A DNA stretch of 64,000 bases from NCBI RefSeq assembly GCF_006715865.1, contig NZ_VFOA01000001.1:1488001-1552000 (forward strand), written 5' to 3'. A model generated the notes under the pieces. That model had not been told where the DNA came from. It saw only the letters and a list, made by a program, of their open reading frames with translations, and made no database searches. Positions within the stretch are counted from its first letter, which is position 1, and each line of letters opens with the position of its first letter. The DNA is from Cellulomonas sp. SLBN-39 (GTDB lineage Bacteria; Actinomycetota; Actinomycetes; Actinomycetales; Cellulomonadaceae). Made by a program: the position numbers and the translations under genes. Shown in pieces: positions 1 through 64,000 of the stretch.

Positions 1-270
1 CCACAGCACGGCCGCGCGCGGGCGCGCTCCCGCCGGGGTGAACACGTGCACGCCCGCGCCCCGCCCGTCGGCGAGGTCGACGTACCGGTGCCCCACGCCC
101 TGCAGCACGCGTGGCGGGCGTCGGCTGGAGCCCCCGGCCTGCATGAGCGCCAGCGTCCACCGCCGCCGCACCGGCGGGTTCGGCACCAGGCGGAACGTGC
201 GCCGCAGCTGCGGGTGCAGGTCGGTGGCCCGCAGGCGCTGCGCGCGCGGGGGCTGCTCGGAACCGGTCAC
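1..270 (-). CDS. Alpha/beta hydrolase (esterase/lipase-like), N-terminal fragment
   Basis: The reading frame begins at a GTG at 270 and runs off the left edge of the window. About 90 residues are visible. They end in a hydrophobic strand of the type VHVFTPAG...PRAAVLW, which in acetylhydrolase and lipase families comes just before the oxyanion-hole HGGG motif; that motif and the catalytic triad lie outside the window. Its GTG start overlaps the TGA of the upstream TetR gene (GTGA, 267-270), so the two are probably co-translated and the regulator may control this enzyme. The family call rests only on the N-terminal pattern. Confidence 0.55.
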   Translation of the reverse strand, partial: MTGSEQPPRAQRLRATDLHPQLRRTFRLVPNPPVRRRWTLALMQAGGSSRRPPRVLQGVGHRYVDLADGRGAGVHVFTPAGARPRAAVLW

Positions 271-977
271 GGGGTCACCTCGGGTGCCGTCGGGGGAGGA
301 GGGGTCCAGCCCTGCGCGTGCCGCAGCGCGATGCCGTCGAGCACCAGGTCCAGCGCGAACTCGAACTCGGCCTGGTCGTCGCAGCCCGGGCCCACCACGG
401 TCGCGCCGTCGTGGCGGGCGGGGGCCGCGATCGCCGCGACGTTCGGGAACCGCTCCATCACCGCCCGCAGCATCTCCGGGTCCGGGGGAGCCGCCGGCGC
501 GGGGGCGACGAACAGCTCCTGCGTGAACCCCCACACCCGGCTGCCGAGCGCGTGCATCACGTGGTGCGTCAGCTCGTCCGAGAACCCGTCACGACGCAGC
601 ACCGCGATCGTCGCGTCCAGGTACTCGAGCACCGCGGGGGTCTGCGTGGTCCGGGTCTCCAGCACCCGCCGCGCCCACGGGTGCCGCAGCAGCGCGCCGC
701 GGGCCGACAGGGTGCGCGCGCGCAGCGCCGCCCGCCAGCCCGCGTCCGGGTCCGGGGCGTCGATCTCGGCGATCACGTGCTCGACCATGCCGTCGAGCAG
801 CGCGTCCTTGTGCGCGACGTGCTTGTACAGCGCCATCGGCACCACGCCGAGGTGGTCCGCGAGGCGCCGCATGCTCAGCGCGTCCACGCCCTCGGCGTCG
901 GCCAGGGCGACCGCGGCGGCGAGCACGCGCTCGCGGTTCAGACGCTCGCGGCGCGGCGACGTGCCGGGTGCTCCCAC
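267..977 (-). CDS. TetR/AcrR family transcriptional regulator with TetR_C-type ligand domain
   Basis: The protein is about 236 residues. The N-terminal helix-turn-helix reads RERVLAAAVALADAEGV followed by LADHLGVVPMALYKHVAHK. The VVPMALYKHV form is typical of the TetR subgroup with a TetR_C C-terminal domain. I chose the GTG at 977 because a GGAGG lies 8 nt upstream; a second GTG at 983 is too close to it. The divergent DUF4386 gene starts 100 bp away, and the region between holds two copies of a GTACGCCGTAC palindrome that are likely its operators. The 4-base overlap with the downstream hydrolase suggests one operon. The ligand is unknown. Confidence 0.88.
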   Translation of the reverse strand: MGAPGTSPRRERLNRERVLAAAVALADAEGVDALSMRRLADHLGVVPMALYKHVAHKDALLDGMVEHVIAEIDAPDPDAGWRAALRARTLSARGALLRHPWARRVLETRTTQTPAVLEYLDATIAVLRRDGFSDELTHHVMHALGSRVWGFTQELFVAPAPAAPPDPEMLRAVMERFPNVAAIAAPARHDGATVVGPGCDDQAEFEFALDLVLDGIALRHAQGWTPPPPTAPEVTP

Positions 978-1000
978 GGTCACGACCTCCGTCCCCGCCC

Positions 1001-1059
1001 TTGACTGGCGTACGCCGTACACCCTACGGTCCCGTGACGAAGGTGTACGCCGTACACCT
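1001..1059 (+). promoter_or_regulatory. Promoter of the DUF4386 gene with two TetR-type operators
   Basis: TTGACT (1001-1006) and TACGGT (1025-1030), 18 bp apart, form a plausible -35/-10 pair. The palindrome GTACGCCGTAC (1010-1020) lies in their spacer. A stronger 19-bp perfect palindrome, AGGTGTACG-C-CGTACACCT, lies at 1041-1059 near the expected transcript start. Both share the core of the putative operator. The arrangement suggests repression of the membrane-protein gene, and possibly autoregulation, by the divergent TetR protein. Confidence 0.65.
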
Positions 1060-1077
1060 CGCGATGAGGGAGCCACC

Positions 1078-1785
1078 ATGACCCCCGACCGACGCACCGC
1101 CGCGCTCGCGGGCGCGCTCTACCTGCTGACGTTCGTCTCCTCGATCCCCGCCCTCGCGCTGCTCGCGCCCGTGCTCGTCGGCGGTGACTACCTCACCGGC
1201 CCCGACGCCGACGCGCGCGTCGTCACCGGCGCCCTGCTCGACGCGGTCAACGCGGCCGCGTGCATCGGCACCGCCGTCGTCCTGCTGCCCGTGCTGCGCC
1301 GCACCACCGAGGTGCGCGCGGTCGGGTTCGTCACGTCGCGGGTGATGGAGGCCGCGATCATCCTCGTCGGGGTGCTCAGCGTGCTCGCCGTCGTCACGCT
1401 GCGCGGCGTCGCGGCGGCCGGTGGCGCCGACCCTGCCCTCGGCGCCGTCGCCGACGGTCTCGTCGCCGTCCGCGACCAGACCTTCCTGCTCGGCCCCGGC
1501 CTGATGTCCGCGGTCAACGCGCTGCTGCTCGCGTCCGTCGTGCTGCAGGCCCGCCTCGTGCCCCGCGCGATCCCGCTGCTCGGGCTCGTCGGCGCCCCGC
1601 TCCAGATCGTCTCCGTGCTGGCCACCGCCTACGGCCTCAACGAGCAGACCTCGCCGCTGTCGATGGTCGCGGTGCTCCCGATCTTCCTCTGGGAGCTCTC
1701 GTTCGGCCTGTGGCTGCTCCTGCGCGGCTTCCGGTCGTGGTCCGCCGCCGTGCCGCTCGACCGGTCCGTGGCCCAGGCCCGGTAG
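1078..1785 (+). CDS. DUF4386 family membrane protein
   Basis: This 235-residue protein begins [20 protein letters not shown], the usual opening of DUF4386 proteins, and has about six hydrophobic segments across its length. It is therefore an integral membrane protein. DUF4386 has no established function. A GAGGGAG Shine-Dalgarno sits just before the ATG. It is transcribed divergently from a TetR gene and carries TetR-type palindromes in its promoter, so it is probably inducible by the regulator's ligand. Confidence 0.8.
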
Positions 1786-1823
1786 AGGGTCGGGCGACGC
1801 CGGGGCCCTGCCAGGATGGCGGC

Positions 1824-3017
1824 ATGACCGTGCGCCTCGGGACCCCGCTCACGCCCACCGCCACCCGCGTGCTGCTGCTGGGCGCCGGCGAGCTCGGCAA
1901 GGAGGTCGCGATCGAGCTGCAGCGGCTCGGGGCCGAGGTCGTCGCCGCCGACCGGTACGCCGACGCCCCGGCCATGCAGGTCGCGCACCGCGCGCACGTG
2001 CTCGACATGCTCGACCCCGTCGCGCTGCGGGCGGTGGTCGACGCCGAGCGCCCGCACGTGGTGGTGCCGGAGATCGAGGCCATCGCCACGCAGGTGCTCG
2101 CGCAGGTCGAGGAGGAGGGGCTGGCGCGGGTCGTGCCGACGGCGCGCGCGACGCGGCTGACGATGGACCGGGAGGGCATCCGCCGCCTCGCCGCCGAGGA
2201 GCTGGGCCTGCCGACGTCGCCGTACCGGTTCGTCGAGGACCTGGAGGGTCTGCGCGAGGCCGTCGCCGCGCTCGGCGTGCCGTGCGTTGTCAAGCCTGTC
2301 ATGTCGTCGTCGGGCAAGGGCCAGTCGGTCGTCCGGTCGGCCGACGACGTCGACGCGGCCTGGCGCGCCGCCGTGGAGGGCGGGCGCGCGGCGGGGCGGC
2401 GCGTCATCGTCGAGGGGTTCGTGGACTTCGACGACGAGATCACGCTGCTCACCGTGCGGCACGCGGGCGGGGTCACGTTCCTGCCGCCGGTCGGGCACGT
2501 GCAGGTCGACGGCGACTACCGCGAGTCGTGGCAGCCGCACCTGCTGGGCGCCGACGTGCTCGCCGAGGCCGAGCGCGTCGCCGGTGCCGTCACGCAGGCG
2601 CTCGGCGGGTGGGGCGTCTTCGGCGTCGAGCTGTTCGTGCGCGGCGGCGAGGTGCTGTTCTCCGAGGTGTCCCCGCGCCCGCACGACACCGGGCTGGTCA
2701 CGCTCGTCTCGCAGGACCTCTCGCAGTTCGCGCTGCACGCCCGCGCCATCCTCGGGCTGCCCGTGCCCGCCGTGCTGGCGCTCGGCCCGGCCGCGTCCTG
2801 CGCGGTGCTCGCCGAGGGCACCGGCGTGCCCGTCTTCGCCGGCGTCGACGCGGCCCTCGCCGAGCCGGGCACCGACCTGCGGCTGTTCGGCAAGCCCCGC
2901 GTCGACGGCCGCCGCCGGGTCGCCGTGACCCTCGCCCGCGGTGCCGACACCGCCGCCGCCCGCACCCGCGCCCGCGCGGCCGCCGCCGCGCTGCGCGTCG
3001 AGCTGGTCGAGCCGTGA
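1824..3017 (+). CDS. purT: Formate-dependent phosphoribosylglycinamide formyltransferase (PurT, GAR transformylase 2)
   Basis: PurT makes formyl-GAR from GAR, formate and ATP in the cytosol, a folate-independent third step of purine synthesis. The 397-residue length matches the family. A nucleotide-binding start ([22 protein letters not shown]) is followed by the PurT-typical EIEAIAT segment, the ATP-grasp loop [25 protein letters not shown], and the metal/ATP-binding GVFGVELF and [12 protein letters not shown] motifs. The ATG at 1824 has no Shine-Dalgarno; a CAGGAT hexamer lies 6 nt upstream, so the transcript may be leaderless. The gene stands alone between a membrane protein and a kinase-like gene. 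Confidence 0.93.
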
Positions 3018-3066
3018 CGCCGGTCGGGGTGCGCGCGGGCGCCCTCGCGGGCGACGGAGGAGCGGC

Positions 3067-3789
3067 ATGACCGACGAGGTCGAGCTCGGGGGCGGGAACG
3101 TCAACCGGGTCGTGCGGGTCGGGGACACCGTCCGCCGCACGGCCGGCCCGTGGACGCCGACGGTGCACGCGCTGCTCGCGTGGGTGCGTGCGCAGGGCGT
3201 CGACGTGGTGCCCGCACCCCTGGGTGTGGACGCCGACGGGCGCGAGGTGCTCACGTGGGTGCCCGGCGAGGTCGGCGGGTGGCCGGTGCCGGCCTGGGTG
3301 TGGGACCCGGCGGTGCTGCGGGACGCGGGGCGGACGGCGCGCCGCTGGCACGACGCCACCGTCGGGTTCGCGCCACCAGCCGCCGTGTGGAGGTCCCCGG
3401 TGCGCGAGCCCGCCGAGGTGGTCTGCCTCAACGACCTCGCCCCGTACAACATGGTCCACGCCGACGGTCGCCTCGTCGGGATCATCGACGTCGACATGGC
3501 CTCGCCCGGCCCGCGCGCGTGGGACCTGGCCTACCTCGCCTACCGCATGTGCGGCTGGTGCGAGGACATGCCCGCCCCACCGGGCCCGACCCCGGCCGAA
3601 CGCCTCGGCGTGCTGCTCGACGCGTACGGCACCGACCGCGCACCCGAGCCCGCGGCGGTCCTCGTCACGATGCGCGAGCGCCTGCTGGACCTGGCCGCCT
3701 GGACCGACGCGCACGCCGACGCCACGGGCCGCCCCGAGCTGCACGACCACGCGGCGATGTACCGCCGCGACGCCACCCGCCTCCCGTGA
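3067..3789 (+). CDS. Aminoglycoside phosphotransferase (APH)-family kinase-like protein
   Basis: The 240-residue protein has the kinase-like fold of the APH/choline-kinase superfamily. The catalytic loop is LNDLAPYN (D123, N128), in place of the usual HGDLxxxN, and the metal-binding segment is IIDVD (D141, D143) followed by WDLAYL. The N-terminal lobe is short and lacks a clear conserved lysine motif. The substrate cannot be told from sequence: antibiotic, sugar and metabolite kinases all share this fold. A GGAGG lies just upstream of the ATG. It follows purT by about 50 bp but need not be functionally linked. Confidence 0.75.
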   Translation: MTDEVELGGGNVNRVVRVGDTVRRTAGPWTPTVHALLAWVRAQGVDVVPAPLGVDADGREVLTWVPGEVGGWPVPAWVWDPAVLRDAGRTARRWHDATVGFAPPAAVWRSPVREPAEVVCLNDLAPYNMVHADGRLVGIIDVDMASPGPRAWDLAYLAYRMCGWCEDMPAPPGPTPAERLGVLLDAYGTDRAPEPAAVLVTMRERLLDLAAWTDAHADATGRPELHDHAAMYRRDATRLP

Positions 3790-3799
3790 CCGCGCCCTC

Positions 3800-5272
3800 T
3801 CAGAGGTAGCCCCCGGCGGGCTCCTCCGACTCCTTCACCTTCGCGAGGACGCCCTTGACCAGGAGGGCCTCGCGACCCGGCGTGCGCACCGCGAGCCACG
3901 GCGTCCGCGAGATCGGGCACTGGTGGCTGGTCAGGTCGGAGTCGGCGATCGCCGGCGTCAGGCCCGCGATCTCGGGGGACGCCTCCACCAGGTGCTGCGC
4001 CAGGTACCTCTCGGTCTCGACCCCGCGCATGCCGACCGCTGCGACGCAGACGCACTCGCGCGTGTGCTTCACGCTGTCCTCGCGCAGCCGGTCCACCCAC
4101 CGCGCGGACTCGCGCTCGAGGACGCGCCGTCCGAGCCGCGCCCCGCCCGCGCCTCCGAGCAGCCCGAACATCGTGGCGAGCGGCCAGGCGATGCCGTCCG
4201 CCGTCGCCGGGTTGTCCACGAAGTACGGGTACCAGGGTCCCTCCTCGATCGCGATGGCGATCGCGATGACCGAGAAGATGAAGCCCAGCACGAGCCCTCC
4301 CAGACCGAGGACGAGCTGGCGTAGTCCGGAGAACCTCGTGCCCACGTCGGGGCCGATGCCCCGGACGTCCTTCAGCACCTTCGCGTCGGCACCGTTCAGG
4401 GCCTTCTCGCGCGGCGTCGGCGAGTGCAGCCACGCGGAGCTGGCCGCCACCACGGCGACGCTCGGCAGGAGCGCGTCGATGCCGGCCGCGATGCAGTACG
4501 CCGCCACGGCGACCGCCCCCGCGGCCGCGAGGACGCGCAGCCCGACGACCCGCCACCGGGGGTGCGTGGGTGCGCGCTCGGCGAGCATCGCTCGCACACC
4601 GGTCGCGCCGGGTCGGAGCCGCGACAGCGCCTCGAGCACGAGCCACGCCCCGTCCGCGTCGCCGCGCGCCTCCAGCCGCTCGACCACGTCCCGTGTCGGG
4701 CGCAGGTCGTCCTCGGGCATCGGGACCATGTCGGCGAGGCTGCGTGCCGCCGTGCCCACGGCGGCGCCCGCGTCGCCGTCGTCGGTCGTGGACCGGTGCA
4801 GGACCGCGGCGACGCGGGCGCGTCGCTGCACGAGCATGGTCGGAGAGTCGGTCTCGGACAGGGCGCGCCACACCCCGTCGGCGAGGTCGTGCTGACCGAT
4901 CTGCTCGGCGGCGCGCGCGAGGAGGTAGGCGTGCGCGACGGCCTGAGGCCCAGGCAGCCCGTGGCCCAGCCGGACGAGCGCGGCGAGCGCGTCGTGGTCG
5001 CCGTCCGCAGCCCAGGCCGCCATCGCGACGACGTCCTTCCAGGTGTGCTCGTCGGCGTCGAGGACGTCCCGGTCGACGTCCGCGAGGAGGCCGGCGGCGA
5101 GGGCCGGGCGACCGGCGAGGACCGCTGCCCGTGCGCGTGCGACGAGGAGGTCGTCGTCCGCGGCGCCCTGGGCGGCGGCCTCCAGGAGGTCCGAGACGGT
5201 GACGAACTCGTCCATGCGGGCGGCGCTGTCAGCCCATCCGCTGAGCAGTGCCTTGGGGTCGATCCTTGCCAT
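3800..5272 (-). CDS. Uncharacterised membrane protein with alpha-helical repeat-like N-terminus
   Basis: I do not recognise this 490-residue protein. The first 230 or so residues are Ala-rich and helical, with repeated patterns such as LLVARARAAVLAGRPALAAGLL that resemble TPR/alpha-solenoid repeats. Two membrane regions follow: LRVLAAAGAVAVAAYCIAAGIDAL and LVLGLGGLVLGFIFSVIAIAIAI. Then come a Gly-rich hydrophobic stretch (ATMFGLLGGAGGARLG) and a soluble C-terminal part with CVCVAAV. The ATG at 5272 has only a weak AGGA upstream; an upstream GTG in frame is less likely. No neighbour suggests a role. Confidence 0.7.
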   Translation of the reverse strand: MARIDPKALLSGWADSAARMDEFVTVSDLLEAAAQGAADDDLLVARARAAVLAGRPALAAGLLADVDRDVLDADEHTWKDVVAMAAWAADGDHDALAALVRLGHGLPGPQAVAHAYLLARAAEQIGQHDLADGVWRALSETDSPTMLVQRRARVAAVLHRSTTDDGDAGAAVGTAARSLADMVPMPEDDLRPTRDVVERLEARGDADGAWLVLEALSRLRPGATGVRAMLAERAPTHPRWRVVGLRVLAAAGAVAVAAYCIAAGIDALLPSVAVVAASSAWLHSPTPREKALNGADAKVLKDVRGIGPDVGTRFSGLRQLVLGLGGLVLGFIFSVIAIAIAIEEGPWYPYFVDNPATADGIAWPLATMFGLLGGAGGARLGRRVLERESARWVDRLREDSVKHTRECVCVAAVGMRGVETERYLAQHLVEASPEIAGLTPAIADSDLTSHQCPISRTPWLAVRTPGREALLVKGVLAKVKESEEPAGGYL

Positions 5273-5408
5273 CGCGTCCTGCCGTCGTGTCGTGCCGGGA
5301 CGCGGGTCGCCCGGGCGCACAGGAATCTCTCAGGAGCCCCGGTGCGGGTGGCACCGTTTACCGCCATGTCCGATGTGAGACCCGTCACACATGCCCGGAT
5401 GCCGGTGC

Positions 5409-6680
5409 TCAGGGGCCCAGGAGTGCGAGGGGCACCACGGCGATGCCGTCCGGGCGGCGGTACGCGAACGGCCCGGTCGTCACGACGACGCTGTCGGCCA
5501 GCCGGTCACCCAGCTGCTCACCCAGCCAGAGCAGGTGCCGCACGTCCTGGTCGCCGACCGTCGCAGCGAGCTTCACCTCCATCGCCACGGCGCGCCGGTC
5601 CGACCCCTCGACCACGAGGTCGACCTCGTGGTCGGTGCCCTTGGTGCGCAGGTGTCCTACCTGCGCATCCGCGGCCGTCGCATAGACGCGGACGCTCTGC
5701 GTCACGAGGGACTCGAAGAGCGCTCCCAACCACGTGCCGGTCTGCGCGGCGACCCGGGTGCCGTCGCCGCGCAGCAGGCCGTCCGCGCCGACGCCGACGA
5801 GGCGCGCGGCGATCGCCGGGTCGACGAGGTGGTGCTTGGGTCCGCGGGTCAGCCGCCGGAGCGGGGCGAACGTGGGGGACCACGCAGGTAGGGGGTCGAG
5901 CACGAAGAGCCGTTCCAGGTGGTCACGGTAGGTGTCGACGGTCTGCCGGGCGGGCTTCTTGGTCTCCCCCGCGGTCGCGGCGTCGAGAATGGTCGACCAG
6001 GAGGCGTCCGTCGCTGTCGCCGCGCCGTACGCGGCGAGCCAGGCGCGCAACGTCCGAGGTCGGCGGACGGCGACCCCGTTCTCAGGGAGCTCACGGTCGA
6101 CGATGCGGGTCACGTAGCTGTCGAGCTGGACCTGGCGCGCGCGCTGCGGAAGGTCGCGGATCCCGGGGAAGCCCGAGCGCAGGATCTCCTCGGTGTAGGT
6201 CGCGAGGTCGACGTCCGTCGCTCCGTCGACGTCCGGCCGTCCGCCAGCGAGGAGCGCGCGCAGCGAGACGGTCGGCTCCCCGAGGCCCCTCTCGCTCACG
6301 GCGAGCGGACGCATGGGGAGGCTGACGATCCGGCCGGCTCCGGAGTGGATGCGGGTGCCGGGGGCGGGCCCGGCGGAACCTGTGAGCAAGAACCGTCCGC
6401 CCGTGCCGTCGTCGTCGACCGCGTGCCGGACCCGGTCCCAGATCGCCGGGACGAGCTGCCACTCGTCGACGAGCACGGGCGCAGGCGCGGCGGTCACGAG
6501 ATCGAGATCGGCCTCCAGGACCTCGCGGCGTCGTGGGTCGGTGAGAGTGAGGATCGTGGCTGCGCGCTGGGTCGCCGTCGCGGTCTTGCCGACTCCCTTG
6601 GCGCCTTCGAGCGCGATCGCGCCGAGGTGCTCGAACAGCTCGTCGATCAGGTCGTCCACGACGCGGCGGCGATACACCAT
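5409..6680 (-). CDS. DUF4143 family AAA-type ATPase
   Basis: This 423-residue protein opens with a P-loop, LEGAKGVGKT, and a Walker B-like VLVDEWQ, the layout of the AAA_14/DUF4143 family. The middle has the conserved GFPGIRDL and YVTRIVDREL segments, and the C-terminal DUF4143 domain carries HHLVDPAIAARL, WLGALFESLV and an EVDLVVEG...AMEVKL motif resembling a PD-(D/E)XK nuclease core. The family's role is unsettled; many members sit in mobile or accessory regions. The ATG at 6680 lacks a Shine-Dalgarno, but TAGATT lies 6 nt upstream, so the message is probably leaderless. Three phased repeats cover the promoter, suggesting self-regulation. Confidence 0.88.
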   Translation of the reverse strand: MVYRRRVVDDLIDELFEHLGAIALEGAKGVGKTATATQRAATILTLTDPRRREVLEADLDLVTAAPAPVLVDEWQLVPAIWDRVRHAVDDDGTGGRFLLTGSAGPAPGTRIHSGAGRIVSLPMRPLAVSERGLGEPTVSLRALLAGGRPDVDGATDVDLATYTEEILRSGFPGIRDLPQRARQVQLDSYVTRIVDRELPENGVAVRRPRTLRAWLAAYGAATATDASWSTILDAATAGETKKPARQTVDTYRDHLERLFVLDPLPAWSPTFAPLRRLTRGPKHHLVDPAIAARLVGVGADGLLRGDGTRVAAQTGTWLGALFESLVTQSVRVYATAADAQVGHLRTKGTDHEVDLVVEGSDRRAVAMEVKLAATVGDQDVRHLLWLGEQLGDRLADSVVVTTGPFAYRRPDGIAVVPLALLGP

Positions 6681-6687
6681 GCCGCCA

Positions 6688-6741
6688 ATCTAACAGCTGG
6701 ACGGGCTTCTATCTAACAAACGGACGCGTTCCTATCTAACA
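6688..6741 (-). repeat. Three 23-bp-phased direct repeats forming the DUF4143 ATPase promoter
   Basis: On the minus strand the 8-mer TGTTAGAT occurs three times, starting every 23 bp (plus-strand spans 6688-6695, 6711-6718, 6734-6741). Each copy is preceded by a CGTCC-type segment. The copy nearest the gene supplies an extended -10 (TGTTAGATT) 6 nt before the ATG. Because 23 bp equals a hexamer plus a 17-bp spacer, the next copies fall at about -35 and -58. The repeats are AT-rich in a very GC-rich region. Confidence 0.75.
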
Positions 6742-6809
6742 GACGGACGTCATCGGATCATGCAAACGGACGACAGCCCGCCGGTGGCAGCCGCAGCGGC
6801 CCGTCTGGC

Positions 6810-6858
6810 GTCGCACGTGCGACAACAAATGCTCAGCATGCTGAGCGATCGGTAGAGT
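6810..6858 (+). promoter_or_regulatory. Leaderless promoter with two palindromes upstream of the membrane hydrolase
   Basis: Two perfect palindromes precede the gene at 6865: GTCGCACGTGCGAC (6810-6823) and GCTCAGCATGCTGAGC (6831-6846). The second lies between the expected -35 position and the -10 hexamer TAGAGT (6853-6858), which is 6 nt from the ATG. This placement suits a repressor. No regulator gene lies next to it, so the binding protein is unknown. Confidence 0.55.
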
Positions 6859-6864
6859 GCTCGG

Positions 6865-7863
6865 ATGACCGCCGCGCCGTCCAGCCGCCTCCCTGGCGAC
6901 CAGCCCGCTCCGACCCGCTCCCTCGCCCGGCGGGCGGGCCTCGGCCTGCGCGCCCTCGTCGGTGCTGCCCTCGTCGTCGCACCCGTGGCCGTCGTCGCCA
7001 GCACCGGCGACACCGTCGCCCACCAGCACCCCGCGCTCGCGGTGCTGCTCGCCGTCAGCCTGCTGGCCGGGGTGCTCGTGCTCGTCCGCGGCGTCGTGCT
7101 GGCCCGCCGCCCGGCGCGACCTGCCGGGCGCCGCGTCCTGCGCGCCGTCGGCGCCGTCGCCGGGTACGGCGCGCTCGCCGTCCTCGCAGGCGTGGCGTGG
7201 TGGCTGCGGCCGTTCCCCGCCACGGACGTCGCGCTCGCGGCCCTGGCGCCGGACGACGCCGTGGACGTCCAGGAGACCGCCGGCTGGTACGCGTTCGTCC
7301 CGCAGGGCACCGAGCCCACCACCGGCCTCGTGTACTCCCCGGGCGCCCGCGTCGACGTCCGCGCCACCGCCGCCGTGCTCCGCCCGCTCGCCGAGGCCGG
7401 GTACCTGGTGGTCGCGCTCAAGGAGCCGCTGGGCATCGCGCTGACCTCGCCCGACCAGTCCGCGCAGGCGATGGCCGCGTTCGACGGCGTCGACCGGTGG
7501 GCCGTCGGCGGGCACTCCCTGGGCGGGGTCGCCGCCGCGCAGTTCGCCGCCGGCCACGACGACGAGGTCGACGGCCTGCTGCTGCACGCGTCGTACCCGA
7601 TCGGCGACATGAGCGGCGCGGACCTGCTGGTCACGTCCGTGTGGGCGGGCGAGGACGGCCTGACGACGGCTGCGGACGTCGAGGCGTCGCGGGCGAACCT
7701 GCCCGCCACCACGCGGTTCGTCGAGGTGCCGGGCGCCGTGCACGCCTTCTTCGCGGACTACGGCCCCCAGCCGGGCGACGGCACGCCCCTCGTCCCGCGC
7801 GAGCAGGCCCAGGCCGAGATCCTCACGGCCGACCTCGCCCTCCTCGCCTCCGTCGCCGGGTGA
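6865..7863 (+). CDS. Membrane-anchored alpha/beta hydrolase
   Basis: The first 120 or so residues of this 332-residue protein hold three hydrophobic segments (GLRALVGAALVVAPVAVVA, ALAVLLAVSLLAGVLVLVRG, AVAGYGALAVLAGVAWWL). A hydrolase domain follows with a VYSPGARVD strand, a nucleophile elbow GGHSLGG (Ser about residue 217), and a late Asp/His region ending in PGAVHAFFADYG, where the His would complete the triad. The active site probably faces outward, but topology is not certain. The ATG follows TAGAGT by 6 nt with no Shine-Dalgarno, implying a leaderless message. The stop overlaps the GTG of the CdiI-like gene. Confidence 0.78.
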   Translation: MTAAPSSRLPGDQPAPTRSLARRAGLGLRALVGAALVVAPVAVVASTGDTVAHQHPALAVLLAVSLLAGVLVLVRGVVLARRPARPAGRRVLRAVGAVAGYGALAVLAGVAWWLRPFPATDVALAALAPDDAVDVQETAGWYAFVPQGTEPTTGLVYSPGARVDVRATAAVLRPLAEAGYLVVALKEPLGIALTSPDQSAQAMAAFDGVDRWAVGGHSLGGVAAAQFAAGHDDEVDGLLLHASYPIGDMSGADLLVTSVWAGEDGLTTAADVEASRANLPATTRFVEVPGAVHAFFADYGPQPGDGTPLVPREQAQAEILTADLALLASVAG

Positions 7864-8297
7864 CACGCCCCGAGCACGCGTCGTGGGCCCACGGGCCGAC
7901 GCTCGACGAGCTCGATCCGCCCGCCTCGCCCGCGGCGCCGCCCGACGCCACGCGGCTGGTCAGGCGTGCCCACGAGCTGCGGACCGTCCCGGTCGAGCAG
8001 CTCACGACCGAGGACCTGCGGCTGCTGCTCGGGCAGCGCGTCGCCCCGGCCGTTCTCGTCCCGCGGGCGCTCGACCTGCTCGCCGACGACCCGTGGTGCG
8101 AGGGGCACATGTACCCCGGCGACCTGCTGAGCGCCGTGCTTCGGCTGCCTGCCGACCACTGGGCCCGGCACCCGGAGGACCTCGTCCGTGTGCGGGGCGT
8201 TCTCGTGAGGGTCGACCCGGGGCACCCTGAGCACCCGGGCACGGACGGGCCGCTGGGGCAGGCGTTGGTGGCCTGGCAGGAGCCCGGCGGCCGTTGA
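7860..8297 (+). CDS. Contact-dependent inhibition (CdiI-type) immunity-like protein
   Basis: This 145-residue protein contains VEQLTTEDLRLLLGQRVAPAVLVPRALDLL, then WCEGHMYPGDLLSAVL. This is the hallmark pattern of small proteins annotated as contact-dependent growth inhibition immunity proteins (LxxLxxExLRLLIGQ...LVPxALxxL...EGDxYPGDLL). Such proteins normally neutralise a toxin C-terminal domain by direct binding. Here no CdiA, WXG or polymorphic toxin gene lies nearby, so it is an orphan or has been adapted. The GTG start overlaps the hydrolase stop (GTGA, 7860-7863), so the two are co-translated. Confidence 0.72.
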   Translation: MTRPEHASWAHGPTLDELDPPASPAAPPDATRLVRRAHELRTVPVEQLTTEDLRLLLGQRVAPAVLVPRALDLLADDPWCEGHMYPGDLLSAVLRLPADHWARHPEDLVRVRGVLVRVDPGHPEHPGTDGPLGQALVAWQEPGGR

Positions 8298-8349
8298 CCG
8301 GGCAGCCGTCGCAGGTCCCGGTGTTGCGGGCGGTGGTGTGACGCACGGC

Positions 8350-8389
8350 AGGTCAGCCCCGAGGCGGGGCGTGAGAGGGCCTCTGACCT
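8350..8389 (+). terminator. Hairpin after the CdiI-like gene
   Basis: Outer arms AGGTCAG (8350-8356) and CTGACCT (8383-8389) enclose a GC-rich inner region with its own GCCCCG/CGGGGC pairing. It lies 53 bp after the CdiI-like stop, in the 171-bp gap before the next gene. No T-tract follows, which is usual in high-GC actinobacteria. Confidence 0.45.
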
Positions 8390-8456
8390 GGGCAGACGTC
8401 GGTCGGGCCTCGTCGGGACCGGGACGATCGGCGTTCCGCGGGGCGTGCCGCGGACG

Positions 8457-8462
8457 TAGGCT
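8457..8462 (+). promoter_or_regulatory. -10 hexamer of a leaderless promoter
   Basis: TAGGCT at 8457-8462 lies exactly 6 nt before the GTG at 8469, and no Shine-Dalgarno is present. The arrangement matches that seen at 6680, 6865, 14517, 24240 and 55636. No good -35 is visible. Confidence 0.5.
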
Positions 8463-8468
8463 CGGCGC

Positions 8469-8915
8469 GTGGCCACCTTCTCCGCTGTGACGCGTCAGCA
8501 CATCCTCCAGGCGATCGCGGAGTACGACACCCGGGGCCGGGACGACTTCCTCGGGGTCTACGGCTTCACGCCCTCGACGGCGGCGACGTTCGAGCACGAG
8601 GGCCGCTCGTACGACTCCGGCGCCGTGCTCGGCGTCGCGCACCGGCACGCGACGGGCCGCCTGGCCACGTCGGACGAGTTCGCCAGCAGCGTCGACGCCG
8701 CGTCGTCCATCCTGCGCAAGCGCGGGTTCGAGGTCACCGCCCCCGCGGCCCGCCCCGCCGCGCCCGTCCGCGCCGAGCCGCGCAAGCGCACCCAGAGCGC
8801 GCAGCCCGCCAAGCCGGCGCGCAAGTCCAACGCCGCCCCCGAGGCCCCGCCGGTCCTGTGCCCGACGTGCTCGATGGTCCTGCCGGCGACGGGCTTCTGC
8901 GACTACTGCTCCTGA
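8469..8915 (+). CDS. ScoMcrA-like N-terminal head domain protein with C-terminal zinc ribbon
   Basis: Residues 1-85 of this 148-residue protein follow the head domain found at the N-terminus of ScoMcrA-type modification-dependent restriction enzymes: HILQAIAEYDTRGRDDFLGVYGF, then EGRSYDSGAVLGVAHRHATGR and ILRKRGFEV. A basic Ala/Pro/Lys-rich linker of about 45 residues follows, then a four-cysteine ribbon, CPTC-x9-CDYC, at the very end. The HNH nuclease and SRA-like domains of full-length enzymes are absent, so this is not a nuclease. It could be a DNA- or RNA-binding adaptor. The GTG start follows TAGGCT by 6 nt. Confidence 0.72.
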   Translation: MATFSAVTRQHILQAIAEYDTRGRDDFLGVYGFTPSTAATFEHEGRSYDSGAVLGVAHRHATGRLATSDEFASSVDAASSILRKRGFEVTAPAARPAAPVRAEPRKRTQSAQPAKPARKSNAAPEAPPVLCPTCSMVLPATGFCDYCS

Positions 8916-9055
8916 TCGAGTCTCCGTCTACTCCTCACGGCGTAGGCAGGACGGTCCCGCGGGATGACGCGCACCGGGGTCTGCGTGGCGCACGATCGAC
9001 GCAGACGCCGCGCAGCACCCTGCCCGGCACACCGCCCCCGACGACCGGAGACGCC

Positions 9056-9253
9056 ATGAGCCACGACGTGCGCACCGCCCCGCCCCGCCTGCGGCCCGCC
9101 GTGCCCCCGGTCGCGCACCCCGTCGGCCACCCCGCCGCCGCTCCGGGCGCCGATCGCGGCACCGTCCGCTACGTGCTCGTCACGGCCCTGCTCGTCGTCG
9201 CCGCGGTGACCTCCGGCGGCCTGCTCTCCGCGGTGGCGCTGGCTCTGCCCTGA
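9056..9253 (+). CDS. Small single-pass membrane protein
   Basis: This 65-residue protein has a Pro/His-rich N-terminal half and one hydrophobic segment (YVLVTALLVVAAVTSGGLLSAVALALP) that runs to the C-terminus. The ATG at 9056 has a CGGAG 5 nt upstream, a fair ribosome site. No family was recognised. The size and tail-anchor layout suggest a small membrane-associated peptide, but the evidence is only composition and a sensible start. Confidence 0.5.
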   Translation: MSHDVRTAPPRLRPAVPPVAHPVGHPAAAPGADRGTVRYVLVTALLVVAAVTSGGLLSAVALALP

Positions 9254-9256
9254 CCC

Positions 9257-9286
9257 GACCGGCCGCCCGCGGGCGCCCGCCCGGTC
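9257..9286. terminator. Bidirectional hairpin between convergent genes
   Basis: GACCGG (9257-9262) pairs with CCGGTC (9281-9286), and a GC-rich inner stem can form between them. It lies between the end of the small membrane protein and the end of the convergent MFS gene. Confidence 0.45.
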
Positions 9287-10568
9287 AGCGGCGCGTGCGG
9301 CGCGCCCAGGCGAGGACCGGCAGGAGCAGCAGCGACAGCGCACCGCCCGCGAGGGCGAGGGCCGTCCAGCTCGTCGCCTGCATCACCAGGCCGGACGCGA
9401 CCCCGCCGCCGGCGCCGCTGAGCGCCACGAGCACGTCGATCGACCCCTGCGTCCTCGCCCGGTCGGCCGGCGTGGTCGCGTCGACGACCAGCGCGGTCCC
9501 GGCGATGAGCCCGATGTTCCAGCCCAGCCCGAGCAGCGTCAGCGAGAGCAGCATCATCGGCGTCGAGCCCGTCGGCGCGAGCGCTCCGGTCACCCCCGCG
9601 AGCAGCAGCACGACCGCCGCGGAGACGGCCATCGGCGTGCGGCCCACGCGGTCGACGAGGCGACCCGTGACGAGCGACGGCAGGTACATCGCGCCGATGT
9701 GCACCGAGATGACCAGGCCGATCGTCGACAGGTCGTGGTGGTGGGTGCGCATGTGCACGGGCGTCATCGTCATGATCGCGACCATCGCGATCTGCGTGAG
9801 CACCATGACGGTGGCGCCGACGGTCGCTCCCACGCCGGCCCGGGGCGCGGCGCGGGGCGTCCCGTCGGGGTGCGCGTCCGCGTCCGTCGCGGCGGTCTGC
9901 TCGTCGAGGTGGCGGGCGACGAGGAACGGGTCGGGGCGCAGCAGCGCCAGCAGCACAGCACCCGCAGCCAGGTACGCGACGCCGGCGAGCACGAACGGGC
10001 CCGCCAGCGCGGGCAGGCCGGCGCGCTCGGCGAGCACGCCCAGCGGTCCGACGAGGTTGGGCCCCGCGACCGCGCCGAGCGTCGTCGAGACCAGGGCGAC
10101 CGACACCGCCGTGCCCCGGCCCTCCGCGGGCGCGAGGTCGGCGCCCGCGTACCGGGCCTGCAGGTTGGTGGCCGACCCGGCTCCGTAGACGAGCAGCGAC
10201 ACCAGCAGCAGGGGCACGCTCCCGGTCGCCGCCGCGGCCACGACCCCGAACGCTCCGAGCCCGCCCGCACCGAACCCCGCGGCCAGGCCCGGGCGGCGTC
10301 CGGACCGCTGCGTCAGCCGCCCCACGCCGAACGCCGTGATCGCCGCCCCGAGCGTGAACAGCGCGATCGGCAGCCCGCTGAGCCCGGGCACGCCGAGCAT
10401 CTGCTCCGCGAGCAGGGCACCGACCGTGATCCCCGCCGCGAGTCCCGCCCCGCCGAGCACCTGGCTGGCCACGACCACGGCGAGCGTCCGCCGCTGCAGC
10501 GCACCGCGCGCACCCGGGTCGGCCCGCAGGAGCTCGGCGGTGCGTGCGACGGCGTCGGGCGACGGCAC
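9285..10568 (-). CDS. MFS transporter (12-TM drug/metabolite efflux type)
   Basis: This 427-residue protein has about 12 hydrophobic segments, with the MFS loop motif GVGRLTQRSGRRPG between TM2 and TM3 and a related GRLVDRVGRTP in the second half, which marks the internal duplication. A His-rich loop (THHHD) precedes TM8. The substrate is unknown; the layout resembles drug-efflux MFS proteins. A 10-bp inverted repeat lies 44 bp upstream of the start and may be an operator. It is monocistronic, with the nearest same-strand gene 222 bp away. Confidence 0.85.
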   Translation of the reverse strand: MPSPDAVARTAELLRADPGARGALQRRTLAVVVASQVLGGAGLAAGITVGALLAEQMLGVPGLSGLPIALFTLGAAITAFGVGRLTQRSGRRPGLAAGFGAGGLGAFGVVAAAATGSVPLLLVSLLVYGAGSATNLQARYAGADLAPAEGRGTAVSVALVSTTLGAVAGPNLVGPLGVLAERAGLPALAGPFVLAGVAYLAAGAVLLALLRPDPFLVARHLDEQTAATDADAHPDGTPRAAPRAGVGATVGATVMVLTQIAMVAIMTMTPVHMRTHHHDLSTIGLVISVHIGAMYLPSLVTGRLVDRVGRTPMAVSAAVVLLLAGVTGALAPTGSTPMMLLSLTLLGLGWNIGLIAGTALVVDATTPADRARTQGSIDVLVALSGAGGGVASGLVMQATSWTALALAGGALSLLLLPVLAWARRTRR

Positions 10569-10611
10569 GGCTGCCTCCCGGCGGTCGGGCGGCGCACGCT
10601 GCGCCGCGGGA

Positions 10612-10637
10612 CGTGGTCTGCCCCGGAGCAGACCACG
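10612..10637. promoter_or_regulatory. Inverted repeat upstream of the MFS gene
   Basis: CGTGGTCTGC (10612-10621) and GCAGACCACG (10628-10637) are perfect arms separated by CCCGGA. The site is 44 bp upstream of the MFS start codon, where an operator would be expected. A related GTCTGCCCGGAGGTCTGCC recurs near 10671. The rest of the 222-bp gap shows no gene. Confidence 0.5.
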
Positions 10638-10791
10638 CCGCCGCCCTCCCGGTCCACCCTGGCCCCTCGTCTGCCCGGAGGTCTGCCGACGAACGGGCTC
10701 CTGCTCACGGTTCGAGACCCGCTGGCGTGAGCCGGAGCCCGGTCGTCGCCGCCCGGTCAGGGGTGGGCGGGCGCAGGCTGGGTGGGTGGGG

Positions 10792-12333
10792 TCACGTGGC
10801 CGCGCAGGTCACCGTGCCGGAGGTCGGGGCGGGGCCGGTGCCGAGGAAGCCGAACGCCGTCGACGCACCTGCGGCCAGGCGGCCGTTCCACGCCACGTTC
10901 CTGGCCGTGACGGTCGTGCCCGAGGTCGTGACGTCCGCCGACCACGCCTGCGCGACGGCGCCGCCCGTGGGGAGCGTGAACGTCGTCGACCAGCCGTCGA
11001 CCGCCGACGTCCCGGCCGTGACGGTCACGGCCGCCTGGTAGCCCCCGGGCCAGCTGCTGACCACCTGGAGCGTCGCGCGGCACGTGGGACCGGCGGGCGT
11101 GGGCGACGGGCTCGGCGTGGGTGTCGGGGTCGGCGAGGAGGTCGGTGTGGGCGTGGGCGTCGCGGTCACCGTGGGCGTGGGCGTGGGCGTGGGCGTGGGC
11201 GTGGGCGTGGGTGTCGGGGTCGGGCCGGTGCCCAGCGGCAGGTCCGCCAGGACGTCGGTCAGGCTCGCGGCGATGCGGCGGTGGTCCGCCAGCGAGGGGT
11301 GCCAGTGGCAGCCGGTGAGGTCGAGCGGGACGGCGCTGTAGTCCCAGTGCACGACGCGGTCGTCACCGGCGGCGACCTCCGCGTCGACGACCTGCTGCAC
11401 GAGCCCCGGCAGGTCCGGGCCGCCGTAGGTGGTCGAGCTGAGCACGAGGTGCGTCTGCGGGCCGTACCGCGCGCGCAGCGTGTCGACGAAGCCCGCGTAG
11501 GCGTCGAGGTACGCCGCGCGCAGCGACGCCGCGGTCCACGGCTCGCCCGCGCCCACCGGCGTGGAGAAGTCGTTGACGCCCAGGCCGACCACGACGACGT
11601 CGGGCTGCCAGCTCGCGGGCCGCTGCCACACGTCGCCCGCGACGGCCAGCAGCGCGCGGTCCGCGTACGTCCGGTAGCTGGTGCCGGGCTCGCCGCCGCC
11701 GTAGTTGCGCACCATGCCGCGGCCCGAGAACGCGTTGACCTGGTAGTCGGCCCCCAGCTCGCGCGAGGCGATCGCGCCGAACGACAGGTCCGCGTTGGTG
11801 GTGCGCTGCACCTGGTCGCCCGTGCAGTCGCGACTGGTGGACTCGTTGCCGTAGCCGGCGGTGAGCGAGTCGCCCACGAGCTCGATCTGCAGGTCCCGCG
11901 GCGCGGGCGCGGGCAGCACCTCGCCGCCCGGCACCGCGACGAACCCGCCGAACGTGCTCGTGGCCCACGGGCTCTCGCTGCGCTTGACCACCCGGATCGT
12001 GTGCGCGGTGTCCGCCAGGCCGCTGACCTGGTGCGTCGTGCTCCCGGGCGTCACCAGGGTCTCGACGCGCACACCGTCGACGACGACGTCGTAGTCGTTG
12101 ACCGCGTCGTCGAGCACGATGCCGACGCCCGTGCCGCGGAACCGGCCCTCGAACGAGACCCCCGGCCAGCTGTACCGCAGCACGCCGTCGCCGGGCACGA
12201 CCCGACCGGCGGTGTGCACGGTCGCGGCCAGGTCGTCGGTCGTCGCGGCGGGCGCCGCCGCCGCCGTCCCGGTGAGCAGCGCCCCCGCGGCGGCCAGCGC
12301 CGCCAGGCCCGTCGTGACGCGCACGTGTCGCAC
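10792..12333 (-). CDS. Secreted carbohydrate esterase family 2 (acetylxylan esterase-like) with C-terminal CBM2
   Basis: The 513-residue protein has a signal peptide (hydrophobic core [20 protein letters not shown]), a CE2 N-terminal jelly-roll (about 30-145), an SGNH hydrolase domain with [12 protein letters not shown] (Ser156) and late [11 protein letters not shown], a Pro-Thr linker (about 355-395), and a family 2 cellulose-binding module ending in [21 protein letters not shown]2 enzymes deacetylate xylan and related polysaccharides; CBM2 anchors them to cellulose. It acts outside the cell. The GTG at 12333 has GGAGG 8 nt upstream. It stands alone, 252 bp from a divergent gene, and no clear operator was seen in that gap. 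Confidence 0.87.
11087..11226 (-). repeat. GC-rich repeats encoding the Pro-Thr linker of the CE2 esterase
   Basis: On the plus strand this stretch is a run of GGGCGT/GGGTGT/GGGGTC units, including seven consecutive near-identical GTGGGC hexamers around 11170-11210. Read on the coding strand it gives a (Pro-Thr)n linker. Such hexamer runs are prone to slippage and recombination, and a similar run occurs in the GH9 gene at 62785-62909. Confidence 0.75.
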
Positions 12334-12585
12334 TCCCGTCTCCTCCCCGCGGGCCCCGCCCGCGCCTCGGCGGCACCGCCGCGTGCGCGACGTGCCACGG
12401 ACGTCGTACCGCGCGGCGCAGTCGGGGTGCACGAGGTGAAGCGTTTCTGCCCGTCGACCGGCTGAGGCGTCCTCGTCGCGACGGGGTACCGCGAGCGCCC
12501 GCTGTCGGCCAGACTGCCGGACGGGGGCCGTGACCTGCCCCGACGCGGGCCGACGGCGGCGCCGCCGACACCGCCAGGGGGACCC

Positions 12586-13167
12586 GTGACCACGACCGAG
12601 CAGACCGGCACCCGCGCAGGACGCCCCGGCGCCCGCCGACGGCTCGTCGTGGGGGGAGGGGTGCTCGTCGTGCTCGCCCTCGTTGCGGCCGGCGCGTTCG
12701 CGACAGGGGTCGGCAGGCCCGCCGAGCCCGTGACCGGTGACCTGGTCCGCGTCCTGGCGACCAACGGTCGTGAGGGCTACGTCCGCAGCGACGACCTCCA
12801 GCCCCCGGAGCTCGTCCCGGCGAACCCTGAGGAGGCTGGCGCCCTCCAGGCGGCACGGGACGAGGCGTCGGGACGGGCGTTCGTCGCCTCGCTCGCCGAG
12901 GGCCTCGGCGCGGCGGTCGACGTGGAGGACGAGATTGCAGGGCGGGCGTACGACGAGACCCGTCGAGCCGTGTATCGCGGCAGCACTGCTGCCGCGCTCG
13001 CGGTGCTGGAAGACCGCCTGGGTCTCGACCCGGACCGGCTCGCGTCCGGGGACGTGCGGGCGCTGCTGGACGAGGCGGTCCTGGCGGGTGAGCGGGCGGT
13101 GCAGCGGGAGATCCCGGTGTACGACGACGACCGGACCACGCGCATCGGCGTGTTCGTCGTCGGGTAG
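12586..13167 (+). CDS. Uncharacterised single-TM protein
   Basis: The 193-residue protein has a short basic cytoplasmic N-terminus, one membrane segment (LVVGGGVLVVLALVAAGAFAT) and an acidic, mostly helical extracytoplasmic part of about 150 residues. The segment NGREGYVRSDDLQPP resembles the short motif found near the membrane anchor of some secreted actinobacterial proteins, but I do not recognise the family. The GTG start is preceded by AGGGGGACCC, an acceptable ribosome site. It is divergent from the CE2 esterase and ends 6 bp before the convergent GAP-family gene. Confidence 0.62.
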   Translation: MTTTEQTGTRAGRPGARRRLVVGGGVLVVLALVAAGAFATGVGRPAEPVTGDLVRVLATNGREGYVRSDDLQPPELVPANPEEAGALQAARDEASGRAFVASLAEGLGAAVDVEDEIAGRAYDETRRAVYRGSTAAALAVLEDRLGLDPDRLASGDVRALLDEAVLAGERAVQREIPVYDDDRTTRIGVFVVG

Positions 13168-13173
13168 CGGCGG

Positions 13174-13857
13174 TCAGCGGCCGAGGCCGTCGAGGCCGCC
13201 GCCGAGCACGTTCGCGCCGATGAGCACGAGCACGGCGGCCGTGAGGGCGGCGCTGTGCGTGACCATGAGCGCGCGCGTGCGGTCGAGCGCCGCGGCGCCG
13301 GCGGTGCCGCCGACGAGCCCCACCGCCACGGCGGCGAGCACGGTCGACGACGCGAGGAGCACGAACACCCCGACCGCGACCGCGAGCGTCGCGCCCCGCA
13401 CGCCCGTCTCGACGACGGCCGCGACCGCCGCGGACGCCAGGACGAGGTTCTTGGGGTTGGCGCCGCCCAGCAGCAGGCCCGTCCGAAGGGCGCCGCCCGG
13501 GGACGCGGTGGCCAGCGAAGCCATCCACGCCGGTGGCTCCTTGGGGCCGTCGCCGGCGCGGCGCAGCCAGGTGCGCACGCCGAGCACGACGAGCGCGGCG
13601 CCGGCCAGGACGCGCGCGACGTCGACGACGGTGGCGGTGGTGCTCGCCGCGTCCGCGGCCCCGGAGAGCAGGAGCACCGCCAGCGCCGTGGCCGCACCGA
13701 GCCCGAGCAGCCACCCGAGCGCGAACGCCGGCCCGGTGCGGCGCCCGTGCGTGCCGCTGACCACCACGACGACGCCGATGACGGGGAACGGGCTCAGGGC
13801 GACCGCGAGCGCGGGCGTCAGCACCGCCCCGAGCGCCTGCAGCAGCACGGCGACCAC
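13174..13857 (-). CDS. GAP (Sap/sulfolipid-1-addressing) family membrane protein
   Basis: This 227-residue protein has six hydrophobic segments and the LysE-superfamily look of the GAP family: an opening ALGAVLTPALAVALSPFPVIGVVVVVSG, a central RTGLLLGGANPKNLVLA (the NPKN motif is diagnostic) and a hydrophobic C-terminus. Related proteins in mycobacteria help to move glycolipids or peptidolipids; many actinobacterial members are unassigned. It could export a small metabolite or lipid precursor. It is convergent with the single-TM protein gene and shows no operon partner. Confidence 0.78.
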   Translation of the reverse strand: MVAVLLQALGAVLTPALAVALSPFPVIGVVVVVSGTHGRRTGPAFALGWLLGLGAATALAVLLLSGAADAASTTATVVDVARVLAGAALVVLGVRTWLRRAGDGPKEPPAWMASLATASPGGALRTGLLLGGANPKNLVLASAAVAAVVETGVRGATLAVAVGVFVLLASSTVLAAVAVGLVGGTAGAAALDRTRALMVTHSAALTAAVLVLIGANVLGGGLDGLGR

Positions 13858-13926
13858 CCCCGCGCCGACGCTACCGCCGGCCGGTGCGTACCGCCGGGAG
13901 GCCGGGTGCGGGCCGGGGCGCCGGTG

Positions 13927-14517
13927 TCACGCGTCCGTGCAGGCCACGGACGCGGGCGAGGCGAGATCGGGCAGCGGGGTGTCGATCGCGAGCCCGACGG
14001 CGGTGCGGATGCGGGCGACGGGTGCGACGGCCTGCTCCTGCAGAGCCGCGCAGTCGTCGACGTCCCAGAGGACGACGAGCCAGCCGCCGTCGCCGGCCTC
14101 GGAGCGGGCGGGCAGGGGTTGGGCGTCGCCGAGCGGCGAGCCGGGGGCGGGGGTGCCGGGTCCGCCCGGACCGAAGGGGTCGTCGTCGGGGGCGCCGGCG
14201 GGCGTGGTCTCGAGCCACGCACCCAGCACGCGGGCACCCGGCACGTCGTCGACGCCGAGGACGTCGACGGGGCCGACGCCGCCGCGCTCGAGCACGACGC
14301 CGACGAGGACGCGCCCGTCGCCGAGGTCGTCGGCCGCGCCGCCGCCGCTGTGCGCGTCGGTCAGCCGGGGGACGGGTGCGGTCGACCACCAGGCGCCGAC
14401 GAGCAGCAGGGCGGAGAGGGCCGCGGTGAGCGCGACCGTGCGCCGGCGGGGTGCCGGGACGAGGCCGAGCACCTGCGGGTCGGCGGTCGAGCCGGGGGTG
14501 GTGGGGTCGGACGTCAT
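13927..14517 (-). CDS. Uncharacterised membrane-anchored protein
   Basis: I do not recognise this 196-residue protein. It has a short N-terminus, one membrane helix (TVALTAALSALLLVGAWWST) and an extracytoplasmic part rich in Gly, Asp and Pro, with GRVLVGVVLERGGVG and VVLWDVDDCAALQEQ segments. The ATG at 14517 follows TACATT by 6 nt without a Shine-Dalgarno, so the transcript is probably leaderless. Its start overlaps an inverted repeat (14515-14540) shared with the divergent GntR operon, so it is probably co-regulated with it. Confidence 0.65.
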   Translation of the reverse strand: MTSDPTTPGSTADPQVLGLVPAPRRRTVALTAALSALLLVGAWWSTAPVPRLTDAHSGGGAADDLGDGRVLVGVVLERGGVGPVDVLGVDDVPGARVLGAWLETTPAGAPDDDPFGPGGPGTPAPGSPLGDAQPLPARSEAGDGGWLVVLWDVDDCAALQEQAVAPVARIRTAVGLAIDTPLPDLASPASVACTDA

Positions 14518-14540
14518 TGGCCTAATGTACTGTGCCAATG
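14515..14540. promoter_or_regulatory. Inverted repeat over divergent promoters (candidate GntR operator)
   Basis: CATTGGC (14515-14521) and GCCAATG (14534-14540) are perfect arms around a 12-bp AT-rich core, CTAATGTACTGT. The core holds the minus-strand -10 TACATT (plus 14524-14529) for the gene starting at 14517, as well as TAATGT on the plus strand. The adjacent operon encodes a small YtrA-type GntR repressor, the obvious candidate to bind here. Confidence 0.6.
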
Positions 14541-14571
14541 GTTCGAACGGAACGACACCGGAGGTGATGGC

Positions 14572-15396
14572 GTGGGATCCGCCGTCCTGCTCGTCGTCCC
14601 CCTGCTGCTGCTGGCCGTCCTGGTCGCGGCCGCCGCGCGGGTCCGCCCCTCGCCGCACGACGTCGCCTGGCTCGCCGGGGGCTCCCTCGTGCCCGCCGAC
14701 GAGGAGACCGTCGTGCGCCGGTACCTCGCACGGCACCGCACGCACCGGCTCGTCGGAGGGCTGCTCGGCGTCGCGCTGGCCGTTGTCGTCGGCATCCGCT
14801 GGTACGGCACCGTGCGGGTGGGCGTGGGCGACCTCAGCCCGCTGGCCGACGTGCTCTTCCTCGGCGTCGCCGGGGTGGTCGTCGGTGCCCTGGTCGCCGA
14901 GTCGTTCCGGCTGCCGCGGGTGCGAGGGCCGGTGAGCGCGTCCCTCGCGCCGCGCGAGCCGCTGCCGGGTGCGCCGCACGTGCGGGTCGCGCGCGGCGTC
15001 GCCACGGGTGCGGTCGCCGTCACGGTGCTCGCGCTCGCGCTCGGCAGCACCGGGCCGGTCGTCGCGTGCGTGCTGGGTGTCGCGGTCGTGGGGCTCGCCG
15101 AGCTCACGCGCGCCCGCGTCGTCGGACGCCGCCGGCCGGTCCTCACGCCGCGCGCGGAGCGGCTCGACGCCCGGCTGCGGGCCTTCGCGGCGGGCTCGGT
15201 CGCGCACCTCGAGCTCTCGACGGCGGTGCTCACGCTCACCTGGGTCGTCTCCACGGCCGTCACCGCCGACGCCGCGTGGTGGGGGCCCGTCCAGGTGGTG
15301 GCCGTGCTCGCCGGGCTCGTCGTGTCCGTCGTCCAGCTGCTCGCCGCGCGCCCGCGCCCGCCGCGCGGCTGGGAGCCGGGGTGGGCGCCGGCGTGA
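14572..15396 (+). CDS. Multi-pass membrane protein of the GntR operon
   Basis: The 274-residue protein has about seven hydrophobic segments: one at the N-terminus (AVLLVVPLLLLAVLVAAAARV), pairs around residues 60-110 and 140-175, and two near the C-terminus. No catalytic motif or known family is evident. The GTG start has a GGAGG 7 nt upstream, a strong ribosome site. Its stop overlaps the GTG of a YtrA-type GntR gene, an arrangement typical of ytr-like operons in which the regulator controls membrane proteins and transporters. No ABC ATPase is present here, however. Confidence 0.68.
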   Translation: MGSAVLLVVPLLLLAVLVAAAARVRPSPHDVAWLAGGSLVPADEETVVRRYLARHRTHRLVGGLLGVALAVVVGIRWYGTVRVGVGDLSPLADVLFLGVAGVVVGALVAESFRLPRVRGPVSASLAPREPLPGAPHVRVARGVATGAVAVTVLALALGSTGPVVACVLGVAVVGLAELTRARVVGRRRPVLTPRAERLDARLRAFAAGSVAHLELSTAVLTLTWVVSTAVTADAAWWGPVQVVAVLAGLVVSVVQLLAARPRPPRGWEPGWAPA

Positions 15397-15779
15397 TCGT
15401 CCAGGTCGACCCGGCGTCGTCCGTCCCGGTCTTCGAGCAGCTCCGCGAGCAGGTGGCGCGCCTCATCGCGTCCGGTGCGCTCCCCGTGGGCGCCCGGCTG
15501 CCGACGATCCGGCACCTGGCCGCCGACCTGGGGATCGCGCGCGGCACCGTGCAGCGCGTCTACGACGAGCTCGCGCGCGAGGGGTGGGTGCGCTCGGCCG
15601 GGCGCCACGGCACCGTCGTCGCCGACGCCCGCCCCGCACCCGACGCCGGGGCGCTCGACGAGGCGGCCGACCGGCTGGCGCTCGTCGCCCTCCAGCTCGG
15701 CGTCGCGGGCCCCGACGTGCACGCCGCGCTCGACCGCGCGCTGGGCCGGCTGGGTACCGACGACGTCCGCCCGTCGTGA
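15393..15779 (+). CDS. GntR family transcriptional regulator (YtrA type)
   Basis: This 128-residue protein has a winged-helix DNA-binding domain (PVFEQLREQVARLIASGALPVGARLPTIRHLAADLGIARGTVQRVYDELAREGWV) and only a short helical tail, as in the YtrA subfamily, which lacks a large ligand domain. The GTG overlaps the stop of the membrane protein (GTGA, 15393-15396), and its own stop overlaps the next GTG. Translation of all three genes is therefore linked. It probably represses its own operon through the inverted repeat at 14515-14540. Confidence 0.87.
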   Translation: MIVQVDPASSVPVFEQLREQVARLIASGALPVGARLPTIRHLAADLGIARGTVQRVYDELAREGWVRSAGRHGTVVADARPAPDAGALDEAADRLALVALQLGVAGPDVHAALDRALGRLGTDDVRPS

Positions 15780-16402
15780 CCGCGACCGTCCAGGTGGTGC
15801 GGGCCGGGCGGGCGCAGGCCCGTGCGGTGCTGCACGACGTGCTCGCCCGCGTGCTCGGCGTGCCGGCCGACCAGGTCGTCGTCGAGCGGGAGCCCTGCGT
15901 CGGCTGCGGCGGGCCGCACGGGCGCCCCGTGCTCGCCGGGGGGCACGGCGACGTGCACTTCTCCCTGTCGTCGGGCGGTGGCCTGGTGCTCGTCGCGGTG
16001 GCCGACGTGCGCGTGGGGGTGGACGTCGAGGCCGTCCCGGACGCGGCGCGCGCCCGGGCGGTGGCGGAGGTGCTCCACCCGCGCGAGCGTGCGCGCCTGG
16101 CCCTGGTCCCGGAGGCCGACCACCCGGCGGCGCTGGCCCGCGCCTGGGTCCGCACCGAGGCGTACCTCAAGGGCCTCGGCACGGGGCTGCAGCGCGACCC
16201 CGGCGCCGACGACCTCGACGACCCGGCCGGCGACCCGCCGGGCTGGACCCTGCACGACGTCCCCGTCGGCCCGTCGGCCCGCGCGGCCGTCGCCCTCCAC
16301 CTCCCGGGCGCCCCACTCCCGACGACCACGTGGTTCGACCCGGAGGCCACCACCCGACCCGACGTGCGCGGCGTCGGGACCGCCCCCGGGGCCCGTGGAT
16401 GA
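15776..16402 (+). CDS. 4'-phosphopantetheinyl transferase (Sfp type)
   Basis: Sfp-type enzymes move the phosphopantetheine arm from CoA to a Ser of carrier proteins in fatty acid, polyketide or nonribosomal peptide synthesis. The 208-residue protein shows the expected motifs: FSLSSGGGLVLVAV, the Mg-binding VGVDVEAVP (about residues 80-88) and ARAWVRTEAYLKGLGTGL. An unusual CVGCGGPHGRP precedes the first motif; in related enzymes it reads CxxCGxPHGKP and helps bind CoA. The GTG overlaps the GntR stop. No carrier-protein or synthase gene lies in the window, so it probably serves targets elsewhere. Confidence 0.87.
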   Translation: MTATVQVVRAGRAQARAVLHDVLARVLGVPADQVVVEREPCVGCGGPHGRPVLAGGHGDVHFSLSSGGGLVLVAVADVRVGVDVEAVPDAARARAVAEVLHPRERARLALVPEADHPAALARAWVRTEAYLKGLGTGLQRDPGADDLDDPAGDPPGWTLHDVPVGPSARAAVALHLPGAPLPTTTWFDPEATTRPDVRGVGTAPGARG

Positions 16403-16434
16403 CGGGGTCGCGGGGCACGGACCCCGCGACCCCG
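16403..16434. terminator. Strong bidirectional hairpin
   Basis: CGGGGTCGCGGGG (16403-16415) pairs perfectly with CCCCGCGACCCCG (16422-16434) around a 6-nt loop. It sits between the end of the transferase gene and the end of the convergent LLM gene, and can terminate both. Confidence 0.75.
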
Positions 16435-16439
16435 ACGGG

Positions 16440-17312
16440 TCAGCCCATCGACCGCAGCCGGGGGACGAGGTCGGTGACGACCTGCTCGGTGAACGCGACC
16501 GGGTCGCCCGCGGGCGTGACCTGGACCTCCGTCACGCCCAGCGCCGCGTACCGCTCGGCGGCCGCCAGCGTCGCGTCGACGTCCGCCAGCACGGGCCCGC
16601 CCAGCAGCACGGTCTTCGTGATCGCGTCGTAGTCGCGGCCCTCGGCGTCGCAGTGCGCGCGCAGCACGTCGAGCTTGTGCGCGACCTCCTCGGGCGAGGT
16701 GCCGAACAGGTTGCACGCGTCGCCGTACCGCGCGACCAGCAGCAGCGTCTTCTTCTCGCCGCCGCCGCCGACGAGGATCGGCGGGTGCGGCCGGGTCAGC
16801 GGCTGCGGGGAGCTGAGCGTCTCGGCGAGCTGGTAGTGGGTGCCCGTGTACGGGCCGTCGTCGTCGCTCCACATCTGCAGGCAGATCTGGAGGGTCTCCT
16901 CCAGGCGCTCGAACCGCTCCGCCACGGGCACGACCGGCACGCCGAGGCCGCGCTGCTCGCGCTCGTACCAGGACGCGCCGATCCCGAACCGGGTGCGCCC
17001 GCCGGAGAGCACGTCGACCGTGGCGACGGTCTTCGCGAGGATGCCCGGGTGGCGGTACATCACGCCCGTGACCAGCAGGCCGAGGGTCATCCGTGACGTC
17101 ACGCCAGCGAGGAAGCCGAGGGTCGAGTACCCCTCGAGCATGGGCTCCTCGGCGGGCGCCATGCCGTCCATCTGGAAGAAGTGGTCCATGACGGTGAAGC
17201 TCGCGACGCCGCCGGCCTCCGCGACCTGCGCCGTGCGGGCGAGGGTGGGGGCGATCTGCGCCGTCGGGCCCGGGCTCGAGAAGCTCCAGTAGTGCACTCC
17301 GAGGTCGACCAC
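16440..17312 (-). CDS. LLM class F420-dependent oxidoreductase
   Basis: This 290-residue protein has the luciferase-like TIM-barrel pattern of F420-dependent enzymes: an opening VDLGVHYWSFSSPGP, VMDHFFQM, LVTGVMYRHPGILAKTVATVDVLSGGR, FGIGASWYEREQRGLG and ILVGGGGEKKTLLLVARYGDACNLF. Such enzymes use reduced F420 to reduce or oxidise diverse substrates. The GTG at 17312 has GGAG 6 nt upstream and gives a start typical of the family. It is divergent from a TetR regulator 116 bp away, which may control it. The F420 pathway gene at 25860-28418 fits its cofactor need. Confidence 0.86.
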   Translation of the reverse strand: MVDLGVHYWSFSSPGPTAQIAPTLARTAQVAEAGGVASFTVMDHFFQMDGMAPAEEPMLEGYSTLGFLAGVTSRMTLGLLVTGVMYRHPGILAKTVATVDVLSGGRTRFGIGASWYEREQRGLGVPVVPVAERFERLEETLQICLQMWSDDDGPYTGTHYQLAETLSSPQPLTRPHPPILVGGGGEKKTLLLVARYGDACNLFGTSPEEVAHKLDVLRAHCDAEGRDYDAITKTVLLGGPVLADVDATLAAAERYAALGVTEVQVTPAGDPVAFTEQVVTDLVPRLRSMG

Positions 17313-17428
17313 GGCGGTCTCCGTCTCGTCGGTGGGGGCGGACCGGGCGGCCCGTCGCCACGCTAAGCGAAACCTGGACTGAGTACAAGATTGCACCGCG
17401 TCGTCCGACTCCGTGGGACAGTCCTCCC

Positions 17429-18025
17429 ATGGAGGAGCCGACCCCCGGGCTGCGCGCGCGCAAGAAGCAGGCCACGTGGACCGCGCTGCGCCGCGCCGCC
17501 CTCGACCTGTTCCGCACGCACGGCTACGACGCCGTCACCGTCGAGCAGATCGCCGCCGCCGCCGGCGTCTCCCGCAGCACCTTCTTCAACTACTTCGCCG
17601 GCAAGGAGGCCGTCCTGTTCGACGGCGCCCCCGGCGAGCCCGCCGCCTGGCGCCCCCTCCTCGAGGCCCGGCCCGACGACGAGCCGACCTGGGACGCCCT
17701 GAGCGCCGTGCTGCTCGGCGTCAGCGAGGGCCGCGCCGACCGCATGGACCTGGTCCGCGCGCTCAAGCAGACCTCGCCCGCGCTGATCGCCTACTCCTCG
17801 GACCTGGGCGCCCGGTTCGCCGACGACCTGCGCCGCTGGGTGACCGACCGCGTCCCGCCCGCCGAGCGCCCCGCTGCCGCCCTCGCCGTGAACCTCGCGC
17901 TCGCCGCGCAGCAGACCGCGTACGAGCTGTGGGAGCCGGACGCGCCGTACGACGACTACCTCGCCGCGCTGCGCGCCTGCCTCGACCAGGTCCGCACCGG
18001 CATGGCCGGGCCGCGGCCGGGGTGA
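17429..18025 (+). CDS. TetR/AcrR family transcriptional regulator
   Basis: The 198-residue protein has a clear N-terminal helix-turn-helix (TALRRAALDLFRTHGYDAVTVEQIAAAAGVSRSTFFNYFAGKEAVLF) and a helical ligand domain of about 140 residues that was not assigned to a subfamily. The ATG has no Shine-Dalgarno; GACAGT lies 6 nt upstream, so the message may be leaderless. It is divergent from the LLM oxidoreductase and so probably regulates it. The intervening 116 bp show no perfect palindrome. Confidence 0.87.
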   Translation: MEEPTPGLRARKKQATWTALRRAALDLFRTHGYDAVTVEQIAAAAGVSRSTFFNYFAGKEAVLFDGAPGEPAAWRPLLEARPDDEPTWDALSAVLLGVSEGRADRMDLVRALKQTSPALIAYSSDLGARFADDLRRWVTDRVPPAERPAAALAVNLALAAQQTAYELWEPDAPYDDYLAALRACLDQVRTGMAGPRPG

Positions 18026-18107
18026 GCGCCCGCCCGCCCACGGCGGCCCGTGCCACGATGTGCTGCGCCCGCGACGCCGCGGTCGCGGCCGAGCCGAGGA
18101 GCGCTGC

Positions 18108-18731
18108 ATGACACCCGAGCACGACGACGTCCGCGCCCGCATGAACGCCGGCGCGCTGTACCGCGACTTCGGCCCGGGCCTCGAGGCGCTCGAGGCCGAG
18201 CGGGTGCAGGGCAAGGAGCTCGCGCACGACTACAACGTGACGCGCCCCTCGCAGACCGCCGAGCGACGGGAGATCCTCGACCGGCTCTTCGGCACCCTCG
18301 GGCGCGAGGCCTGGGTCGAGCCGCCGCTGCACGTCGCCTACGGCTCGCACGTGCACGTCGGCGACGACTTCTACGCCAACTTCGGCACGACCTTCGTCGA
18401 CGACGCGGACGTGCACGTCGGCGACCGCGTGATGTTCGGCCCCCACGTCACGATCACGACGGCCGGGCACCCCCTCGACCCCGACCTGCGTGCCACGCTG
18501 CAGCAGTACTCGCTGCCCGTGCGGATCGAGGACGACGTGTGGCTCGGTGCGCACGTCGTCGTGCTGCCCGGCGTGACCGTGGGGCGCGGGTCCGTCGTCG
18601 GCGCGGGGTCGGTCGTGACCCGTGACGTCCCGCCCGGCGTCGTCGCCGCCGGCGTGCCCTGCCGGGTGCTCCGCCCGCTCGGGCCCCAGGACGCCGACAC
18701 CCGTCCGCGCGCACCTCGCGGGCCGGCCTGA
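18108..18731 (+). CDS. Maltose/galactoside O-acetyltransferase-like hexapeptide transferase
   Basis: The 207-residue protein has the Mac N-terminal domain (RMNAGALYRDFGPGLEALE) followed by left-handed beta-helix hexapeptide repeats: VHVGDDFYANFGTTFVDDADVHVGDRVMFGPHVTITTAGHP, then DDVWLGAHVVVLPGVTVGRGSVVGAGSVVTRDVPPG. This is the layout of sugar O-acetyltransferases using acetyl-CoA; the TAGHP histidine is the likely catalytic base. Active trimers are usual for the family. The AGGAG upstream of the ATG is a good ribosome site. The exact sugar acceptor cannot be told. Confidence 0.88.
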   Translation: MTPEHDDVRARMNAGALYRDFGPGLEALEAERVQGKELAHDYNVTRPSQTAERREILDRLFGTLGREAWVEPPLHVAYGSHVHVGDDFYANFGTTFVDDADVHVGDRVMFGPHVTITTAGHPLDPDLRATLQQYSLPVRIEDDVWLGAHVVVLPGVTVGRGSVVGAGSVVTRDVPPGVVAAGVPCRVLRPLGPQDADTRPRAPRGPA

Positions 18732-18733
18732 CG

Positions 18734-18767
18734 GCGGTGCCGCGGACCCGGGGGCCCGCGGCACCGC
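18734..18767. terminator. Bidirectional hairpin
   Basis: GCGGTGCCGCGG (18734-18745) pairs with CCGCGGCACCGC (18756-18767) around a 10-nt loop, between the stop codons of the acetyltransferase and the convergent hydrolase. Confidence 0.7.
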
Positions 18768-18773
18768 GGCACG

Positions 18774-19595
18774 TCAGTCGGCCAGGAACTCCAGGACGTC
18801 CGCGAGGAACGCCTCCTGGTACGCCCCGACGATGCCGTGCGGGGCGCCCGGGTACACGCGCAGCGTGCCCAGCCTCACCAGGTCGATCGCGCGGTACGCC
18901 GCCGCCGCGATCGGGACGATCTGGTCGTCGTCCCCGTGCGCGATCAGGATCGGCACGTCGAGCGCCTTCAGGTCCTCGGTGAAGTCCGTCTCGGAGAAGA
19001 CCTTCACGCAGTCGTACGCCGCCTGCAGCCCCGCCAGCATGCCCTGCCGCCAGAAGTCGTCCCGCTGCCCCTGGGACACCGTCGACCCCTCCCGGTTCGC
19101 GCCGAAGAACGGCACCGCGAGGTCCTGGTAGAACTGCGACCGGTCGGCCAGCACCCCCGCACGGATCCCGTCGAACGCCTCGATCGGCGTGCCCTGCGGG
19201 TTGGCGGGCGACTGCAGCATCACCGGCGGCACCGCACCGGCCGTCACGACCTTCGTGACCCGGCCCGCGCCGTGGCGCGCCGCGTACCGGACGACCTCGC
19301 CGCCTCCCGTGGAGTGGCCGATCACCGCCAGGTCCGTCAGGTCGAGGGCCTCGACGAGCGTCGCGAGGTCCGCCGCGTAGGTGTCCATGTCGTGCCCGGC
19401 GCTGGTCCGGGTCGACCGGCCGTGACCGCGCCGGTCGTGCGCGATCGCGCGGTAGCCGTGGTCGGCGAGCACCTTCAGCTCGTGCTCCCAGGCGTCCGAG
19501 CACAGCGGCCAGCCGTGGCTCAGCACGACGGGGCGGCCCTGGCCGTGGTCCTGGTAGTAGATCTCGGTGCCGTCGGCCGTGGTGATCGTGGGCAT
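18774..19595 (-). CDS. Alpha/beta hydrolase of the non-heme haloperoxidase group
   Basis: This 273-residue protein has the typical haloperoxidase/esterase start MPTITTADGTEIYYQDHGQG, the oxyanion strand LSHGWPL, AHDRRGHGRST, a nucleophile elbow VIGHSTGGGEV (Ser95), the Asp-containing LIAHGDDDQIVP and the C-terminal His in PGAPHGIVG. Members have esterase activity and, with organic acids, a metal-free perhydrolysis or halogenation side activity. It is likely cytosolic. An AAGGAG lies 7 nt before the ATG. The natural substrate is unknown. Confidence 0.88.
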   Translation of the reverse strand: MPTITTADGTEIYYQDHGQGRPVVLSHGWPLCSDAWEHELKVLADHGYRAIAHDRRGHGRSTRTSAGHDMDTYAADLATLVEALDLTDLAVIGHSTGGGEVVRYAARHGAGRVTKVVTAGAVPPVMLQSPANPQGTPIEAFDGIRAGVLADRSQFYQDLAVPFFGANREGSTVSQGQRDDFWRQGMLAGLQAAYDCVKVFSETDFTEDLKALDVPILIAHGDDDQIVPIAAAAYRAIDLVRLGTLRVYPGAPHGIVGAYQEAFLADVLEFLAD

Positions 19596-19800
19596 GCGGG
19601 TCTCCTTCGCCAGAGAGGACGGTCGACGGGCCGACCGGCGCAGGGGCTGGAGCCGTCGCCGGGCTGGAGGTCACGGCCCCCACGGGGCCGTGTACCCCGC
19701 GTCGCCGTCCTGGCACGATCGAACCGCGCAGTGCCGCGCGCCCACCAGGAAGAACACCGGCAGGACTGGCGACGGACCTGCCCCGGCGAGAGGGGGCGGT

Positions 19801-22047
19801 GTGGACGAGGACCGGCTCGGCGCGCTGCTGCGCCAGCACCGGCAGGACGCGGACCTGACGATCGAGCAGCTCGCGCAGGCCTCGGGCGTCAGCGACCGCG
19901 GCATCGGCGACATCGAGCGCGGGGTCAGCCGTGGCCCCCAGCACCGGACCGTCGTCGCGCTCGCGGACGCGCTCGGCCTCGACGGCGACGCCCGGACGGT
20001 CCTCCTGCGCGCCGCCCGGGCGGGCCGGCGCCGGTCGCCCGCCCCGGCCCTGCAGGCCCTGCCGCTGCCGCGGCCCGTGGCCGACTTCACCGGGCGCGGG
20101 CGCGAGCGGCAGGTGCTGGGGACGGCGCTGCGCCGGGCCGCCCCGGGCGGGCCGTCGCCCCTCGTCGTCGTCACCGGCCCGCCCGGCTACGGCAAGACCA
20201 CCCTCGGCGTGCAGGTCGCGCGGGACGTGCGGGACGGGTTCGACGACGCGCTCTTCGTCGACCTGCGCGGCGTCGACGAGCTGCCCGTGCCCGCGGACGA
20301 GGTGGTCCGCCGCGTCGGCGAGGCCCTGGCCCCCGGGACCACGCCCGTCGACCCCGTGGCCGCGGGCCGGCAGGTGCAGGCGCTGCTCACGGGCCGCCGG
20401 GTGCTCCTGGTGCTGGACAACGCCGCGTCGGAGGCGCAGGTGCGTCCCGTGGTGCCGCCCGAGGGGCCGGCGGCGGTGCTGGTCACCAGCCGGCGCACCC
20501 TCGCCGGGCTCGACGGCGTGACCCGCGTGGTGCTCGACCGGCTGGCCCCGCCGGACGCGGTGGCGCTGCTCGACCGGATCGCCCCCGGCCGCGGGGAGCC
20601 GGGCGACCTGGAGAGGCTGGCGGCGCTGTGCGACGGGGTGCCGCTCGCGCTGCGGGTGGCCGGCAACCGCGTCACCGCCCGGCCCGGGTGGGGCGTCGCG
20701 CACCTCGTGCAGCGCCTCGGCGCCGACGAGCGCCGCCTCGACGGGCTCGCCGCGGGCGACCTGCGCGTGGCCGCGGCGTTCGTCACCTCGTACGAGCAGC
20801 TCGGGTCGGGTGCGCAGCGGCTGTTCCGCCGGCTCGGGCTGCTCGACGCCCCGGACGCGGGGCCGGAGGTCGCGTCCGCGCTGGTCGGCGCCGACCTGTG
20901 GCGCACCGAGGACCTCCTCGACGAGCTGGTCGACCTCAGCCTGCTGCAGCACCGCCCCGGCGACCGCTACCAGCTGCACGACCTGCTGCGCCTGTTCGCC
21001 CGGCACGAGCTCGACCGCCAGGAGGGGCCGGACGGGACGGCGCAGGTGCGCGCGGCGCTCGACGCCCGGGTGCTCGGGGCGGTGGTCGCCCTGGGGCGGT
21101 GGTTCGAGCCCGACCTCGAGCCGGTCGCGTCGGACGACGACCTCGTCGCCGCGCGGGGCCCCGACGACGCGGGCGCGTGGCTGCGCGCCGAGGCCCCGAC
21201 GTGGACGGCCGCGCTGCGCCGCGCGGCCGCGCACGGCGACCACGCCCGCGTCGTCGAGGTCGCCGACGCGCTGCACTGGTTCTCCGACCTGTGGGCCCAC
21301 GGCGGGCCGTGGCTCGAGGTCTTCTCGCTCTCGGCGGCCGCCGCGCACGCGCTGGGCGACGACCGGCTCGTGGCGGTGCACGAGGGCTACCTCGCCTGGG
21401 TGCACCTGGAGTGCCGCAGCGACGTGACGACGGCGCTGGCCCACGCGGAGCGCGCCGAGCGGGCGGCGACCGGCACCGGGGACGACCGGGTGCTGGGGTG
21501 GGCGTGCCACTACCTCGCGTGGATCCGCTCGCGTGCCGGCCACCTCGAGAGCGCGGCGGTCGACGCCCGCCGCGCGGTCCACCACCTCGGCGCCGCGGGC
21601 GACCGCGAGGGTGTCCCGCAGGCGATGCTCGCCCTCGCCGGCGTGCTGGTCCGGCAGGGCGACGTCGAGGGGGGTGTCGACGTCGTGCGGCGCACGATCG
21701 TCACGCTCGAGGACCCCCGGACCCGGCCGCGCGCGCAGGTGGCGGTCTTCACGGACGGCAGCGCCCAGCTGTACCTGGCCGCGTACCTCGCGCTGCTGGG
21801 GCGGTGGGACGAGGTGCACGCCGCGGCGACGCGGGGTCTGGAGGTCGCGGCCGAGCTCGGACTGGTCCGCACGGCGGCGGGGGGCCACCTGCACCGGGGC
21901 TGGGCGGCGCTCGAGCAGGGCGACCCGGCGGCGGCCGCGGTCGACCTGCGGGCCGCGCTCGCGCTGCGCGAGCAGATGCGCGACGAGGTCGGTGCGACCC
22001 GGGCGGCCGAGCTCCTGGCGCGTGCGGAGGCCCTGCTCGGGGCGTGA
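19801..22047 (+). CDS. XRE-HTH / NB-ARC STAND-type regulator with TPR-like C-terminus
   Basis: The 748-residue protein joins three parts. Residues 5-65 form an XRE helix-turn-helix (LGALLRQHRQDADLTIEQLAQASGVSDRGIGDIERG). Residues about 95-380 form an NB-ARC/STAND ATPase with Walker A VTGPPGYGKTT (about 125-134), Walker B RRVLLVLDNA (about 200-208), a sensor VLVTSRR and CDGVPLALRV. The C-terminal 350 residues are Ala-rich TPR-like helices. This is the architecture of AfsR-like signal-gated regulators, which change state on ligand and ATP binding. Targets are unknown. The GTG start has GAGAGGGGG upstream; the divergent hydrolase gene 205 bp away is a possible target. Confidence 0.86.
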   Translation: MDEDRLGALLRQHRQDADLTIEQLAQASGVSDRGIGDIERGVSRGPQHRTVVALADALGLDGDARTVLLRAARAGRRRSPAPALQALPLPRPVADFTGRGRERQVLGTALRRAAPGGPSPLVVVTGPPGYGKTTLGVQVARDVRDGFDDALFVDLRGVDELPVPADEVVRRVGEALAPGTTPVDPVAAGRQVQALLTGRRVLLVLDNAASEAQVRPVVPPEGPAAVLVTSRRTLAGLDGVTRVVLDRLAPPDAVALLDRIAPGRGEPGDLERLAALCDGVPLALRVAGNRVTARPGWGVAHLVQRLGADERRLDGLAAGDLRVAAAFVTSYEQLGSGAQRLFRRLGLLDAPDAGPEVASALVGADLWRTEDLLDELVDLSLLQHRPGDRYQLHDLLRLFARHELDRQEGPDGTAQVRAALDARVLGAVVALGRWFEPDLEPVASDDDLVAARGPDDAGAWLRAEAPTWTAALRRAAAHGDHARVVEVADALHWFSDLWAHGGPWLEVFSLSAAAAHALGDDRLVAVHEGYLAWVHLECRSDVTTALAHAERAERAATGTGDDRVLGWACHYLAWIRSRAGHLESAAVDARRAVHHLGAAGDREGVPQAMLALAGVLVRQGDVEGGVDVVRRTIVTLEDPRTRPRAQVAVFTDGSAQLYLAAYLALLGRWDEVHAAATRGLEVAAELGLVRTAAGGHLHRGWAALEQGDPAAAAVDLRAALALREQMRDEVGATRAAELLARAEALLGA

Positions 22048-22069
22048 GGCGCGCGGACCCGGCGGCCCG

Positions 22070-22462
22070 TCAGCCGGTGCGGTGGTGCGGCGGCGTCTCG
22101 TAGAGGGCGTGCTCGGTGTGCTGCAGCACGTTGGTCACGAGGGCGGCGACGTGCTCGTCGGGCTGGCCGTACCAGACGGTGGTGCCGTCGCGGCGGGCGG
22201 TGACGAGCCGGCCCGCACGCAGGCGGGCGAGGTGCTGGGAGACGGCCGGGACGGGGCGGTCGAGGGCCTCGGCGATCGCGGTCACGGACATCTCGGTGCC
22301 GTCGAGCATGGCCAGCACCGCGAGGCGGGTGCGGTCCGCGAGCAGGCGCAGCACGTCGACGGCGTGCGCGAGCTCGACGTCGGGCGGCACGGCGGCCGTC
22401 GGCGGCGGCGGCGCGGCGTCCGTGGTGTGGGTGTCCACGCCCCCATGCTGGCACGTGCTCAC
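22070..22462 (-). CDS. ArsR/SmtB family metal-sensing repressor, NmtR-like
   Basis: The 130-residue protein has an ArsR winged helix (VLRLLADRTRLAVLAMLDGTEMSVTAIAEALDRPVPAVSQHLARL) without the CxC of arsenic sensors. Its last helix carries Asp, His, His, His spaced 0, +2, +13 and +16 (DEHVAALV...QHTEH), the alpha-5 ligand set of the Mycobacterium NmtR Ni/Co sensor, with further His at +24/+25. The GTG at 22462 overlaps the stop of the upstream MFS gene, so the two are coupled; an alternative GTG is at 22438. It probably represses this operon and releases on Ni(II) or Co(II). The metal is inferred. Confidence 0.85.
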   Translation of the reverse strand: MSTCQHGGVDTHTTDAAPPPPTAAVPPDVELAHAVDVLRLLADRTRLAVLAMLDGTEMSVTAIAEALDRPVPAVSQHLARLRAGRLVTARRDGTTVWYGQPDEHVAALVTNVLQHTEHALYETPPHHRTG

Positions 22463-23712
22463 GCGCGGGCGGCGGCCGGGGCGTCGTCCGGCGCGGGGGC
22501 GACCGCGGGTGTGCGGGGCCACAGGGACGCGCCGAGCGCGGTCGCGGCGGCGGCCACGACCGCGGCGACCGCCGCTGCCGTGCCGGGTCCGTGCACGCCG
22601 ACCCACCCGACCAGCGGGTAGGTCACCAGCCAGCAGGCGTGCGAGAGCGAGAAGTGCGCGGCGAACGTCGCCGGCAGGTCGACGGGCGCGACGCTGCGGC
22701 GCAGGATGCGCCCGGCGGGCGTCTCGACGGCGGCCCAGCCGACGCCGACCAGCGCCCAGAGCGCCCCGACGGCGACGAGCCCGGCGGGTGCGGGCGGGGC
22801 GAGCAGCACCGCGGCGGCGGCGGCCGTGGTGACGGTCAGGAGGGCCGCGCCGGTGAGCATGACGACGCGGTCGCTGCGACGGCGCAGCACGCGCGGCAGG
22901 GCCACCGCGGCGGCCATGGACCCGGCGCCGTGCACGGCGAGCAGCACGGCGACGAGCGCCTCGGGCCGCTCGAACGTGGTGCGCACGACCACGACGGTCT
23001 GCACCAGCACGAGCGCGCCGGCGGCGGCCACGGCGAGGTCGAGGGCGAGCATGGCCCGCAGCTCGGGGGTGCGGGCGAACAGCGCGACGCCGCGGCGTGC
23101 GGCCTGCCCGAACGGCACCGGCCCGCCGTCGGCGCCGCCGCCGACGCGCGGCACCGCTGTGGCGGCCACGAGCACGGCCGACGCGGCGAACCCGAGGGCG
23201 GTGCCGCCGAACAGCGCCCCGGCCGGGACCACCAGCAGGAGCGCGGCGGCGAGCACGGGGGACAGCACGGCCTCGAGGTCGTACGCGAGCCGGGACAGCG
23301 AGAGGGCGGCGGTGTAGTCGTCCTCGTCCGTCAGCACGTCGGGGATCACCGAGCGGAACGTCGGCGTGAAGGTGGCCGACGCGGCCTGGAGCACGACGAT
23401 CAGCAGGTAGACGTGCCAGACCTCGGAGACGAGGGGCAGCGCGGCGGCCGCGGCCAGGCGCAGCAGGTCGGCGCCGACCATGACCGTGCGGCGGGGAACG
23501 CGGGCGAGGGCGGCCGTCGCGAGCGGCGCGACCAGCACGTACGCGACCATCTTGACGGCCAGCGCGGTGCCGAGGACGGCGCCCGCCCCGGCGGGGTCGA
23601 GCGCGTAGGCGAGCAGCCCGAGGGCGACGGTGGCCAGCCCGGTCCCGGCGAGCGCGACGACCTGGGCGACGAAGAGCCGGCGGTACACGGGGTGGGCGAG
23701 GGCGCGCAGCAC
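22459..23712 (-). CDS. MFS transporter, candidate metal (Ni/Co) or drug exporter
   Basis: The protein, about 417 residues, has roughly 12 membrane segments and opens LAHPVYRRLFVAQVVALAGTGLATVALGLLAYAL, typical of this MFS group. The MFS loop LATAALARVPRRTVMVGADLLR follows TM2. The start is uncertain: a TTG at 23748 gives 12 more residues but lies inside an inverted repeat that looks like an operator, so I prefer the GTG at 23712. It shares a GTGA overlap with the NmtR-like sensor gene, which suggests metal export. Similar MFS proteins next to such sensors are often annotated simply as transporters. Confidence 0.82.
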   Translation of the reverse strand: MLRALAHPVYRRLFVAQVVALAGTGLATVALGLLAYALDPAGAGAVLGTALAVKMVAYVLVAPLATAALARVPRRTVMVGADLLRLAAAAALPLVSEVWHVYLLIVVLQAASATFTPTFRSVIPDVLTDEDDYTAALSLSRLAYDLEAVLSPVLAAALLLVVPAGALFGGTALGFAASAVLVAATAVPRVGGGADGGPVPFGQAARRGVALFARTPELRAMLALDLAVAAAGALVLVQTVVVVRTTFERPEALVAVLLAVHGAGSMAAAVALPRVLRRRSDRVVMLTGAALLTVTTAAAAAVLLAPPAPAGLVAVGALWALVGVGWAAVETPAGRILRRSVAPVDLPATFAAHFSLSHACWLVTYPLVGWVGVHGPGTAAAVAAVVAAAATALGASLWPRTPAVAPAPDDAPAAARA

Positions 23713-23732
23713 CGCCCGATCATGGGCCTTGT

Positions 23733-23748
23733 TTGCGTCTGTGCGCAA
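23733..23748. promoter_or_regulatory. Inverted repeat, candidate operator of the ArsR-family repressor
   Basis: TTGCG (23733-23737) and CGCAA (23744-23748) flank TCTGTG, just upstream of the MFS start at 23712. Position and dyad symmetry fit an ArsR/SmtB operator controlling the MFS-sensor operon. It could also overlap a rare TTG start at 23748. Confidence 0.5.
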
Positions 23749-23817
23749 CTAGGCAATCACCGGTCGCGCGGCGGCCGGGACGTGGCCCCGCCGTGACCGG
23801 GCGCCCGCTGCCGGGTG

Positions 23818-24240
23818 TCAGCGCACGATGCGCAGCAGCACGCGGTCCTGGGTGCGCCCGCGCAGCCGCCCGACGGCGGAGATCGCCCGGTACCGCCACC
23901 CGTACTTGCGCGCGAGGGCCGCCTCGGCGGACGGTCCCGCCTCCTCGGGCGTCAGCACCTGCGCCCGTGCGCGGACCGCGGGCACCGCGGGGTCGACCCG
24001 GCCGCGCACCGTGCAGGGCCGCAGCTCGACCCGCGGGTCGTGGGCGAGGCGCTTGACCTTGCCGCTCTCGCCGTCGGTCGTCACGACCAGGGCGTCGCCG
24101 TCGCGGGCCACCCACACGGGCGACGGCACGCGCGTGCCGGAGCGGCGGAAGGTCACGAGCTGGACGTACGTCTCGTCGCCGAGCGCCAGGAGCGGGGCAG
24201 GGCTGGGACCGGGCACAGGATCGGGTGCGGGAGGGGGCAC
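23818..24240 (-). CDS. PPOX class F420-dependent oxidoreductase
   Basis: The 140-residue protein has the split-barrel pattern of PPOX/flavin-reductase-like F420 enzymes: LLALGDETYVQLVTFRRSGTRVPSPVWVARDGDALVVTT, then SGKVKRLAHDPRVELRPC and a C-terminal YRAISAVGRLRGRT. These small enzymes usually bind F420 or flavin as dimers and reduce quinone-like or other substrates. The GTG at 24240 is supported by a promoter: TTGACT, 17 bp, AAGTAT, then 6 nt to the start, implying a leaderless message. It lies just downstream of the F420-precursor synthase and monooxygenase genes on the same strand. Confidence 0.84.
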   Translation of the reverse strand: MPPPAPDPVPGPSPAPLLALGDETYVQLVTFRRSGTRVPSPVWVARDGDALVVTTDGESGKVKRLAHDPRVELRPCTVRGRVDPAVPAVRARAQVLTPEEAGPSAEAALARKYGWRYRAISAVGRLRGRTQDRVLLRIVR

Positions 24241-24246
24241 GGCGGG

Positions 24247-24275
24247 ATACTTGTCTGACGTCTGCGCGGAGTCAA
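24247..24275 (-). promoter_or_regulatory. Promoter of the PPOX gene (leaderless)
   Basis: On the minus strand TTGACT (24270-24275) and AAGTAT (24247-24252) are 17 bp apart, and the GTG start follows 6 nt later. This is the best -35/-10 pair seen in the window. Confidence 0.65.
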
Positions 24276-24363
24276 CCCCCCTGCGACGTGTGTCGACACG
24301 GATGAGCACAGGGCGGGTGCGTGGACGTCGGAGGACCCGCTCCCACGGTCCGCCGCTCCTCGG

Positions 24364-25863
24364 TCACCCGACCAGGTACGGATCCGGCGAGAACGTGCCG
24401 TTGGCCTCACGGAACTCCTGGGTCGTGCCGGGCCACAGCAGCGTCAGCCGCCCGCTGCGCGGGTCCACGTACCAGGAGCGGCACCCCGTCATCCACACGG
24501 TGCCGCGGGCCATGGCGTCGATGCGCTCCGTGTACGCGGCCTCGGCCTGCGCGCTCACCTCGAGCACCGGCGCGCCCGGGGCCGTCAGGTGCCGCACCGC
24601 GCCGAGCACGTAGTCGATCTGCGCCTCGATGAGCGCGACGCCCGACGAGTGGCCCAGCGCCGCGTTCGGCCCGTCGACGAGGAACATGTTGGGGAACCCG
24701 TGCACCGCCGTGGACGCGTGCGCCGTCATGCCGTCCGCCCAGTGCTCGGCCAGGGTCCGCCCGCCGCGGCCGCGGACCCGCGGCGCGTACGGCGGGTCCG
24801 CCGCCGCGAACCCGGTCGCCAGCACCAGCACGTCCAGCGCGTGCGCCGCGCCGTCGGCCGCCACCACGTGCCCCGGCCCGACGCGGGCCAGGGGCGAGGG
24901 GTGCAGCCGCACGTGCGGGCGGCGCAGCGCCGGGTAGTAGTCGTCCGAGAGCAGCACGCGCTTGCAGCCGACCTCGTGGTCCGGGGTCAGCGCGTCCCGC
25001 AGCGGGCCGGGCGGCACCTGGGCGTGCAGGTGGTCCAGGGCGCGCCCGCGCAGCGCCGCGACCGCGTCCGGCTCCCGCCGCCGCGCCGCGTGCCCGGGCT
25101 CGAGCACCGCGGCCTCGCGCTCCCGCAGCGCCGTGATGGCCCCCGGGTCGGCCGCGAACGCCGCCCGCTCCGCCGCGCTGTACGGGCGGTCCTCGCGGGG
25201 CACCACGTACGGCGCGGACCGCTGCAGCACGACGAGCTCGCGGGCCCGGGCGGCCAGCGCCGGCACGAGCTGCACCGCCGAGGCGCCCGTCCCGACGACG
25301 CCGACCCGCGCACCGTCGACGGGCACGTCGTCGTCCCACCGCGCGGAGTGCACCACCGGCCCGCCGAACGTGTCGAGGCCGGCCACCGCCGGCAGCCGCG
25401 GCTCGGTCAGCCGGCCCGTCGCCAGCACCAGCACGCGCGCGTCGACCCGGCCCGTCGGGGTGTCCACGTGCCACCGGCGGGCGTGCGCGTCCCACGTCAT
25501 CCGCTCCGCCGGGCTGCCCAGCCGCACGTGCTCCAGCACGCCCTCCTCGCGCGCGACCGTGCGCAGGTACTCCTGGATCTCCGCGCCCGGCGCGTACGTG
25601 CGCGACCACCCCGCGTGCGGCGCGAACGACAGCGCGTACAGGTGCGACGGGATGTCGCACGCGACCCCCGGGTACCGGTTGTCGCGCCACGTGCCGCCCA
25701 CGTCGTCGGCGCGCTCGAGGACGACGACGTCGGTCAGGCCCGCGCGCCGCAGCCGGGTGACCAGACCGATCCCGGCGATCCCGGCCCCGACGACCACGAC
25801 GTCCGTGGTCGTGGCGCGCGGGGCCGCCGTGACCGCCCGACGCTCGACCGTCGGCGCGCTCAC
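24364..25863 (-). CDS. Flavin-containing / Baeyer-Villiger-type monooxygenase
   Basis: This 499-residue flavoprotein has an N-terminal FAD-binding VVVGAGIAGIGL (Gly26, 28, 31), GGTWRDNRYPGVACDIPSHLY, the Baeyer-Villiger fingerprint FxGxxxHxxxW (FGGPVVHSARW), a second NADPH-binding VGVVGTGASAVQLVP, and LDVLVLATGF near the end. Such enzymes insert oxygen into ketones or oxidise amines and sulfides using NADPH and O2. The GTG overlaps the stop of the FO-synthase gene (GTGA, 25860-25863), so the two are co-translated even though the monooxygenase itself uses FAD and NADPH. The substrate is unknown. Confidence 0.87.
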   Translation of the reverse strand: MSAPTVERRAVTAAPRATTTDVVVVGAGIAGIGLVTRLRRAGLTDVVVLERADDVGGTWRDNRYPGVACDIPSHLYALSFAPHAGWSRTYAPGAEIQEYLRTVAREEGVLEHVRLGSPAERMTWDAHARRWHVDTPTGRVDARVLVLATGRLTEPRLPAVAGLDTFGGPVVHSARWDDDVPVDGARVGVVGTGASAVQLVPALAARARELVVLQRSAPYVVPREDRPYSAAERAAFAADPGAITALREREAAVLEPGHAARRREPDAVAALRGRALDHLHAQVPPGPLRDALTPDHEVGCKRVLLSDDYYPALRRPHVRLHPSPLARVGPGHVVAADGAAHALDVLVLATGFAAADPPYAPRVRGRGGRTLAEHWADGMTAHASTAVHGFPNMFLVDGPNAALGHSSGVALIEAQIDYVLGAVRHLTAPGAPVLEVSAQAEAAYTERIDAMARGTVWMTGCRSWYVDPRSGRLTLLWPGTTQEFREANGTFSPDPYLVG

Positions 25864-28418
25864 CGGGCGGCCCCCGGCGCAGCGACCCGCGCGGCGACCG
25901 GCGCCGTCGTGGTCGTCGGCGTGCCGTACGTCGTCGACCGCCGCCGCACGCGCCGCCCCAGCGTCGCGGCCACCCGGGCCACGTCCGCCTCCGTCAGCTG
26001 CAGGCCCTGCTCCGGCCCGGCGTCCGGGCGCAGCGTCCCGTCGAGCAGCACCCCGCCCAGGTCGTCCGCGCCGCCCGCGAGGACCGCCAGCGCCCCGTCC
26101 ACCCCGAGCTTGGGCCAGGCCGCCTGCACGTGGTCGACCCGCCCGTGCAGCGCGAGGCGTGCCACCGCGTGCACGGCCCGCGTCTCGCGCGGCGTCGGCC
26201 CGCCCCGGGTGAGGCGCGCCACGTGCGGCGGCGCGTCGCCCGGCACGAACGGCATGGGGATCAGCTCGGTGAACCCGCCCGTCTCGTCCTGCAGCGCCGC
26301 GAGCAGCCGCAGGTGCCGCACCACGTGCGCCGGGCCCTCCAGGTGCCCGTAGACCAGCGTCGACGTGGACCGCAGCCCCGCCCGGTGCGCGGTGGCGACC
26401 AGGTCCAGCCAGTCCGCGACCGAGACCTCCTGCCCGTCCGAGAGCACCGCCCGCAGCGCGTCGTCGAGGATCCGCGCGCCGGTGCCGGGCACGGTGTCCA
26501 CCCCCGCGTCCCGCAGCGCTGCCGCGTACGCCGCCCGCGTCATTCCCGTCCGTCGGGCGCCGTCGTCGACCTCCGCCGGGCGGAACGCGTGCAGGTGCAC
26601 CCCGGGCCGGGCGGCCTTCACCGCCCGGGCGAGGTCGAGGTACCCCTCGGGGCCGGCCGACGCGGGCACCGCCCCCTGCGCGCAGATCTCCGTGGCACCG
26701 AGCGACCACGCCTCCTCGACGAGCGCCGCGACCTCGGCCGGGCCCAGCGCGTCGGGCCGCTCGTCGCCGACGCCCCGCCACAGCGTCGCGTCCAGGTTCC
26801 GGTTCACCACGTACGTCAGCTCCGCACCGACGACGTCGGCCCGCACCGCGTCGGCCAGCACCGTCAGCGCGTCGAGGTCGGCGCCGTCCGCGCCCAGCAG
26901 CGTCGCGTACTGCGCGTCGGTCAGCCCCGCGGGGTCGTCCTCCGCGCGGGCGAGCGCCCGGCGCACGTCGTCGACGAGCACCGCCGTCCCGCCCGTCGCC
27001 GTCCCGTCCGGCCCCGTCCCGTCCGGCCCCGTCCCGTCCGGCCCCGTCCCGTCCGGCCCCGTCCCGTCCGGCCCCGTCCCGTCCGGCCCCGTCCCGTCCG
27101 GCCCCGTCCCGTCCGGCCCCGTCCCGTCCGCCGTTGCGGACAGCACGACCGGTCGCCACGGCACGCCCCGCACGGGCGCCTGCTCGTCGGCGAGGCCTGT
27201 CGCGTCGGCGTGCGCGGCGACGTGCGGGTGCAGCGCCGGGTCGAGCCAGCGCTCGCGGTCGCGCACGTACGGCGCGTGCACGGTCAGCCGCTGCCGCAGC
27301 GTGAACCCGCTCGCGGCGGTCAGGCGGGCGAGGTCGTCCAGGTGCGGCCAGGGCCGCTCGGGGTTGACGTGGTCGGGCGTCAGCGGGCTGACCCCGCCCC
27401 AGTCGTCGACGCCGGCGCGCAGCAGCAGCGCGAGCTCGCCGGCGTCGGTGAGGTTGGGCGGCGCCTGGACGACGGCGTCGGGGCCGAGCAGCAGGCGGGT
27501 CACCGCGACGGCGGCGACGTACTCCTGCGTGCCCAGGTCGGGCGCGCCCTGCATCGCCGTGCGGGGCTTGGCGCGGAAGTTCTGCACGATCGTCTCCTGC
27601 ACGTGCCCGAACCGGGCGTGCACGTCGCGGATCGCCAGCACGGTCTGCACGCGGTCGGCGTACGTCTCCCCGATGCCCAGCAGCAGGCCGGTGCTGAACG
27701 GCACGCGCGAGCGGCCCGCGTCCTCGAGCACCCGCAGCCGCACCGCGGGGTCCTTGTCGGGGGAGCCGAAGTGCACGTTGCCGCGCACCGCCCACAGGTC
27801 GCGCGACGTCGTCTCGAGCATCATGCCCATCGACGGCGACACCGGGCGCAGCCGCTGGAGCTCGCCCCACGTCATGACGCCGGGGTTCATGTGCGGCAGC
27901 AGGCCCGTCTCGGCCAGCACCCGCGTGCCCAGGTGGTGCAGGTACTCCACCGTGGAGGCGTACCCGCGCGCGTCGAGCCAGTCCCGGGCGGCGGGCCAGC
28001 GGTCCTCGGGGCGGTCGCCGAGCGTGAACAGCGCCTCCCGGCACCCGAGCTCCGCCCCCTGCGCGGCCAGCGCGACGACCTCGTCGGCCTCCATGTAGGG
28101 CGCGATCCCGCGGCGCGCGAGCCCGCCGGGGGTGTCGACGAAGACGCAGTAGTGGCACCGGTCCCGGCACAGGTGCGTGACCGGCACGAACACCTTGCGC
28201 GAGTACGTGACCACGCCCGCGCGCCCGCGGGCGGCGAGCCCGGCGTCGCGCACGCGCCCGGCGGCGTCGAGCAGCCCGTCGAGGTCGTCGCCGCGGGCGT
28301 GCAGCAGGACCTCGGCGGTCGCGGCGTCCGGCGCGGTGCCGTCCGCGACGGCGGCCAGGGCGTCGGCCAGGGCGGCGGGCGCGGGCGGGGTGACGGGGGA
28401 GGGGAGCGGAGTGCGCAC
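25860..28418 (-). CDS. fbiC: FO synthase, CofG/CofH fusion with degenerate CofH half
   Basis: FbiC-type proteins make 7,8-didemethyl-8-hydroxy-5-deazariboflavin, the F420 chromophore, with two radical-SAM centres. In this 852-residue protein the CofG half is normal: TYSRKVFVPVTHLCRDRCHYC holds the C-x3-C-x2-C cluster (C84, C88, C91). A linker with eight Gly-Pro-Asp-Gly-Thr repeats spans about residues 430-473. The CofH half keeps VVNRN, GATEICAQG, HLHAFRP, PGTGARILDD and STSTLVYGH, but where the second CxxxCxxC cluster belongs (about 540-556) it has NLDATLWRGVGDE with no cysteine. This half may therefore be inactive, or the step may be done elsewhere. The GTG start is at 28418. Confidence 0.88.
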   Translation of the reverse strand: MRTPLPSPVTPPAPAALADALAAVADGTAPDAATAEVLLHARGDDLDGLLDAAGRVRDAGLAARGRAGVVTYSRKVFVPVTHLCRDRCHYCVFVDTPGGLARRGIAPYMEADEVVALAAQGAELGCREALFTLGDRPEDRWPAARDWLDARGYASTVEYLHHLGTRVLAETGLLPHMNPGVMTWGELQRLRPVSPSMGMMLETTSRDLWAVRGNVHFGSPDKDPAVRLRVLEDAGRSRVPFSTGLLLGIGETYADRVQTVLAIRDVHARFGHVQETIVQNFRAKPRTAMQGAPDLGTQEYVAAVAVTRLLLGPDAVVQAPPNLTDAGELALLLRAGVDDWGGVSPLTPDHVNPERPWPHLDDLARLTAASGFTLRQRLTVHAPYVRDRERWLDPALHPHVAAHADATGLADEQAPVRGVPWRPVVLSATADGTGPDGTGPDGTGPDGTGPDGTGPDGTGPDGTGPDGTGPDGTATGGTAVLVDDVRRALARAEDDPAGLTDAQYATLLGADGADLDALTVLADAVRADVVGAELTYVVNRNLDATLWRGVGDERPDALGPAEVAALVEEAWSLGATEICAQGAVPASAGPEGYLDLARAVKAARPGVHLHAFRPAEVDDGARRTGMTRAAYAAALRDAGVDTVPGTGARILDDALRAVLSDGQEVSVADWLDLVATAHRAGLRSTSTLVYGHLEGPAHVVRHLRLLAALQDETGGFTELIPMPFVPGDAPPHVARLTRGGPTPRETRAVHAVARLALHGRVDHVQAAWPKLGVDGALAVLAGGADDLGGVLLDGTLRPDAGPEQGLQLTEADVARVAATLGRRVRRRSTTYGTPTTTTAPVAARVAAPGAAR
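27001..27130 (-). repeat. 15-bp tandem repeat in the CofG/CofH linker
   Basis: The unit GTCCCGTCCGGCCCC is repeated eight times without a mismatch (27001-27120), followed by a 10-bp partial copy. It keeps frame and encodes Gly-Pro-Asp-Gly-Thr on the coding strand. Perfect identity suggests recent expansion, so copy number may vary between strains. Confidence 0.95.
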
Positions 28419-28514
28419 GGGCAGGCCTCGGCGGGGTCGGGGACGACGGCCGGGCCCAGTCCAGGCCCTTGCGGGGACCCAGGACCAGGCCCCATCTGCG
28501 GACTCCCGGCCATC

Positions 28515-28961
28515 CTAGGCGCCGCCGGTCCCCCCGCCGTCGGCGAGCCACAGGTCCATCTCCTCGGCCGTGGCGGGTGCCGTTGTCGGGAAGGGGCGCA
28601 CGTGCACCGGCTGCCGGGTCGCCACGCCGCCGCGCCCGGGCACGGCGGACACGCGCGCCGCGATCTCCAGCGCCCGGGCCTCGTCGGCGACGTCGACGAC
28701 GTGGAAGCCCGCCAGCCACTCGTGGACCTCGGCGAACGGGCCGTCGGAGACGTCGGTGGCGTGCCCGTCGGAGCGGACGACCCGGGCGCGGCCGGGCAGG
28801 GTCAGGACGGTCAGGGACACCAGCTCGCCGGACGCCCGCAGCTCGTCGTTGAGCGCGTCGTAGTACGCCAGGTGGGCGTCGACCTCCGCGGCCGACCAGA
28901 GGTCCATGGGCGCGGGGTCGTCACCGGGGGCGAACGTGACGCCGATCAGGTACCGGGGCAT
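28515..28961 (-). CDS. YciI-like (DGPF-domain) protein
   Basis: The 148-residue protein fits the DGPF/YciI-like family: an N-terminal MPRYLIGVTFAPGDDP strand, LNDELRASGELVSLTVL, a conserved SDGPFAEVHEWLAGFHVVDV motif and a C-terminal VHVRPF strand. These small ferredoxin-like proteins are often paired with ECF sigma factors, but none lies nearby. Function is unknown; they are thought to bind small molecules. An AGGAGAGG precedes the ATG. It lies 96 bp upstream of the FO-synthase gene on the same strand and might share its transcript. Confidence 0.8.
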   Translation of the reverse strand: MPRYLIGVTFAPGDDPAPMDLWSAAEVDAHLAYYDALNDELRASGELVSLTVLTLPGRARVVRSDGHATDVSDGPFAEVHEWLAGFHVVDVADEARALEIAARVSAVPGRGGVATRQPVHVRPFPTTAPATAEEMDLWLADGGGTGGA

Positions 28962-29069
28962 GGCCTCTCCTCCGGGGCCCGGCGGGACGGAGGCACCGTC
29001 GGGTCGGCCGGACCCTCGGGGTCATGACGCGCGGGCGCGCGCGATCTCGACAGGGCCCGCGCGGGTCCG

Positions 29070-30083
29070 TCAGCGGGTGCTCGCGCGCTCCAGCAGGCGG
29101 ACGGGGAGCACGAGGTGCTCGGGGTCGGCGCGGTCGCCCGACGCACGCCGGTCGAGCAGGCGCAGCGCGTGCTCGACGAGCAGGTCGTGCCGCGGGTCGA
29201 CGGTGGTCAGGGCGGGCCAGAGGTGCTCGCCGAGGCTCAGCGCGTCGAAGCCGACGACCTGCACGTCGCCCGGCACGGACCGCCCGTGGCTGTGCAGGGC
29301 GGCGAGCGCGCCCATCGCCACCTGGTCGGTCACCGCGAACACGGCGTCGAGCGCGAGGCCCTCGGCCAGCGCGCGGTCGACGGCGGCCCGCCCCTGCGCC
29401 ATCTCCAGCGCGGGCGCGGGCAGCACCAGGCGCTCGTCGACGGGCACGCCGGCGGCCTCGTGGGCCTCGCGCCAGCCCTGGGTGCGGGTGCTGGAGACGC
29501 CGGGCTCCTCGTCGAACGCGCCGCCGACGACCGCGACGCGGCGCGCCCCCCGGGCCAGCAGGTGCGCGGTGGCCAGGCGCGCGCCCTCGACGTTGCCGAG
29601 CATCACGTGGTCGAACCGCGCGGGCATGGGCCGCTCGCCGAGCAGCACCAGCGGCAGGTCGCCCTGGAGGCGTTCGACGTCGGCGTGCTGGAGCCCGACG
29701 ACCGAGAGGAGCACCCCGTCGTACATCTGCAGCCGGGCCTGCGAGAGGGCGGTGAGCTCCCCCTCCTTGGAGGCGCCCGTCTGCTCCAGGACGAGGTGGC
29801 GGCCGCCGGGTGCCAGGGCCGTGGCGAACCGGGCGGCGAGGTCCCCGAAGTACGGGTGGTCGAGGCGCGGCACGGCGAGCGCGATGGTGCCGCTGCGGCC
29901 GGCCCGCAGCCGGCGGGCCGTGAGGTTGACCTCGTAGCCGAGCGCCTCGACGGCGTCGAGGACGCGCTGCCGGGTGGCGGGCGCGACCCGGGGGCGGCCG
30001 TTGACGGCGTTCGAGGCGGTCATGACGGAGACCCCGGCGGCGGCCGCGACGTCCTTGAGCGTGGGGACGCCCCCTGCCCTCAT
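29070..30083 (-). CDS. LacI family transcriptional regulator
   Basis: The 337-residue protein has an N-terminal LacI helix-turn-helix (PTLKDVAAAAGVSVMTASNAVNGRPRVAPATRQRVLDAVEALGYEVN) and a periplasmic-binding-type sugar domain with IALAVPRLDHPYFGDLAARF, DGVLLSVVG and VFAVTDQVAMGALAAL. GGAGG lies 6 nt before the ATG at 30083. It is divergent from a GH51 arabinofuranosidase, and a palindrome (TGTATCGATACA) between them is the likely operator. It probably represses arabinoside use and itself, and is relieved by arabinose or a short arabino-oligosaccharide; the ligand is inferred. Confidence 0.9.
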   Translation of the reverse strand: MRAGGVPTLKDVAAAAGVSVMTASNAVNGRPRVAPATRQRVLDAVEALGYEVNLTARRLRAGRSGTIALAVPRLDHPYFGDLAARFATALAPGGRHLVLEQTGASKEGELTALSQARLQMYDGVLLSVVGLQHADVERLQGDLPLVLLGERPMPARFDHVMLGNVEGARLATAHLLARGARRVAVVGGAFDEEPGVSSTRTQGWREAHEAAGVPVDERLVLPAPALEMAQGRAAVDRALAEGLALDAVFAVTDQVAMGALAALHSHGRSVPGDVQVVGFDALSLGEHLWPALTTVDPRHDLLVEHALRLLDRRASGDRADPEHLVLPVRLLERASTR

Positions 30084-30148
30084 CGCGTGCCTCCCGGTCC
30101 TGCCCGGCCTCTTGACGAGCCGGTGCGGTCCCGAGCATATTCGGACCT

Positions 30149-30182
30149 GCACACCGTGGTGTATCGATACAGCACGGTGTGC
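30149..30182. promoter_or_regulatory. 34-bp dyad between lacI and the arabinofuranosidase
   Basis: The centre is TGTATCGATACA (30160-30171), a perfect LacI-type palindrome. Around it, GCACACCGTG (30149-30158) and CACGGTGTGC (30173-30182) are perfect arms on the same axis; only positions 30159 and 30172 (G and G) fail to pair. The dyad is 66 bp from the lacI start and 50 bp from the GH51 start, so bound repressor could block both promoters. Confidence 0.75.
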
Positions 30183-30231
30183 GCGTCCCCGGGGCGTGCA
30201 CCGGCACCCCCTCGTCTAGCCAGGGAGCCCC

Positions 30232-31755
30232 GTGCCCACGCTCACCGCCGTCATCGACCTCGACCTGCCCGGCGCCACCATCAGCCGGCACGTCTACGGC
30301 CACTTCGCCGAGCACCTCGGCCGCTGCATCTACGGCGGCTTCTGGGTGGGGGAGGACTCGCCGGTCCCGAACGTGCGGGGCATCCGCTCCGACGTCGTCG
30401 AGGCCCTGCGCGCCCTGCAGATCCCCAACCTGCGCTGGCCGGGCGGCTGCTTCGCCGACGACTACCACTGGCGCGACGGCACCGGCCCCCGCGACCAGCG
30501 GCCCCGCATGGTCAACTCCCACTGGGGCGACGTCGTCGAGGACAACTCCTTCGGCACCCACGAGTTCATGGACCTGTGCGAGATGCTCGGCGCCGAGCCC
30601 TACGTCAACGGCAACGTCGGCTCCGGCACGGTGCGCGAGATGAGCGAGTGGGTCGAGTACCTCACGCGCGGCGACGACTCCCCGATGGCCGCGCTGCGCC
30701 GGGCGAACGGGCGCGACGAGCCGTGGCGGGTGCCGTTCTTCGGCATCGGCAACGAGCCCTGGGGCTGCGGCGGCAACATGTCCGCCGAGCACTACGCCGA
30801 CCTGGCGCGCCAGTACGCCACGTACGTGCGCAACCACGGCGACAACACCGTCTACAAGATCGCCGCGGGGGCCAACTCCGACGACTACGCCTGGACCGAG
30901 GCGCTGATGAAGGTCTCGTCCAAGCTCGGCTGCGGCTGCGACCCCCGCGGGTTCTTCCAGGGCGTCTCGCTGCACTACTACACGATCAACGGCGACTGGG
31001 ACGACAAGGGCGACGCCACCCGGTTCAGCACCGACGACTGGTACGTGACCATGAAGCGGGCCCGGCGCATCGAGGAGCTCGTGCGCGGCCACGCCAACGT
31101 CATGGACGCCTACGACCCCGAGCGGCGCATCGGCCTGGTCGTCGACGAGTGGGGCACCTGGTGGAACGTCGAGGAGGGCACCAACCCCGGCTTCCTGTTC
31201 CAGCAGAACACCCTGCGCGACGCCCTCGTCGCCAGCGTGCACCTCGACGTCTTCCACCGGTACGCCCACCGGGTCTCGATGGCGAACATCGCCCAGACCG
31301 TCAACGTGCTCCAGGCGATGCTCCTCACCGACCCCGAGACCGGCGCCCTCGTGCTCACCCCGACGTACCACGTGTTCGCCATGAACACGGGCCACCACGA
31401 CGCGGGCGCGCTCGACGTGCGGTTCAAGGGCGAGGTCCCCACCCGCACGGTCGAGGGCGCGCAGGTGCCGCTGCTCTCGGCGTCCGCGTCGACCAAGGAC
31501 GACTCCGCGCTGGTCTCGCTGTCCAACCTCGACGCCGACGAGGCGACCACCGTGGTGCTCGACCTGCGGGGCCGCGACGTCACCGGGCACACCGCCCAGG
31601 TGCTCACCGCCCCCGCCCTGCAGGCGCACAACACGGCCGAGCAACCCGACGCCGTCGCCCCCGCGCCGCACACCGGCGTGCGCCCGCACCCGCGGGGCCT
31701 CGAGGTCGACCTGCCCGCGCACTCCTACGTGACCGTGCAGCTCGCCCTCGCCTGA
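30232..31755 (+). CDS. Alpha-N-arabinofuranosidase, glycoside hydrolase family 51
   Basis: GH51 enzymes release arabinose from arabinoxylan and arabinan side chains by a retaining mechanism. The 507-residue protein has the typical start [38 protein letters not shown], the acid/base Glu in [11 protein letters not shown] (E175) and the nucleophile in [18 protein letters not shown] (E306), followed by the C-terminal beta-domain. It has no signal peptide, so it acts inside the cell on imported oligosaccharides. The GTG start has AGGGAG a few nt upstream. The divergent lacI and the dyad at 30149-30182 suggest substrate-induced control. Confidence 0.92.
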
Positions 31756-31760
31756 CGTGC

Positions 31761-31796
31761 GGGGCGGTCCCGCGCCCCTGCGCGCGGGACCGCCCC
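31761..31796 (+). terminator. Strong terminator after the arabinofuranosidase
   Basis: GGGGCGGTCCCGCGC (31761-31775) pairs perfectly over 15 bp with GCGCGGGACCGCCCC (31782-31796) around a 6-nt loop, 6 bp after the stop codon. Confidence 0.85.
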
Positions 31797-31814
31797 GGCG
31801 CCCGCCGTGGGCCG

Positions 31815-31918
31815 GGTGACCGCGGGGTGACCGCCGCGTGGCGGTCCGGAAGGCACGGGGCGACGGGCGGCCGACGGCTCGGTGACCTGCGTGAACGTTG
31901 GTCGAACGCGTCGGCAAC
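31815..31918 (-). promoter_or_regulatory. Candidate PHO-box arrays upstream of the Ugp-like operon
   Basis: On the minus strand GGTCACC occurs twice, exactly 11 bp apart (31815-31821, 31826-31832). A second stretch has three contiguous 11-bp units, GTTGCCGACGC, GTTCGACCAAC and GTTCACGCAGG (31886-31918). Both resemble the Streptomyces PhoP repeat G(G/T)TCAYYYR(G/C)G. The remaining gap to the first permease start at 32087 shows no gene. Phosphate control would suit an operon ending in a glycerophosphodiesterase. Confidence 0.45.
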
Positions 31919-32086
31919 GTTCCCGGTGGTGGGCGATTCGTCCGGTGCGGTGTGGCTACGTTCGGCGAGGTCGGACCACCCCCGGGCAGCACCCGCAGGG
32001 CGGTCGGACCCGGTGCGCGGAGCCTCCCGCACCGCCCGCGCCGGTCAGCCGGCGCCGGATCCCCAGCCCGCACGGAAGACACACCC

Positions 32087-33037
32087 ATGGCCGCCGTCCT
32101 CGCACCACCCGGCACCGGCGCCGTCACCCCGCCCCGCCCCGCGCCCCGGCGCACCGGCGCCACCCGGCGCCGCCGCGCGCTGGGGTGGTTCGCGCTGCTC
32201 GCCGGCCCGAACGTCGCCCTGCTCGTCCTGTTCGTCTACAAGCCGCTGGTCGAGAGCTTCTACCTGTCGACCATGCAGTGGAACCTCGGCTCGCCCGTCG
32301 CCCGGTTCGTCGGGCTCGGCAACTACGTCGAGTGGTTCACCGCGGACTCGACGGCGCAGGTGCTCACCACCACCGCCGTGTTCACGGTCGTCACCGTCGG
32401 GGGCGCGCTCGCGCTGGGCCTCGGCCTCGCGCTGCTGCTCGACCGGCGCCTGCCGGGCCGCGGCCTGGCCCGCACCGTGGCGTTCGCGCCCTACGTGCTG
32501 TCCGGGTACGCCGTCGGCATCCTCTGGCTGTTCATCTTCGACCCCCGGTACGGGCTCATGTCCACCGTGCTCGGGTGGTTCGGCGCCACCTCGCCCCAGT
32601 GGTACACGGCCGAGCCCTGGCCGCTGGTCATGATCGTCGTGGTCTACCTGTGGAAGAACCTCGGGTACGTCGCGCTCATCTACCTGGCCGGGCTGCAGGG
32701 CGTGCCGCAGGACCTGCGCGACGCGGCCGCCCTCGACGGCGCCACGCCCGCCCGCACGCTGCGCTCGATCGTGCTGCCGCTGCTCGCCCCGACCAGCTTC
32801 TTCCTGCTCGTCACCATGATGCTCGCGTCGCTGCAGTCCTTCGACGTCATCAAGGCCATGACGCAGGGCGGGCCGCTGGGCAGCACGACCACGCTGATGT
32901 ACCAGATCTACCAGGAGGGCTTCGTCAACGGCCGCGCCGGGTACGCCTCGGCCGGGGCGACGATCCTGTTCGTCCTGCTCCTCGCGGTGACCGCGGTCCA
33001 GATGCGCCACCTCGAGCGGAAGGTGCACTACGCATGA
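32087..33037 (+). CDS. ABC sugar/glycerol-3-phosphate transporter permease (UgpA/MalF type)
   Basis: The 316-residue protein has six membrane segments after a Pro-rich N-terminus and the binding-protein-dependent permease loop DAAALDGATPARTLRSIVLPLLAPT (EAA-like motif), which contacts the ATPase. It is the first gene of a four-gene operon: permease, permease, solute-binding lipoprotein, glycerophosphodiester phosphodiesterase. The last gene points to glycerol-3-phosphate or glycerophosphodiesters as cargo; sugar permeases look alike, so this is inferred. No ATPase gene is present, so a shared MsiK-like ATPase elsewhere is likely. Confidence 0.85.
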   Translation: MAAVLAPPGTGAVTPPRPAPRRTGATRRRRALGWFALLAGPNVALLVLFVYKPLVESFYLSTMQWNLGSPVARFVGLGNYVEWFTADSTAQVLTTTAVFTVVTVGGALALGLGLALLLDRRLPGRGLARTVAFAPYVLSGYAVGILWLFIFDPRYGLMSTVLGWFGATSPQWYTAEPWPLVMIVVVYLWKNLGYVALIYLAGLQGVPQDLRDAAALDGATPARTLRSIVLPLLAPTSFFLLVTMMLASLQSFDVIKAMTQGGPLGSTTTLMYQIYQEGFVNGRAGYASAGATILFVLLLAVTAVQMRHLERKVHYA

Positions 33038-33963
33038 GCCTGCAGACCGTCCCCCGCCCGGCCGCCGACCCGGCCGAGCCGCCCCGCCCGGCCGCACCTG
33101 CCCCGCGCCCCACGGCCCCCGGCGCCCGCCGCCGCACCCCCCGCGCGCTGCTCCTCGACGCCACCGGCTGGGTCACCATGACCCTGGCCTCGCTCGTCCT
33201 CGGCGCACCGCTGCTGTGGATGCTGCTCGCCAGCCTCAAGGCCCCCGACGAGCTGTACCGCCTGCCCCTGCAGTGGCTGCCCGAGAGCCTCGACCTGGCC
33301 AACTACGCGCAGGCCGCCGGCACCGTCCCGCTCGGCCAGCTCTTCGCCAACAGCGTCGGCCTGACCGTCGTCGGCGCGGGCCTCAAGGTCGTCCTCGGCC
33401 TGTGCTGCGCGTACGCCCTGGTGTTCCTCGACGTGCCGTTCCGGCGCACCGTGTTCTACGTCGTCATCGCGGCCCTCATGATCCCGCCGCAGATCACGAT
33501 CATCCCCAACTACACGTTCGTCGCGAGCCTCGGCTGGCTCAACACCTACCAGGGGATCCTCGTGCCGGGCCTGGCCAGCGCGTTCGGCACCTTCCTGTTC
33601 CGGCAGCACTTCCTCTCGCTGCCGGCCTCGGTGCTCGAGGCCGCCGAGCTCGACGGCGCCGGGCACTGGCGGCGGCTGTGGCGCTTCGTCGTCCCGATGT
33701 CGCTGCCCACCCTCGCCGCGGTCGGGCTCGTCTCGGTCGTCAACGAGTGGAACGACTACCTGTGGCCGTTCCTCGTCGTCGACGACGCCCGCAAGATGAC
33801 CCTGCCGGTGGGCCTGACCCTCCTGCAGAACATCGACGGCATGACGAACTGGGGCGTGCTGCTCGCCGCGACCGTCGTCGTGACCCTGCCGATCCTCCTC
33901 GTCTTCCTGCTCCTGCAGCGTCGGCTCGTCGCCGGCCTGACCACCGGAGCCGTCACCGGCTGA
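33034..33963 (+). CDS. ABC transporter permease (UgpE/MalG type)
   Basis: This 309-residue permease has six membrane segments and the MalG-type loop EAAELDGAGHWRRLWRFVVPMSLPTLAAV. The N-terminus is Pro/Ala-rich. Typical features include IPPQITIIPNYTFVASLGWLNTYQGILVP and the NEWNDYLWPFLVV segment common to carbohydrate and glycerol-3-phosphate permeases. Its ATG overlaps the stop of the first permease (ATGA, 33034-33037), so equal amounts of the two are expected, as for a heterodimeric channel. The solute-binding protein gene follows after 144 bp. Confidence 0.86.
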   Translation: MSLQTVPRPAADPAEPPRPAAPAPRPTAPGARRRTPRALLLDATGWVTMTLASLVLGAPLLWMLLASLKAPDELYRLPLQWLPESLDLANYAQAAGTVPLGQLFANSVGLTVVGAGLKVVLGLCCAYALVFLDVPFRRTVFYVVIAALMIPPQITIIPNYTFVASLGWLNTYQGILVPGLASAFGTFLFRQHFLSLPASVLEAAELDGAGHWRRLWRFVVPMSLPTLAAVGLVSVVNEWNDYLWPFLVVDDARKMTLPVGLTLLQNIDGMTNWGVLLAATVVVTLPILLVFLLLQRRLVAGLTTGAVTG

Positions 33964-34107
33964 CGCCGACGACCCGGGCACCCGCCCGTCCACCGACCCC
34001 GGGCCGCACGGCCCGGCAGGTCGCGCGCGCCCCCAGCCGTGCGCGACCACCCCGCAGGACCTCGTCCCGCAGTCCCACCCCGCACGACCACACCCGAGGA
34101 GACCCCC

Positions 34108-35484
34108 GTGTCCCACCCCGTGCCGACCCGCCGCCGCGTGCGGCGTCCGTCGACCCTCGTGCTCGGCGCGCTCGCGGCCGTCGGCGCCCTGACGCTCACG
34201 GCCTGCACCGCGCCCGGCCTCGCCTCCGACGGCGAGACCCAGGCCGGCGAGACCGAGGCCGTCGACTGGTCGCAGGTCGAGCCCGCCTCCGAGATCACCT
34301 GGTGGAGCAACCACCCGGGTGCGTCGCAGGAGGTCGAGGAGGAGCTCATCGCCCGGTTCGAGGCCGAGCACCCCGAGATCTCGGTCAACCTGGTCACCGC
34401 CGGTGCGAACTACGACGAGGTGGCCCAGCGCTTCCAGGCCGCGTCGCAGACCGACGCGCTGCCCGACCTGGTCATCTCCTCCGACGTCTGGTGGTTCCGC
34501 TACCACCTGAACGACCAGATCATGCCGCTGGACGACGTGTTCGAGCACCTGGGCTCCGACACCGACGACTACGTCTCGGCGTTCTACGGCGACTACGAGT
34601 ACGAGGGCCAGCACTGGGCCGCGCCGTACGCGCGCTCCACGCCGCTCTTCTACTACAACAAGGACATGTGGGAGGCCGCCGGCCTGCCCGACCGCGGCCC
34701 CGAGACGTGGGCCGAGCTCGCCGAGTGGTCCGCGGACCTCGAGGGCCAGGTCGCCGCGGACTCCAAGCCGTTCGGCCTCTCCACCGGCCCGTCGTGGGCC
34801 GCGTGGTGGTTCGAGAACATGATCTGGGGCCAGGGCGGCCAGTACTCCGATGAGTGGGAGACGACGCTCGACACCCCCGAGGCGATCGCCGGCGGCGAGT
34901 TCCTGCGCGACCTGTTCCACGGCGACGACGCGATCGCCACGGTCTCCGAGGACTCCACGGTCGACTTCTCCGCGGGCGTGGTCGCGGCGACGATCGGCTC
35001 GACGGGCTCCCTCAAGGGCATCCTCGACGCGGCGGACTTCGAGGTCGGCACGGCGTTCCTGCCCGACGGCCCCGACGGCGGCGGTGTGCCGACCGGCGGC
35101 ACCGGCCTGGCGATCCCGGCCTCGCGGACCCCGGAGCAGCAGCTCGCGGCGGCGATGTTCCTGCAGTTCATCACCGACACCGAGCAGACCGCGTACTTCT
35201 CGCAGAACACCGGCTACATGCCCGTGCGCACCTCGGCGATCGAGTCCGAGGAGATGCAGGCCGTGTACGAGACGACCCCGCAGTTCCGCACCGCGGTCGA
35301 CCAGCTCGGCGAGAAGGCCCGGTCGCAGGACTGGATCCGGGTGTTCGTGCCCGGCGCAGACCAGATCCTCACCGAGGGCATCGAGGAGATCGTCCTGCGC
35401 GGCACCGACCCGAAGACGGCGTTCGAGCAGATCACGCCGGACATCGAGACGGCGTACCGTGAGAACGTGGAGCCCTACCTGTGA
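34108..35484 (+). CDS. Extracellular solute-binding lipoprotein (UgpB/MalE type)
   Basis: The 458-residue protein has a lipoprotein signal: basic RRRVRRPS, hydrophobic TLVLGALAAVGALTLTAC, with the lipobox cysteine at C33. The mature protein has ITWWSNHPGASQEVEEELIARFEAEHPEISV, then YYNKDMWEAAGLPDRGPETWAEL, the family 1 solute-binding signature region, and PTGGTGLAIPA. It is tethered outside the membrane and delivers cargo to the two permeases encoded just upstream. GGAG lies 6 nt before the GTG start. Its stop overlaps the phosphodiesterase start (GTGA). Confidence 0.9.
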   Translation: MSHPVPTRRRVRRPSTLVLGALAAVGALTLTACTAPGLASDGETQAGETEAVDWSQVEPASEITWWSNHPGASQEVEEELIARFEAEHPEISVNLVTAGANYDEVAQRFQAASQTDALPDLVISSDVWWFRYHLNDQIMPLDDVFEHLGSDTDDYVSAFYGDYEYEGQHWAAPYARSTPLFYYNKDMWEAAGLPDRGPETWAELAEWSADLEGQVAADSKPFGLSTGPSWAAWWFENMIWGQGGQYSDEWETTLDTPEAIAGGEFLRDLFHGDDAIATVSEDSTVDFSAGVVAATIGSTGSLKGILDAADFEVGTAFLPDGPDGGGVPTGGTGLAIPASRTPEQQLAAAMFLQFITDTEQTAYFSQNTGYMPVRTSAIESEEMQAVYETTPQFRTAVDQLGEKARSQDWIRVFVPGADQILTEGIEEIVLRGTDPKTAFEQITPDIETAYRENVEPYL

Positions 35485-36305
35485 CCCTGGTCGTCGCGCA
35501 CCGCGGGAACTCGTCCGTCGCGCCGCAGAACACCCTCGTGGCGTTCGAGGCGGCGTGGGCGGCGGGCGCCGGGTCGATCGAGCTGGACGTGCAGCTGACC
35601 GCTGACGGGCACGTCGTCGTGATCCACGACGACACGCTCGACGCCACGACGGACGGCACGGGGCGCGTCGACGCCACCGACCTCGCCGCCGTGCGCGCCC
35701 TCGACGCCGGCGCGTGGTTCGCGCCCGCGTACGCGGGGCAGCGGGTGCCGACGTTCGACGAGGTCCTCGACCTGCTCCTGCACCGCCCGGGCATCGACCT
35801 GCTCATCGAGCTGAAGGACGCCTGGACGCCCGAGGACGTCCGCAAGGTCACCGACCCCGTGCTGGCCGCGGGGCTCGGCGACCGGGTGGTCGTGCAGAGC
35901 TTCTGGCCGCAGACCGTCGCCGCGCTCCGGGACGTCGCTCCCGGCCTGCGGCGCGGGCTGCTGATCGGCGAGGTGCGGGACGACCTGGTCGAGACGTGCC
36001 GCGAGCTCGACGTCATGACGTGCAACCCGCACGGGCTGCTGCTCGTGCTGCACCCGGACCTCGTGGCCCGTCTGCACGCCGCCGGCCTGCAGGTCATGGT
36101 GTGGACGCTCGACGAGCCCGACCAGTGGGAGCAGGCGCTCGAGCTGGGGGTCGACGCGATCATCACCGACCGCCCCGACCGCCTGGTCGGCTGGCTCGCG
36201 GCGCGCACCCCGGCGCTGGCCGCCGTCCCGGACGTCGTCGTGCTGGACGCGACGGACGACGAGCCGGACGCGCTCGGCCCGGACGACGTGACGGTCGTCG
36301 CGTAG
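35481..36305 (+). CDS. Glycerophosphodiester phosphodiesterase (UgpQ/GlpQ type)
   Basis: The enzyme cleaves glycerophosphodiesters to glycerol-3-phosphate and an alcohol. The 274-residue protein shows the expected VVAHRGNSSVAPQNTLVAFEAAWAAG (catalytic His, Arg), IELDVQLTADGHVVVIHDD (metal Glu, Asp and second His), DLLIELKDAW and VMVWTLDEPDQWEQALELGVDAIITDRPD. There is no signal peptide, so it acts in the cytosol on imported substrate, as UgpQ does. The GTG overlaps the binding-protein stop (35481-35484). The C-terminal Asp-rich tail of about 35 residues is extra. Confidence 0.92.
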   Translation: MTLVVAHRGNSSVAPQNTLVAFEAAWAAGAGSIELDVQLTADGHVVVIHDDTLDATTDGTGRVDATDLAAVRALDAGAWFAPAYAGQRVPTFDEVLDLLLHRPGIDLLIELKDAWTPEDVRKVTDPVLAAGLGDRVVVQSFWPQTVAALRDVAPGLRRGLLIGEVRDDLVETCRELDVMTCNPHGLLLVLHPDLVARLHAAGLQVMVWTLDEPDQWEQALELGVDAIITDRPDRLVGWLAARTPALAAVPDVVVLDATDDEPDALGPDDVTVVA

Positions 36306-36328
36306 CACCGCACGAGCACCGCACGACC

Positions 36329-36363
36329 GACGGCGCGGGCCCCGCAACGGGGTCCGCGCCGTC
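36329..36363 (+). terminator. Terminator after the Ugp-like operon
   Basis: GACGGCGCGGGCCCC (36329-36343) pairs with GGGGTCCGCGCCGTC (36349-36363), with one G-U pair and a 5-nt loop, 23 bp after the phosphodiesterase stop. Confidence 0.8.
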
Positions 36364-36410
36364 AGCTATGTTCACCGGGTGCCGCCCGCCCACCCCGCCC
36401 GCCCGGCCCG

Positions 36411-36482
36411 ATGAGCACCGCGGAGCCGATGAGCACCGCGCAGCCGACGAGCACCGCGCAGCCGACGGGCACCGCGCACGTC
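36411..36482 (+). repeat. 18-bp tandem repeats at the start of the flavoprotein gene
   Basis: Copies begin at 36411, 36429 and 36447, with a decayed fourth at 36465. The unit is close to ATGAGCACCGCGCAGCCG. The first two copies carry an ATG in the same frame, so expansion or contraction changes both the N-terminal length and the number of start codons. Confidence 0.85.
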
Positions 36483-37691
36483 GTCGGCGGCGGACCCGCG
36501 GGCCTCATGGCTGCGGAGGTCATGGCCCGCGCCGGGGTCGCGGTCACGGTGCACGACCGGATGCCGTCGGTGGGCCGCAAGCTGCTGGTCGCCGGCAACG
36601 GCGGCCTGAACCTCACGCACAGCGAGGACCGCGCCCGCTTCGTCACCCGCTACGGCGCGTCGGCCGGGCGCATCGCCCCGATGCTCGACGTCTTCGGCCC
36701 CGACGACCTGCGCGCGTGGTGCGAGGGCCTGGGGGAGCCGACGTTCGTCGGGTCGAGCGGCCGGGTATTCCCGCAGGCGTTCCGCGCGATCCCGCTCTAC
36801 CGCGCCTGGCTGGCCCGCCTGGCCGACCTCGGGGTGCGCATCGAGACACGGCAGCGCTGGACCGGCTGGTCGCCCGACGGTGCGCTCCGGTTCACCGGCT
36901 CCGACGGCGTGCCGTTCGAGGTGACGGCCGACGCGACCGTCATCGCGCTGGGCGGTGCGTCGTGGCCGAGGCTCGGCTCGGACGGCGGCTGGGTCGAGCC
37001 GTTCACCGCGCGCGGCATCGCCGTCACGCCGCTGCGGGCCGCCAACGTGGGCGTCCGCGTGGGCTGGGGCGAGCGGTTCGCCGAGCGCTTCGCCGGCACG
37101 CCGCTGAAGAACGTGGCGCTCACCGTGCACGGCCACCCCGGCCGCGTGGCCCGCGGCGATGCCATGGTGACGACGGGCGGGGTCGAGGGCGGCCCGGTCT
37201 ACGCGATCGGCGCCACGATCCGCCAGGCCCTGGACGCCGACGGCCGATGCGACCTGCGCGTCGACCTGCGCCCCGACCTGACCGCCGCCCAGCTCGAGGA
37301 ACGGCTGGCCCGCCGCCGCCCCAAGGAGTCGGCGTCGACCTGGCTGCGCCGCGCCGTCGGCCTGGACCCCGTCGGCACGGCCCTGCTGTGGGAGGCCGCG
37401 GGCGCGCTGCCCGCCACCGCAGCCGAGGCCGCGGCCCTCATCAAGGCCGTCCCGGTCGAGATCACCGGCACCATGCCGATCGACCGCGCCATCTCCACCG
37501 CCGGGGGCGTCGCGTGGTCCGAGGTCGACGACGACCTCATGCTGCGCGCGCTGCCCGGCACGTTCCTCGCCGGCGAGATGCTCGACTGGGAGGCCCCCAC
37601 CGGCGGCTACCTCCTCCAGGCCTCGTTCAGCACGGGCGTGGTCGCCGGCCGCGCGGCCACCCGCCACCTGGGCTGCCAGGCGCGGACCTAG
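36411..37691 (+). CDS. TIGR03862-type HI0933-like flavoprotein
   Basis: This 426-residue FAD/NAD(P)-binding protein has a Rossmann start AHVVGGGPAGLMAAEVMARAG, the family's VGRKLLVAGNGGLNLTHSE and FVGSSGRVFP, VIALGGASWPRLGSDG and the C-terminal FLAGEMLDWEAPTGGYLLQASFSTG. The BaiN/HI0933 superfamily reduces C=C bonds in some members; this subfamily is uncharacterised. The first residues are three near-identical 18-bp repeats (Met/Thr-Ser-Thr-Ala-Gln-Pro), two of which begin with ATG, so the true start may be 36411 or 36429. It ends convergently, overlapping the next gene by 4 bp. Confidence 0.87.
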   Translation: MSTAEPMSTAQPTSTAQPTGTAHVVGGGPAGLMAAEVMARAGVAVTVHDRMPSVGRKLLVAGNGGLNLTHSEDRARFVTRYGASAGRIAPMLDVFGPDDLRAWCEGLGEPTFVGSSGRVFPQAFRAIPLYRAWLARLADLGVRIETRQRWTGWSPDGALRFTGSDGVPFEVTADATVIALGGASWPRLGSDGGWVEPFTARGIAVTPLRAANVGVRVGWGERFAERFAGTPLKNVALTVHGHPGRVARGDAMVTTGGVEGGPVYAIGATIRQALDADGRCDLRVDLRPDLTAAQLEERLARRRPKESASTWLRRAVGLDPVGTALLWEAAGALPATAAEAAALIKAVPVEITGTMPIDRAISTAGGVAWSEVDDDLMLRALPGTFLAGEMLDWEAPTGGYLLQASFSTGVVAGRAATRHLGCQART

Positions 37692-38353
37692 GGTTGCCCG
37701 TCGGCGCGGGTGACGCGCAGGAGGTTCGCCTGCGCGGCCTCGCGGCGTGCGACGTCCTCGACGGACTCGACGACGACGGGTGGCCCGTCGCCGCGGAGGC
37801 GTTGCACGGCGCGCAGGACGTCCGCGCGTGCCGCGTCGCTCGGGGCCGCGCCGGTCGGGACGCCGGCCTCGTCCCGGGCCCGGACGGCCCGGAGGGCCAG
37901 GCCGGACCCGGCTGACAGCACGAGCGGGGGGCCAGGGGGCGCGGGCCAGGACGTGAGCAGGTACTGCTCGACAGGCTCGTCCGCGACGAGGTCGTACCCG
38001 GTGTCGCGGTGGCGGGCGTGCACCCGCAGGCGGAACGACTCCGCGTCGGGCGGGTCGATGCGCAGCGACGGGCCGGGTGCGTCGTCGTACGGCCCAGCGA
38101 CCAGGACGGGCCGCTCGACGGCGAGGCAGGTGACCTCGACGATGTCCTCCCATCCGTCCTCGACCTCGGTGGGCGACCCGGCACGGACGTCGACGGTGAT
38201 CCTCACCGGGCCGGCGACGACGCCGGTCCGCAGCAGGAGCCGACCATCGTGCCGACGCCCCACGACCCCGGCGACCGACGTGTCGGCGCACGGTGCTCCC
38301 GTCACGCCCCGCAGCTCCACGCACCTGTCGTCCGCGCGCGTCACGTACTCCAT
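37688..38353 (-). CDS. Uncharacterised cytosolic protein
   Basis: I do not recognise this 221-residue protein. It is soluble and rich in beta-prone segments (RLLLRTGVVAGPVRITVDV, GWEDIVEVTCLAVERPVLVA, FRLRVHARHRDTGYD), then DEPVEQYLLTSWPAPPGPPLVL and an acidic, Ala-rich helical C-terminus. The DEPVEQYLLTSWPAP segment resembles short proteins seen near polymorphic toxin or immunity loci in actinobacteria, but this is weak. The ATG at 38353 lacks a clear ribosome site. Its stop shares CTAG with the convergent flavoprotein gene. Confidence 0.6.
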   Translation of the reverse strand: MEYVTRADDRCVELRGVTGAPCADTSVAGVVGRRHDGRLLLRTGVVAGPVRITVDVRAGSPTEVEDGWEDIVEVTCLAVERPVLVAGPYDDAPGPSLRIDPPDAESFRLRVHARHRDTGYDLVADEPVEQYLLTSWPAPPGPPLVLSAGSGLALRAVRARDEAGVPTGAAPSDAARADVLRAVQRLRGDGPPVVVESVEDVARREAAQANLLRVTRADGQP

Positions 38354-38371
38354 GTCACCACCACGCGGACG

Positions 38372-38683
38372 TCATCCTTCGGGCGGTTCCCAGCCGAGGT
38401 CGTCGCAGGCGGCCACGACGTCGGCGGCGAGGTCGGCCCTGTCCGCGTCGGTGGCACCGGCCAGCGCGTCGCCCGCCGCCGCGAGGGCGTCGTGCTCCGA
38501 TGCCGACAGGTCCGTGGCGGCCTGCGTCACGGACCGGTCGACGAGGGCCGGGTCCTGCCCGCCGACGATCCACGCGTCGATCGTCGTGCAGGCGTCACGC
38601 TCGTCGGGGCCCAGACCGCTCGCGCAGGCGCCCAGCGTCAGCACCGCACCGAGCGCCGAGGCCGCCGCGAGTGTCCGTCGCAC
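38372..38683 (-). CDS. Small lipoprotein of unknown function
   Basis: The 103-residue protein begins VRRTLAAASALGAVLTLGAC, a signal peptide with lipobox LGAC and Cys20 as the lipidated residue. The mature part is acidic and helical (DRSVTQAATDLSASEHDALAAAGDALAGATDADRADLAADVV) with two further cysteines, in DACTT and in VVAACDDLGWEPP, that could form a disulfide outside the membrane. The GTG start follows TACCGT by 7 nt, so the message is probably leaderless. It lies 18 bp upstream of the unknown cytosolic protein gene and may share its transcript. Confidence 0.7.
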   Translation of the reverse strand: MRRTLAAASALGAVLTLGACASGLGPDERDACTTIDAWIVGGQDPALVDRSVTQAATDLSASEHDALAAAGDALAGATDADRADLAADVVAACDDLGWEPPEG

Positions 38684-38690
38684 GATGCCG

Positions 38691-38696
38691 ACGGTA
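38691..38696 (-). promoter_or_regulatory. -10 hexamer of the lipoprotein gene (leaderless)
   Basis: On the minus strand TACCGT lies 7 nt before the GTG at 38683, with no Shine-Dalgarno. The 124-bp gap up to the next gene shows no other element. Confidence 0.45.
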
Positions 38697-38807
38697 GTCG
38701 GCCCCTCCCGCACGCCACCACCGGGGCGTGCGCCGCCATGCCCGAGGCCGGCGGCAGCCACGTCGGTGGTCCGCGCCTGCCGCGCCCGCGCACCGGGCCA
38801 GGGACGG

Positions 38808-38960
38808 CTACTGCGCTTTCCGGCGCCTACTCAGGATGAGCCAGACCTGCGCGGTCCCGATGATCGCCAGGGCGACGCCTGCGACTCGCGTGGCCGCGCC
38901 CTCGGCGACGATCACCATGGCAGCACCGATGAGGGCGAGGAGTACGTTGACGACCAGCAT
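38808..38960 (-). CDS. Small two-helix membrane protein
   Basis: The 50-residue protein is almost wholly hydrophobic: MLVVNVLLALIGAAMVIVAEG, a short turn, AGVALAIIGTAQVWLILSRRRKAQ. Two membrane helices with a positively charged C-terminus suggest both ends face the cytosol. GAGGGAG lies about 7 nt before the ATG at 38960, which supports it as a real gene. No family was recognised. It is divergent from the XRE regulator gene. Confidence 0.55.
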   Translation of the reverse strand: MLVVNVLLALIGAAMVIVAEGAATRVAGVALAIIGTAQVWLILSRRRKAQ

Positions 38961-39089
38961 GTCGCGACTCCCTCGGCGGGCGCTCGACAGCCCGTGGGGG
39001 ACGGTACGGGATCCCGCACGGCGTCGCACGTGGCCGCCAGGGCAGGGCGGAGCGAGGGCGCCCGAACGGATTCCCTGGAGGTGAGGCTG

Positions 39090-39599
39090 ATGGGCGGTGC
39101 GCAGGTGCTGCGGGCGGCGCGGCGGCGGCCTGGCCTGACGCAGGCGGAGCTGGCCAGGCGTGCGGGCACGTCGCGCGCGACGCTGTCGGCATACGAGTCC
39201 GGCCGCAAAGCACCCACGATCACGACCGCCGAACGTGTGCTCGCGGCAGCCGGGCACGAGCTCCGCAGCGAGCCCGTGGTGCACTTCACCGACGTCGCCT
39301 CCGGCCGTGGACGGACCGTCGCCGTCCCCGACCGGCTGCCACGGCTGCCCCTCGATCGCGCCTTCGCGCGGATCACGTTGCCGTTGCACGTCAGCTGGTC
39401 CGACCCCGGCCGGGTGCTCGACCTTGCCGTCCGTCGGGAGCGTGCCCGCGCGTACGAGCTGGTGCTGTCCGAGGGGACCGCGGACGACATCCTCGGCGTG
39501 GTCGACGGCGCGCTCCTGGGGGACCTGTGGCCCGACCTGGTGCTTCCCGCGAAGGTGCGTGCGGCCTGGGCCCCGCTCGTCGAGGCGGTCGCGCCGTGA
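39090..39599 (+). CDS. XRE family helix-turn-helix protein
   Basis: The 169-residue protein has an N-terminal HTH (VLRAARRRPGLTQAELARRAGTSRATLSAYESGRKAPTITTAERVLAAAGHEL) and a C-terminal part of about 100 residues (VPDRLPRLPLDRAFARITLPLHVSWSDPGRVLDLAVRRERARAYELVLSEGTADDILGVVDGALL). This combination occurs in antitoxin-like regulators paired with nucleotidyltransferase or other toxin genes, but no partner gene lies next to it. GGAG lies before the ATG at 39090; an in-frame GTG at 39081 is possible. Confidence 0.78.
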   Translation: MGGAQVLRAARRRPGLTQAELARRAGTSRATLSAYESGRKAPTITTAERVLAAAGHELRSEPVVHFTDVASGRGRTVAVPDRLPRLPLDRAFARITLPLHVSWSDPGRVLDLAVRRERARAYELVLSEGTADDILGVVDGALLGDLWPDLVLPAKVRAAWAPLVEAVAP

Positions 39600-39608
39600 C
39601 GGCGCTGG

Positions 39609-40082
39609 TCAGACGGTGCGGGGGACGCGGCCCAGGAGGGTGAGCAGGCGGCACATGACGCGGTGGGTGCCGTCGGCGACGTCGCCGAACATGAGCGGGC
39701 AGCCGCCGTCGATGACGGTGGCGCCGTGCTCACGCCCGTACGCGACCGCGTCGGGGTCGACGCTGCCGGCGTCGACCGAGCGGTGCATCCAGATCTTCGT
39801 GATCCCGAGGTCGACGGCCTCCGCGACGGTGGCGCCCGCGTGCCGGGGTGCGGTGGCCACGACGACGGCCTCGACACCGCCGGGGATGGACCGCAGGTCG
39901 GGGTAGGCCGGGTCACCCATCACCGTCTCGGCGTTCGGGTTGACCGCGAACACCTCGTACCCGCGGTCGCGCAGCCGCTCGTAGACGACGTCGCTGCCGT
40001 GGCTGCCGGGCGTGCGCGAGACGCCGGTGACGGCGATCCGCCGGCAGGCGAGGAAGTCGTGCGCGGCGTCGGCGGTCCTCAT
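39609..40082 (-). CDS. CoA-binding domain protein (YccU-like)
   Basis: The 157-residue protein is a single Rossmann-like CoA-binding domain: FLACRRIAVTGVSRTPGSHGSDVVYERLRDRGYEVFAVNPNAETVMGDPAYPDLRSIPGGVEAVVVATAPRHA, then IWMHRSVDAGSVDPDAVAYGREHGATVIDGGCPLMF. It matches the family of small CoA-binding proteins in length and in the GGCPLMF ending. Function is unsettled; the family may act in CoA-linked metabolism or protein modification. It is cytosolic. A strong terminator separates it from rnj. Confidence 0.85.
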   Translation of the reverse strand: MRTADAAHDFLACRRIAVTGVSRTPGSHGSDVVYERLRDRGYEVFAVNPNAETVMGDPAYPDLRSIPGGVEAVVVATAPRHAGATVAEAVDLGITKIWMHRSVDAGSVDPDAVAYGREHGATVIDGGCPLMFGDVADGTHRVMCRLLTLLGRVPRTV

Positions 40083-40139
40083 GGTGTCCCCCTGCGGACG
40101 GGTGCGGTGGCCGCCGCCCACGCTGCTCCGTCACCGGGC

Positions 40140-40171
40140 GCTGCGCACGGGACCGACGTCCCGTGCGCAGC
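40140..40171 (-). terminator. Rho-independent-like terminator of rnj
   Basis: GCTGCGCACGGGA (40140-40152) pairs perfectly with TCCCGTGCGCAGC (40159-40171) around CCGACG, just 6 bp after the rnj stop on the minus strand. Confidence 0.85.
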
Positions 40172-40176
40172 GGGCG

Positions 40177-41856
40177 TCACGCCTCGACGGTGACGGCCAC
40201 GACCACCGGCTGCGGCCCGCCGCGGCGGCGCAGCACGCGCTCGGCGGCGCGACGCACGAGCTGGTCGAGCGCGTCGGTGTCCGTGAGGGTGGCCGGGGTG
40301 GCCTTGGACAGCGCGGTCCGCACCGAGCGGTCCACGGCACCCTGCGCGTCGGCCGCGTGCACCACGCCGGTGCTCAGCAGCTCGACGGGCTCGGCGAGCG
40401 TGCCCGCGGTGCTGTCGATGACGGCGACCACGGTCACGACGCCCCCGTCACGCAGCGCGCGCCGCTGGGCCAGCAGGCGCTCGTCGGTGCGGCCGACGAC
40501 GCCGTCCTCGACGTAGACCTCCTCGGCGGAGACCTGCCCGACGACCTTGACCTTGCCGTTCATCAGGTCGACGACGGCGCCGTCGCGGACCACCACGACG
40601 TTCTCGGGCGCCATGCCCGTGCTCAGCGCGAGGTCGCCGTTGGCCCGCAGGTGCTTGGCCTCGCCGTGGATCGGCATGACGTTGCGGGGGCGCAGCGTGT
40701 TGTAGAGGTACACGAGCTCGCCGGCACTGGCGTGGCCGGACACGTGCACGCGGGCGTTGCCGCGGTGCACGACGCGCGCGCCGCGGTCGGTGAGGCGGTT
40801 GATGACGCGGTAGATCGCGGTCTCGTTGCCCGGGATCAGCGACGACGCGAGGAGCACGGTGTCGCCCTCGCCGACGTCGATCTGGTGCTCGCCGCGCGCC
40901 ATCCGCGACAGCGCGGCCAGCGGCTCGCCCTGCGAGCCCGTGCACACGAACGTCACCTGGTCGTCGGGCAGCTTGTCGAGCTTGTCGGGCTCGACGACGA
41001 CGCCCTCGGGGACCGTCAGGTAGCCGAGCTCCTGCGCGATCCGCATGTTCTTGACCATCGAACGGCCCACGAAGCCGACCTTGCGGCCGTGCGCGGCGGC
41101 CGCGTCGACGACCTGCTGGATGCGGTGCACGTGGCTGGCGAAGCTCGACACGATCACGCGCCGCCGCGTCGAGGCGAAGACCTCGCCGATCGCGGGGGAC
41201 AGGTCGCGCTCGGAGATGGTGAACCCGGGCACCTCGGCGTTGGTGGAGTCGACGAGGAACAGGTCGATGCCCTCGTCGGCGAGCCGCGACAGGTGCCGCA
41301 CGTCGGTCAGGCGGCCGTCCAGCGGGAACTGGTCCATCTTGAAGTCGCCGGTGTCGACGATCATCCCCGCGGGGGTGCGCACCGCGACGGCCAGGCCGTC
41401 GGGGATCGAGTGGTTCACCGCGACGAACTCGAGGTCGAACGAGCCGACCTTGCGCCGGTCGCCGGCCGCGACCTCGACCGTCTTGGGCACGATCTTGTGC
41501 TCGGTGAGCTTGGACGTGATGAACGCCAGCGTCAGGCGCGAGCCGACGACGGGGATGTCGGGGCGCTCGCGCAGCAGGTACGGCACGCCGCCGATGTGGT
41601 CCTCGTGCCCGTGCGTGAGGACGATCGCGTCGATGTCCTTCCAGCGCCCGGCCAGCGACGAGAAGTCGGGCAGGATCACGTCGACGCCGGGGTGCTCCTC
41701 CTCGGGGAACAGCACGCCGCAGTCGAGGATCACGAGACGGCCGGCGTGCTCGACGACCGTCATGTTGCGGCCGATCTCGCCCAGCCCGCCGAGCGGGGTG
41801 ATGCGCATGGCGCGGGGGTTGAGGGCCGGCAGGCGGCCCGGGGTGCTACGGCTCAT
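40177..41856 (-). CDS. rnj: Ribonuclease J
   Basis: RNase J is a 5'-3' exonuclease and endonuclease in RNA decay and rRNA maturation. The 559-residue length is normal. A metallo-beta-lactamase core carries THGHEDHIGG (His82, His84, Asp86, His87), FVAVNHSIPD, IVDTGDFKMDQ and LVDSTNAE, followed by the beta-CASP segment IVSSFASHVHRIQQ, GSQGEP and HVSGHAS, then IHGEAKHL and the C-terminal domain. GGAG lies 7 nt before the ATG. Actinobacterial rnj often follows dapA; here prfC lies 30 bp upstream, so the two may be co-transcribed. Confidence 0.95.
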   Translation of the reverse strand: MSRSTPGRLPALNPRAMRITPLGGLGEIGRNMTVVEHAGRLVILDCGVLFPEEEHPGVDVILPDFSSLAGRWKDIDAIVLTHGHEDHIGGVPYLLRERPDIPVVGSRLTLAFITSKLTEHKIVPKTVEVAAGDRRKVGSFDLEFVAVNHSIPDGLAVAVRTPAGMIVDTGDFKMDQFPLDGRLTDVRHLSRLADEGIDLFLVDSTNAEVPGFTISERDLSPAIGEVFASTRRRVIVSSFASHVHRIQQVVDAAAAHGRKVGFVGRSMVKNMRIAQELGYLTVPEGVVVEPDKLDKLPDDQVTFVCTGSQGEPLAALSRMARGEHQIDVGEGDTVLLASSLIPGNETAIYRVINRLTDRGARVVHRGNARVHVSGHASAGELVYLYNTLRPRNVMPIHGEAKHLRANGDLALSTGMAPENVVVVRDGAVVDLMNGKVKVVGQVSAEEVYVEDGVVGRTDERLLAQRRALRDGGVVTVVAVIDSTAGTLAEPVELLSTGVVHAADAQGAVDRSVRTALSKATPATLTDTDALDQLVRRAAERVLRRRGGPQPVVVAVTVEA

Positions 41857-41886
41857 GGGTGTACTCCTTCAGGGGGTCACGCTCCG

Positions 41887-43464
41887 TCAGGACGGCGTGA
41901 CGAGCAGCTCGGGAAGCTCCAGTGCGGGGCGCTCGCGGCGCAGCGCCGCCAGGTGCCAGCGGTCGCGCACGAGCGCGAGCCGGGCCCCGTCGGCGCGGGT
42001 GACGACCTCGACGTTGCGGGCGCCGGCGAGCAGCTCGGCGTCCGACCCCGTGACGAGGCGGGCGATCTCGTAGGGCAGTCTCTGGGTGCGCAGCGGGGCG
42101 TTGAACTCGTGCTCCATGCGGAACCCGACGACCTCGAACTGCAGGGGGCCGACGGCGCCGAGCACGGGTTCGCCGTCGCCGCGGTCGGGCGAGATCAGCA
42201 GCTGCACGACGCCCTCGTGGGCGAGCTGGGCGATGCCCTTGCGGAACTGCTTGGCGCGGCCGGGGTCGGCGGCGCGTGCGGTGACGAAGTGCTCGGGCGC
42301 GAACGCCGGCATCGGCGGGAACCGCACGGGCGGCCCGTCGGGGTCGTGCAGCGTGTCGCCGACGGCCAACGACGTGGCGTTGACCAGGCCGACGACGTCG
42401 CCGGGGTAGGCGAGGTCGATGACCTCGCGGTCGCGGCCGAACACGGTCGCGGCGTACTTGGTGGCGAACGTGCGCCCGGTCTGCGCGTGGATCACCGGGG
42501 CGCCACGCTCGAAGACGCCGGACTGCACACGCAGGAACGCGACCTGGTCGCGGTGCTGGCGGTCCATGCCGGCCTGCACCTTGAAGATCACGCCGCTGAA
42601 CGGGGCGTCGACCGCGCGGACCCCGCCGTCGGCGGTCGGTCGCGGGCCGGGCGCCGGGGCGAGCCGCACGACGTTCTCCAGCAGCTGGTGCACGCCGATG
42701 TTGGTGAGCGCGACGCCGAACATCAGCGGCGTGGTGCGCCCGGCGAGGAACGACTCCACGTCGACCTCCGGCAGCAGCCCGGCCTGGTCGCGCGCGTCCT
42801 CGACGACGTCGCCGAGCTCGGCGGTGGCCTCCTCCGGCGTCAGGTGCCGCTCCTCGGCGAGCGTCGCGCCGCCCGGGGCGCGGTGGTACGTGGTGACGGC
42901 GCCCGTGGTCGGGTCGAGCAGGCCGCGCAGGTCGCCCGCGTGCCCGACGGGCCAGGTCACCGGGGTCGCGACCAGCCCGGTGCGCTGCTCGATCTCGTCG
43001 CAGAGCTCGAGCGCCTCCTTGCCGGGGCGGTCCCACTTGTTGACGAACGTCAGCACCGGCACGCCGCGCGCCTTGCACACGGCGAACAGCTTGAGCGTCT
43101 GCGGCTCGAGGCCCTTGGCCGCGTCGAGCAGCATGACCGCGCAGTCCACCGCGGTGAGCACCCGGTAGGTGTCCTCGGAGAAGTCCGCGTGACCCGGGGT
43201 GTCGAGCAGGTTGATGACCGTGTCCTCGAACCGCAGCTGGAGCGCGGCCGAGGAGATGGAGATGCCGCGCTGCTGCTCGATCTCCTGCCAGTCGGAGACG
43301 ACGCCGGCGCGGCCGGACTTGCCGTGCACGGCCCCGGCACGGCTGATCGCCCGGGCGTGCAGCGCCAGCGCCTCGGTGAGCGTGGACTTGCCGGCGTCGG
43401 GGTGGGAGATGACGGCGATGCTGCGCCGCGGCGCGGGCGCGCCCTCGTGGTCCTCGGTGCTCAA
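41887..43464 (-). CDS. prfC: Peptide chain release factor 3
   Basis: RF3 is a GTPase that recycles RF1/RF2 from the ribosome. The 525-residue protein has the P-loop SHPDAGKST (about 20-28), the RF3-type switch segment SDWQEIEQQRGISI, the DTPGHADFSEDTYRVL motif, NKWDRPGKEALELCDEIE and a C-terminal domain ending HLAALRRERPALEL. The TTG at 43464 is the first in-frame start; AAGG lies 3 nt upstream, which is close, but no later start keeps the N-terminus. rnj follows after 30 bp. Confidence 0.94.
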   Translation of the reverse strand: MSTEDHEGAPAPRRSIAVISHPDAGKSTLTEALALHARAISRAGAVHGKSGRAGVVSDWQEIEQQRGISISSAALQLRFEDTVINLLDTPGHADFSEDTYRVLTAVDCAVMLLDAAKGLEPQTLKLFAVCKARGVPVLTFVNKWDRPGKEALELCDEIEQRTGLVATPVTWPVGHAGDLRGLLDPTTGAVTTYHRAPGGATLAEERHLTPEEATAELGDVVEDARDQAGLLPEVDVESFLAGRTTPLMFGVALTNIGVHQLLENVVRLAPAPGPRPTADGGVRAVDAPFSGVIFKVQAGMDRQHRDQVAFLRVQSGVFERGAPVIHAQTGRTFATKYAATVFGRDREVIDLAYPGDVVGLVNATSLAVGDTLHDPDGPPVRFPPMPAFAPEHFVTARAADPGRAKQFRKGIAQLAHEGVVQLLISPDRGDGEPVLGAVGPLQFEVVGFRMEHEFNAPLRTQRLPYEIARLVTGSDAELLAGARNVEVVTRADGARLALVRDRWHLAALRRERPALELPELLVTPS

Positions 43465-43542
43465 CTGCCTTCTTCCGTCGCGTCGTGCCGGCGGGCGATC
43501 TCGGGTACGCAGCTCGCCGGCGAGCGCCTCGGCGGGCCGAGT

Positions 43543-43929
43543 CTACCGGTGCCCGTCCGTCCGGCCCGCCGCGGTCGCGGTCGGCAGGTGCGCCAGCACG
43601 TGGTCGGTGACGTCGGCGACGGCCGACGGGACCAGCGCGTAGTACGCCCAGGCGCCGCGCTTGTCACGGGTGAGGAACCCCGCGTCCGTGAGGACCTTGA
43701 GGTGGTGGGACACCGTGGGCTGGCTCAGGCCGAGCGGCTCGGTGAGGTCGCAGACGCACGCCTCGCCACCGTCGTGCGCGGCGATCAGCGAGAGCAGCCG
43801 AAGCCGGGCGGGGTCGGCGAGCGCCTTGAGGGTGCGCGCGAGACCTTCGGCCTCGTCGGCCGTGACGGGGGTGCCGGTGACGGGCGTGCAGCACCCGGGG
43901 GCGGCCAGGGGCAGGAGGGTGCGCGGCAT
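43543..43929 (-). CDS. arsR: ArsR family arsenic-responsive repressor
   Basis: The 128-residue protein has an ArsR winged helix ([55 protein letters not shown]) with the metalloid-binding CVCDL in the recognition region. An extra CC pair (PGCCTP) lies near the N-terminus. It is divergent from arsM, and the 104 bp between hold several TCGAT-type half-sites that are likely operators. A close paralogous ArsR domain occurs in the fusion at 46840-47907. It should derepress arsM when As(III) binds. Confidence 0.9.
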
Positions 43930-43950
43930 CCGCCCATGATGACCGACGCA

Positions 43951-44015
43951 TCCATCGATGTCGATATTGACGGATGTCGATGACCGTGCGAGGGTCAGGA
44001 CATCGACATCCATCG
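43951..44015. promoter_or_regulatory. Cluster of ArsR-type half-sites between arsR and arsM
   Basis: ATCGATGTCGATAT begins at 43954, TGTCGAT recurs at 43975, and CATCGACATCCATCGAT begins at 44000. The 8-mer GTCGATAT (43960-43967) also occurs, on the other strand, ahead of the trxA-acr3 operon (ATATCGAC, 49434-49441). Such ATCGA/TCGAT dyads suit ArsR proteins. Confidence 0.55.
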
Positions 44016-44033
44016 ATCCGACAGGGGAGTGCC

Positions 44034-44768
44034 ATGGACGACATCCGCGAGCAGGTCCGGGCCCGGTACGCCGAGGCCGCACGCAGCGTCGGGGGCGGGT
44101 GCTGCGGCCCCGCCCCGCAGACGCTCACGCTCGACGGCCGGTTCGGCGCCGGCCTGTACGACGCCCAGGACGCCGACGACGTGCCGGCCGAGGCCCTCGC
44201 CGCGTCGCTGGGCTGCGGCAACCCGATGCTCGTCGCCCAGCTCGGCCCGGGGGAGCGCGTGCTCGACCTCGGCTCCGGCGGCGGCATCGACGTGCTGCTC
44301 TCGGCCCGCCGCGTCGGGCCCACCGGCTTCGCGTACGGCGTCGACATGACCGACGAGATGCTCGACCTCGCGCGCGCCAACGCCGCCCGCGCGTGTGCCG
44401 AGAACGTCGAGTTCCGCCGCGGCACCATCGAGGACCTGCCGTTCGACGACGCCTCCGTCGACGTCGTCATCTCCAACTGCGTGGTCAACCTCTCGCCCGA
44501 CAAGCCCGCCGTGCTCGCCGAGGCGTTCCGCGTGCTCGTGCCCGGCGGCCGCCTCGGCATCTCCGACGTCGTCGCCGAGGACCGTCTCACGCCCGCCGAC
44601 CGGGCCGAGCGGGGGTCGTACACCGGCTGCATCGCCGGGGCGCTCTCGCGCGGGGAGTACCTGGCGCACCTGGCGGACGCGGGCTTCCTCGACGCCGAGG
44701 TCGAGCTCACCCACGAGGTCGCCGACGGCATGCACGGCGCCATCGTCCGCGCCCGCAGGCCCGCCTGA
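44034..44768 (+). CDS. arsM: Arsenite methyltransferase
   Basis: ArsM methylates As(III) using S-adenosylmethionine to give methylated, partly volatile arsenicals. The 244-residue protein has GGGCCGP near the N-terminus, [41 protein letters not shown] (SAM site), [35 protein letters not shown] and [11 protein letters not shown]. The cysteines in LGCGNP, SNCVVN and TGCIAG match the arsenic-binding set of the family. A GGGGAG site precedes the ATG. It is divergent from arsR with a shared operator region. Confidence 0.93.
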
Positions 44769-44774
44769 CCGGCT

Positions 44775-44796
44775 GCCCCGGGGGAGACCCCGGGGC
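44775..44796. terminator. Bidirectional hairpin between arsM and crcB
   Basis: GCCCCGGGG (44775-44783) pairs with CCCCGGGGC (44788-44796) around a GAGA loop; outer TGACCG and CGGTCA bases extend the stem. It lies between convergent stops. Confidence 0.75.
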
Positions 44797-44798
44797 GG

Positions 44799-45176
44799 TC
44801 AGCGGGCCGCGAGCGTGACCAGCGCGATCCCGGCGGCGGTCGCCGCGACGCACAGCACCAGGCTGCCCAGCGCGTTGGCCCAGGCGGCGCGCACCTCACC
44901 GGCCTGGACGAGCCGGACCGTCTCGACAGACGCGGTCGAGAACGTCGTGTACCCGCCGCACAGCCCCGTGGTCACGGCCGTGAACCACGGCGGGCCGAGA
45001 CCCAGGTGCAGCTGCGCGCCCACGAGCAGGCCGATCAGCAGCGAGCCGCTCACGTTGACGACGACGGTCGCGAGCGGGAACGCCCCCGTCCAGCGGCGGC
45101 GGACCTCGCCGTCGACGACGAACCGCAGCGCGGCGCCGAGGCCGCCGAACACCGCCACGAGCAGGGCCGCCGTCAC
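44799..45176 (-). CDS. crcB: Fluoride exporter CrcB/Fluc, second subunit
   Basis: Fluc channels export fluoride and work as dual-topology dimers, often from two genes as here. The 125-residue protein has four membrane helices with [30 protein letters not shown] (pore Asn), [15 protein letters not shown] (the sodium-binding and Phe-box region) and a hydrophobic C-terminus. The GTG overlaps the stop of the other crcB gene (GTGA, 45173-45176), so both are made together. Confidence 0.92.
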
Positions 45177-45607
45177 GAGGCGTCCTCCGTGGTGGCCCGG
45201 GCACGGCGTGCCGCCACGGTGATGCCGGCGAGCGCCGCGACGGCCCCCGCCGCGACGCTGACCAGCGCGTACGCGGCGGCCAGCCCCGGGCGACCCGCGG
45301 CCAGCAGCCGCTCGGTCTCCAGGGCCAGCGTGCTGTACGTCGTGAACCCGCCCAGCACACCCGTACCCAGCCCGAGGCGCACGCGGCGCGCCCAGGCGTC
45401 CTCCGGCCCGCGGCGCAGCAGCGCCTCCAGCAGCAGGCCGAGCGCGAACGCCCCGACGACGTTCTCGACCGTCGTGGCCACGGGCCACCCGTCCGACGGG
45501 CCGACGGCGCTGCTCAGCGCGTACCGGGCGCTGCTGCCGACCGCGCCCCCGGCGGCGACGAGCAGCACCAGGCCCCACCGGCGGTGCGCGGGCCGGGGAG
45601 TGCTCAC
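45173..45607 (-). CDS. crcB: Fluoride exporter CrcB/Fluc, first subunit
   Basis: This 144-residue protein is the partner of the adjacent CrcB. It shows GGAVGSSARYALS, VENVVGAFALGLLLEAL (a variant of the pore Asn region), and GVLGGFTTYSTLALE in its four-helix layout, with a basic C-terminal tail. Heterodimeric Fluc channels from adjacent genes are well known. Its GTG overlaps the stop of the universal stress protein gene (45604-45607), so the stress protein and both subunits form one coupled unit. I saw no fluoride riboswitch upstream. Confidence 0.92.
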   Translation of the reverse strand: MSTPRPAHRRWGLVLLVAAGGAVGSSARYALSSAVGPSDGWPVATTVENVVGAFALGLLLEALLRRGPEDAWARRVRLGLGTGVLGGFTTYSTLALETERLLAAGRPGLAAAYALVSVAAGAVAALAGITVAARRARATTEDAS

Positions 45608-46140
45608 CGCCACGTCCGCTCCGACCAGTCCACGACCCGCAGCGGCACCACGAGCACGGGCCGGTGCTGGTGCCGGGCCAGCCCCACGGCGACCGAGCCC
45701 TCGACCATCTCCCGCATGCGGCCCCCCGCCCCGGGTGCCCGGGTGCCGACGACGAACGCGGCGGCGTCGACGGCGCGCGCCAGGTGCGTCAGCGCCCGGT
45801 CCGGCCGGCCGGCGAGGTAGCGCACGTGCCACGTGACGCCGGTGCCGGCGAGCACCTCCTCGCAGGACGCGCGCAGGTCGGCCTCGCGGGACCGCCAGCC
45901 GTCGTCGTCCGCGTCGGCGTCGATCGGGGCGTGCCGCACCGACCCGTCGCGGTGCTCCTCCACGACGTGCCGGGAGGGGTCCGCGTACGCGCAGTGCAGC
46001 GCGCCGCCGGTGGCCGCGGCCCACGCGGCGGCGGTCCGCAGCACGAGGGCTGGCTGCCCGGGCACGACGCCCACGACGAGCGGGTGGCCCCGCGGCTCGA
46101 CCATGCGCTCGTCACCGGGCTGGGGGACCTGCCGGACCAT
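45604..46140 (-). CDS. Universal stress protein family protein
   Basis: The 178-residue protein has a UspA-like fold: PLVVGVVPGQPALVLRTAAAWAAATGGALHCAYADPSRH, VTWHVRYLAGRPDRALTHLARAVDAAAFVVGTRAPGAGGRMREMVEGSVAVGLARHQHRPVLVVPL. The GTR-x-G-x9-GSV-type ATP-binding signature is recognisable, so it may bind nucleotide. It is the first gene of a coupled operon with two fluoride channels. GGAGG lies 5 nt before the ATG at 46140. Confidence 0.87.
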   Translation of the reverse strand: MVRQVPQPGDERMVEPRGHPLVVGVVPGQPALVLRTAAAWAAATGGALHCAYADPSRHVVEEHRDGSVRHAPIDADADDDGWRSREADLRASCEEVLAGTGVTWHVRYLAGRPDRALTHLARAVDAAAFVVGTRAPGAGGRMREMVEGSVAVGLARHQHRPVLVVPLRVVDWSERTWR

Positions 46141-46246
46141 CGCCGCCTCCACGTCTCGCGCGCCCCGCCACCCTCGGAACCCGCTCGTGGCGCGTGCCCG
46201 ACGATATGCCCCGCACCAGGTCGGCCCCGCGCAGCCTGCCTGACAC

Positions 46247-46286
46247 CGCCTACTTTTGTGCGTGATCGCCTACTTTTGTGCGCGAT
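46247..46286. repeat. 20-bp tandem repeat in the gap upstream of the stress-protein operon
   Basis: The unit CGCCTACTTTTGTGCGTGAT (46247-46266) is repeated at 46267-46286 with one mismatch. The core TACTTTTGTG is strikingly AT-rich for this genome. The 200-bp gap around it holds no gene. On the minus strand each unit carries ACAAAAGTAGGCG. Confidence 0.8.
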
Positions 46287-46340
46287 CAGCACCGGGTCCG
46301 ACCTGGGCGGGGACGCGGCGGGCCGACCGTGGTCGGTGGG

Positions 46341-46808
46341 TCAGATCTCGACGGGGGTCGCGCCCAGCTCGCCGAGGAGGGTGAGGATGCGGGCACGGAT
46401 CTCGTCGCGGATCGGGCGGACCGCCTCGACGCCCTGGCCAGCCGGGTCCTCCAGCACCCAGTCCTCGTAGCGCTTGCCCGGGAAGAACGGGCAGGTGTCG
46501 CCGCAGCCCATGGTCACGACGACGTCGGACGCCTGGACGGCCTCGGTGGTGAGCACCTTGGGCTTCTCGGCGCGGATGTCGATGCCGAGCTCGAGCATGG
46601 CCTCGACGGCGGCGGGGTTGATCTGGTCCGCGGGTGCGGAGCCCGCGGAGCGGACCTCGACCGCACCGCCGGACAGCGCGGTGAGGAACCCGGCGGCCAT
46701 CTGCGAGCGGCCCGCGTTGTGCACGCAGACGAACAGGACGCTGGGGCGGTCGGTGCCGGTGGTGGTCTCGGTGCCGGTGGACTCGGTGGTGGTCGTCGTC
46801 TCGGTCAT
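46341..46808 (-). CDS. arsC: Arsenate reductase (LMW-phosphatase type) with Thr-rich N-terminal tail
   Basis: ArsC reduces arsenate to arsenite for export. The 155-residue protein has the active-site loop LFVCVHNAGRSQMAAGF (Cys-x5-Arg), VRSAGSAPADQINP and the redox pair segment MGCGDTCPFFPGKRYEDW. A 20-residue Thr/Glu-rich tail precedes the domain and is not part of the family. It is the last gene of the ars operon, downstream of the ArsR-ArsC fusion, so the cell has two closely related reductases from one transcript. Confidence 0.92.
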   Translation of the reverse strand: MTETTTTTESTGTETTTGTDRPSVLFVCVHNAGRSQMAAGFLTALSGGAVEVRSAGSAPADQINPAAVEAMLELGIDIRAEKPKVLTTEAVQASDVVVTMGCGDTCPFFPGKRYEDWVLEDPAGQGVEAVRPIRDEIRARILTLLGELGATPVEI

Positions 46809-46839
46809 GGTCGCTCCTCGGGTCGGGCGTCGGCGGGGG

Positions 46840-47907
46840 TCAGGGCTGGGGGACGGGCGTGGTGCGCAGGTCGGGCAGCAGGTCGGCCACGAGGGCGCGG
46901 ATGCGGGCGTCGATGTCGTCGCGGATCGCGGCGGCGCCCTCGGCGGAGGCGAGGGCCGGGTCGCCGACCACCCAGTCCTCGTAGCGCTTGCCGGGCAGCA
47001 CCGGGCAGGTGTCGCCGCAGCCCATGGTGATGACGACGTCGGCGGCCCGCACGGCGTCGTCGGTCAGGGGCTTGGGGAAGACCTCGTCGGCGTCGACCCC
47101 GAGCGCGGCCAGCAGGGGCTGCACGGTGCTGTGGACCGACCCGGCCGGGGTGGATCCGGCGGAGCGGGCGATCACACGGTCGCCCGCGTGGTGCCGCAGC
47201 AGCGCCGCGGCGAGCTGGGAGCGCCCGGCGTTGGCGACGCAGACGAACAGCACCTGCGGCACGTCGTCGGTCGTGCCGGCCTGCGTGCGGGTGGCGCGCT
47301 CGAGGTCGGTGAGCCGCTGGCGGGCGAACCGCTCGGCGGTGACGACGAGGTGCGCACCGACGCCCGCGCCGCGGGCGAGCGCCGTGTACGAGTCGCGCAC
47401 GGTGCGCAGCACGAGGGCCGGGTCGAGCAGCGGGAACCGGGGGGCCAGGTCGTCCGCGACGCGGGTGAGCTGGCCGTCGACGTCGGCGAGCGCGGTCAGC
47501 ACGGGCGCGGTGCCGGCGTGGGCGGCGACGGCGGCGGGGGCGAGCTGCTCCAGCAGCGCGGTGACCGCGGCCCGCATGCCCGGGACGACGCGGTAGTACA
47601 CCCACGTGCCGCGGCGCTCGCCGGTGAGCACGCCGACGTCCTTGAGCACCTTGAGGTGGTGCGAGACCGTCGGCTGCGAGACGTCGGCGACGGTCGCGAT
47701 GTCGCACACGCACGCCTCGCCGCTCGCGCTCGTGGTGAGGAACGAGAGCATGCGCAGCCGCAGGGGGTCGGCGAGGGCCTTGAGCACGCCGGCGACCTGC
47801 CCGGCCGCCTCGGTGCCCATCGCGTGGGTCTGCGGCGTGGGGGCGCAGGTGGCGCCGTCGGGCGTCGTCGTGACGGGCGTCGTCGTGACGGGGACGGTGG
47901 TGCTCAT
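46840..47907 (-). CDS. ArsR-arsenate reductase fusion protein
   Basis: This 355-residue protein joins an ArsR repressor (about 33-115, with [31 protein letters not shown]), a helical segment (about 120-215, VDGQLTRVADDLAPRFPLLDPALVLRTVRDSYTAL, as in actinobacterial ArsC dimerisation regions), and an LMW-phosphatase-type reductase (LFVCVANAGRSQ, MGCGDTCPVLPGKRYEDW). One polypeptide could thus sense As(III) and make it from As(V). The ATG overlaps the acr3 stop (ATGA, 47904-47907). A Thr-rich tail precedes the ArsR part. Confidence 0.9.
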   Translation of the reverse strand: MSTTVPVTTTPVTTTPDGATCAPTPQTHAMGTEAAGQVAGVLKALADPLRLRMLSFLTTSASGEACVCDIATVADVSQPTVSHHLKVLKDVGVLTGERRGTWVYYRVVPGMRAAVTALLEQLAPAAVAAHAGTAPVLTALADVDGQLTRVADDLAPRFPLLDPALVLRTVRDSYTALARGAGVGAHLVVTAERFARQRLTDLERATRTQAGTTDDVPQVLFVCVANAGRSQLAAALLRHHAGDRVIARSAGSTPAGSVHSTVQPLLAALGVDADEVFPKPLTDDAVRAADVVITMGCGDTCPVLPGKRYEDWVVGDPALASAEGAAAIRDDIDARIRALVADLLPDLRTTPVPQP

Positions 47908-49034
47908 GCGCGGACCTCCTCCGGGTCGGCCGCCCGCGCCGGGTCCGGCAGCGGTGCCGGGGCGGGGGCGGCGTAGGGGTCGGTCGCGAACCAGCGGCGC
48001 GCGGCCCACAGTGAGACGTAGACGAGCCCGACGAGCACGGGCACCTCGATGAGCGGCCCGACGACCCCGGCCAGGGCCTGCCCGGACGTGGCGCCGAACG
48101 TGCCGATGGCGACGGCGATCGCGAGCTCGAAGTTGTTGCCGGCGGCCGTGAACGCGAGCGTGGTGGACCGGGCGTACCCGAGCCCGAGCGCCCGCCCGGT
48201 GACCATGCCCACGCCCCACATCACCGCGAAGTACACCAGCAGCGGCAGGGCGATCCGGACGACGTCGAGCGGGTTGCTCGTGACGGCCTCGCCCTGCAGC
48301 GCGAACAGCAGGACGATCGTGAACAGCAGCCCGTACAGGGCCCACGGCCCGATCCGCGGCACGAAGGTCTCCTCGTACCACTCGCGCCCGCGGGCCCGCT
48401 CGCCGACCCACCGCGACGCGAACCCGGCGGCCAGCGGCACCCCGAGGAACACCAGCACGTTGACGGCGATCTGCCCGACGGAGACGTCGAGACCCTGCGT
48501 GTCCAGGCCCAGCCAGCCGGGCAGCACGGTGAGGTAGAGCCAGCCGAGCACCGAGAACGCGACGACCTGGAACACGGAGTTGACCGCGACGAGCACCGCG
48601 GCGGCCTCGCGGTCCCCGCAGGCGAGGTCGTTCCAGATGACGACCATCGCGATGCAGCGGGCCAGGCCCACGATGATCAGGCCGGTGCGGTACTCGGGCA
48701 GGTCGGGCAGGAAGACCCAGGCGAGCGCGAACATCAGCGCGGGCCCGACGAGCCAGTTGAGCACCAGCGAGCTGACGAGCAGGCGCCGGTCGCCGGTGAC
48801 GGCGGCGACCCGGTCGTACCGCACCTTGGCCAGCACCGGGTACATCATCACGAGCAGGCCGAGGCCGATCGGGATGCTGATCCCGCCGACCTCGAGGTCC
48901 GCCAGCACCTCGCCGAGGGCCGGCACGAACCGGCCGAGCACGAGGCCCGCGACCATGGCCGCGCCGATCCAGACGGGCAGCCACCGGTCGAGGGTGGACA
49001 GCCGGCGGGCCGCGACCTGCGCGGGCGCGCTCAC
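47904..49034 (-). CDS. acr3: ACR3 family arsenite efflux transporter
   Basis: ACR3 exports As(III) using the proton gradient. The 376-residue protein has ten membrane segments, with GLGLLVMMYPVLAKVRYD, NWLVGPALMFALAWVFLPD, GLARCIAMVVIWNDLACGD (the conserved Cys) and AGNNFELAIAVAIGTFG, all typical of ACR3(1)/(2) exporters. The GTG overlaps the thioredoxin stop (GTGA, 49031-49034), and its stop overlaps the fusion gene start, so trxA, acr3 and arsR-arsC are translated as one coupled unit. Confidence 0.94.
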   Translation of the reverse strand: MSAPAQVAARRLSTLDRWLPVWIGAAMVAGLVLGRFVPALGEVLADLEVGGISIPIGLGLLVMMYPVLAKVRYDRVAAVTGDRRLLVSSLVLNWLVGPALMFALAWVFLPDLPEYRTGLIIVGLARCIAMVVIWNDLACGDREAAAVLVAVNSVFQVVAFSVLGWLYLTVLPGWLGLDTQGLDVSVGQIAVNVLVFLGVPLAAGFASRWVGERARGREWYEETFVPRIGPWALYGLLFTIVLLFALQGEAVTSNPLDVVRIALPLLVYFAVMWGVGMVTGRALGLGYARSTTLAFTAAGNNFELAIAVAIGTFGATSGQALAGVVGPLIEVPVLVGLVYVSLWAARRWFATDPYAAPAPAPLPDPARAADPEEVRA

Positions 49035-49384
49035 GCGCGGTCCTGGGCGGCGGTGCCGACGGACTCGAGGACCTGCTCGATCTCGGCGGCGATGGCCGGG
49101 CGCGGCTTGGCGCCGATCAGAGAGCGGACGAGCACGCCGTCGACGTAGAAGCCGAGCGTCGGGATCGACACGATCCCCGCGGCGGTCACGGCCTCGGGGT
49201 TCGCGTCCGCGTCGACCTTGACGATGCGGACGCGCCCGGCGTACTCCTCGGCGAGCTGGTCGAGCACCGGGGCGACCTGGCGGCAGGGCCCGCACCACGT
49301 GGCCCAGTAGTCGACGACGACGGGGAGCGGGGACTGCAGCACCTCGGCGTCGAACGACGCGTCGGTGACGGCGGTGACGGGCAT
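49031..49384 (-). CDS. trxA: Thioredoxin
   Basis: The 117-residue protein is a classical thioredoxin: VVDYWATWCGPCRQVAPVLDQLAEEYAGRVRIVKVDADANPEAVTAAGIVSIPTLGFYVDG, with the CGPC active site (Cys31, Cys34) and cis-Pro in SIPTL. It heads the ars operon and could supply electrons to the arsenate reductases encoded downstream, although actinobacterial ArsC proteins may also use mycothiol. GGAG lies 6 nt before the ATG at 49384; a longer upstream extension is less likely because it runs across the putative operator. Confidence 0.92.
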   Translation of the reverse strand: MPVTAVTDASFDAEVLQSPLPVVVDYWATWCGPCRQVAPVLDQLAEEYAGRVRIVKVDADANPEAVTAAGIVSIPTLGFYVDGVLVRSLIGAKPRPAIAAEIEQVLESVGTAAQDRA

Positions 49385-49419
49385 CGGGCTCTCCTCGGAC
49401 GTGCGGGTCGTGCTGGTGA

Positions 49420-49448
49420 TTCGACAGTCTTCTATATCGACACCCATC
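49420..49448. promoter_or_regulatory. Candidate ArsR operator of the trxA-acr3 operon
   Basis: The stretch 49434-49450 reads ATATCGACACCCATCGAAT, with imperfect dyad ATCGA/TCGAA. Its ATATCGAC is the reverse complement of GTCGATAT in the arsR/arsM region. It lies 50 bp upstream of trxA, where the fusion protein or ArsR could repress the operon. Confidence 0.5.
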
Positions 49449-49501
49449 GAATCAAGCGAACGGCAGGTGAACGCCGCACGAGCGGGCGACGCCCCGGGAG
49501 G

Positions 49502-50260
49502 TCAGCCGCGGCCCGGACCCTCCGCCGTGCCCGTGCCCGTGCCCGTGCCCGTGCCCTCGAGCTCCTCGCGCAGCCGCCGGACCTCCTCGTGCAGGGCCGC
49601 CACCTGGGCGCGCGTCGCGGCCTGCTCGAGCTCGTTCTCCTCGGCCACGCGCTCCACCAGCCACGAGGCCAGCGTCGCGGTGACCGACCCGAGCAGCGCC
49701 AGCCCGCCGGTCATCAGCGTCGCAGCCACCACGCGGCCCGTCGCCGTCACGGGCACGAGGTCGCCGTAGCCGACCGAGGTGATGGTCGCCACCGCCCACC
49801 AGAGCCCGTCCCCGAGGTTCGTGATGCTCGCGCCCGGGGCGCCGCGCTCCGCGTCCGTCACCGCCAGCGCCCCCAGCAGGACGAGCAGGAGCGTCCCCCC
49901 GGACGCGTAAGCCACGACCCGCACCCGCCAGGTCGACGCCCCGACCCTGCGCACCACGGACAGCACCGTGACCAGCCGCAGCAGCCGCAGCGGGCGCAGC
50001 ATCGGCACCACCAGCACCAGCAGGTCCAGCACGTGCGACCGGACGAACGCCCGGCGGTCGTCCGCCAGCGCCACGCGGACCACGTAGTCGACCCCGAACA
50101 GCGCCCACGCCCCCGCCATGAGCACCGCGCACGCCTGCACGACGTCCGGCGGCAGGTCCGGCCACGCGATCGGTGCGGCGTACCCCACGAGGAACACGAC
50201 CGCGGCGACGAGGAGCGGGGTCTCCGCCCGCTGCTCCCAGGTCTGCCGCCTGCTGCGCAC
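49502..50260 (-). CDS. Potassium channel family protein
   Basis: The 252-residue protein has a voltage-sensor-like set of four helices, including the Arg-rich RPLRLLRLVTVLSVVRRVG (S4-like), then a pore region with the filter TITSVGYGDLVPVT and a final membrane helix. It should be a tetrameric K+ channel in the membrane. A coiled-coil tail (VERVAEENELEQAATRAQVAALHEEVRRLREELE) may hold the tetramer together. The last residues are (Gly-Thr)n encoded by a 6-bp repeat at about 49527-49556. It follows the ars operon but is unrelated to it. Confidence 0.9.
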   Translation of the reverse strand: MRSRRQTWEQRAETPLLVAAVVFLVGYAAPIAWPDLPPDVVQACAVLMAGAWALFGVDYVVRVALADDRRAFVRSHVLDLLVLVVPMLRPLRLLRLVTVLSVVRRVGASTWRVRVVAYASGGTLLLVLLGALAVTDAERGAPGASITNLGDGLWWAVATITSVGYGDLVPVTATGRVVAATLMTGGLALLGSVTATLASWLVERVAEENELEQAATRAQVAALHEEVRRLREELEGTGTGTGTGTAEGPGRG

Positions 50261-50305
50261 GAGCGCAGGCTACGGCGCGGCCCCGTGCCGCCGCGCGCGC
50301 CGCGC

Positions 50306-51271
50306 TCAGAGGATGCGGGCCAGCTCGACCAGGGCGTCCATCGGGTCGCCGGCGGCGGGCAGCAGCACCGACACGTCCAGGCCCGCCGCCGCGCGCGCGG
50401 CCAGCGCGGCCCGGACGTCGGACGGCGTGCCAGCGAGCGACAGGTGCGCCACCCACGCGTCCGGCATGCGTGCGGCGAACTCCTCCCGCGTCGCGCACGC
50501 CGCCCGCAGCCCGGCGAGCTCCGCGCCGAACGGCACCGGCGCCAGGTGCGGGGCCCAGTCGGGCTCGCCGATCCACGCCAGCGCGGGGCGCACCCGGGCC
50601 AGCGCCGCCGTGGCGTCGTCGTCGACCGCCGCCACGTCGTAGCCCACGAGCCGGTGCGGACCGGTCGCGCCGATCTGCGCCCGCGCCGCCTCCACGTACT
50701 CCGGTGCGCACGGCTCGGCCAGGACCGTGCCGTCGGCCACGCGGCCCGACATGGCCAGCGAGCGCGGGCCCCGCACGCCCGCGAGCAGCCGCGGCGGGGT
50801 GCCCGGCACGGCCGACGGGTCCAGCCGCACGTCCGTCAGCGGCCCCTGGCCGCCCGTGCCCTCCGTCGTCACGGCCTCCCCGCGCAGCAGCGCCGTCAGG
50901 GCGGACAGGTGCTCCTCCAGCAGGCCCAGCGGGCGCGCCGGCCACGCGCCGACCGCGCGCATCCACCCGGGCATCCCGTGCCCGACGCCGACGTCCACCC
51001 GCCCGGGGAACAGCTGGGCGAGCGTCGCGACCTCCATCGCCGCGAACGCCGGGTTGCGCACCGCCGCCGGCAGGATCCCGACGCCGACACGGATTCGCCG
51101 GGTCGCCGCGAGCACGGCCGCCGCCTGCGCGACGCCCCCGCGGAACCCCAGGTCCTCCACGACCCACAGCTCGTCGAACCCGAGCTGCTCGGCGCGCCGC
51201 GCGAACGGCAGCACCTGGTCGGCGGGCAGGTCGCGCGGCAGGAGCGCCGCGACGGCAAGAGGACGGGTCAT
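50306..51271 (-). CDS. LLM class flavin/F420-dependent oxidoreductase
   Basis: The 321-residue protein is a luciferase-like TIM barrel: AVAALLPRDLPADQVLPFARRAEQLGFDELWVVEDLGFRGG, IRVGVGILPAAVRNPAFAAMEVATLAQLFPGRVDVGVGHGMPGWMRAVG, LLAGVRGPRSLAMSGRVADGTVLAEPCAPEYV. The PGR-x-DVGVGHG and SGRVADG segments are typical. The cofactor could be FMN or F420; actinobacterial members often use F420. The substrate is unknown. It sits between the K+ channel and the MpaB-like gene, all on the minus strand. Confidence 0.85.
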   Translation of the reverse strand: MTRPLAVAALLPRDLPADQVLPFARRAEQLGFDELWVVEDLGFRGGVAQAAAVLAATRRIRVGVGILPAAVRNPAFAAMEVATLAQLFPGRVDVGVGHGMPGWMRAVGAWPARPLGLLEEHLSALTALLRGEAVTTEGTGGQGPLTDVRLDPSAVPGTPPRLLAGVRGPRSLAMSGRVADGTVLAEPCAPEYVEAARAQIGATGPHRLVGYDVAAVDDDATAALARVRPALAWIGEPDWAPHLAPVPFGAELAGLRAACATREEFAARMPDAWVAHLSLAGTPSDVRAALAARAAAGLDVSVLLPAAGDPMDALVELARIL

Positions 51272-51336
51272 GGCACGCTCCGGCGTCGATGCAGGTCGGA
51301 CGCCCCGACCCTACGGCGCGGACGGGCTCGCGGGGA

Positions 51337-52203
51337 TCAGCCCGTCGGCTGGCCTGCCAGGAGCCAGCGGACCGTGCGGGTCGCGCCGTCGCCCGCCCAC
51401 AGGGCCGCGCGCGAGCGCACCGGACCCGGGACGCGCAGGCCCAGCTCCGTGACGGCCCAGGCGGGCAGGCTCGCGACCGCCGCCTCGGCGAGCGCCGAGT
51501 ACCCGGCCCGCAGCGCCACCGGCACGGGGGGCTCGCGCAGCAGGAACGTGGCCGCGTCCAGGGCCGCGGGCGTCGCGCGCAGCACCGGCCGGTAGCCCTC
51601 GATCGTCGCCTCCAGGTCCGCGACGGTCTCCGGGACGTCCGTCGCGCCCAGCGCCCGGCCGATCCGCGCGGCCTGCGCCACGTACTCGTCCGCGCGCTCC
51701 GGCGTCAGCGGGCGCTCGCCCCAGCGGCGGTGCGCGTCGAGGAAGCTCTCGATCTCCGTCACGTGCACCCAGCGGAGCAGGTCGGGCTCGTCCGCCACGT
51801 ACGGCACGCCGTCGTCCGTGGTGCCCCGGACCCGGCCGTGGATCGTGCGGACCGCGTCCACCGCCGCCTGCGCGTCGTCGGCCGTGCCGAACACCGTCAC
51901 CGCGAGGAACGTGCTCGTGCGGGCCAGGCGCCCCCACGGGTCCGCGCGGTACCCCGAGTGCTGCGCGACCGCCGTCATCGCCACCGGGTGCAGCGACTGC
52001 AGCAGCAACGAGCGCAGGCCGCCGACGAACATCGACGCGTCGCCGTGCACCTCGCGGATCGCCGCGTCGGGCGCGAACCACCGCGGGCCGGGGCGGTGGT
52101 GGATCCGCTCGCGCGAGCGGATGCCGTGCGGCCCCGCCACCCGCAGGAACAGCGCGGTGCCCGCACGCGCGCGCCACTGCCGGACCGGGGTCACCAGGCT
52201 CAT
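51337..52203 (-). CDS. MpaB-type (DUF2236) oxygenase family protein
   Basis: The 288-residue protein matches the MpaB/latex-clearing (DUF2236) family: REVHGDASMFVGGLRSLLLQSLHPVAMTAVAQHSGYRADPWGRLARTSTFLAVTVFGT, then TIHGRVRG, VADEPDLLRWVHVTEIESFLDAHRR and YVAQAARIGRALGA. The conserved His residues in LHPVAMTAVAQHS and in RWVHV are candidate haem-binding ligands. Family members cleave C=C bonds or have unknown oxidase roles. The ATG at 52203 gives the usual N-terminus. It is divergent from an arsR gene. Confidence 0.85.
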   Translation of the reverse strand: MSLVTPVRQWRARAGTALFLRVAGPHGIRSRERIHHRPGPRWFAPDAAIREVHGDASMFVGGLRSLLLQSLHPVAMTAVAQHSGYRADPWGRLARTSTFLAVTVFGTADDAQAAVDAVRTIHGRVRGTTDDGVPYVADEPDLLRWVHVTEIESFLDAHRRWGERPLTPERADEYVAQAARIGRALGATDVPETVADLEATIEGYRPVLRATPAALDAATFLLREPPVPVALRAGYSALAEAAVASLPAWAVTELGLRVPGPVRSRAALWAGDGATRTVRWLLAGQPTG

Positions 52204-52307
52204 GCGCACACCGTACGGATCGGCACCTGAACGCCCGCTGAGAGCGGTCGGCGCCCGTGGGCCGAGGACGAAGGTCCGTGGGACCCGGCCGCTGCCGGGC
52301 GGACGCT

Positions 52308-52321
52308 TCAACCATGGTTGA
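52308..52321. promoter_or_regulatory. Palindrome covering the start codon of the ArsR gene
   Basis: TCAACCATGGTTGA is a perfect 14-bp palindrome whose centre is the ATG at 52314. The TTCAAC/GTTGA(A) half-sites resemble ArsR/SmtB operators. Binding there would block transcription or translation initiation of the arsR-permease-redox operon. Confidence 0.6.
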
Positions 52322-52673
52322 GGCGACGGCCGTCGAGCCGACGCAGGACGGGACCGCGGCGGGCGATGCGACGCGTGCCGCGGACGCGCTCGCGGTGCTC
52401 CAGGCCGCCGCCGACCCGGTGCGGTGGACCGTGCTGGACCGTCTCGCGGCCGGGCCGGCCTGCGTGTGCCACCTCCAAGAGCACGTGACCGTCGCGGGCA
52501 ACCTGCTCAGCTACCACCTGCGCGTGCTGCGCGAGGCCGGGCTGGTCACGGCGAGCCGGCGCGGTCGGTGGGTCGACTACGCGCTCGCCGAGGATGCGCC
52601 CGCACGCCTGCGGGCCGCGCTGCCGGGGTCGGGCGTGGCGGCGTCGTCCGGCGGCTGCGGGACGGGCCGGTGA
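52314..52673 (+). CDS. ArsR family repressor with CxC metal-binding motif
   Basis: The 119-residue protein has an ArsR winged helix (ALAVLQAAADPVRWTVLDRLAAGPACVCHLQEHVTVAGNLLSYHLRVLREAGLVTASRRGRWVDYAL) with CVCHL, the arsenic/antimony- or soft-metal-sensing type, and a Cys near the C-terminus (GGCGTGR). It heads an operon with a permease and a CxxC redox protein. A perfect palindrome is centred on its start codon, so it probably represses itself directly. The metal is inferred. Confidence 0.87.
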   Translation: MVEATAVEPTQDGTAAGDATRAADALAVLQAAADPVRWTVLDRLAAGPACVCHLQEHVTVAGNLLSYHLRVLREAGLVTASRRGRWVDYALAEDAPARLRAALPGSGVAASSGGCGTGR

Positions 52674-52677
52674 CGTC

Positions 52678-53733
52678 GTGAGCCTCGCCGAGCACCTGCG
52701 GGCCCGCACCCCCACCCGCCGGTGGGTCGGGCTGGGCGTCGCCGCGGCCGTGTGGACCGGGCTGTACGCGGCCAACGCGCCGTTCTGGGACTGGCTGCTG
52801 CTCGACGTCGTCGGCCTCGACGAGGGCACGCGCCTGGGCTCGGGCGTGCACTTCTTCGTCTACGACACCGTGAAGATCGCGCTGCTGCTGGTCGGGATCA
52901 TCTTCGTGGTGACCGTGCTGCGGTCGTTCATGAGCGTGGAGCGCACGCGCGCGATGCTCGGCGGGCGGCGCGAGGGGCTGGGCAACGTCCTGGCCGCCGG
53001 GCTCGGGGTCGTCACCCCGTTCTGCTCGTGCAGCGCCGTGCCCGCGTTCATCGGGTTCGTCGCCGCCGGTGTGCCCCTCGGCGTGACGATGAGCTTCCTC
53101 GTCGCCAGCCCGCTGGTCAACGAGGTCGCGATCGCCCTGCTGCTCGGGCTGTTCGGCGTCGGGCCCACCCTCCTGTACGTCGGCGCCGGGCTGACGGTCG
53201 CGGTGGTCGCGGGCCTCGTGCTCGGGCGGATGCGCGTCGAGCGGTGGGTCGAGCCGTTCGTCTTCGAGACCCGCCTCGGCGGACGTCCCGTCGACCCCGC
53301 CCTCGGACTGACCTGGGACGACCGCATCCAGATGGGCGTCGAGGAGGTCCAGACCATCCTCCGCAAGATCTGGCCCTACCTGCTGGTCGGCATCGGACTC
53401 GGCGCGGTGATCCACGGCTGGGCGCCCGACGACCTCTTCGCCCGCTACGCCGGCGCCGACAACCCGTTCGCCGTCGTCGTGGCCGTCGCCATCGGCGTGC
53501 CCCTGTACTCCAACGCCGCGGGAGTGCTCCCGCTCGTCGAGGCCCTGCACGACAAGGGCCTGCCCATGGGCACCCTGCTCGCGTTCATGATGGCCGTCGT
53601 CGCGCTGAGCCTGCCCGAGCTGATCCTGCTGCGCCGGGTGCTCAAGCCCCGCCTGATCGCGCTGTTCGTGGCGGTCGTGGCCACCGGCATCGTCGCCACC
53701 GGCTACCTGTTCAACGCCGTCCTCGGCGTCTGA
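52678..53733 (+). CDS. Permease of the DUF318/ArsP-like family
   Basis: The 351-residue protein has about eight to ten membrane segments and the family motif TPFCSCSAVPAFIGFVAAGVPLGVTMSFLVASPLVNEVAIALL, with two nearby cysteines (CSCSA) that could bind a thiophilic cargo. The second half repeats a related motif, PLYSNAAGVLPLVEALHDKGLPMGTLLAFMMAVVALSLPELILL. ArsP homologues export methylated or organic arsenicals; others are unassigned. It lies 4 bp after the CxC ArsR gene and 23 bp before a CxxC redox protein gene. Confidence 0.86.
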   Translation: MSLAEHLRARTPTRRWVGLGVAAAVWTGLYAANAPFWDWLLLDVVGLDEGTRLGSGVHFFVYDTVKIALLLVGIIFVVTVLRSFMSVERTRAMLGGRREGLGNVLAAGLGVVTPFCSCSAVPAFIGFVAAGVPLGVTMSFLVASPLVNEVAIALLLGLFGVGPTLLYVGAGLTVAVVAGLVLGRMRVERWVEPFVFETRLGGRPVDPALGLTWDDRIQMGVEEVQTILRKIWPYLLVGIGLGAVIHGWAPDDLFARYAGADNPFAVVVAVAIGVPLYSNAAGVLPLVEALHDKGLPMGTLLAFMMAVVALSLPELILLRRVLKPRLIALFVAVVATGIVATGYLFNAVLGV

Positions 53734-53756
53734 CCCACCACCACGAAGGAGCTGTC

Positions 53757-54002
53757 ATGGACATCGCGATCCTCGGACCCGGCTGCGCGAACTGCGTGAA
53801 CCTCGAGCGCGTCACGCGCGAGGCCGTCGCCGACCTCGGCATCGCCGCGACCGTCGAGAAGGTCACCGACTACGGCGCGATCGCCGGCTACGGCGTCATG
53901 TCGACCCCCGCGCTGGTCGTCGACGGCGAGGTCGTCCTCTCCGGCCGCGTCCCCACCACCGCCCAGGTCGCCGACCTCCTCGCCACCCGCACCACGGCCT
54001 GA
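53757..54002 (+). CDS. Small thioredoxin-fold redox protein (TM0996/MTH895-like)
   Basis: The 81-residue protein is a mini-thioredoxin: MDIAILGPGCANCVNLERVTREAVADLGIAATVEKVTDYGAIAGYGVMSTPALVVDGEVVLSGRVPTTAQVADLL, with the CANC pair (Cys10, Cys13) and cis-Pro in STPAL. The family is called redox-active disulfide protein 2. It is coupled by position to a DUF318 permease and an ArsR regulator; a role in reducing or handing over a metal/metalloid to the permease is likely but not proven. AAGGAG precedes the ATG. Confidence 0.88.
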   Translation: MDIAILGPGCANCVNLERVTREAVADLGIAATVEKVTDYGAIAGYGVMSTPALVVDGEVVLSGRVPTTAQVADLLATRTTA

Positions 54003-54041
54003 CCGACGCGCCGCCCGGTCGAGGTCGACCGGAGACTGACT

Positions 54042-54503
54042 TCAGTACGGCGGCATGTGCCCCAGGACCTTCGCGGCCGCGTCGACGATCGCCCGGCAGA
54101 GGGGGAGGTCGGCGAGCACGTCCTCCGTCGTGGAGGTGATGTCGTCGAGGTAGTCGCCCGCGTTGCGGATCCGTCGGATCCGCGAGTACGGGGCCACCAC
54201 CTTCCCGAGAGGCGGGTCGAGCTGGGCGCGAGCGGCCTCGTGCACCGCGGTGTGACCACCGGCGCGGGTCGGACGAAGCCCTTGCGCGAGGAGCACAGCC
54301 GTGAGCGCCTTGCGGTTGGCCGCGTGCAGCGCGTCGTACGCGAGGACGACGTCGCTCGGCGCCAGGGTCTCGGCGGACACCAGGTGCCGGCGCGCCTGCG
54401 CGATCATCGACGCGGCGGCGTCGGCGTTGACGGGCACACGTTCCAGCTGTCCCTGGCCGACGAGCGTGTCGACGGTCGTGATCCCTTGCGCCCAGGGGCT
54501 CAC
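54042..54503 (-). CDS. HEPN-domain protein (SAV_6107-like), candidate toxin
   Basis: The 153-residue helical protein has a HEPN layout: AAASMIAQARRHLVSAETLAPSDVVLAYDALHAANRKALTAVLLAQGLRP, then PYSRIRRIRNAGDYLDD. HEPN toxins usually carry R-x4-6-H; here the motif reads RNAGDY, with Asp where His is expected. HEPN proteins paired with MNT nucleotidyltransferases form toxin-antitoxin systems. The GTG overlaps the stop of the MNT gene (GTGA, 54500-54503), so the two are co-translated, MNT first. Confidence 0.8.
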   Translation of the reverse strand: MSPWAQGITTVDTLVGQGQLERVPVNADAAASMIAQARRHLVSAETLAPSDVVLAYDALHAANRKALTAVLLAQGLRPTRAGGHTAVHEAARAQLDPPLGKVVAPYSRIRRIRNAGDYLDDITSTTEDVLADLPLCRAIVDAAAKVLGHMPPY

Positions 54504-55096
54504 GACGCCACCTGTCCCCGACGGTGGACGTCGAGTCCCACCAGCGGACGTGAGCGGACGTGCTGCACGAAGGGGTCGGTGGCATCGGCCCAGCGGGACG
54601 GGCTGGCGTAGGTCACGTTCACCTCGCGCCCGAGCGTCGCGTCGAGGCCGTCGAGCGCATCGTCGACCTGGGCGCGGTCCGGAGCCCCGACCACGAGGAC
54701 GTCCACGTCGCCGGGTGGCGGCCCGGGCTCGCCGTGGAACCGCGCGGCCCAGGAACCGTGCACGTACGCCTCGTCGATCCCGGCGATGCCCGTCAGTGCC
54801 CGCTCGACCGCCTGCGCCGGACCGTAGGTCACGACGAGGAGCTGGCGGAGTGGCTCGGTCGCGGGATTGTCCGTCGCGGGGTGCAGCACCACGGCGCGGC
54901 CGACGCGCTCGCCCCGCAGCAGACCGGCGTCGAGCAGGCGACGAACCTCCCGCGAGACCGTCGTCTCCGGTGCCCCGAGCGTGTGAGCGAGGTCTGCGGC
55001 GGTGCTGGTGCCGGGAGTGGTGAGCACATGGAGCAGGAGACGCGCCTGGAGCGCCGAGCGGAAGATCGGCATGAGAGCGGGCGCCTCAGATCTCAT
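54500..55096 (-). CDS. HTH-MNT nucleotidyltransferase, candidate antitoxin
   Basis: This 198-residue protein joins an N-terminal winged HTH (ARLLLHVLTTPGTSTAADLAHTLGAPETTVSREVRRLLDAGLLRGERVGRAVVL) to a minimal nucleotidyltransferase domain (AYVHGSWAARFHGEPGPPPGDVDVLVVG, the GS-x14-DVD core). MNT antitoxins can AMPylate their HEPN partner. I chose the ATG at 55096, which follows TATCGT by 7 nt; a TTG at 55120 would lie in the operator. A perfect dyad upstream suggests autoregulation by its HTH. Confidence 0.84.
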   Translation of the reverse strand: MRSEAPALMPIFRSALQARLLLHVLTTPGTSTAADLAHTLGAPETTVSREVRRLLDAGLLRGERVGRAVVLHPATDNPATEPLRQLLVVTYGPAQAVERALTGIAGIDEAYVHGSWAARFHGEPGPPPGDVDVLVVGAPDRAQVDDALDGLDATLGREVNVTYASPSRWADATDPFVQHVRSRPLVGLDVHRRGQVAS

Positions 55097-55102
55097 ATGA
55101 CG

Positions 55103-55126
55103 CACGATAACACTCGTCAAACGAGT
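55103..55126. promoter_or_regulatory. Operator and -10 of the MNT-HEPN operon
   Basis: ACTCGT (55112-55117) and ACGAGT (55121-55126) flank CAA as a 15-bp dyad. On the minus strand the -10 TATCGT lies just downstream (plus 55104-55109), 7 nt before the ATG at 55096. The dyad overlaps the region just upstream of the -10, fitting autorepression by the HTH of the MNT protein. Confidence 0.6.
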
Positions 55127-55166
55127 CTTTCCCTGGTCGGCGACGATGGGCGCCGCTGCCCGGACG

Positions 55167-55559
55167 TCAGCGGCTGCGGAGCTCGTCGACGAGCTCGGCC
55201 ACGCGGGACCGCAGGTGGTCGCGCAGGGGGCGGATGCCGTCGACGTCCCAGCCCGCGGGGTCGGGCAGCGGCCACGTGCGCACGTCCGGGTGGTCCGGCA
55301 GGTCCAGGCCGGGCTTGAGGGCGACGACGACGTCCGCCGCGGCCATCGTCGCCGGCGTCAGGAGCGTCGGCACCTGGTCGCTGCGGTCGATCCCGAGCTC
55401 GGCCAGCGACGCGAGCGCCTCGGGGGAGACCCGGCCGTCGGGCGCCGTGCCCGCCGACAGCACGCGGACGTCGTCACCGGCGTGGGCGGCGGCCAGGCCC
55501 GCGGCCAGCTGCGAGCGGCCCGCGTTGTGGACGCAGACGAACAGGACGGTCGGTGCCAC
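55167..55559 (-). CDS. Low-molecular-weight phosphatase / ArsC-like protein
   Basis: The 130-residue protein has the LMW-phosphatase loop LFVCVHNAGRSQLAAGLAAAH and AGTAPDGRVSPEALASLAELGID, then an Asp-Pro (LPDPAGWDVDGIRPLRDHLRSRV) as the general acid. Unlike the other two reductases in the window it lacks MGCGDTCP; the matching position reads VVALKPGLDLPDHP with no cysteine. It may therefore be a phosphatase, or an ArsC that depends wholly on mycothiol. It stands alone, away from the ars operon. The GTG is at 55559. Confidence 0.85.
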   Translation of the reverse strand: MAPTVLFVCVHNAGRSQLAAGLAAAHAGDDVRVLSAGTAPDGRVSPEALASLAELGIDRSDQVPTLLTPATMAAADVVVALKPGLDLPDHPDVRTWPLPDPAGWDVDGIRPLRDHLRSRVAELVDELRSR

Positions 55560-55623
55560 GCGGATCTCCTCGTCTGGTGCCGGCGGCGCCGAGCATAGGA
55601 CAGGCCGTGTCCGCGACCGCCCC

Positions 55624-55629
55624 TACGGT
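55624..55629 (+). promoter_or_regulatory. -10 hexamer of the YdeI-family gene (leaderless)
   Basis: TACGGT lies exactly 6 nt before the ATG at 55636, without a Shine-Dalgarno. No convincing -35 is seen. Confidence 0.5.
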
Positions 55630-55635
55630 GGCCTC

Positions 55636-56250
55636 ATGACGGGCTCCGGGGGCAGGGCGCAGGGTGCGGCGGTCGAGCCGTTCGTCGTGGCCGACGTCGG
55701 GGCGTGGCGGGCGTGGCTCGACGCGCACGAGGACGCCTCGGACGGGGTGTGGCTCGTGCTCGCGAAGAAGGGCACGGTCGAGCCGACGAGCCTGACCTAC
55801 GCGCAGGCGCTCGACGAGGCGCTGTGCAGCGGGTGGATCGACGGGCAGAAGCGCAGCCACGACGCCGCGACGTTCCTGCAGCGCTTCACCCCGCGGCGGG
55901 CGCGGTCGATGTGGTCGCAGCGCAACGTCGAGCACGTCGCACGGCTCGTCGCCGAGGGGCGGATGCGCCCGCGCGGGCAGGTCGAGGTCGACCGTGCCCG
56001 GGCCGACGGCCGCTGGGACCGGGCGTACGCCGGTTCGGCGACGATCGAGGTGCCCGACGACCTGACGGCCGCGCTGGCCGCGGTGCCCGGTGCGGCGCAG
56101 GCGTTCGCGGCGCTCAGCAGCCAGGCTCGGTACTCCGTGCTGCACCCCGTGGTGACGGCGGCGACGGGCCCGACGCGGACCCGCCGCATCGAGCGCGCCG
56201 TCGCCGCCCTCGCGGCCGGCGCTCAGCCCCCGGCGGGCGCGGACTCGTAG
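55636..56250 (+). CDS. YdeI/OmpD-associated family protein
   Basis: The 204-residue protein matches the bacteriocin-protection/OmpD-associated (YdeI) family: VADVGAWRAWLDAHEDASDGVWLVLAKKG, SLTYAQALDEALCSGWIDGQKRSHDAATFLQRFTPRRARSMWSQRNVEHVARLVAEGRM, VPDDLTAALAAVPGAAQAFAAL. The function is not settled; an E. coli member affects resistance to antimicrobial peptides. It is cytosolic. A TACGGT lies 6 nt before the ATG, so it is probably leaderless. Its 3' end overlaps the convergent VOC gene by 28 bp. Confidence 0.88.
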   Translation: MTGSGGRAQGAAVEPFVVADVGAWRAWLDAHEDASDGVWLVLAKKGTVEPTSLTYAQALDEALCSGWIDGQKRSHDAATFLQRFTPRRARSMWSQRNVEHVARLVAEGRMRPRGQVEVDRARADGRWDRAYAGSATIEVPDDLTAALAAVPGAAQAFAALSSQARYSVLHPVVTAATGPTRTRRIERAVAALAAGAQPPAGADS

Positions 56251-56588
56251 AGGCCCACGTGGTTGCCGTCCGGGTCGACGAACACCGCCCACGCGCTGGT
56301 CTCGTCGATGGGTGCGCGCTCCATCAGCACCGTCCCACCGAGCTCGCGCACCTGGGCCAGGGTCGCCTCGATCGAGTCGACCTCGACGTAGCTGCGAGGC
56401 TGGGCGAAGCCCTCGCTGCGCGGGGCCAGGCCGCCGCCGCTGATCTTGTTGGGCGCCTGCCACATGGGGTAGCCCTCGAAGCCGGGCATCTCGGCGATCT
56501 GCCAGCCGAACAGGTTGCCGTAGAAGCGGGTGGCGGCCGCCATGTCCGCCACCGGGATGTCGATGTGGGTGATGTCTCCGTGCGCCAT
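56223..56588 (-). CDS. VOC (glyoxalase/bleomycin-resistance fold) family protein
   Basis: The 121-residue protein has the vicinal oxygen chelate pattern: ITHIDIPVADMAAATRFYGNLFGWQIAEMPGFEGYPMWQAP, then YVEVDSIEATLAQVRELGGTVLMERAPI and WAVFVDPDGNHVGLYES. Candidate metal ligands are His (HIDIP), and Glu in YES near the end. Such proteins may be lyases, dioxygenases or resistance proteins; the closest group has no fixed role. It ends inside the 3' end of the YdeI-family gene. Confidence 0.86.
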   Translation of the reverse strand: MAHGDITHIDIPVADMAAATRFYGNLFGWQIAEMPGFEGYPMWQAPNKISGGGLAPRSEGFAQPRSYVEVDSIEATLAQVRELGGTVLMERAPIDETSAWAVFVDPDGNHVGLYESAPAGG

Positions 56589-56769
56589 CGCACGCCCCCT
56601 CGGGTCGTCGGCCCGTGCGCGGCTCGCCGGGCCGTCGGCACGACGCTAGCGACGCCCGCCCGCACCGGCTACGGGCCCGGCCCGACGTTCGGCCGATGAG
56701 TCCGGGGCGCGGGACCGGTCGGTGGTGGTGAGGGGTGCACGGGGCGCCCGGCGTGACGAGGAGGACGAC

Positions 56770-57240
56770 ATGGCCGAGCAGGTGGAGCTGCCCACGACGT
56801 CGTTGGCGGCCGTCCGGCGCACGGTGCCGATGACGGAGCTGGTGACGTTCTTCGACAGCGCGTACACCGCGGTCGCGAGCGCCGCGCAGCAGGAGGGGTG
56901 GACGATCACCGGACCTGCGGTCGGATGGTTCCCGGTCAGCATGCCGACGGGCCCGACCGAGATCACCGCCGGGTTCGCGGTCGACGGCGTGCCGCCCGGG
57001 GCGTCGTCGGGGGACGTCACCGTGCTCGACCTGCCGGGCGGTCCGGCGCTCGTGGCCACGCACCTCGGCTCGTACGACGGGCTGCCGGACGCCTGGGAGA
57101 AGCTCGAGCAGGAGCGGGTCGCCCTCGGCGTCGAGGGGCGCGGGGACTTCTGGGAGGAGTACGTGTCCGAGCCTTCGCCGGGCGGCGACCCGTCGGGCAA
57201 CGTCACGCGGCTCGTGCTGCCGCTGCGCGCGGCGTCCTGA
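56770..57240 (+). CDS. GyrI-like small-molecule-binding protein
   Basis: The 156-residue protein has a GyrI-like/effector-binding fold: VELPTTSLAAVRRTVPMTELVTFFDSAYTAVASAAQQEGWTITGPAVGWFPVS, then VDGVPPGASSGDVTVLDLPGGPALVATHLGSYDGLPDAWEKLEQ. GSYDGLPDAWEKL is a conserved signature. Many relatives are the ligand domain of MerR-type regulators; this one stands alone, without an HTH, and so may bind or hydrolyse small hydrophobic compounds. GAGGA precedes the ATG. A strong hairpin follows its stop. Confidence 0.83.
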   Translation: MAEQVELPTTSLAAVRRTVPMTELVTFFDSAYTAVASAAQQEGWTITGPAVGWFPVSMPTGPTEITAGFAVDGVPPGASSGDVTVLDLPGGPALVATHLGSYDGLPDAWEKLEQERVALGVEGRGDFWEEYVSEPSPGGDPSGNVTRLVLPLRAAS

Positions 57241-57244
57241 CCCG

Positions 57245-57281
57245 GCCCGGGCGGTCGGAGGGAACACCGGACCGCCCGGGC
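57245..57281 (+). terminator. Hairpin between the GyrI-like gene and the dehydrogenase
   Basis: GCCCGGGCGGTC (57245-57256) pairs perfectly with GACCGCCCGGGC (57270-57281). The 13-nt loop contains GGAGGGAA. It can terminate the upstream gene; the following ATG is only 16 bp away, so the downstream gene must use its own promoter within or after it, or read-through. Confidence 0.7.
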
Positions 57282-57296
57282 GTGGTTGCGCCTGGC

Positions 57297-58220
57297 ATGC
57301 GAGCCATCACCTACTCCCGCTACGGCGGCAGCGACGTCCTCGAGACCACCGAGCAGCCCACCCCCAAGGTCGGCCCCGACTCGGTGCTCGTGCGCGTGCG
57401 CGCCGCGTCCGTCAACCCCGTCGACTGGAAGATCCGCGCGGGCTACCTCGACCAGGTCATGGACGTGACGTTCCCGGTGGTGCCGGGCTGGGACGTCGCC
57501 GGCGTCGTCGAGCGCGTCGGCCTCGACACCCCCGAGCTGCAGGTCGGCGACGAGGTCTTCGGGTACGTGCGCAAGGACTGGGTGCAGGGCGGCACGTTCG
57601 CCGAGCTCGTCTCCGCCCCGGTGCGCACGCTCGCCCGCAAGCCCGCCTCCCTGACGTTCGAGGAGGCCGCGGCGGTGCCGCTCGCGGGTCTGACGGCGTA
57701 CCAGACGATCGAGCGCACGGAGGTGCGTGCCGGGCAGACCGTGCTCGTGCACGCCGCGGCCGGCGGCGTCGGGCAGTTCGCCGTGCAGATCGCCGCCGCG
57801 CGCGGCGCCCGCGTGATCGGCACCGCGTCCGAGGGCAACCACGCGTACCTGCGCGACCTCGGCGCCGAACCCGTGACCTACGGGGACGGCCTCGTCGAGC
57901 GGGTGCGGGCGCTGGCGCCCGAGGGCGTCGACGTCGTGCTCGACTACGGCACCCCCGACCTGGTTGCGACCACGCGTGCGCTGCTGGCCCCCGGCGGCAC
58001 GGTCGCGTCGATCACGGACGCGGCCGCCCGCGACGAGCTCGGCGGCCACTACGTGTGGGTCCGCCCCTCGACGGCCGACCTCACCGCCCTGGCCGAGCTC
58101 GCCGACGCCGGCGTCCTGCGCGTCGACGTCGCGCAGGTCTTCGACCTCGCCGACGCGGCCGCCGCCCACGACGCCAGCGCCACCGGCCACGTCCGCGGCA
58201 AGGTCGTCGTCCGCGTCTGA
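57297..58220 (+). CDS. NADP-dependent zinc-type alcohol dehydrogenase/quinone oxidoreductase (MDR family)
   Basis: The 307-residue protein is a medium-chain reductase: MRAITYSRYGGSDVLETTEQPTPKVGPDSVLVRVRAASVNPVDWKIRAGYLD, PGWDVAGVVERVG, GDEVFGYV, AGLTAYQTIERTEVRAGQTVLVHAAAGGVGQFAVQIAAARGARVIGTAS (the NADPH-binding AAAGGVG), and a C-terminal KVVVRV. There are no zinc-binding cysteines, so it is of the quinone oxidoreductase type. It is cytosolic. The substrate is unknown. Confidence 0.88.
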   Translation: MRAITYSRYGGSDVLETTEQPTPKVGPDSVLVRVRAASVNPVDWKIRAGYLDQVMDVTFPVVPGWDVAGVVERVGLDTPELQVGDEVFGYVRKDWVQGGTFAELVSAPVRTLARKPASLTFEEAAAVPLAGLTAYQTIERTEVRAGQTVLVHAAAGGVGQFAVQIAAARGARVIGTASEGNHAYLRDLGAEPVTYGDGLVERVRALAPEGVDVVLDYGTPDLVATTRALLAPGGTVASITDAAARDELGGHYVWVRPSTADLTALAELADAGVLRVDVAQVFDLADAAAAHDASATGHVRGKVVVRV

Positions 58221-58221
58221 C

Positions 58222-58247
58222 CCGACCCTGCCCGAGGGCGGGGTCGG
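58222..58247 (+). terminator. Terminator of the dehydrogenase gene
   Basis: CCGACCCTGCCC (58222-58233) pairs with GGGCGGGGTCGG (58236-58247) with one G-U pair, 2 bp after the stop. The remaining 76 bp to the next hairpin hold nothing recognised. Confidence 0.7.
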
Positions 58248-58323
58248 TGATGCCCCGGTGGGCGTGTTCGAAAACCGATACCCCTGACGGAATCTCGACA
58301 GACGGCCCTGTCCTGGCGCTCGC

Positions 58324-58356
58324 GCCGGTCGCACCCCGGTGAAGGGTGCGGCCGGC
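58324..58356 (-). terminator. Terminator of the ABC operon
   Basis: GCCGGTCGCACCC (58324-58336) pairs with GGGTGCGGCCGGC (58344-58356), one G-U pair, 7-nt loop, 8 bp beyond the permease stop on the minus strand. Confidence 0.75.
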
Positions 58357-58363
58357 GGCGGGG

Positions 58364-59665
58364 TCACTCGTAGCGGAGGGACTCGATCGGGTCCTGGCGG
58401 GCGGCGCGCAGCGCGGGCAGGGTGCCGGCGAGGAACGCGATCGCCATGACCCCGACCACCACGGCGGCCACGGACACCGGGTCGAACGCCACCAGGGTCA
58501 GGCCCGGCAGGTCCGCGAGCAGCGTGCTCGCCAGGGCCGTGCTGATGAGCTGCGCCGCGCCCATCGCCGCGAGCACCCCGACCGCGCTGCCGACCAGCCC
58601 GATCGTCACCGCCTCCAGCGAGAACAGGGCGAACACCCGGCCGCTGGCCAGGCCCATCGCCTTCATCAGGCCGATCTCACGGGTGCGCTCCTGCACCGAC
58701 ATGAACAGCGTGTTGATGATGCCGATGCCCGCGGCCACCAGCGCGATGATCGCGAACCCGTTGAGCACCAGCACGATCGTGTCGATCACCGACGTGAACG
58801 TGCCGAGCTGGTCCTCCAGCGTCGTGGCCGTGTAGCCCGCGTCGTCGAGCGCCTCGACCACCGCGGCCTGGTGCTCCTCGCCCGCGGTCGCGTCGAACCA
58901 CACCGACGCGGACGCGTACGTCGGCTCCTGGTCGTCCGGCACGCCGACCTGCTGCAGGTCGGCCAGCGCGAGGGTCAGCGCGTCGTTCGGCACCGCACCG
59001 GTCAGGGAGACCAGCCCGGGCGCCGCCACGCCGACGACCGTCGCGTCGAGCGTGCTCTGCGTGCCCTCGGCGTCCGTGACCGCCAGGGTGACCGTCGCCC
59101 CGACGGCGTCCTCGGCCGAGCCGAACCCGAGCGGGTCCACGTACGACTCGGGCAGCACGACCTGGGGCTCGGAGCCCTCGAGGTCCACCTGGTCGCCGGC
59201 CTCGAGCTCGACCTGCATGCCCGCGACGATCGGGGACAGCGCCAGCTCGTACCGCGTCCCGTCGTCGTGCTGCACGTAGTCGACGCCCACGGAGCGGGTC
59301 GGCTCGACCCGCTCGACGCCCTCCACGTCCCCGATCGTCGCCAGGTCGTCCTCGGTCAGCGGGTCCGCCTGCTCGGCGAACGGGTCGCCCCCCGCCCCCG
59401 GGTCCTGCGCGGCCGCGTCCGGGTCGTACTCCTGCGGTCCGTCCGTCGGGGCGCTCGCCTCGACCGTCCGGGTCACCGTCAGCACGTCGTCCGCGCCGAT
59501 CGACGCCACCGTGTCGTCGATGTACGCGTTGATGCCCGTGCCGACCCCGTTGGTCAGCGACAGCGTGAACGCGCCGATCGAGATGGCCAGCACCGTCAGG
59601 CTGGTGCGGAGCTTGGCCCGGAACGTGCCGGCGACCGCCTGGGTCACCACGTCGACGGTCCTCAT
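58364..59665 (-). CDS. ABC transporter permease (MacB/FtsX type)
   Basis: The 433-residue protein has one N-terminal membrane helix (LRTSLTVLAISIGAFTLSLTNGV), a large extracytoplasmic MacB-like domain (about 45-300), then three helices with IIALVAAGIGIINTLFMSVQERTREIGLMKAMG (the FtsX signature). It ends with ALRAARQDPIESLRYE, as in MacB-family permeases. Such systems act as mechanotransducers or export peptides and antibiotics. The ATG overlaps the ATPase stop (ATGA, 59662-59665). It is divergent from a two-component system that may sense its cargo. Confidence 0.9.
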   Translation of the reverse strand: MRTVDVVTQAVAGTFRAKLRTSLTVLAISIGAFTLSLTNGVGTGINAYIDDTVASIGADDVLTVTRTVEASAPTDGPQEYDPDAAAQDPGAGGDPFAEQADPLTEDDLATIGDVEGVERVEPTRSVGVDYVQHDDGTRYELALSPIVAGMQVELEAGDQVDLEGSEPQVVLPESYVDPLGFGSAEDAVGATVTLAVTDAEGTQSTLDATVVGVAAPGLVSLTGAVPNDALTLALADLQQVGVPDDQEPTYASASVWFDATAGEEHQAAVVEALDDAGYTATTLEDQLGTFTSVIDTIVLVLNGFAIIALVAAGIGIINTLFMSVQERTREIGLMKAMGLASGRVFALFSLEAVTIGLVGSAVGVLAAMGAAQLISTALASTLLADLPGLTLVAFDPVSVAAVVVGVMAIAFLAGTLPALRAARQDPIESLRYE

Positions 59666-60354
59666 GCGGCCACCTGCTCCCCGGCCACCAGGCCGTCGCG
59701 GATCTGGATGCTGCGGTCGCAGCGGGCGGCGAGGTCCTCGTCGTGCGTGACCACCACGAGGGTGATGCCGCGCTCCCGGTGGAGGTCGAAGAGGATGTCC
59801 TCGACCATGCCGCCGGTCGTGGAGTCGAGGTTGCCCGTGGGCTCGTCGGCGAAGATCACGCGGGGCTCGTTGATGAGCGCCCGGGCGATGACCACGCGCT
59901 GCTTCTGCCCGCCCGACAGGTCGTTGGCCTTGTTCGACGCCTTGTCGTCCAGACCGAGCTGCGCGAGCGCCGCCATGCCACGCCGCCGCCGCTCGCCCCG
60001 CGGCACGCCCGCGATCGTCAGCGGCAGCACCACGTTGTCCAGCACGCTGGCGCGCGGGTTGAGGAAGAACTGCTGGAACACGAACCCGAACGCCCGGTTG
60101 CGGGTCGCGTTGACCTCCTTCACCTTCAGCCGGGACGTCTCGACGCCCTCCAGCGTCAGCGACCCCGCCGTGGGCCGGTCGAGCAGCGCCAGCAGGTGCA
60201 TGAGCGTCGACTTGCCCGAGCCGCTCTTGCCGAGGATCGCCAGCGACTCCCCGGCCGCCACGTCCAGGTCCACGCCCCGCAGGGCCTCGAAGGCGCCGCT
60301 GCCCGACCCGTAGGTCTTGCGCAGCCCGCGCACGCTCATCAGTGGTCCGTCCAC
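59662..60354 (-). CDS. ABC transporter ATP-binding protein (MacB/LolD type)
   Basis: The 230-residue ATPase has Walker A LGKSGSGKST, the Q-loop VFQQFFLNPRASVLDNVVLPL, the signature LSGGQKQRVVIARAL, Walker B VIFADEPTGNLDS and H-loop VVVTHD. It powers the permease encoded next. I chose the GTG at 60354, with GAGG 6 nt upstream; an ATG at 60339 is also possible. The adjacent divergent histidine kinase/response regulator pair and the palindrome between them suggest induction by a stress or antimicrobial, as in BceAB- or MacAB-like units, though the kinase is a NarL type. Confidence 0.92.
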   Translation of the reverse strand: MDGPLMSVRGLRKTYGSGSGAFEALRGVDLDVAAGESLAILGKSGSGKSTLMHLLALLDRPTAGSLTLEGVETSRLKVKEVNATRNRAFGFVFQQFFLNPRASVLDNVVLPLTIAGVPRGERRRRGMAALAQLGLDDKASNKANDLSGGQKQRVVIARALINEPRVIFADEPTGNLDSTTGGMVEDILFDLHRERGITLVVVTHDEDLAARCDRSIQIRDGLVAGEQVAA

Positions 60355-60452
60355 CGGGTGCCTCGTTCTCTCGTCCGTCGCCGGCCCGTCGCCGACGTGA
60401 CCCACCGTCCCCCGCGGACCCCGGCCGGCGCGTCGCCCCACGGCTCGCACCC

Positions 60453-60474
60453 GCGTACCGCCGTCGCGGTACGC
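60453..60474. promoter_or_regulatory. Inverted repeat between the ABC genes and the two-component system
   Basis: GCGTACCGC (60453-60461) and GCGGTACGC (60466-60474) flank CGTC as a perfect 22-bp dyad. It is in the 192-bp divergent gap, about 100 bp upstream of the ATPase start and 73 bp upstream of the kinase start. LuxR/NarL-type response regulators bind such dyads, so the regulator encoded at 61692 is the likely ligand. Confidence 0.6.
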
Positions 60475-60546
60475 CGCCTCCCGCGCGGGGCGGACGTGCC
60501 GCCCGCCGCCCGTGCGCGATGCTGGTCGCGACGCGGGGGAGGGGCT

Positions 60547-61695
60547 GTGGACGACGGGCGGGGACGAGCGGTGCGGTGGCGACGGGTCGGCGGCGACGTG
60601 TTCCTCGCGTCCGTGATCGTGCTGTCCGGCAACCTCGAGCCCGGCGCCCGAGGGCACGACGTCGAGCCCCGGTTCCGACCCGACGTGCTCGTCGTCAACC
60701 TCGTCGCGATCGCCGTGCTGCTGCTCAGCCGCCGCTACCCTCGCGCGGCCCTCGGTGCGCTGCTCGGCCTCACGGTGCTGACCGTCCCCCTGGGGCTCTA
60801 CAACATCGGCACCGTCACGGCCGTCGCCGTCGCCGTCTACGTGGTCAGCACCCGCACCGACCGGCGCACCGCCACGCTGCTGACGATCGGCGTGGCGGTG
60901 CTCGTCACCGGCCTGGCCCTCGTCGTGGGCGTCGCCGGGCCGCAGTTCCTGCTCGTCGTGTGCCTCGGCGGGGCGCTCGGCGACGCGATCCGCACGCAGC
61001 AGGCCGCCATGGCCGCCGTCACCGAGCGCGCCGAGCGCGCCGAACGCACCCGCGAGGCCGTCGCCCGCCAGCGGGTCGCGGAGGAGCGGCTGGCGATCGC
61101 CCGCGACCTGCACGACGTCGTCGCCCACCAGATCGCCGTCATCAACCTGCACGCCGGCGTCGCCGCGGGTGCCGTGCGCACCCGCCCCGACGACGCGGAG
61201 CGGGCGCTGGCCACGATCCGGCAGGCGTCGCGCACCGTGCTCTCCGAGATCGGCGACCTGCTGGCCACCCTCCGCGAGCCCGGCGCCGCGGCTGCCGTGG
61301 GCCTCGCGCACCTCGACGACGTGGTCCGCGGCCTGGCCGCCGACGGGCTCCAGGTCACGGTCCGCCGCGACGGCGACCTCGACGCCCTGCCCAGCGCCGT
61401 CGACGTCGTCGCGCTGCGCGTCGTGCAGGAGGCCCTGACCAACGCGCACAAGCACGGCGCCGACCGGCACGCCCACGTGCGCCTGCAGCACCACGACCAG
61501 ACCCTGACCGTCACCGTCACCAACGCCTGCACCCCGCAGACCACCGGCCCCGGCACCCGGCACGGGCTGCTGGGCATGGCCGAACGCGTCGAGTCCGTGC
61601 GCGGCACCCTCACGGCCGGCCCCACGAGCGGCACCTGGACGGTCCGGGCGACCCTGCCGACCAGCACCTCCGACGTCGAGGAGCCCGCGACGTGA
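60547..61695 (+). CDS. Sensor histidine kinase (NarL/HisKA_3 type)
   Basis: The 382-residue protein has four to five membrane helices in its first 140 residues, without a large extracellular domain, so it probably senses within the membrane. A linker helix leads to the HisKA_3 domain: RLAIARDLHDVVAHQIAVINLHAGVAAG (phosphorylated His in DLHD), then the ATPase with VVQEALTNAHKHG (N-box) and GTRHGLLGMAERVESVRG (G-box). It phosphorylates the response regulator encoded next, whose GTG overlaps its stop. Confidence 0.92.
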   Translation: MDDGRGRAVRWRRVGGDVFLASVIVLSGNLEPGARGHDVEPRFRPDVLVVNLVAIAVLLLSRRYPRAALGALLGLTVLTVPLGLYNIGTVTAVAVAVYVVSTRTDRRTATLLTIGVAVLVTGLALVVGVAGPQFLLVVCLGGALGDAIRTQQAAMAAVTERAERAERTREAVARQRVAEERLAIARDLHDVVAHQIAVINLHAGVAAGAVRTRPDDAERALATIRQASRTVLSEIGDLLATLREPGAAAAVGLAHLDDVVRGLAADGLQVTVRRDGDLDALPSAVDVVALRVVQEALTNAHKHGADRHAHVRLQHHDQTLTVTVTNACTPQTTGPGTRHGLLGMAERVESVRGTLTAGPTSGTWTVRATLPTSTSDVEEPAT

Positions 61696-62387
61696 CCACC
61701 GACCCCGCCACGGCCCCCGCGGTCCGGGTGCTCGTCGCCGACGACCAGGCCCTCATCCGCGCCGCCATCGCCGACCTCGTCACCTACGCCGACGGCCTCG
61801 AGCTCGTGGGCCAGGCCGCCGACGGGCGCGAGGCCATCGCGCTCGCGGGCCGGCTGCGCCCCGACGTCGTGCTCATGGACATCCGCATGCCCGGCGTCGA
61901 CGGGATCGCCGCGACCCGCAGCATCTGCACCGACCCGGCGCTCGCGGCCGTGCGCGTGCTGGTGCTGACGACGTTCGAGGAGGACCAGTACGTCGTCGGT
62001 GCCCTGCGCGCCGGGGCCAGCGGGTTCATCGGCAAGGGCGCCGAGCCGGCCGACATCGTCGCGGCCGTGCACGCCGTGCACCGCGGCGACGCCCTGCTCT
62101 CGCCCACCGCCACCCGGGCGCTCATCGACCGGTACGTGCTGCCGGTGGCCGCGACGTCCGCCGCCCCGCACCCCGACCTCGCCGAGCTCACCGAGCGGGA
62201 GGTCGAGGTGCTCACGCTCGTCGGCACCGGCCTGTCCAACGCGGAGGTCGCCGACCGGCTGGTCATCTCCCCGCACACCGCCAAGACCCACGTGAACCGC
62301 ATCATGGCCAAGCTCGGCGCCCACGACCGCGCCCAGCTCGTCATCGCCGCCTACGAGAACGCCCTGGTCCGCGCCGACCCGCGCTGA
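61692..62387 (+). CDS. LuxR/NarL family response regulator
   Basis: The 231-residue protein has a receiver domain, VRVLVADDQALIRAAIADLV, with the phospho-acceptor Asp in VVLMDIRMPGVDGIAA and VLTTFEEDQYV...GFIGKG, and a C-terminal LuxR helix-turn-helix: LTEREVEVLTLVGTGLSNAEVADRLVISPHTAKTHVNRIMAKLGAHDRAQLVI. It is the partner of the kinase (GTGA overlap, 61692-61695). It probably controls the divergent ABC export genes through the dyad at 60453-60474. No other target is visible. Confidence 0.94.
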   Translation: MTTDPATAPAVRVLVADDQALIRAAIADLVTYADGLELVGQAADGREAIALAGRLRPDVVLMDIRMPGVDGIAATRSICTDPALAAVRVLVLTTFEEDQYVVGALRAGASGFIGKGAEPADIVAAVHAVHRGDALLSPTATRALIDRYVLPVAATSAAPHPDLAELTEREVEVLTLVGTGLSNAEVADRLVISPHTAKTHVNRIMAKLGAHDRAQLVIAAYENALVRADPR

Positions 62388-62398
62388 CCGGTGCACGG

Positions 62399-62456
62399 CG
62401 ACGGCCGCCGGTCACGGGGACCGACGGCCGTCGTCAGGCCCGGGTGCGTCCCGGGC
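62399..62456. terminator. Two hairpins between the response regulator and the cellulase
   Basis: CGACGGCCG (62399-62407) pairs with CGGCCGTCG (62425-62433), and GCCCGGG (62438-62444) pairs with CCCGGGC (62450-62456) around TGCGT. They fill the gap between the convergent stops. Confidence 0.7.
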
Positions 62457-62465
62457 GTGCACCGC

Positions 62466-64000
62466 TCAGGAGCAGGTCGAGCCGTTCACGGTGAACGCGG
62501 TCGGCGCGGCGTTCGTGCCGCTGTACGAGCCGTTGAACCCGATCGTCGTCGACCCGCCCGGGGCCAGCGCACCGTTCCAGGCGGCGCTCGTCGCGGTCAC
62601 GGCCTTCCCCGTCTGGGCCCACGTGGCGCTCCAGCCCTGGGTGACCTGCTGGTCGCCCGGGAACGTGAAGCCCAGCCGCCACGACGACCACGCCGTGCTG
62701 CCCGTGTTGGTCACGGTGACCGCGGCGGTGAAGCCGGACGTCCACGAGCTGGCCGTGTACGTGACCTTGCAGGTCGCGGAGGACGTCGGCGTGGGCGTCG
62801 GGGTCGGCGTGACCGTGGGGCTGGGCGTGGGCGTCGGCGTCACGGTCGGCGTGGGGGTGGGCGTGACCGTCGGGGTCGGCGTGGGCGTGGGCGTCGGGGT
62901 GGGCGTCGTGCCCCCCGCCTGCTCGGCGGCCCACGCGGTCAGCCACACGAGGGCCGAGTTCCAGTTGATCGCGACCTCGTTGACCGAGTACGCCTCGATG
63001 TGGTCCACGAAGCACTTCTGCGCCGCGCACCCGGCCAGCTGGGATGCCGCCAGCGGGTCCTGCAGCTCGCTGTTGGGACCGCCGGAGAACGACCCGGGCG
63101 GGGCGGTCGGCAGCGACGCGTCGGCCTGGTTGGCCCAGAACCGGTGGTGCACGTTGCGCACGGCCTTCTCGCCGTAGCCCGCGACGTACGACTGGTTCAG
63201 CGGGTTGCGGCCCTGGAAGTAGTCGAGCGCTCCGAACACGGCCGTGCGGTACTTGGCCTCACCGGTGAAGTCGTGCGCGAGGGCCAGCACGTTCGCGTTG
63301 TTCGCGACCTGCCCGTTGGAGCCCCAGTAGTAGACGTTGCCCGCGTTGTTCGGTGCGGGGTACGCCTGCGTGGCCAGGCGGGCGAGCGCCGCGTCCGCGA
63401 ACCGCACGATCGCGGCCCGGGTCGCGGTGACGTCGGCGGCGGGCAGGCCCGTCGGGACGAGCGCGAGGGTCGTGTCGCCGAGCCCGCCGGTCCAGCCCCA
63501 GTCGTACCCGCGCTCGGTGAAGCTCGTGCCCCGGTAGAACGACGAGCCCGTGACGTCGGCGCGGTACCCGGCCTCGCCGGTCGTCGCGTACAGCTCGGCC
63601 GCGGCCCAGTAGAACTCGTCGGTGACCGTCTTGTCGCCGTAGGCGCCGCCGCCGGTGCCGTCGGTGTCCGACGCGATGCGGTTCGGGTTGGCCTTCGCCG
63701 CGGCGTACGCGGTGCGCGCGGCGGCCAGCGCCCGGGTCGAGAACGCCGGGTCGTACGTCGCCCACAGGCGCGACGCCTGCGCGGCCACGGCTGCCATGTT
63801 GAGCGTCGCGGCCGTGCTCACGGGGGCCAGCACGCGGCGCTGGGCGTCCTGGGCCGGGATCGTCGGGATGCCCGTCCAGCTCTCGTCGTGCATCTTGTGG
63901 TGCACCATGCCGGCGTCGGTGCGCCCCGCGGGCACCTGCATCCGCAGCAGGAACTCCAGCTCCCAGCGGGCCTCGTCGAGCACGTCCGGCACCCCGTTGG
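62466..64000 (-). CDS. Glycoside hydrolase family 9 cellulase with C-terminal CBM2 (5' end missing)
   Basis: GH9 enzymes are inverting endo- or exo-glucanases. The 511 visible residues start inside the catalytic domain at NGVPDVLDEARWELEFLLRMQ and run through DTTLALVPTGLP, the signature VRNVHHRFWANQ, and SVNEVAINWNSALVWLTAW with the catalytic Glu in NEVAINWN. A Pro-Thr-rich linker follows, then CBM2 with conserved Trp residues, GWSATWAQTGKAVTATSAAWNGALAPGGSTTIGFNGSYSG, and a final NGSTC. It should be secreted, but the signal peptide lies outside the window. It probably works with the CE2-CBM2 esterase on plant cell walls. Confidence 0.93.
   Translation of the reverse strand, partial: NGVPDVLDEARWELEFLLRMQVPAGRTDAGMVHHKMHDESWTGIPTIPAQDAQRRVLAPVSTAATLNMAAVAAQASRLWATYDPAFSTRALAAARTAYAAAKANPNRIASDTDGTGGGAYGDKTVTDEFYWAAAELYATTGEAGYRADVTGSSFYRGTSFTERGYDWGWTGGLGDTTLALVPTGLPAADVTATRAAIVRFADAALARLATQAYPAPNNAGNVYYWGSNGQVANNANVLALAHDFTGEAKYRTAVFGALDYFQGRNPLNQSYVAGYGEKAVRNVHHRFWANQADASLPTAPPGSFSGGPNSELQDPLAASQLAGCAAQKCFVDHIEAYSVNEVAINWNSALVWLTAWAAEQAGGTTPTPTPTPTPTPTVTPTPTPTVTPTPTPSPTVTPTPTPTPTSSATCKVTYTASSWTSGFTAAVTVTNTGSTAWSSWRLGFTFPGDQQVTQGWSATWAQTGKAVTATSAAWNGALAPGGSTTIGFNGSYSGTNAAPTAFTVNGSTCS
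62785..62909 (-). repeat. Repeats encoding the Pro-Thr linker of the GH9 cellulase
   Basis: Units of GGCGTG, GGCGTC and GGGGTC on the plus strand give Pro-Thr with occasional Val and Ser on the coding strand. The stretch is similar to 11087-11226 in the esterase gene and could recombine with it. Confidence 0.75.

Follow-up and report, generated by a model that had tools for sequence, protein, structure and literature searches.

In a 64,000-nucleotide stretch of the Cellulomonas sp. SLBN-39 genome (the window), we observed an fbiC-like gene whose CofH half has no radical-SAM cluster and which is followed directly by a gene for a Baeyer-Villiger-type flavin monooxygenase (BVMO). We refer to the clusterless half as CofH*. 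The same state occurs in ~50 actinobacterial genomes (19 + 25 + 6), and a BVMO was seen at every clusterless locus that we examined. Taken with the properties of the CofG half, these observations suggest that a clusterless CofH and a flavin oxygenase constitute a second way of making the F420 core. Our preferred reading, to which we assign a probability of roughly 0.6, is that O2-dependent chemistry carried out by CofH* and the BVMO stands in for the radical CofH step, and that CofG finishes FO. A 2021 review describes a universal mechanism by which all studied F420 producers make FO, by way of two SAM-radical domain enzymes (PMC8498797). In the ~50 genomes a single radical domain appears to be used together with an oxygenase. 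In open-licence PubMed Central text, we found no literature on a clusterless CofH or on a BVMO in FO synthesis. Coordinates are collected in Table 1.

Table 1. Features of the fbiC-BVMO region, in positions of the window
Feature	Position	Strand	Remarks
fbiC-like gene, CofG-CofH* fusion	25860..28418	(-)	852 aa, GTG start; uninterrupted frame
CofG half, ~residues 60-410	27189..28241	(-)	intact radical-SAM domain; TIGR03550
CofG 4Fe-4S motif C84-x3-C88-x2-C91	28146..28169	(-)	
15-bp tandem array, 9.8 copies	26984..27130	(-)	encodes repetitive linker joining the halves
CofH* half, ~residues 484-835	25914..26969	(-)	CofH-like TIM barrel (predicted) without radical-SAM cluster
LDATLWRGVGDERPDAL	26745..26795	(-)	at place of canonical Cys-cluster loop
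QGA	26670..26678	(-)	at position of canonical CofH QGG
BVMO gene	24364..25863	(-)	499 aa, GTG start
BVMO fingerprint FGGPVVHSARWD	25333..25368	(-)	FxGxxxHxxxW[P/D]
Lys-Arg pair, KR of GCKRVLLSDDYY	24958..24963	(-)	aligned with KR of steroid monooxygenase 4ap3
PPOX-class F420-dependent oxidoreductase	23818..24309	(-)	adjoins BVMO; TIGR03666, 128 bits vs cut-off 85; context only

The sequence-only reading of this DNA had claimed that the CofH half lost its radical-SAM cysteines while the rest of the frame was undisturbed, and both points held. VVNRN (residues 537-541 of FbiC, 26796-26810) is followed by LDATLWRGVGDERPDAL, at the site where canonical proteins in our alignment have INFTNVCYxGCRFCAFAQRR, and C579 is the only cysteine from residue 471 onward; cysteines in radical-SAM spacing, which that reading had allowed for elsewhere in the half, were looked for there and not found. 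A local frameshift hiding the cysteines was considered and rejected, since all six frames read over 26690-26840 lack a CxxxCxxC motif. In our alignments all three cluster cysteines are present in 71/71 canonical rows (among the matches listed) and none in 26/26 clusterless rows, the rows having been sorted by the cysteine motif itself. With the rows so sorted, the second G of QGG, which we take to be the GGE-type SAM motif of CofH, is also present in 71/71 canonical rows (among the matches listed) and is replaced (QGA/P/V/M/L) in 26/26 clusterless rows. In addition, the EE of GGTLMEE is altered in CofH* and the S of HAFSP has become R. These changes, like the BVMO gene whose start overlaps the FbiC stop, lie beyond the sequence-only reading.

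CofH* remains recognizably related to CofH (TIGR03551, 5-A-RU:tyrosine 4-hydroxyphenyl transferase), since 13 canonical CofH halves are 47-53% identical to it and it has the NRN, HxHA and GxDxGG motifs. In contrast to CofH, it lacks the cluster, keeps 75/162 family-invariant positions and falls under the curated profile cut-off, scoring 328 bits as protein and 302 bits in a genome search against 374.1. NF006687 ('bifunctional FO biosynthesis protein CofGH'), a model of the entire protein, is still narrowly passed (1031 vs 1018), and the loss of the CofH cluster is therefore hidden by standard annotation. FbiC/CofGH proteins are defined by two radical-SAM domains; here the cluster is in the CofG half only. 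The protein shares with FbiC of this model the domain order, a clustered CofG half, a CofH-like barrel and co-occurrence with CofD; it differs in the missing CxxxCxxC, QGG and MEE motifs and in the BVMO that follows. An AlphaFold2 model of CofH* (pLDDT 86) predicts a TIM barrel of CofH/MqnE type, the best PDB match being MqnE of the futalosine pathway (6xig/6xi9, TM 0.77-0.79; for 6xi9, TM 0.79 at 24% identity). MqnE, a radical SAM enzyme, keeps its cluster and SAM site, unlike CofH*.

The CofG half is of the usual kind. It scores 454 bits with TIGR03550 against a cut-off of 213, and its cluster (C84, C88, C91) is intact, as the sequence-only reading had it. Relative to canonical references among the matches listed, 126/148 invariant CofG positions are kept in 25 clusterless-type rows (61/71 canonical rows used). 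CofG has no switched invariant position and therefore probably sees its usual substrate, as judged from these alignments; CofH* has 22, the S to R change in HAFSP among them. The split or N-interrupted genes L068-L070, from G190 and G186, were left out of the position counts and the tree, and the near-copy L045 was left out of the CofG count and the tree and retained in the CofH count.

The cysteine loss is not special to this strain. It recurs in ~50 genomes and is therefore more than chance, and the state is old. A single branch with support of 100/100 separates the clusterless rows from the canonical ones, in a tree from which 41/71 canonical rows, L159 and L175 are absent. Three further CofH* sequences (L073, L126, L084), identical to those of G188, G173 and G368, are omitted from the ~50. 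Within the genus, our query matched in 10/60 genomes, 6 of them only through short linker stretches, and 4 were counted. Kineococcus has both forms, canonical in K. xinjiangensis (515 bits) and clusterless, with a BVMO, in K. rubinsiae (296 bits). L071, a MAG labelled Acidobacteriaceae, clusters with Promicromonospora, probably through misbinning.

The start codon of the BVMO gene overlaps the fbiC stop codon (GTGA). Its product carries FxGxxxHxxxW(P/D) between two GxGxx(G/A) motifs, which we take to be the type I BVMO fingerprint; F, G, H and W are invariant in 10/10 BVMO rows, and the last position is variable. The strict form, ending in P/D, is absent in 7/30 BVMOs of the order sample, all 7 of them CofH*-linked. 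The KR pair is likewise invariant in 10/10 rows and includes the conserved Arg of type I BVMOs, which presumably stabilizes the peroxyflavin; we take the pair to be catalytic. Among proteins of solved structure, its closest relatives are steroid, cyclohexanone and phenylacetone monooxygenases. With 4ap3 and 1w4x (steroid and phenylacetone monooxygenases) the protein shares the fingerprint, two Rossmann motifs and the KR pair, and it differs from them in length (499 vs 542-549 residues) and in adjoining CofH* wherever the clusterless form was seen. A structure model of the BVMO (pLDDT 59) was too poor for use.

The pairing of the two genes is shown in the samples that we compared. In one scan of at least 80 loci, which is not a census, a BVMO lies directly behind CofH* in 9/9 clusterless and in 0/71 canonical loci (among the matches listed; in 68 of these the sequence continues downstream for 1.5 kb or more). 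Among 221 genomes of the home family, 19 have a clusterless FbiC and the same 19 have a BVMO of at least 49% identity, a line drawn after seeing the match list; by that line the BVMO is present in 0/7 genomes with canonical FbiC and 0/195 without FbiC. In the order sample we tested 28 further genomes for CofH, these being the strongest of 50 new BVMO-positive genomes (the other 22 are weaker matches), and 25 of these best 28 have an adjoining same-strand CofH-like gene, clusterless in 25/25. The remaining three have BVMOs of 46-51% identity without CofH, two of which adjoin an alpha/beta hydrolase; the BVMO family is therefore not dedicated to CofH*.

The pair persists whether cofG is fused, separate, divergent or convergent. 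CofH* and BVMO are together and cofG separate in 4/4 Actinomycetospora loci, and Kineococcus and family f8 show a detached, reversed cofG with CofH* still accompanied by BVMO. In 15 longer neighbourhoods, hand-picked from 14 of the 25 order genomes plus G205, cofG is divergent in 7 and convergent in 3 with the pair retained; none was seen in 2 of the 15, both of which start ~1 kb upstream of CofH*. We found no third conserved partner: among 228 non-core ORFs (those with a relative, outside cofG, cofH* and BVMO), 224 reach at most 2/8 neighbourhood groups, and the remaining 4 comprise a paralogue of the BVMO, present in three Actinomycetospora, and a single weak match (66-88 bits).

With regard to F420, the sequence-only reading had offered that the strain makes none. 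We do not favour this option, on gene content: cofD and cofE score above cut-off in the genome, and F420-type genes lie near the BVMO, including an LLM-class gene ~6 kb beyond the PPOX-class gene. A separate CofH or second fbiC, another alternative, was not found in the one-contig genome. Among clusterless genomes, CofD is present in 27/27 tested (19/19 + 8/8; L071 outside the test) and canonical CofH in 0/52 (19 + 8 + 25), corresponding to ~25 and ~49 different genomes because L073, L126 and L084 were counted twice. The F420 context extends to L171, in which BVMO is followed by a gene for an F420 glucose-6-phosphate dehydrogenase (463 bits vs cut-off 420). It should be noted that 136/162 CofD-carrying genomes of the home family have no FbiC match; CofD is therefore no proof of a cell's own FO synthesis, and salvage or another FO source looks common in the family. 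Pseudokineococcus marinus, a canonical control, has CofH and no CofD match.

In the radical CofH reaction, tyrosine is cleaved to a 4-hydroxybenzyl radical, which adds to 5-amino-6-ribitylaminouracil (5-A-RU). We infer that CofH* binds 5-A-RU and that the unit makes FO through a quinone methide, as follows. Starting from a carbonyl compound derived from tyrosine, 4-hydroxyphenyl-CH2-C(=O)R, of which 4-hydroxyphenylpyruvate, -acetaldehyde or similar are candidates, the BVMO would generate a 4-hydroxybenzyl electrophile. Baeyer-Villiger oxygen insertion beside the benzylic carbon would give a 4-hydroxybenzyl ester, and loss of the acid would yield a p-quinone methide. The CofH* barrel would bind 5-A-RU and steer the attack to C5, giving the normal CofH product, which the unchanged radical-SAM CofG would cyclise to FO. 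By hand summation, 5-A-RU (C9H16N4O6) plus quinone methide (C7H6O) adds up to C16H22N4O7, which is also the formula of what CofH makes. The old radical enzyme would thus be retained as a template, its radical reaction exchanged for two-electron oxygen chemistry. There is precedent for the oxygenase step in the conversion of phenylacetone to benzyl acetate by phenylacetone monooxygenase (PMC3404926). Two options of the sequence-only reading fit the evidence when combined: that the CofH step is carried out by a different protein, likely the BVMO, and that the half has acquired a new function, for example as a scaffold. Given replacement, we place quinone-methide chemistry at somewhat over half; the whole half-aerobic route in Actinobacteria, with BVMO forming the p-quinone methide, CofH* capturing it on 5-A-RU and CofG completing FO, we hold only tentatively, at rather below even odds. 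If true, a radical-SAM reaction has been displaced in an aerobe by a flavin oxygenase, with the old enzyme as its non-radical partner; genome-based prediction of F420 producers changes; and the pair might let FO production in E. coli start with a step that tolerates oxygen better.

The oxygenase might also act differently. Its flavin-peroxide could attack the tyrosine nitrogen or another aromatic precursor with no free quinone methide, an account that draws on the same genomic evidence and has odds lying inside those of the replacement reading; flavin monooxygenases of the same superfamily also N-hydroxylate amino acids, and Pfam Lys_Orn_oxgnase matches the BVMO weakly. We regard this as a minority possibility, since 10/10 rows retain the fingerprint F, G, H and W together with the KR pair, and the closest proteins of solved structure belong to the Baeyer-Villiger enzymes. 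Alpha-keto acids may instead decarboxylate with peroxyflavins. In two genomes an alpha/beta hydrolase lies between CofH* and BVMO, for which the simple quinone-methide route has no need. A different reading is that the unit makes no FO, its three proteins having been co-recruited to make some unrelated metabolite or a modified deazaflavin, while FO is salvaged from neighbours. The FbiC-less CofD genomes of the home family, the 22 switched positions of CofH* (the HAFSP change included) and a BVMO whose chemistry FO synthesis does not need all speak for it. It appears unlikely to us, as CofG has no such switch, CofD is constant and canonical CofH missing in the genomes tested (a few double-counted), both forms occur within Kineococcus, and no third gene recurs among the neighbourhoods compared.

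That the single CofG cluster performs both radical steps, with CofH* as binding scaffold and BVMO as accessory, would agree with the predicted barrel, the 75/162 positions kept and the fusion of CofG to CofH* in many lineages. Yet CofG shows no matching change, CofH* stays with BVMO where cofG is split and turned round, BVMO is at every clusterless locus seen, and the review, where it treats FbiC, has its two domains acting independently (PMC8498797); we consider this quite improbable. As for CofH* being a decaying gene or sequencing artefact, two points favour it: its catalytic loop is missing, and in a near-saturated comparison with the remotest relative within the genus, dN/dS is loosest in CofH* (0.66, vs 0.39 in CofG and 0.56 in BVMO). 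However, the closest pair gives 0.08 for CofG, 0.08 for CofH* and 0.13 for BVMO, values that speak for maintenance of all three by selection, ~50 genomes share the state on one side of the fully supported branch, stand-alone CofH* copies are retained in Actinomycetospora, and whereas decay would leave most members with disrupted frames, the contrary was observed. Pseudogene decay is thus rejected by dN/dS and tree, and this explanation as a whole is scarcely credible. Broken or N-interrupted clusterless copies were seen in two genomes, G190 and G186.

The 15-bp linker array between the two halves is missing in a relative with 96% identity.

The CofH half of the window FbiC, a CofG-CofH fusion of the FO synthase type, is without a cysteine cluster, as the sequence-only reading had claimed: VVNRN (residues 537–541) is followed by LDATLWRGVGDERPDAL, for which the canonical counterpart is INFTNVCYxGCRFCAFAQRR. 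The claim held up when cysteines elsewhere in this half were considered, since only C579 occurs from residue 471 onward, and no CxxxCxxC was found in any reading frame across the post-VVNRN segment. The CofG half carries the radical-SAM motif CRDRCHYC. Against the NCBIfam models the protein scored 454 bits for CofG (cut-off 213) and 328 bits for CofH, below the cut-off of 374; because the defining cluster is absent and this cut-off is not reached, we do not class the half as CofH and refer to it as the clusterless homologue. The whole-CofGH model NF006687 nevertheless accepts the protein as bifunctional (1031 bits, cut-off 1018), and database annotations of genes like this one could therefore be misleading. 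No second FbiC or further CofH-family match was found in the host genome (4.15 Mb, one contig). The linker between the two halves is enlarged by an array of 9.8 copies of a 15-bp unit, which is absent in a 96% identical relative.

Features in the window and at other loci (L-numbers)
Feature	Sequence	Position	Strand
fbiC-type gene, 852 residues	window	25860-28418	minus
Flavin monooxygenase (BVMO), 499 residues, GTG start overlapping fbiC stop	window	24364-25863	minus
15-bp array	window	26984-27130	
Alpha/beta hydrolase	L054	560-1480	
Alpha/beta hydrolase	L062	668-1480	
MocR-type regulator	L036	3832-5397	
MocR-type regulator	L037	30-1532	
MocR-type regulator	L038	14080-15816	

The gene directly behind fbiC encodes a Baeyer-Villiger-type monooxygenase (BVMO) with the fingerprint FGGPVVHSARWD; the proteins of solved structure that match it best are steroid, cyclohexanone and phenylacetone monooxygenases, with E values down to 3e-71. 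Its pairing with the clusterless homologue rests on data. In an all-against-all comparison of neighbourhoods the BVMO was the one further recurring protein, in 8/8 clusterless groups vs 0/8 canonical control loci, and by tblastn it was found at 9/9 clusterless vs 0/71 canonical loci among the named-genome loci listed, 68 of the latter having at least 1.5 kb of downstream sequence for this test. Within the host family, a BVMO at 49% identity or more, a line set after inspection of the family matches, occurred in exactly the 19 clusterless genomes, including G186, in which the homologue is interrupted by a run of N and shares its contig with the BVMO; the three more distant matches (37–46%) were in G154, which has a canonical FbiC, G177 and G206. 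A sample of 396 genomes from the order gave BVMO matches at E ≤1e-100 in 53, three of them already known. Among the 28 strongest of the 50 new ones, 25 had a CofH match adjoining the BVMO on the same strand, none of them over the cut-off and all without the cluster; no CofH was found in the other 3, in two of which the BVMO neighbour is an alpha/beta hydrolase.

In the host family and in another family (f19) the pattern is a fusion of CofG with the clusterless homologue, followed by the BVMO, whereas in four Actinomycetospora loci the homologue is a separate gene behind cofG. In 15 longer, hand-chosen neighbourhoods cofG was divergent in 7, convergent in 3 and co-directional in 3; none was seen in the remaining 2, where the sequence begins only ~1 kb upstream of the homologue. 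With cofG thus variable in position and orientation, the homologue and the BVMO are the constant pair. Two genomes forming one group (g22; loci L054 and L062) have an alpha/beta hydrolase between the two genes.

The clusterless state arose long ago and has been retained. A tree built from 66 CofH halves, of which 36 are clusterless and 30 canonical, parts the two sets by one branch with support 100/100. FbiC was found in 4/60 genomes of the genus, all 4 clusterless with open frames (10 genomes matched, 6 of which were not counted because only short linker stretches did so), and in 26/221 of the family, 19 clusterless and 7 canonical. A scan of named genomes gave at least 80 loci, at least 9 clusterless and at least 71 canonical; the clusterless ones listed are from Promicromonospora soli, Oerskovia flava, Kineococcus rubinsiae, four Actinomycetospora, a Microbacteriaceae MAG and an Acidobacteriaceae MAG, the last probably misbinned. 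The CofH halves of Promicromonospora, Oerskovia and Myceligenerans, which belong to the host's family, are identical to halves of the family genomes. Nei-Gojobori dN/dS, with ratios computed by hand, was 0.08 for CofG, 0.08 for the clusterless half and 0.13 for the BVMO in the closest genome pair, 0.20 and 0.23 for CofG and the clusterless half against a second relative, and 0.39, 0.66 and 0.56, respectively, against the most distant relative, near saturation. In f19 (L171, L173-L175, L178-L180) the homologue has diverged further, with TGGFTE partly lost and HAYRP or HAFRP present, and still lies between CofG and the BVMO.

We compared positions that are invariant (≥97%) in canonical rows. For CofH (71 canonical vs 26 clusterless), 75 of 162 such positions were kept, 65 lost and 22 switched; for CofG (61 vs 25), 126 of 148 were kept, 22 lost and 0 switched, and the lack of switched positions suggests that the CofG substrate is the usual one. 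Among the positions lost from the CofH half are those of the cluster loop and, in 26/26 clusterless rows, the second glycine of QGG; among the switched ones are the two glutamates of GGTLMEE and the serine of HAFSP, which becomes arginine. An AlphaFold2 model (pLDDT 86) matched MqnE with TM 0.77–0.79, so that the barrel is retained in the predicted structure.

The CofH product corresponds by formula to 5-amino-6-ribitylaminouracil (5-A-RU) plus p-quinone methide. As described in part of a review (PMC8498797), CofH joins the 4-hydroxybenzyl unit of tyrosine to 5-A-RU by radical chemistry, and phenylacetone monooxygenase is a BVMO that converts an arylmethyl carbonyl to a benzyl ester (PMC3404926). 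If the substrate were an arylmethyl carbonyl of the 4-hydroxyphenyl type, a BVMO would give a 4-hydroxybenzyl ester, which could expel the acid to leave p-quinone methide, while the clusterless homologue would hold 5-A-RU and fix the site of attack. FO production, the BVMO substrate and the quinone methide are all three what we infer, and the clusterless protein is a CofH homologue that probably cooperates with the BVMO in making the CofH product. The same part of the review calls the route to FO through two radical domains universal, and our literature search turned up neither a CofH without the cluster nor a part for a BVMO in making FO. We rate clusterless FbiC with its BVMO as a new variant of FO synthase; there is a fair chance that it is a new route to FO.

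The genomic context bears on this reading in several ways. No canonical CofH was found in clusterless genomes (19 of the family, 8 named, 25 of the order), and cofD was present in 19/19 of the family and 8/8 of the named ones. cofE was present in 4/4 clusterless genomes tested, yet also in 3/3 without FbiC; one relative, G013, was seen to carry a cofC. An F420-dependent PPOX-class gene directly follows the BVMO in the window, as does an F420 glucose-6-phosphate dehydrogenase gene in L171. Within one genus, Kineococcus xinjiangensis carries a canonical CofH and Kineococcus rubinsiae the clusterless homologue with its BVMO, as expected if one form replaces the other. CofD and FO synthesis are not strictly coupled, since 136/162 CofD-carrying family genomes gave no FbiC match (E 1e-30), for example G007 (locus L038) and G020 (locus L039), and no CofD match was found in the canonical Pseudokineococcus marinus. 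Three FbiC-less genomes of the genus had CofD in 2/3 and CofE in 3/3. FO salvage or some other FO source looks common in the host family. Near cofD in three genomes lies a MocR-type regulator with GntR and aminotransferase domains.
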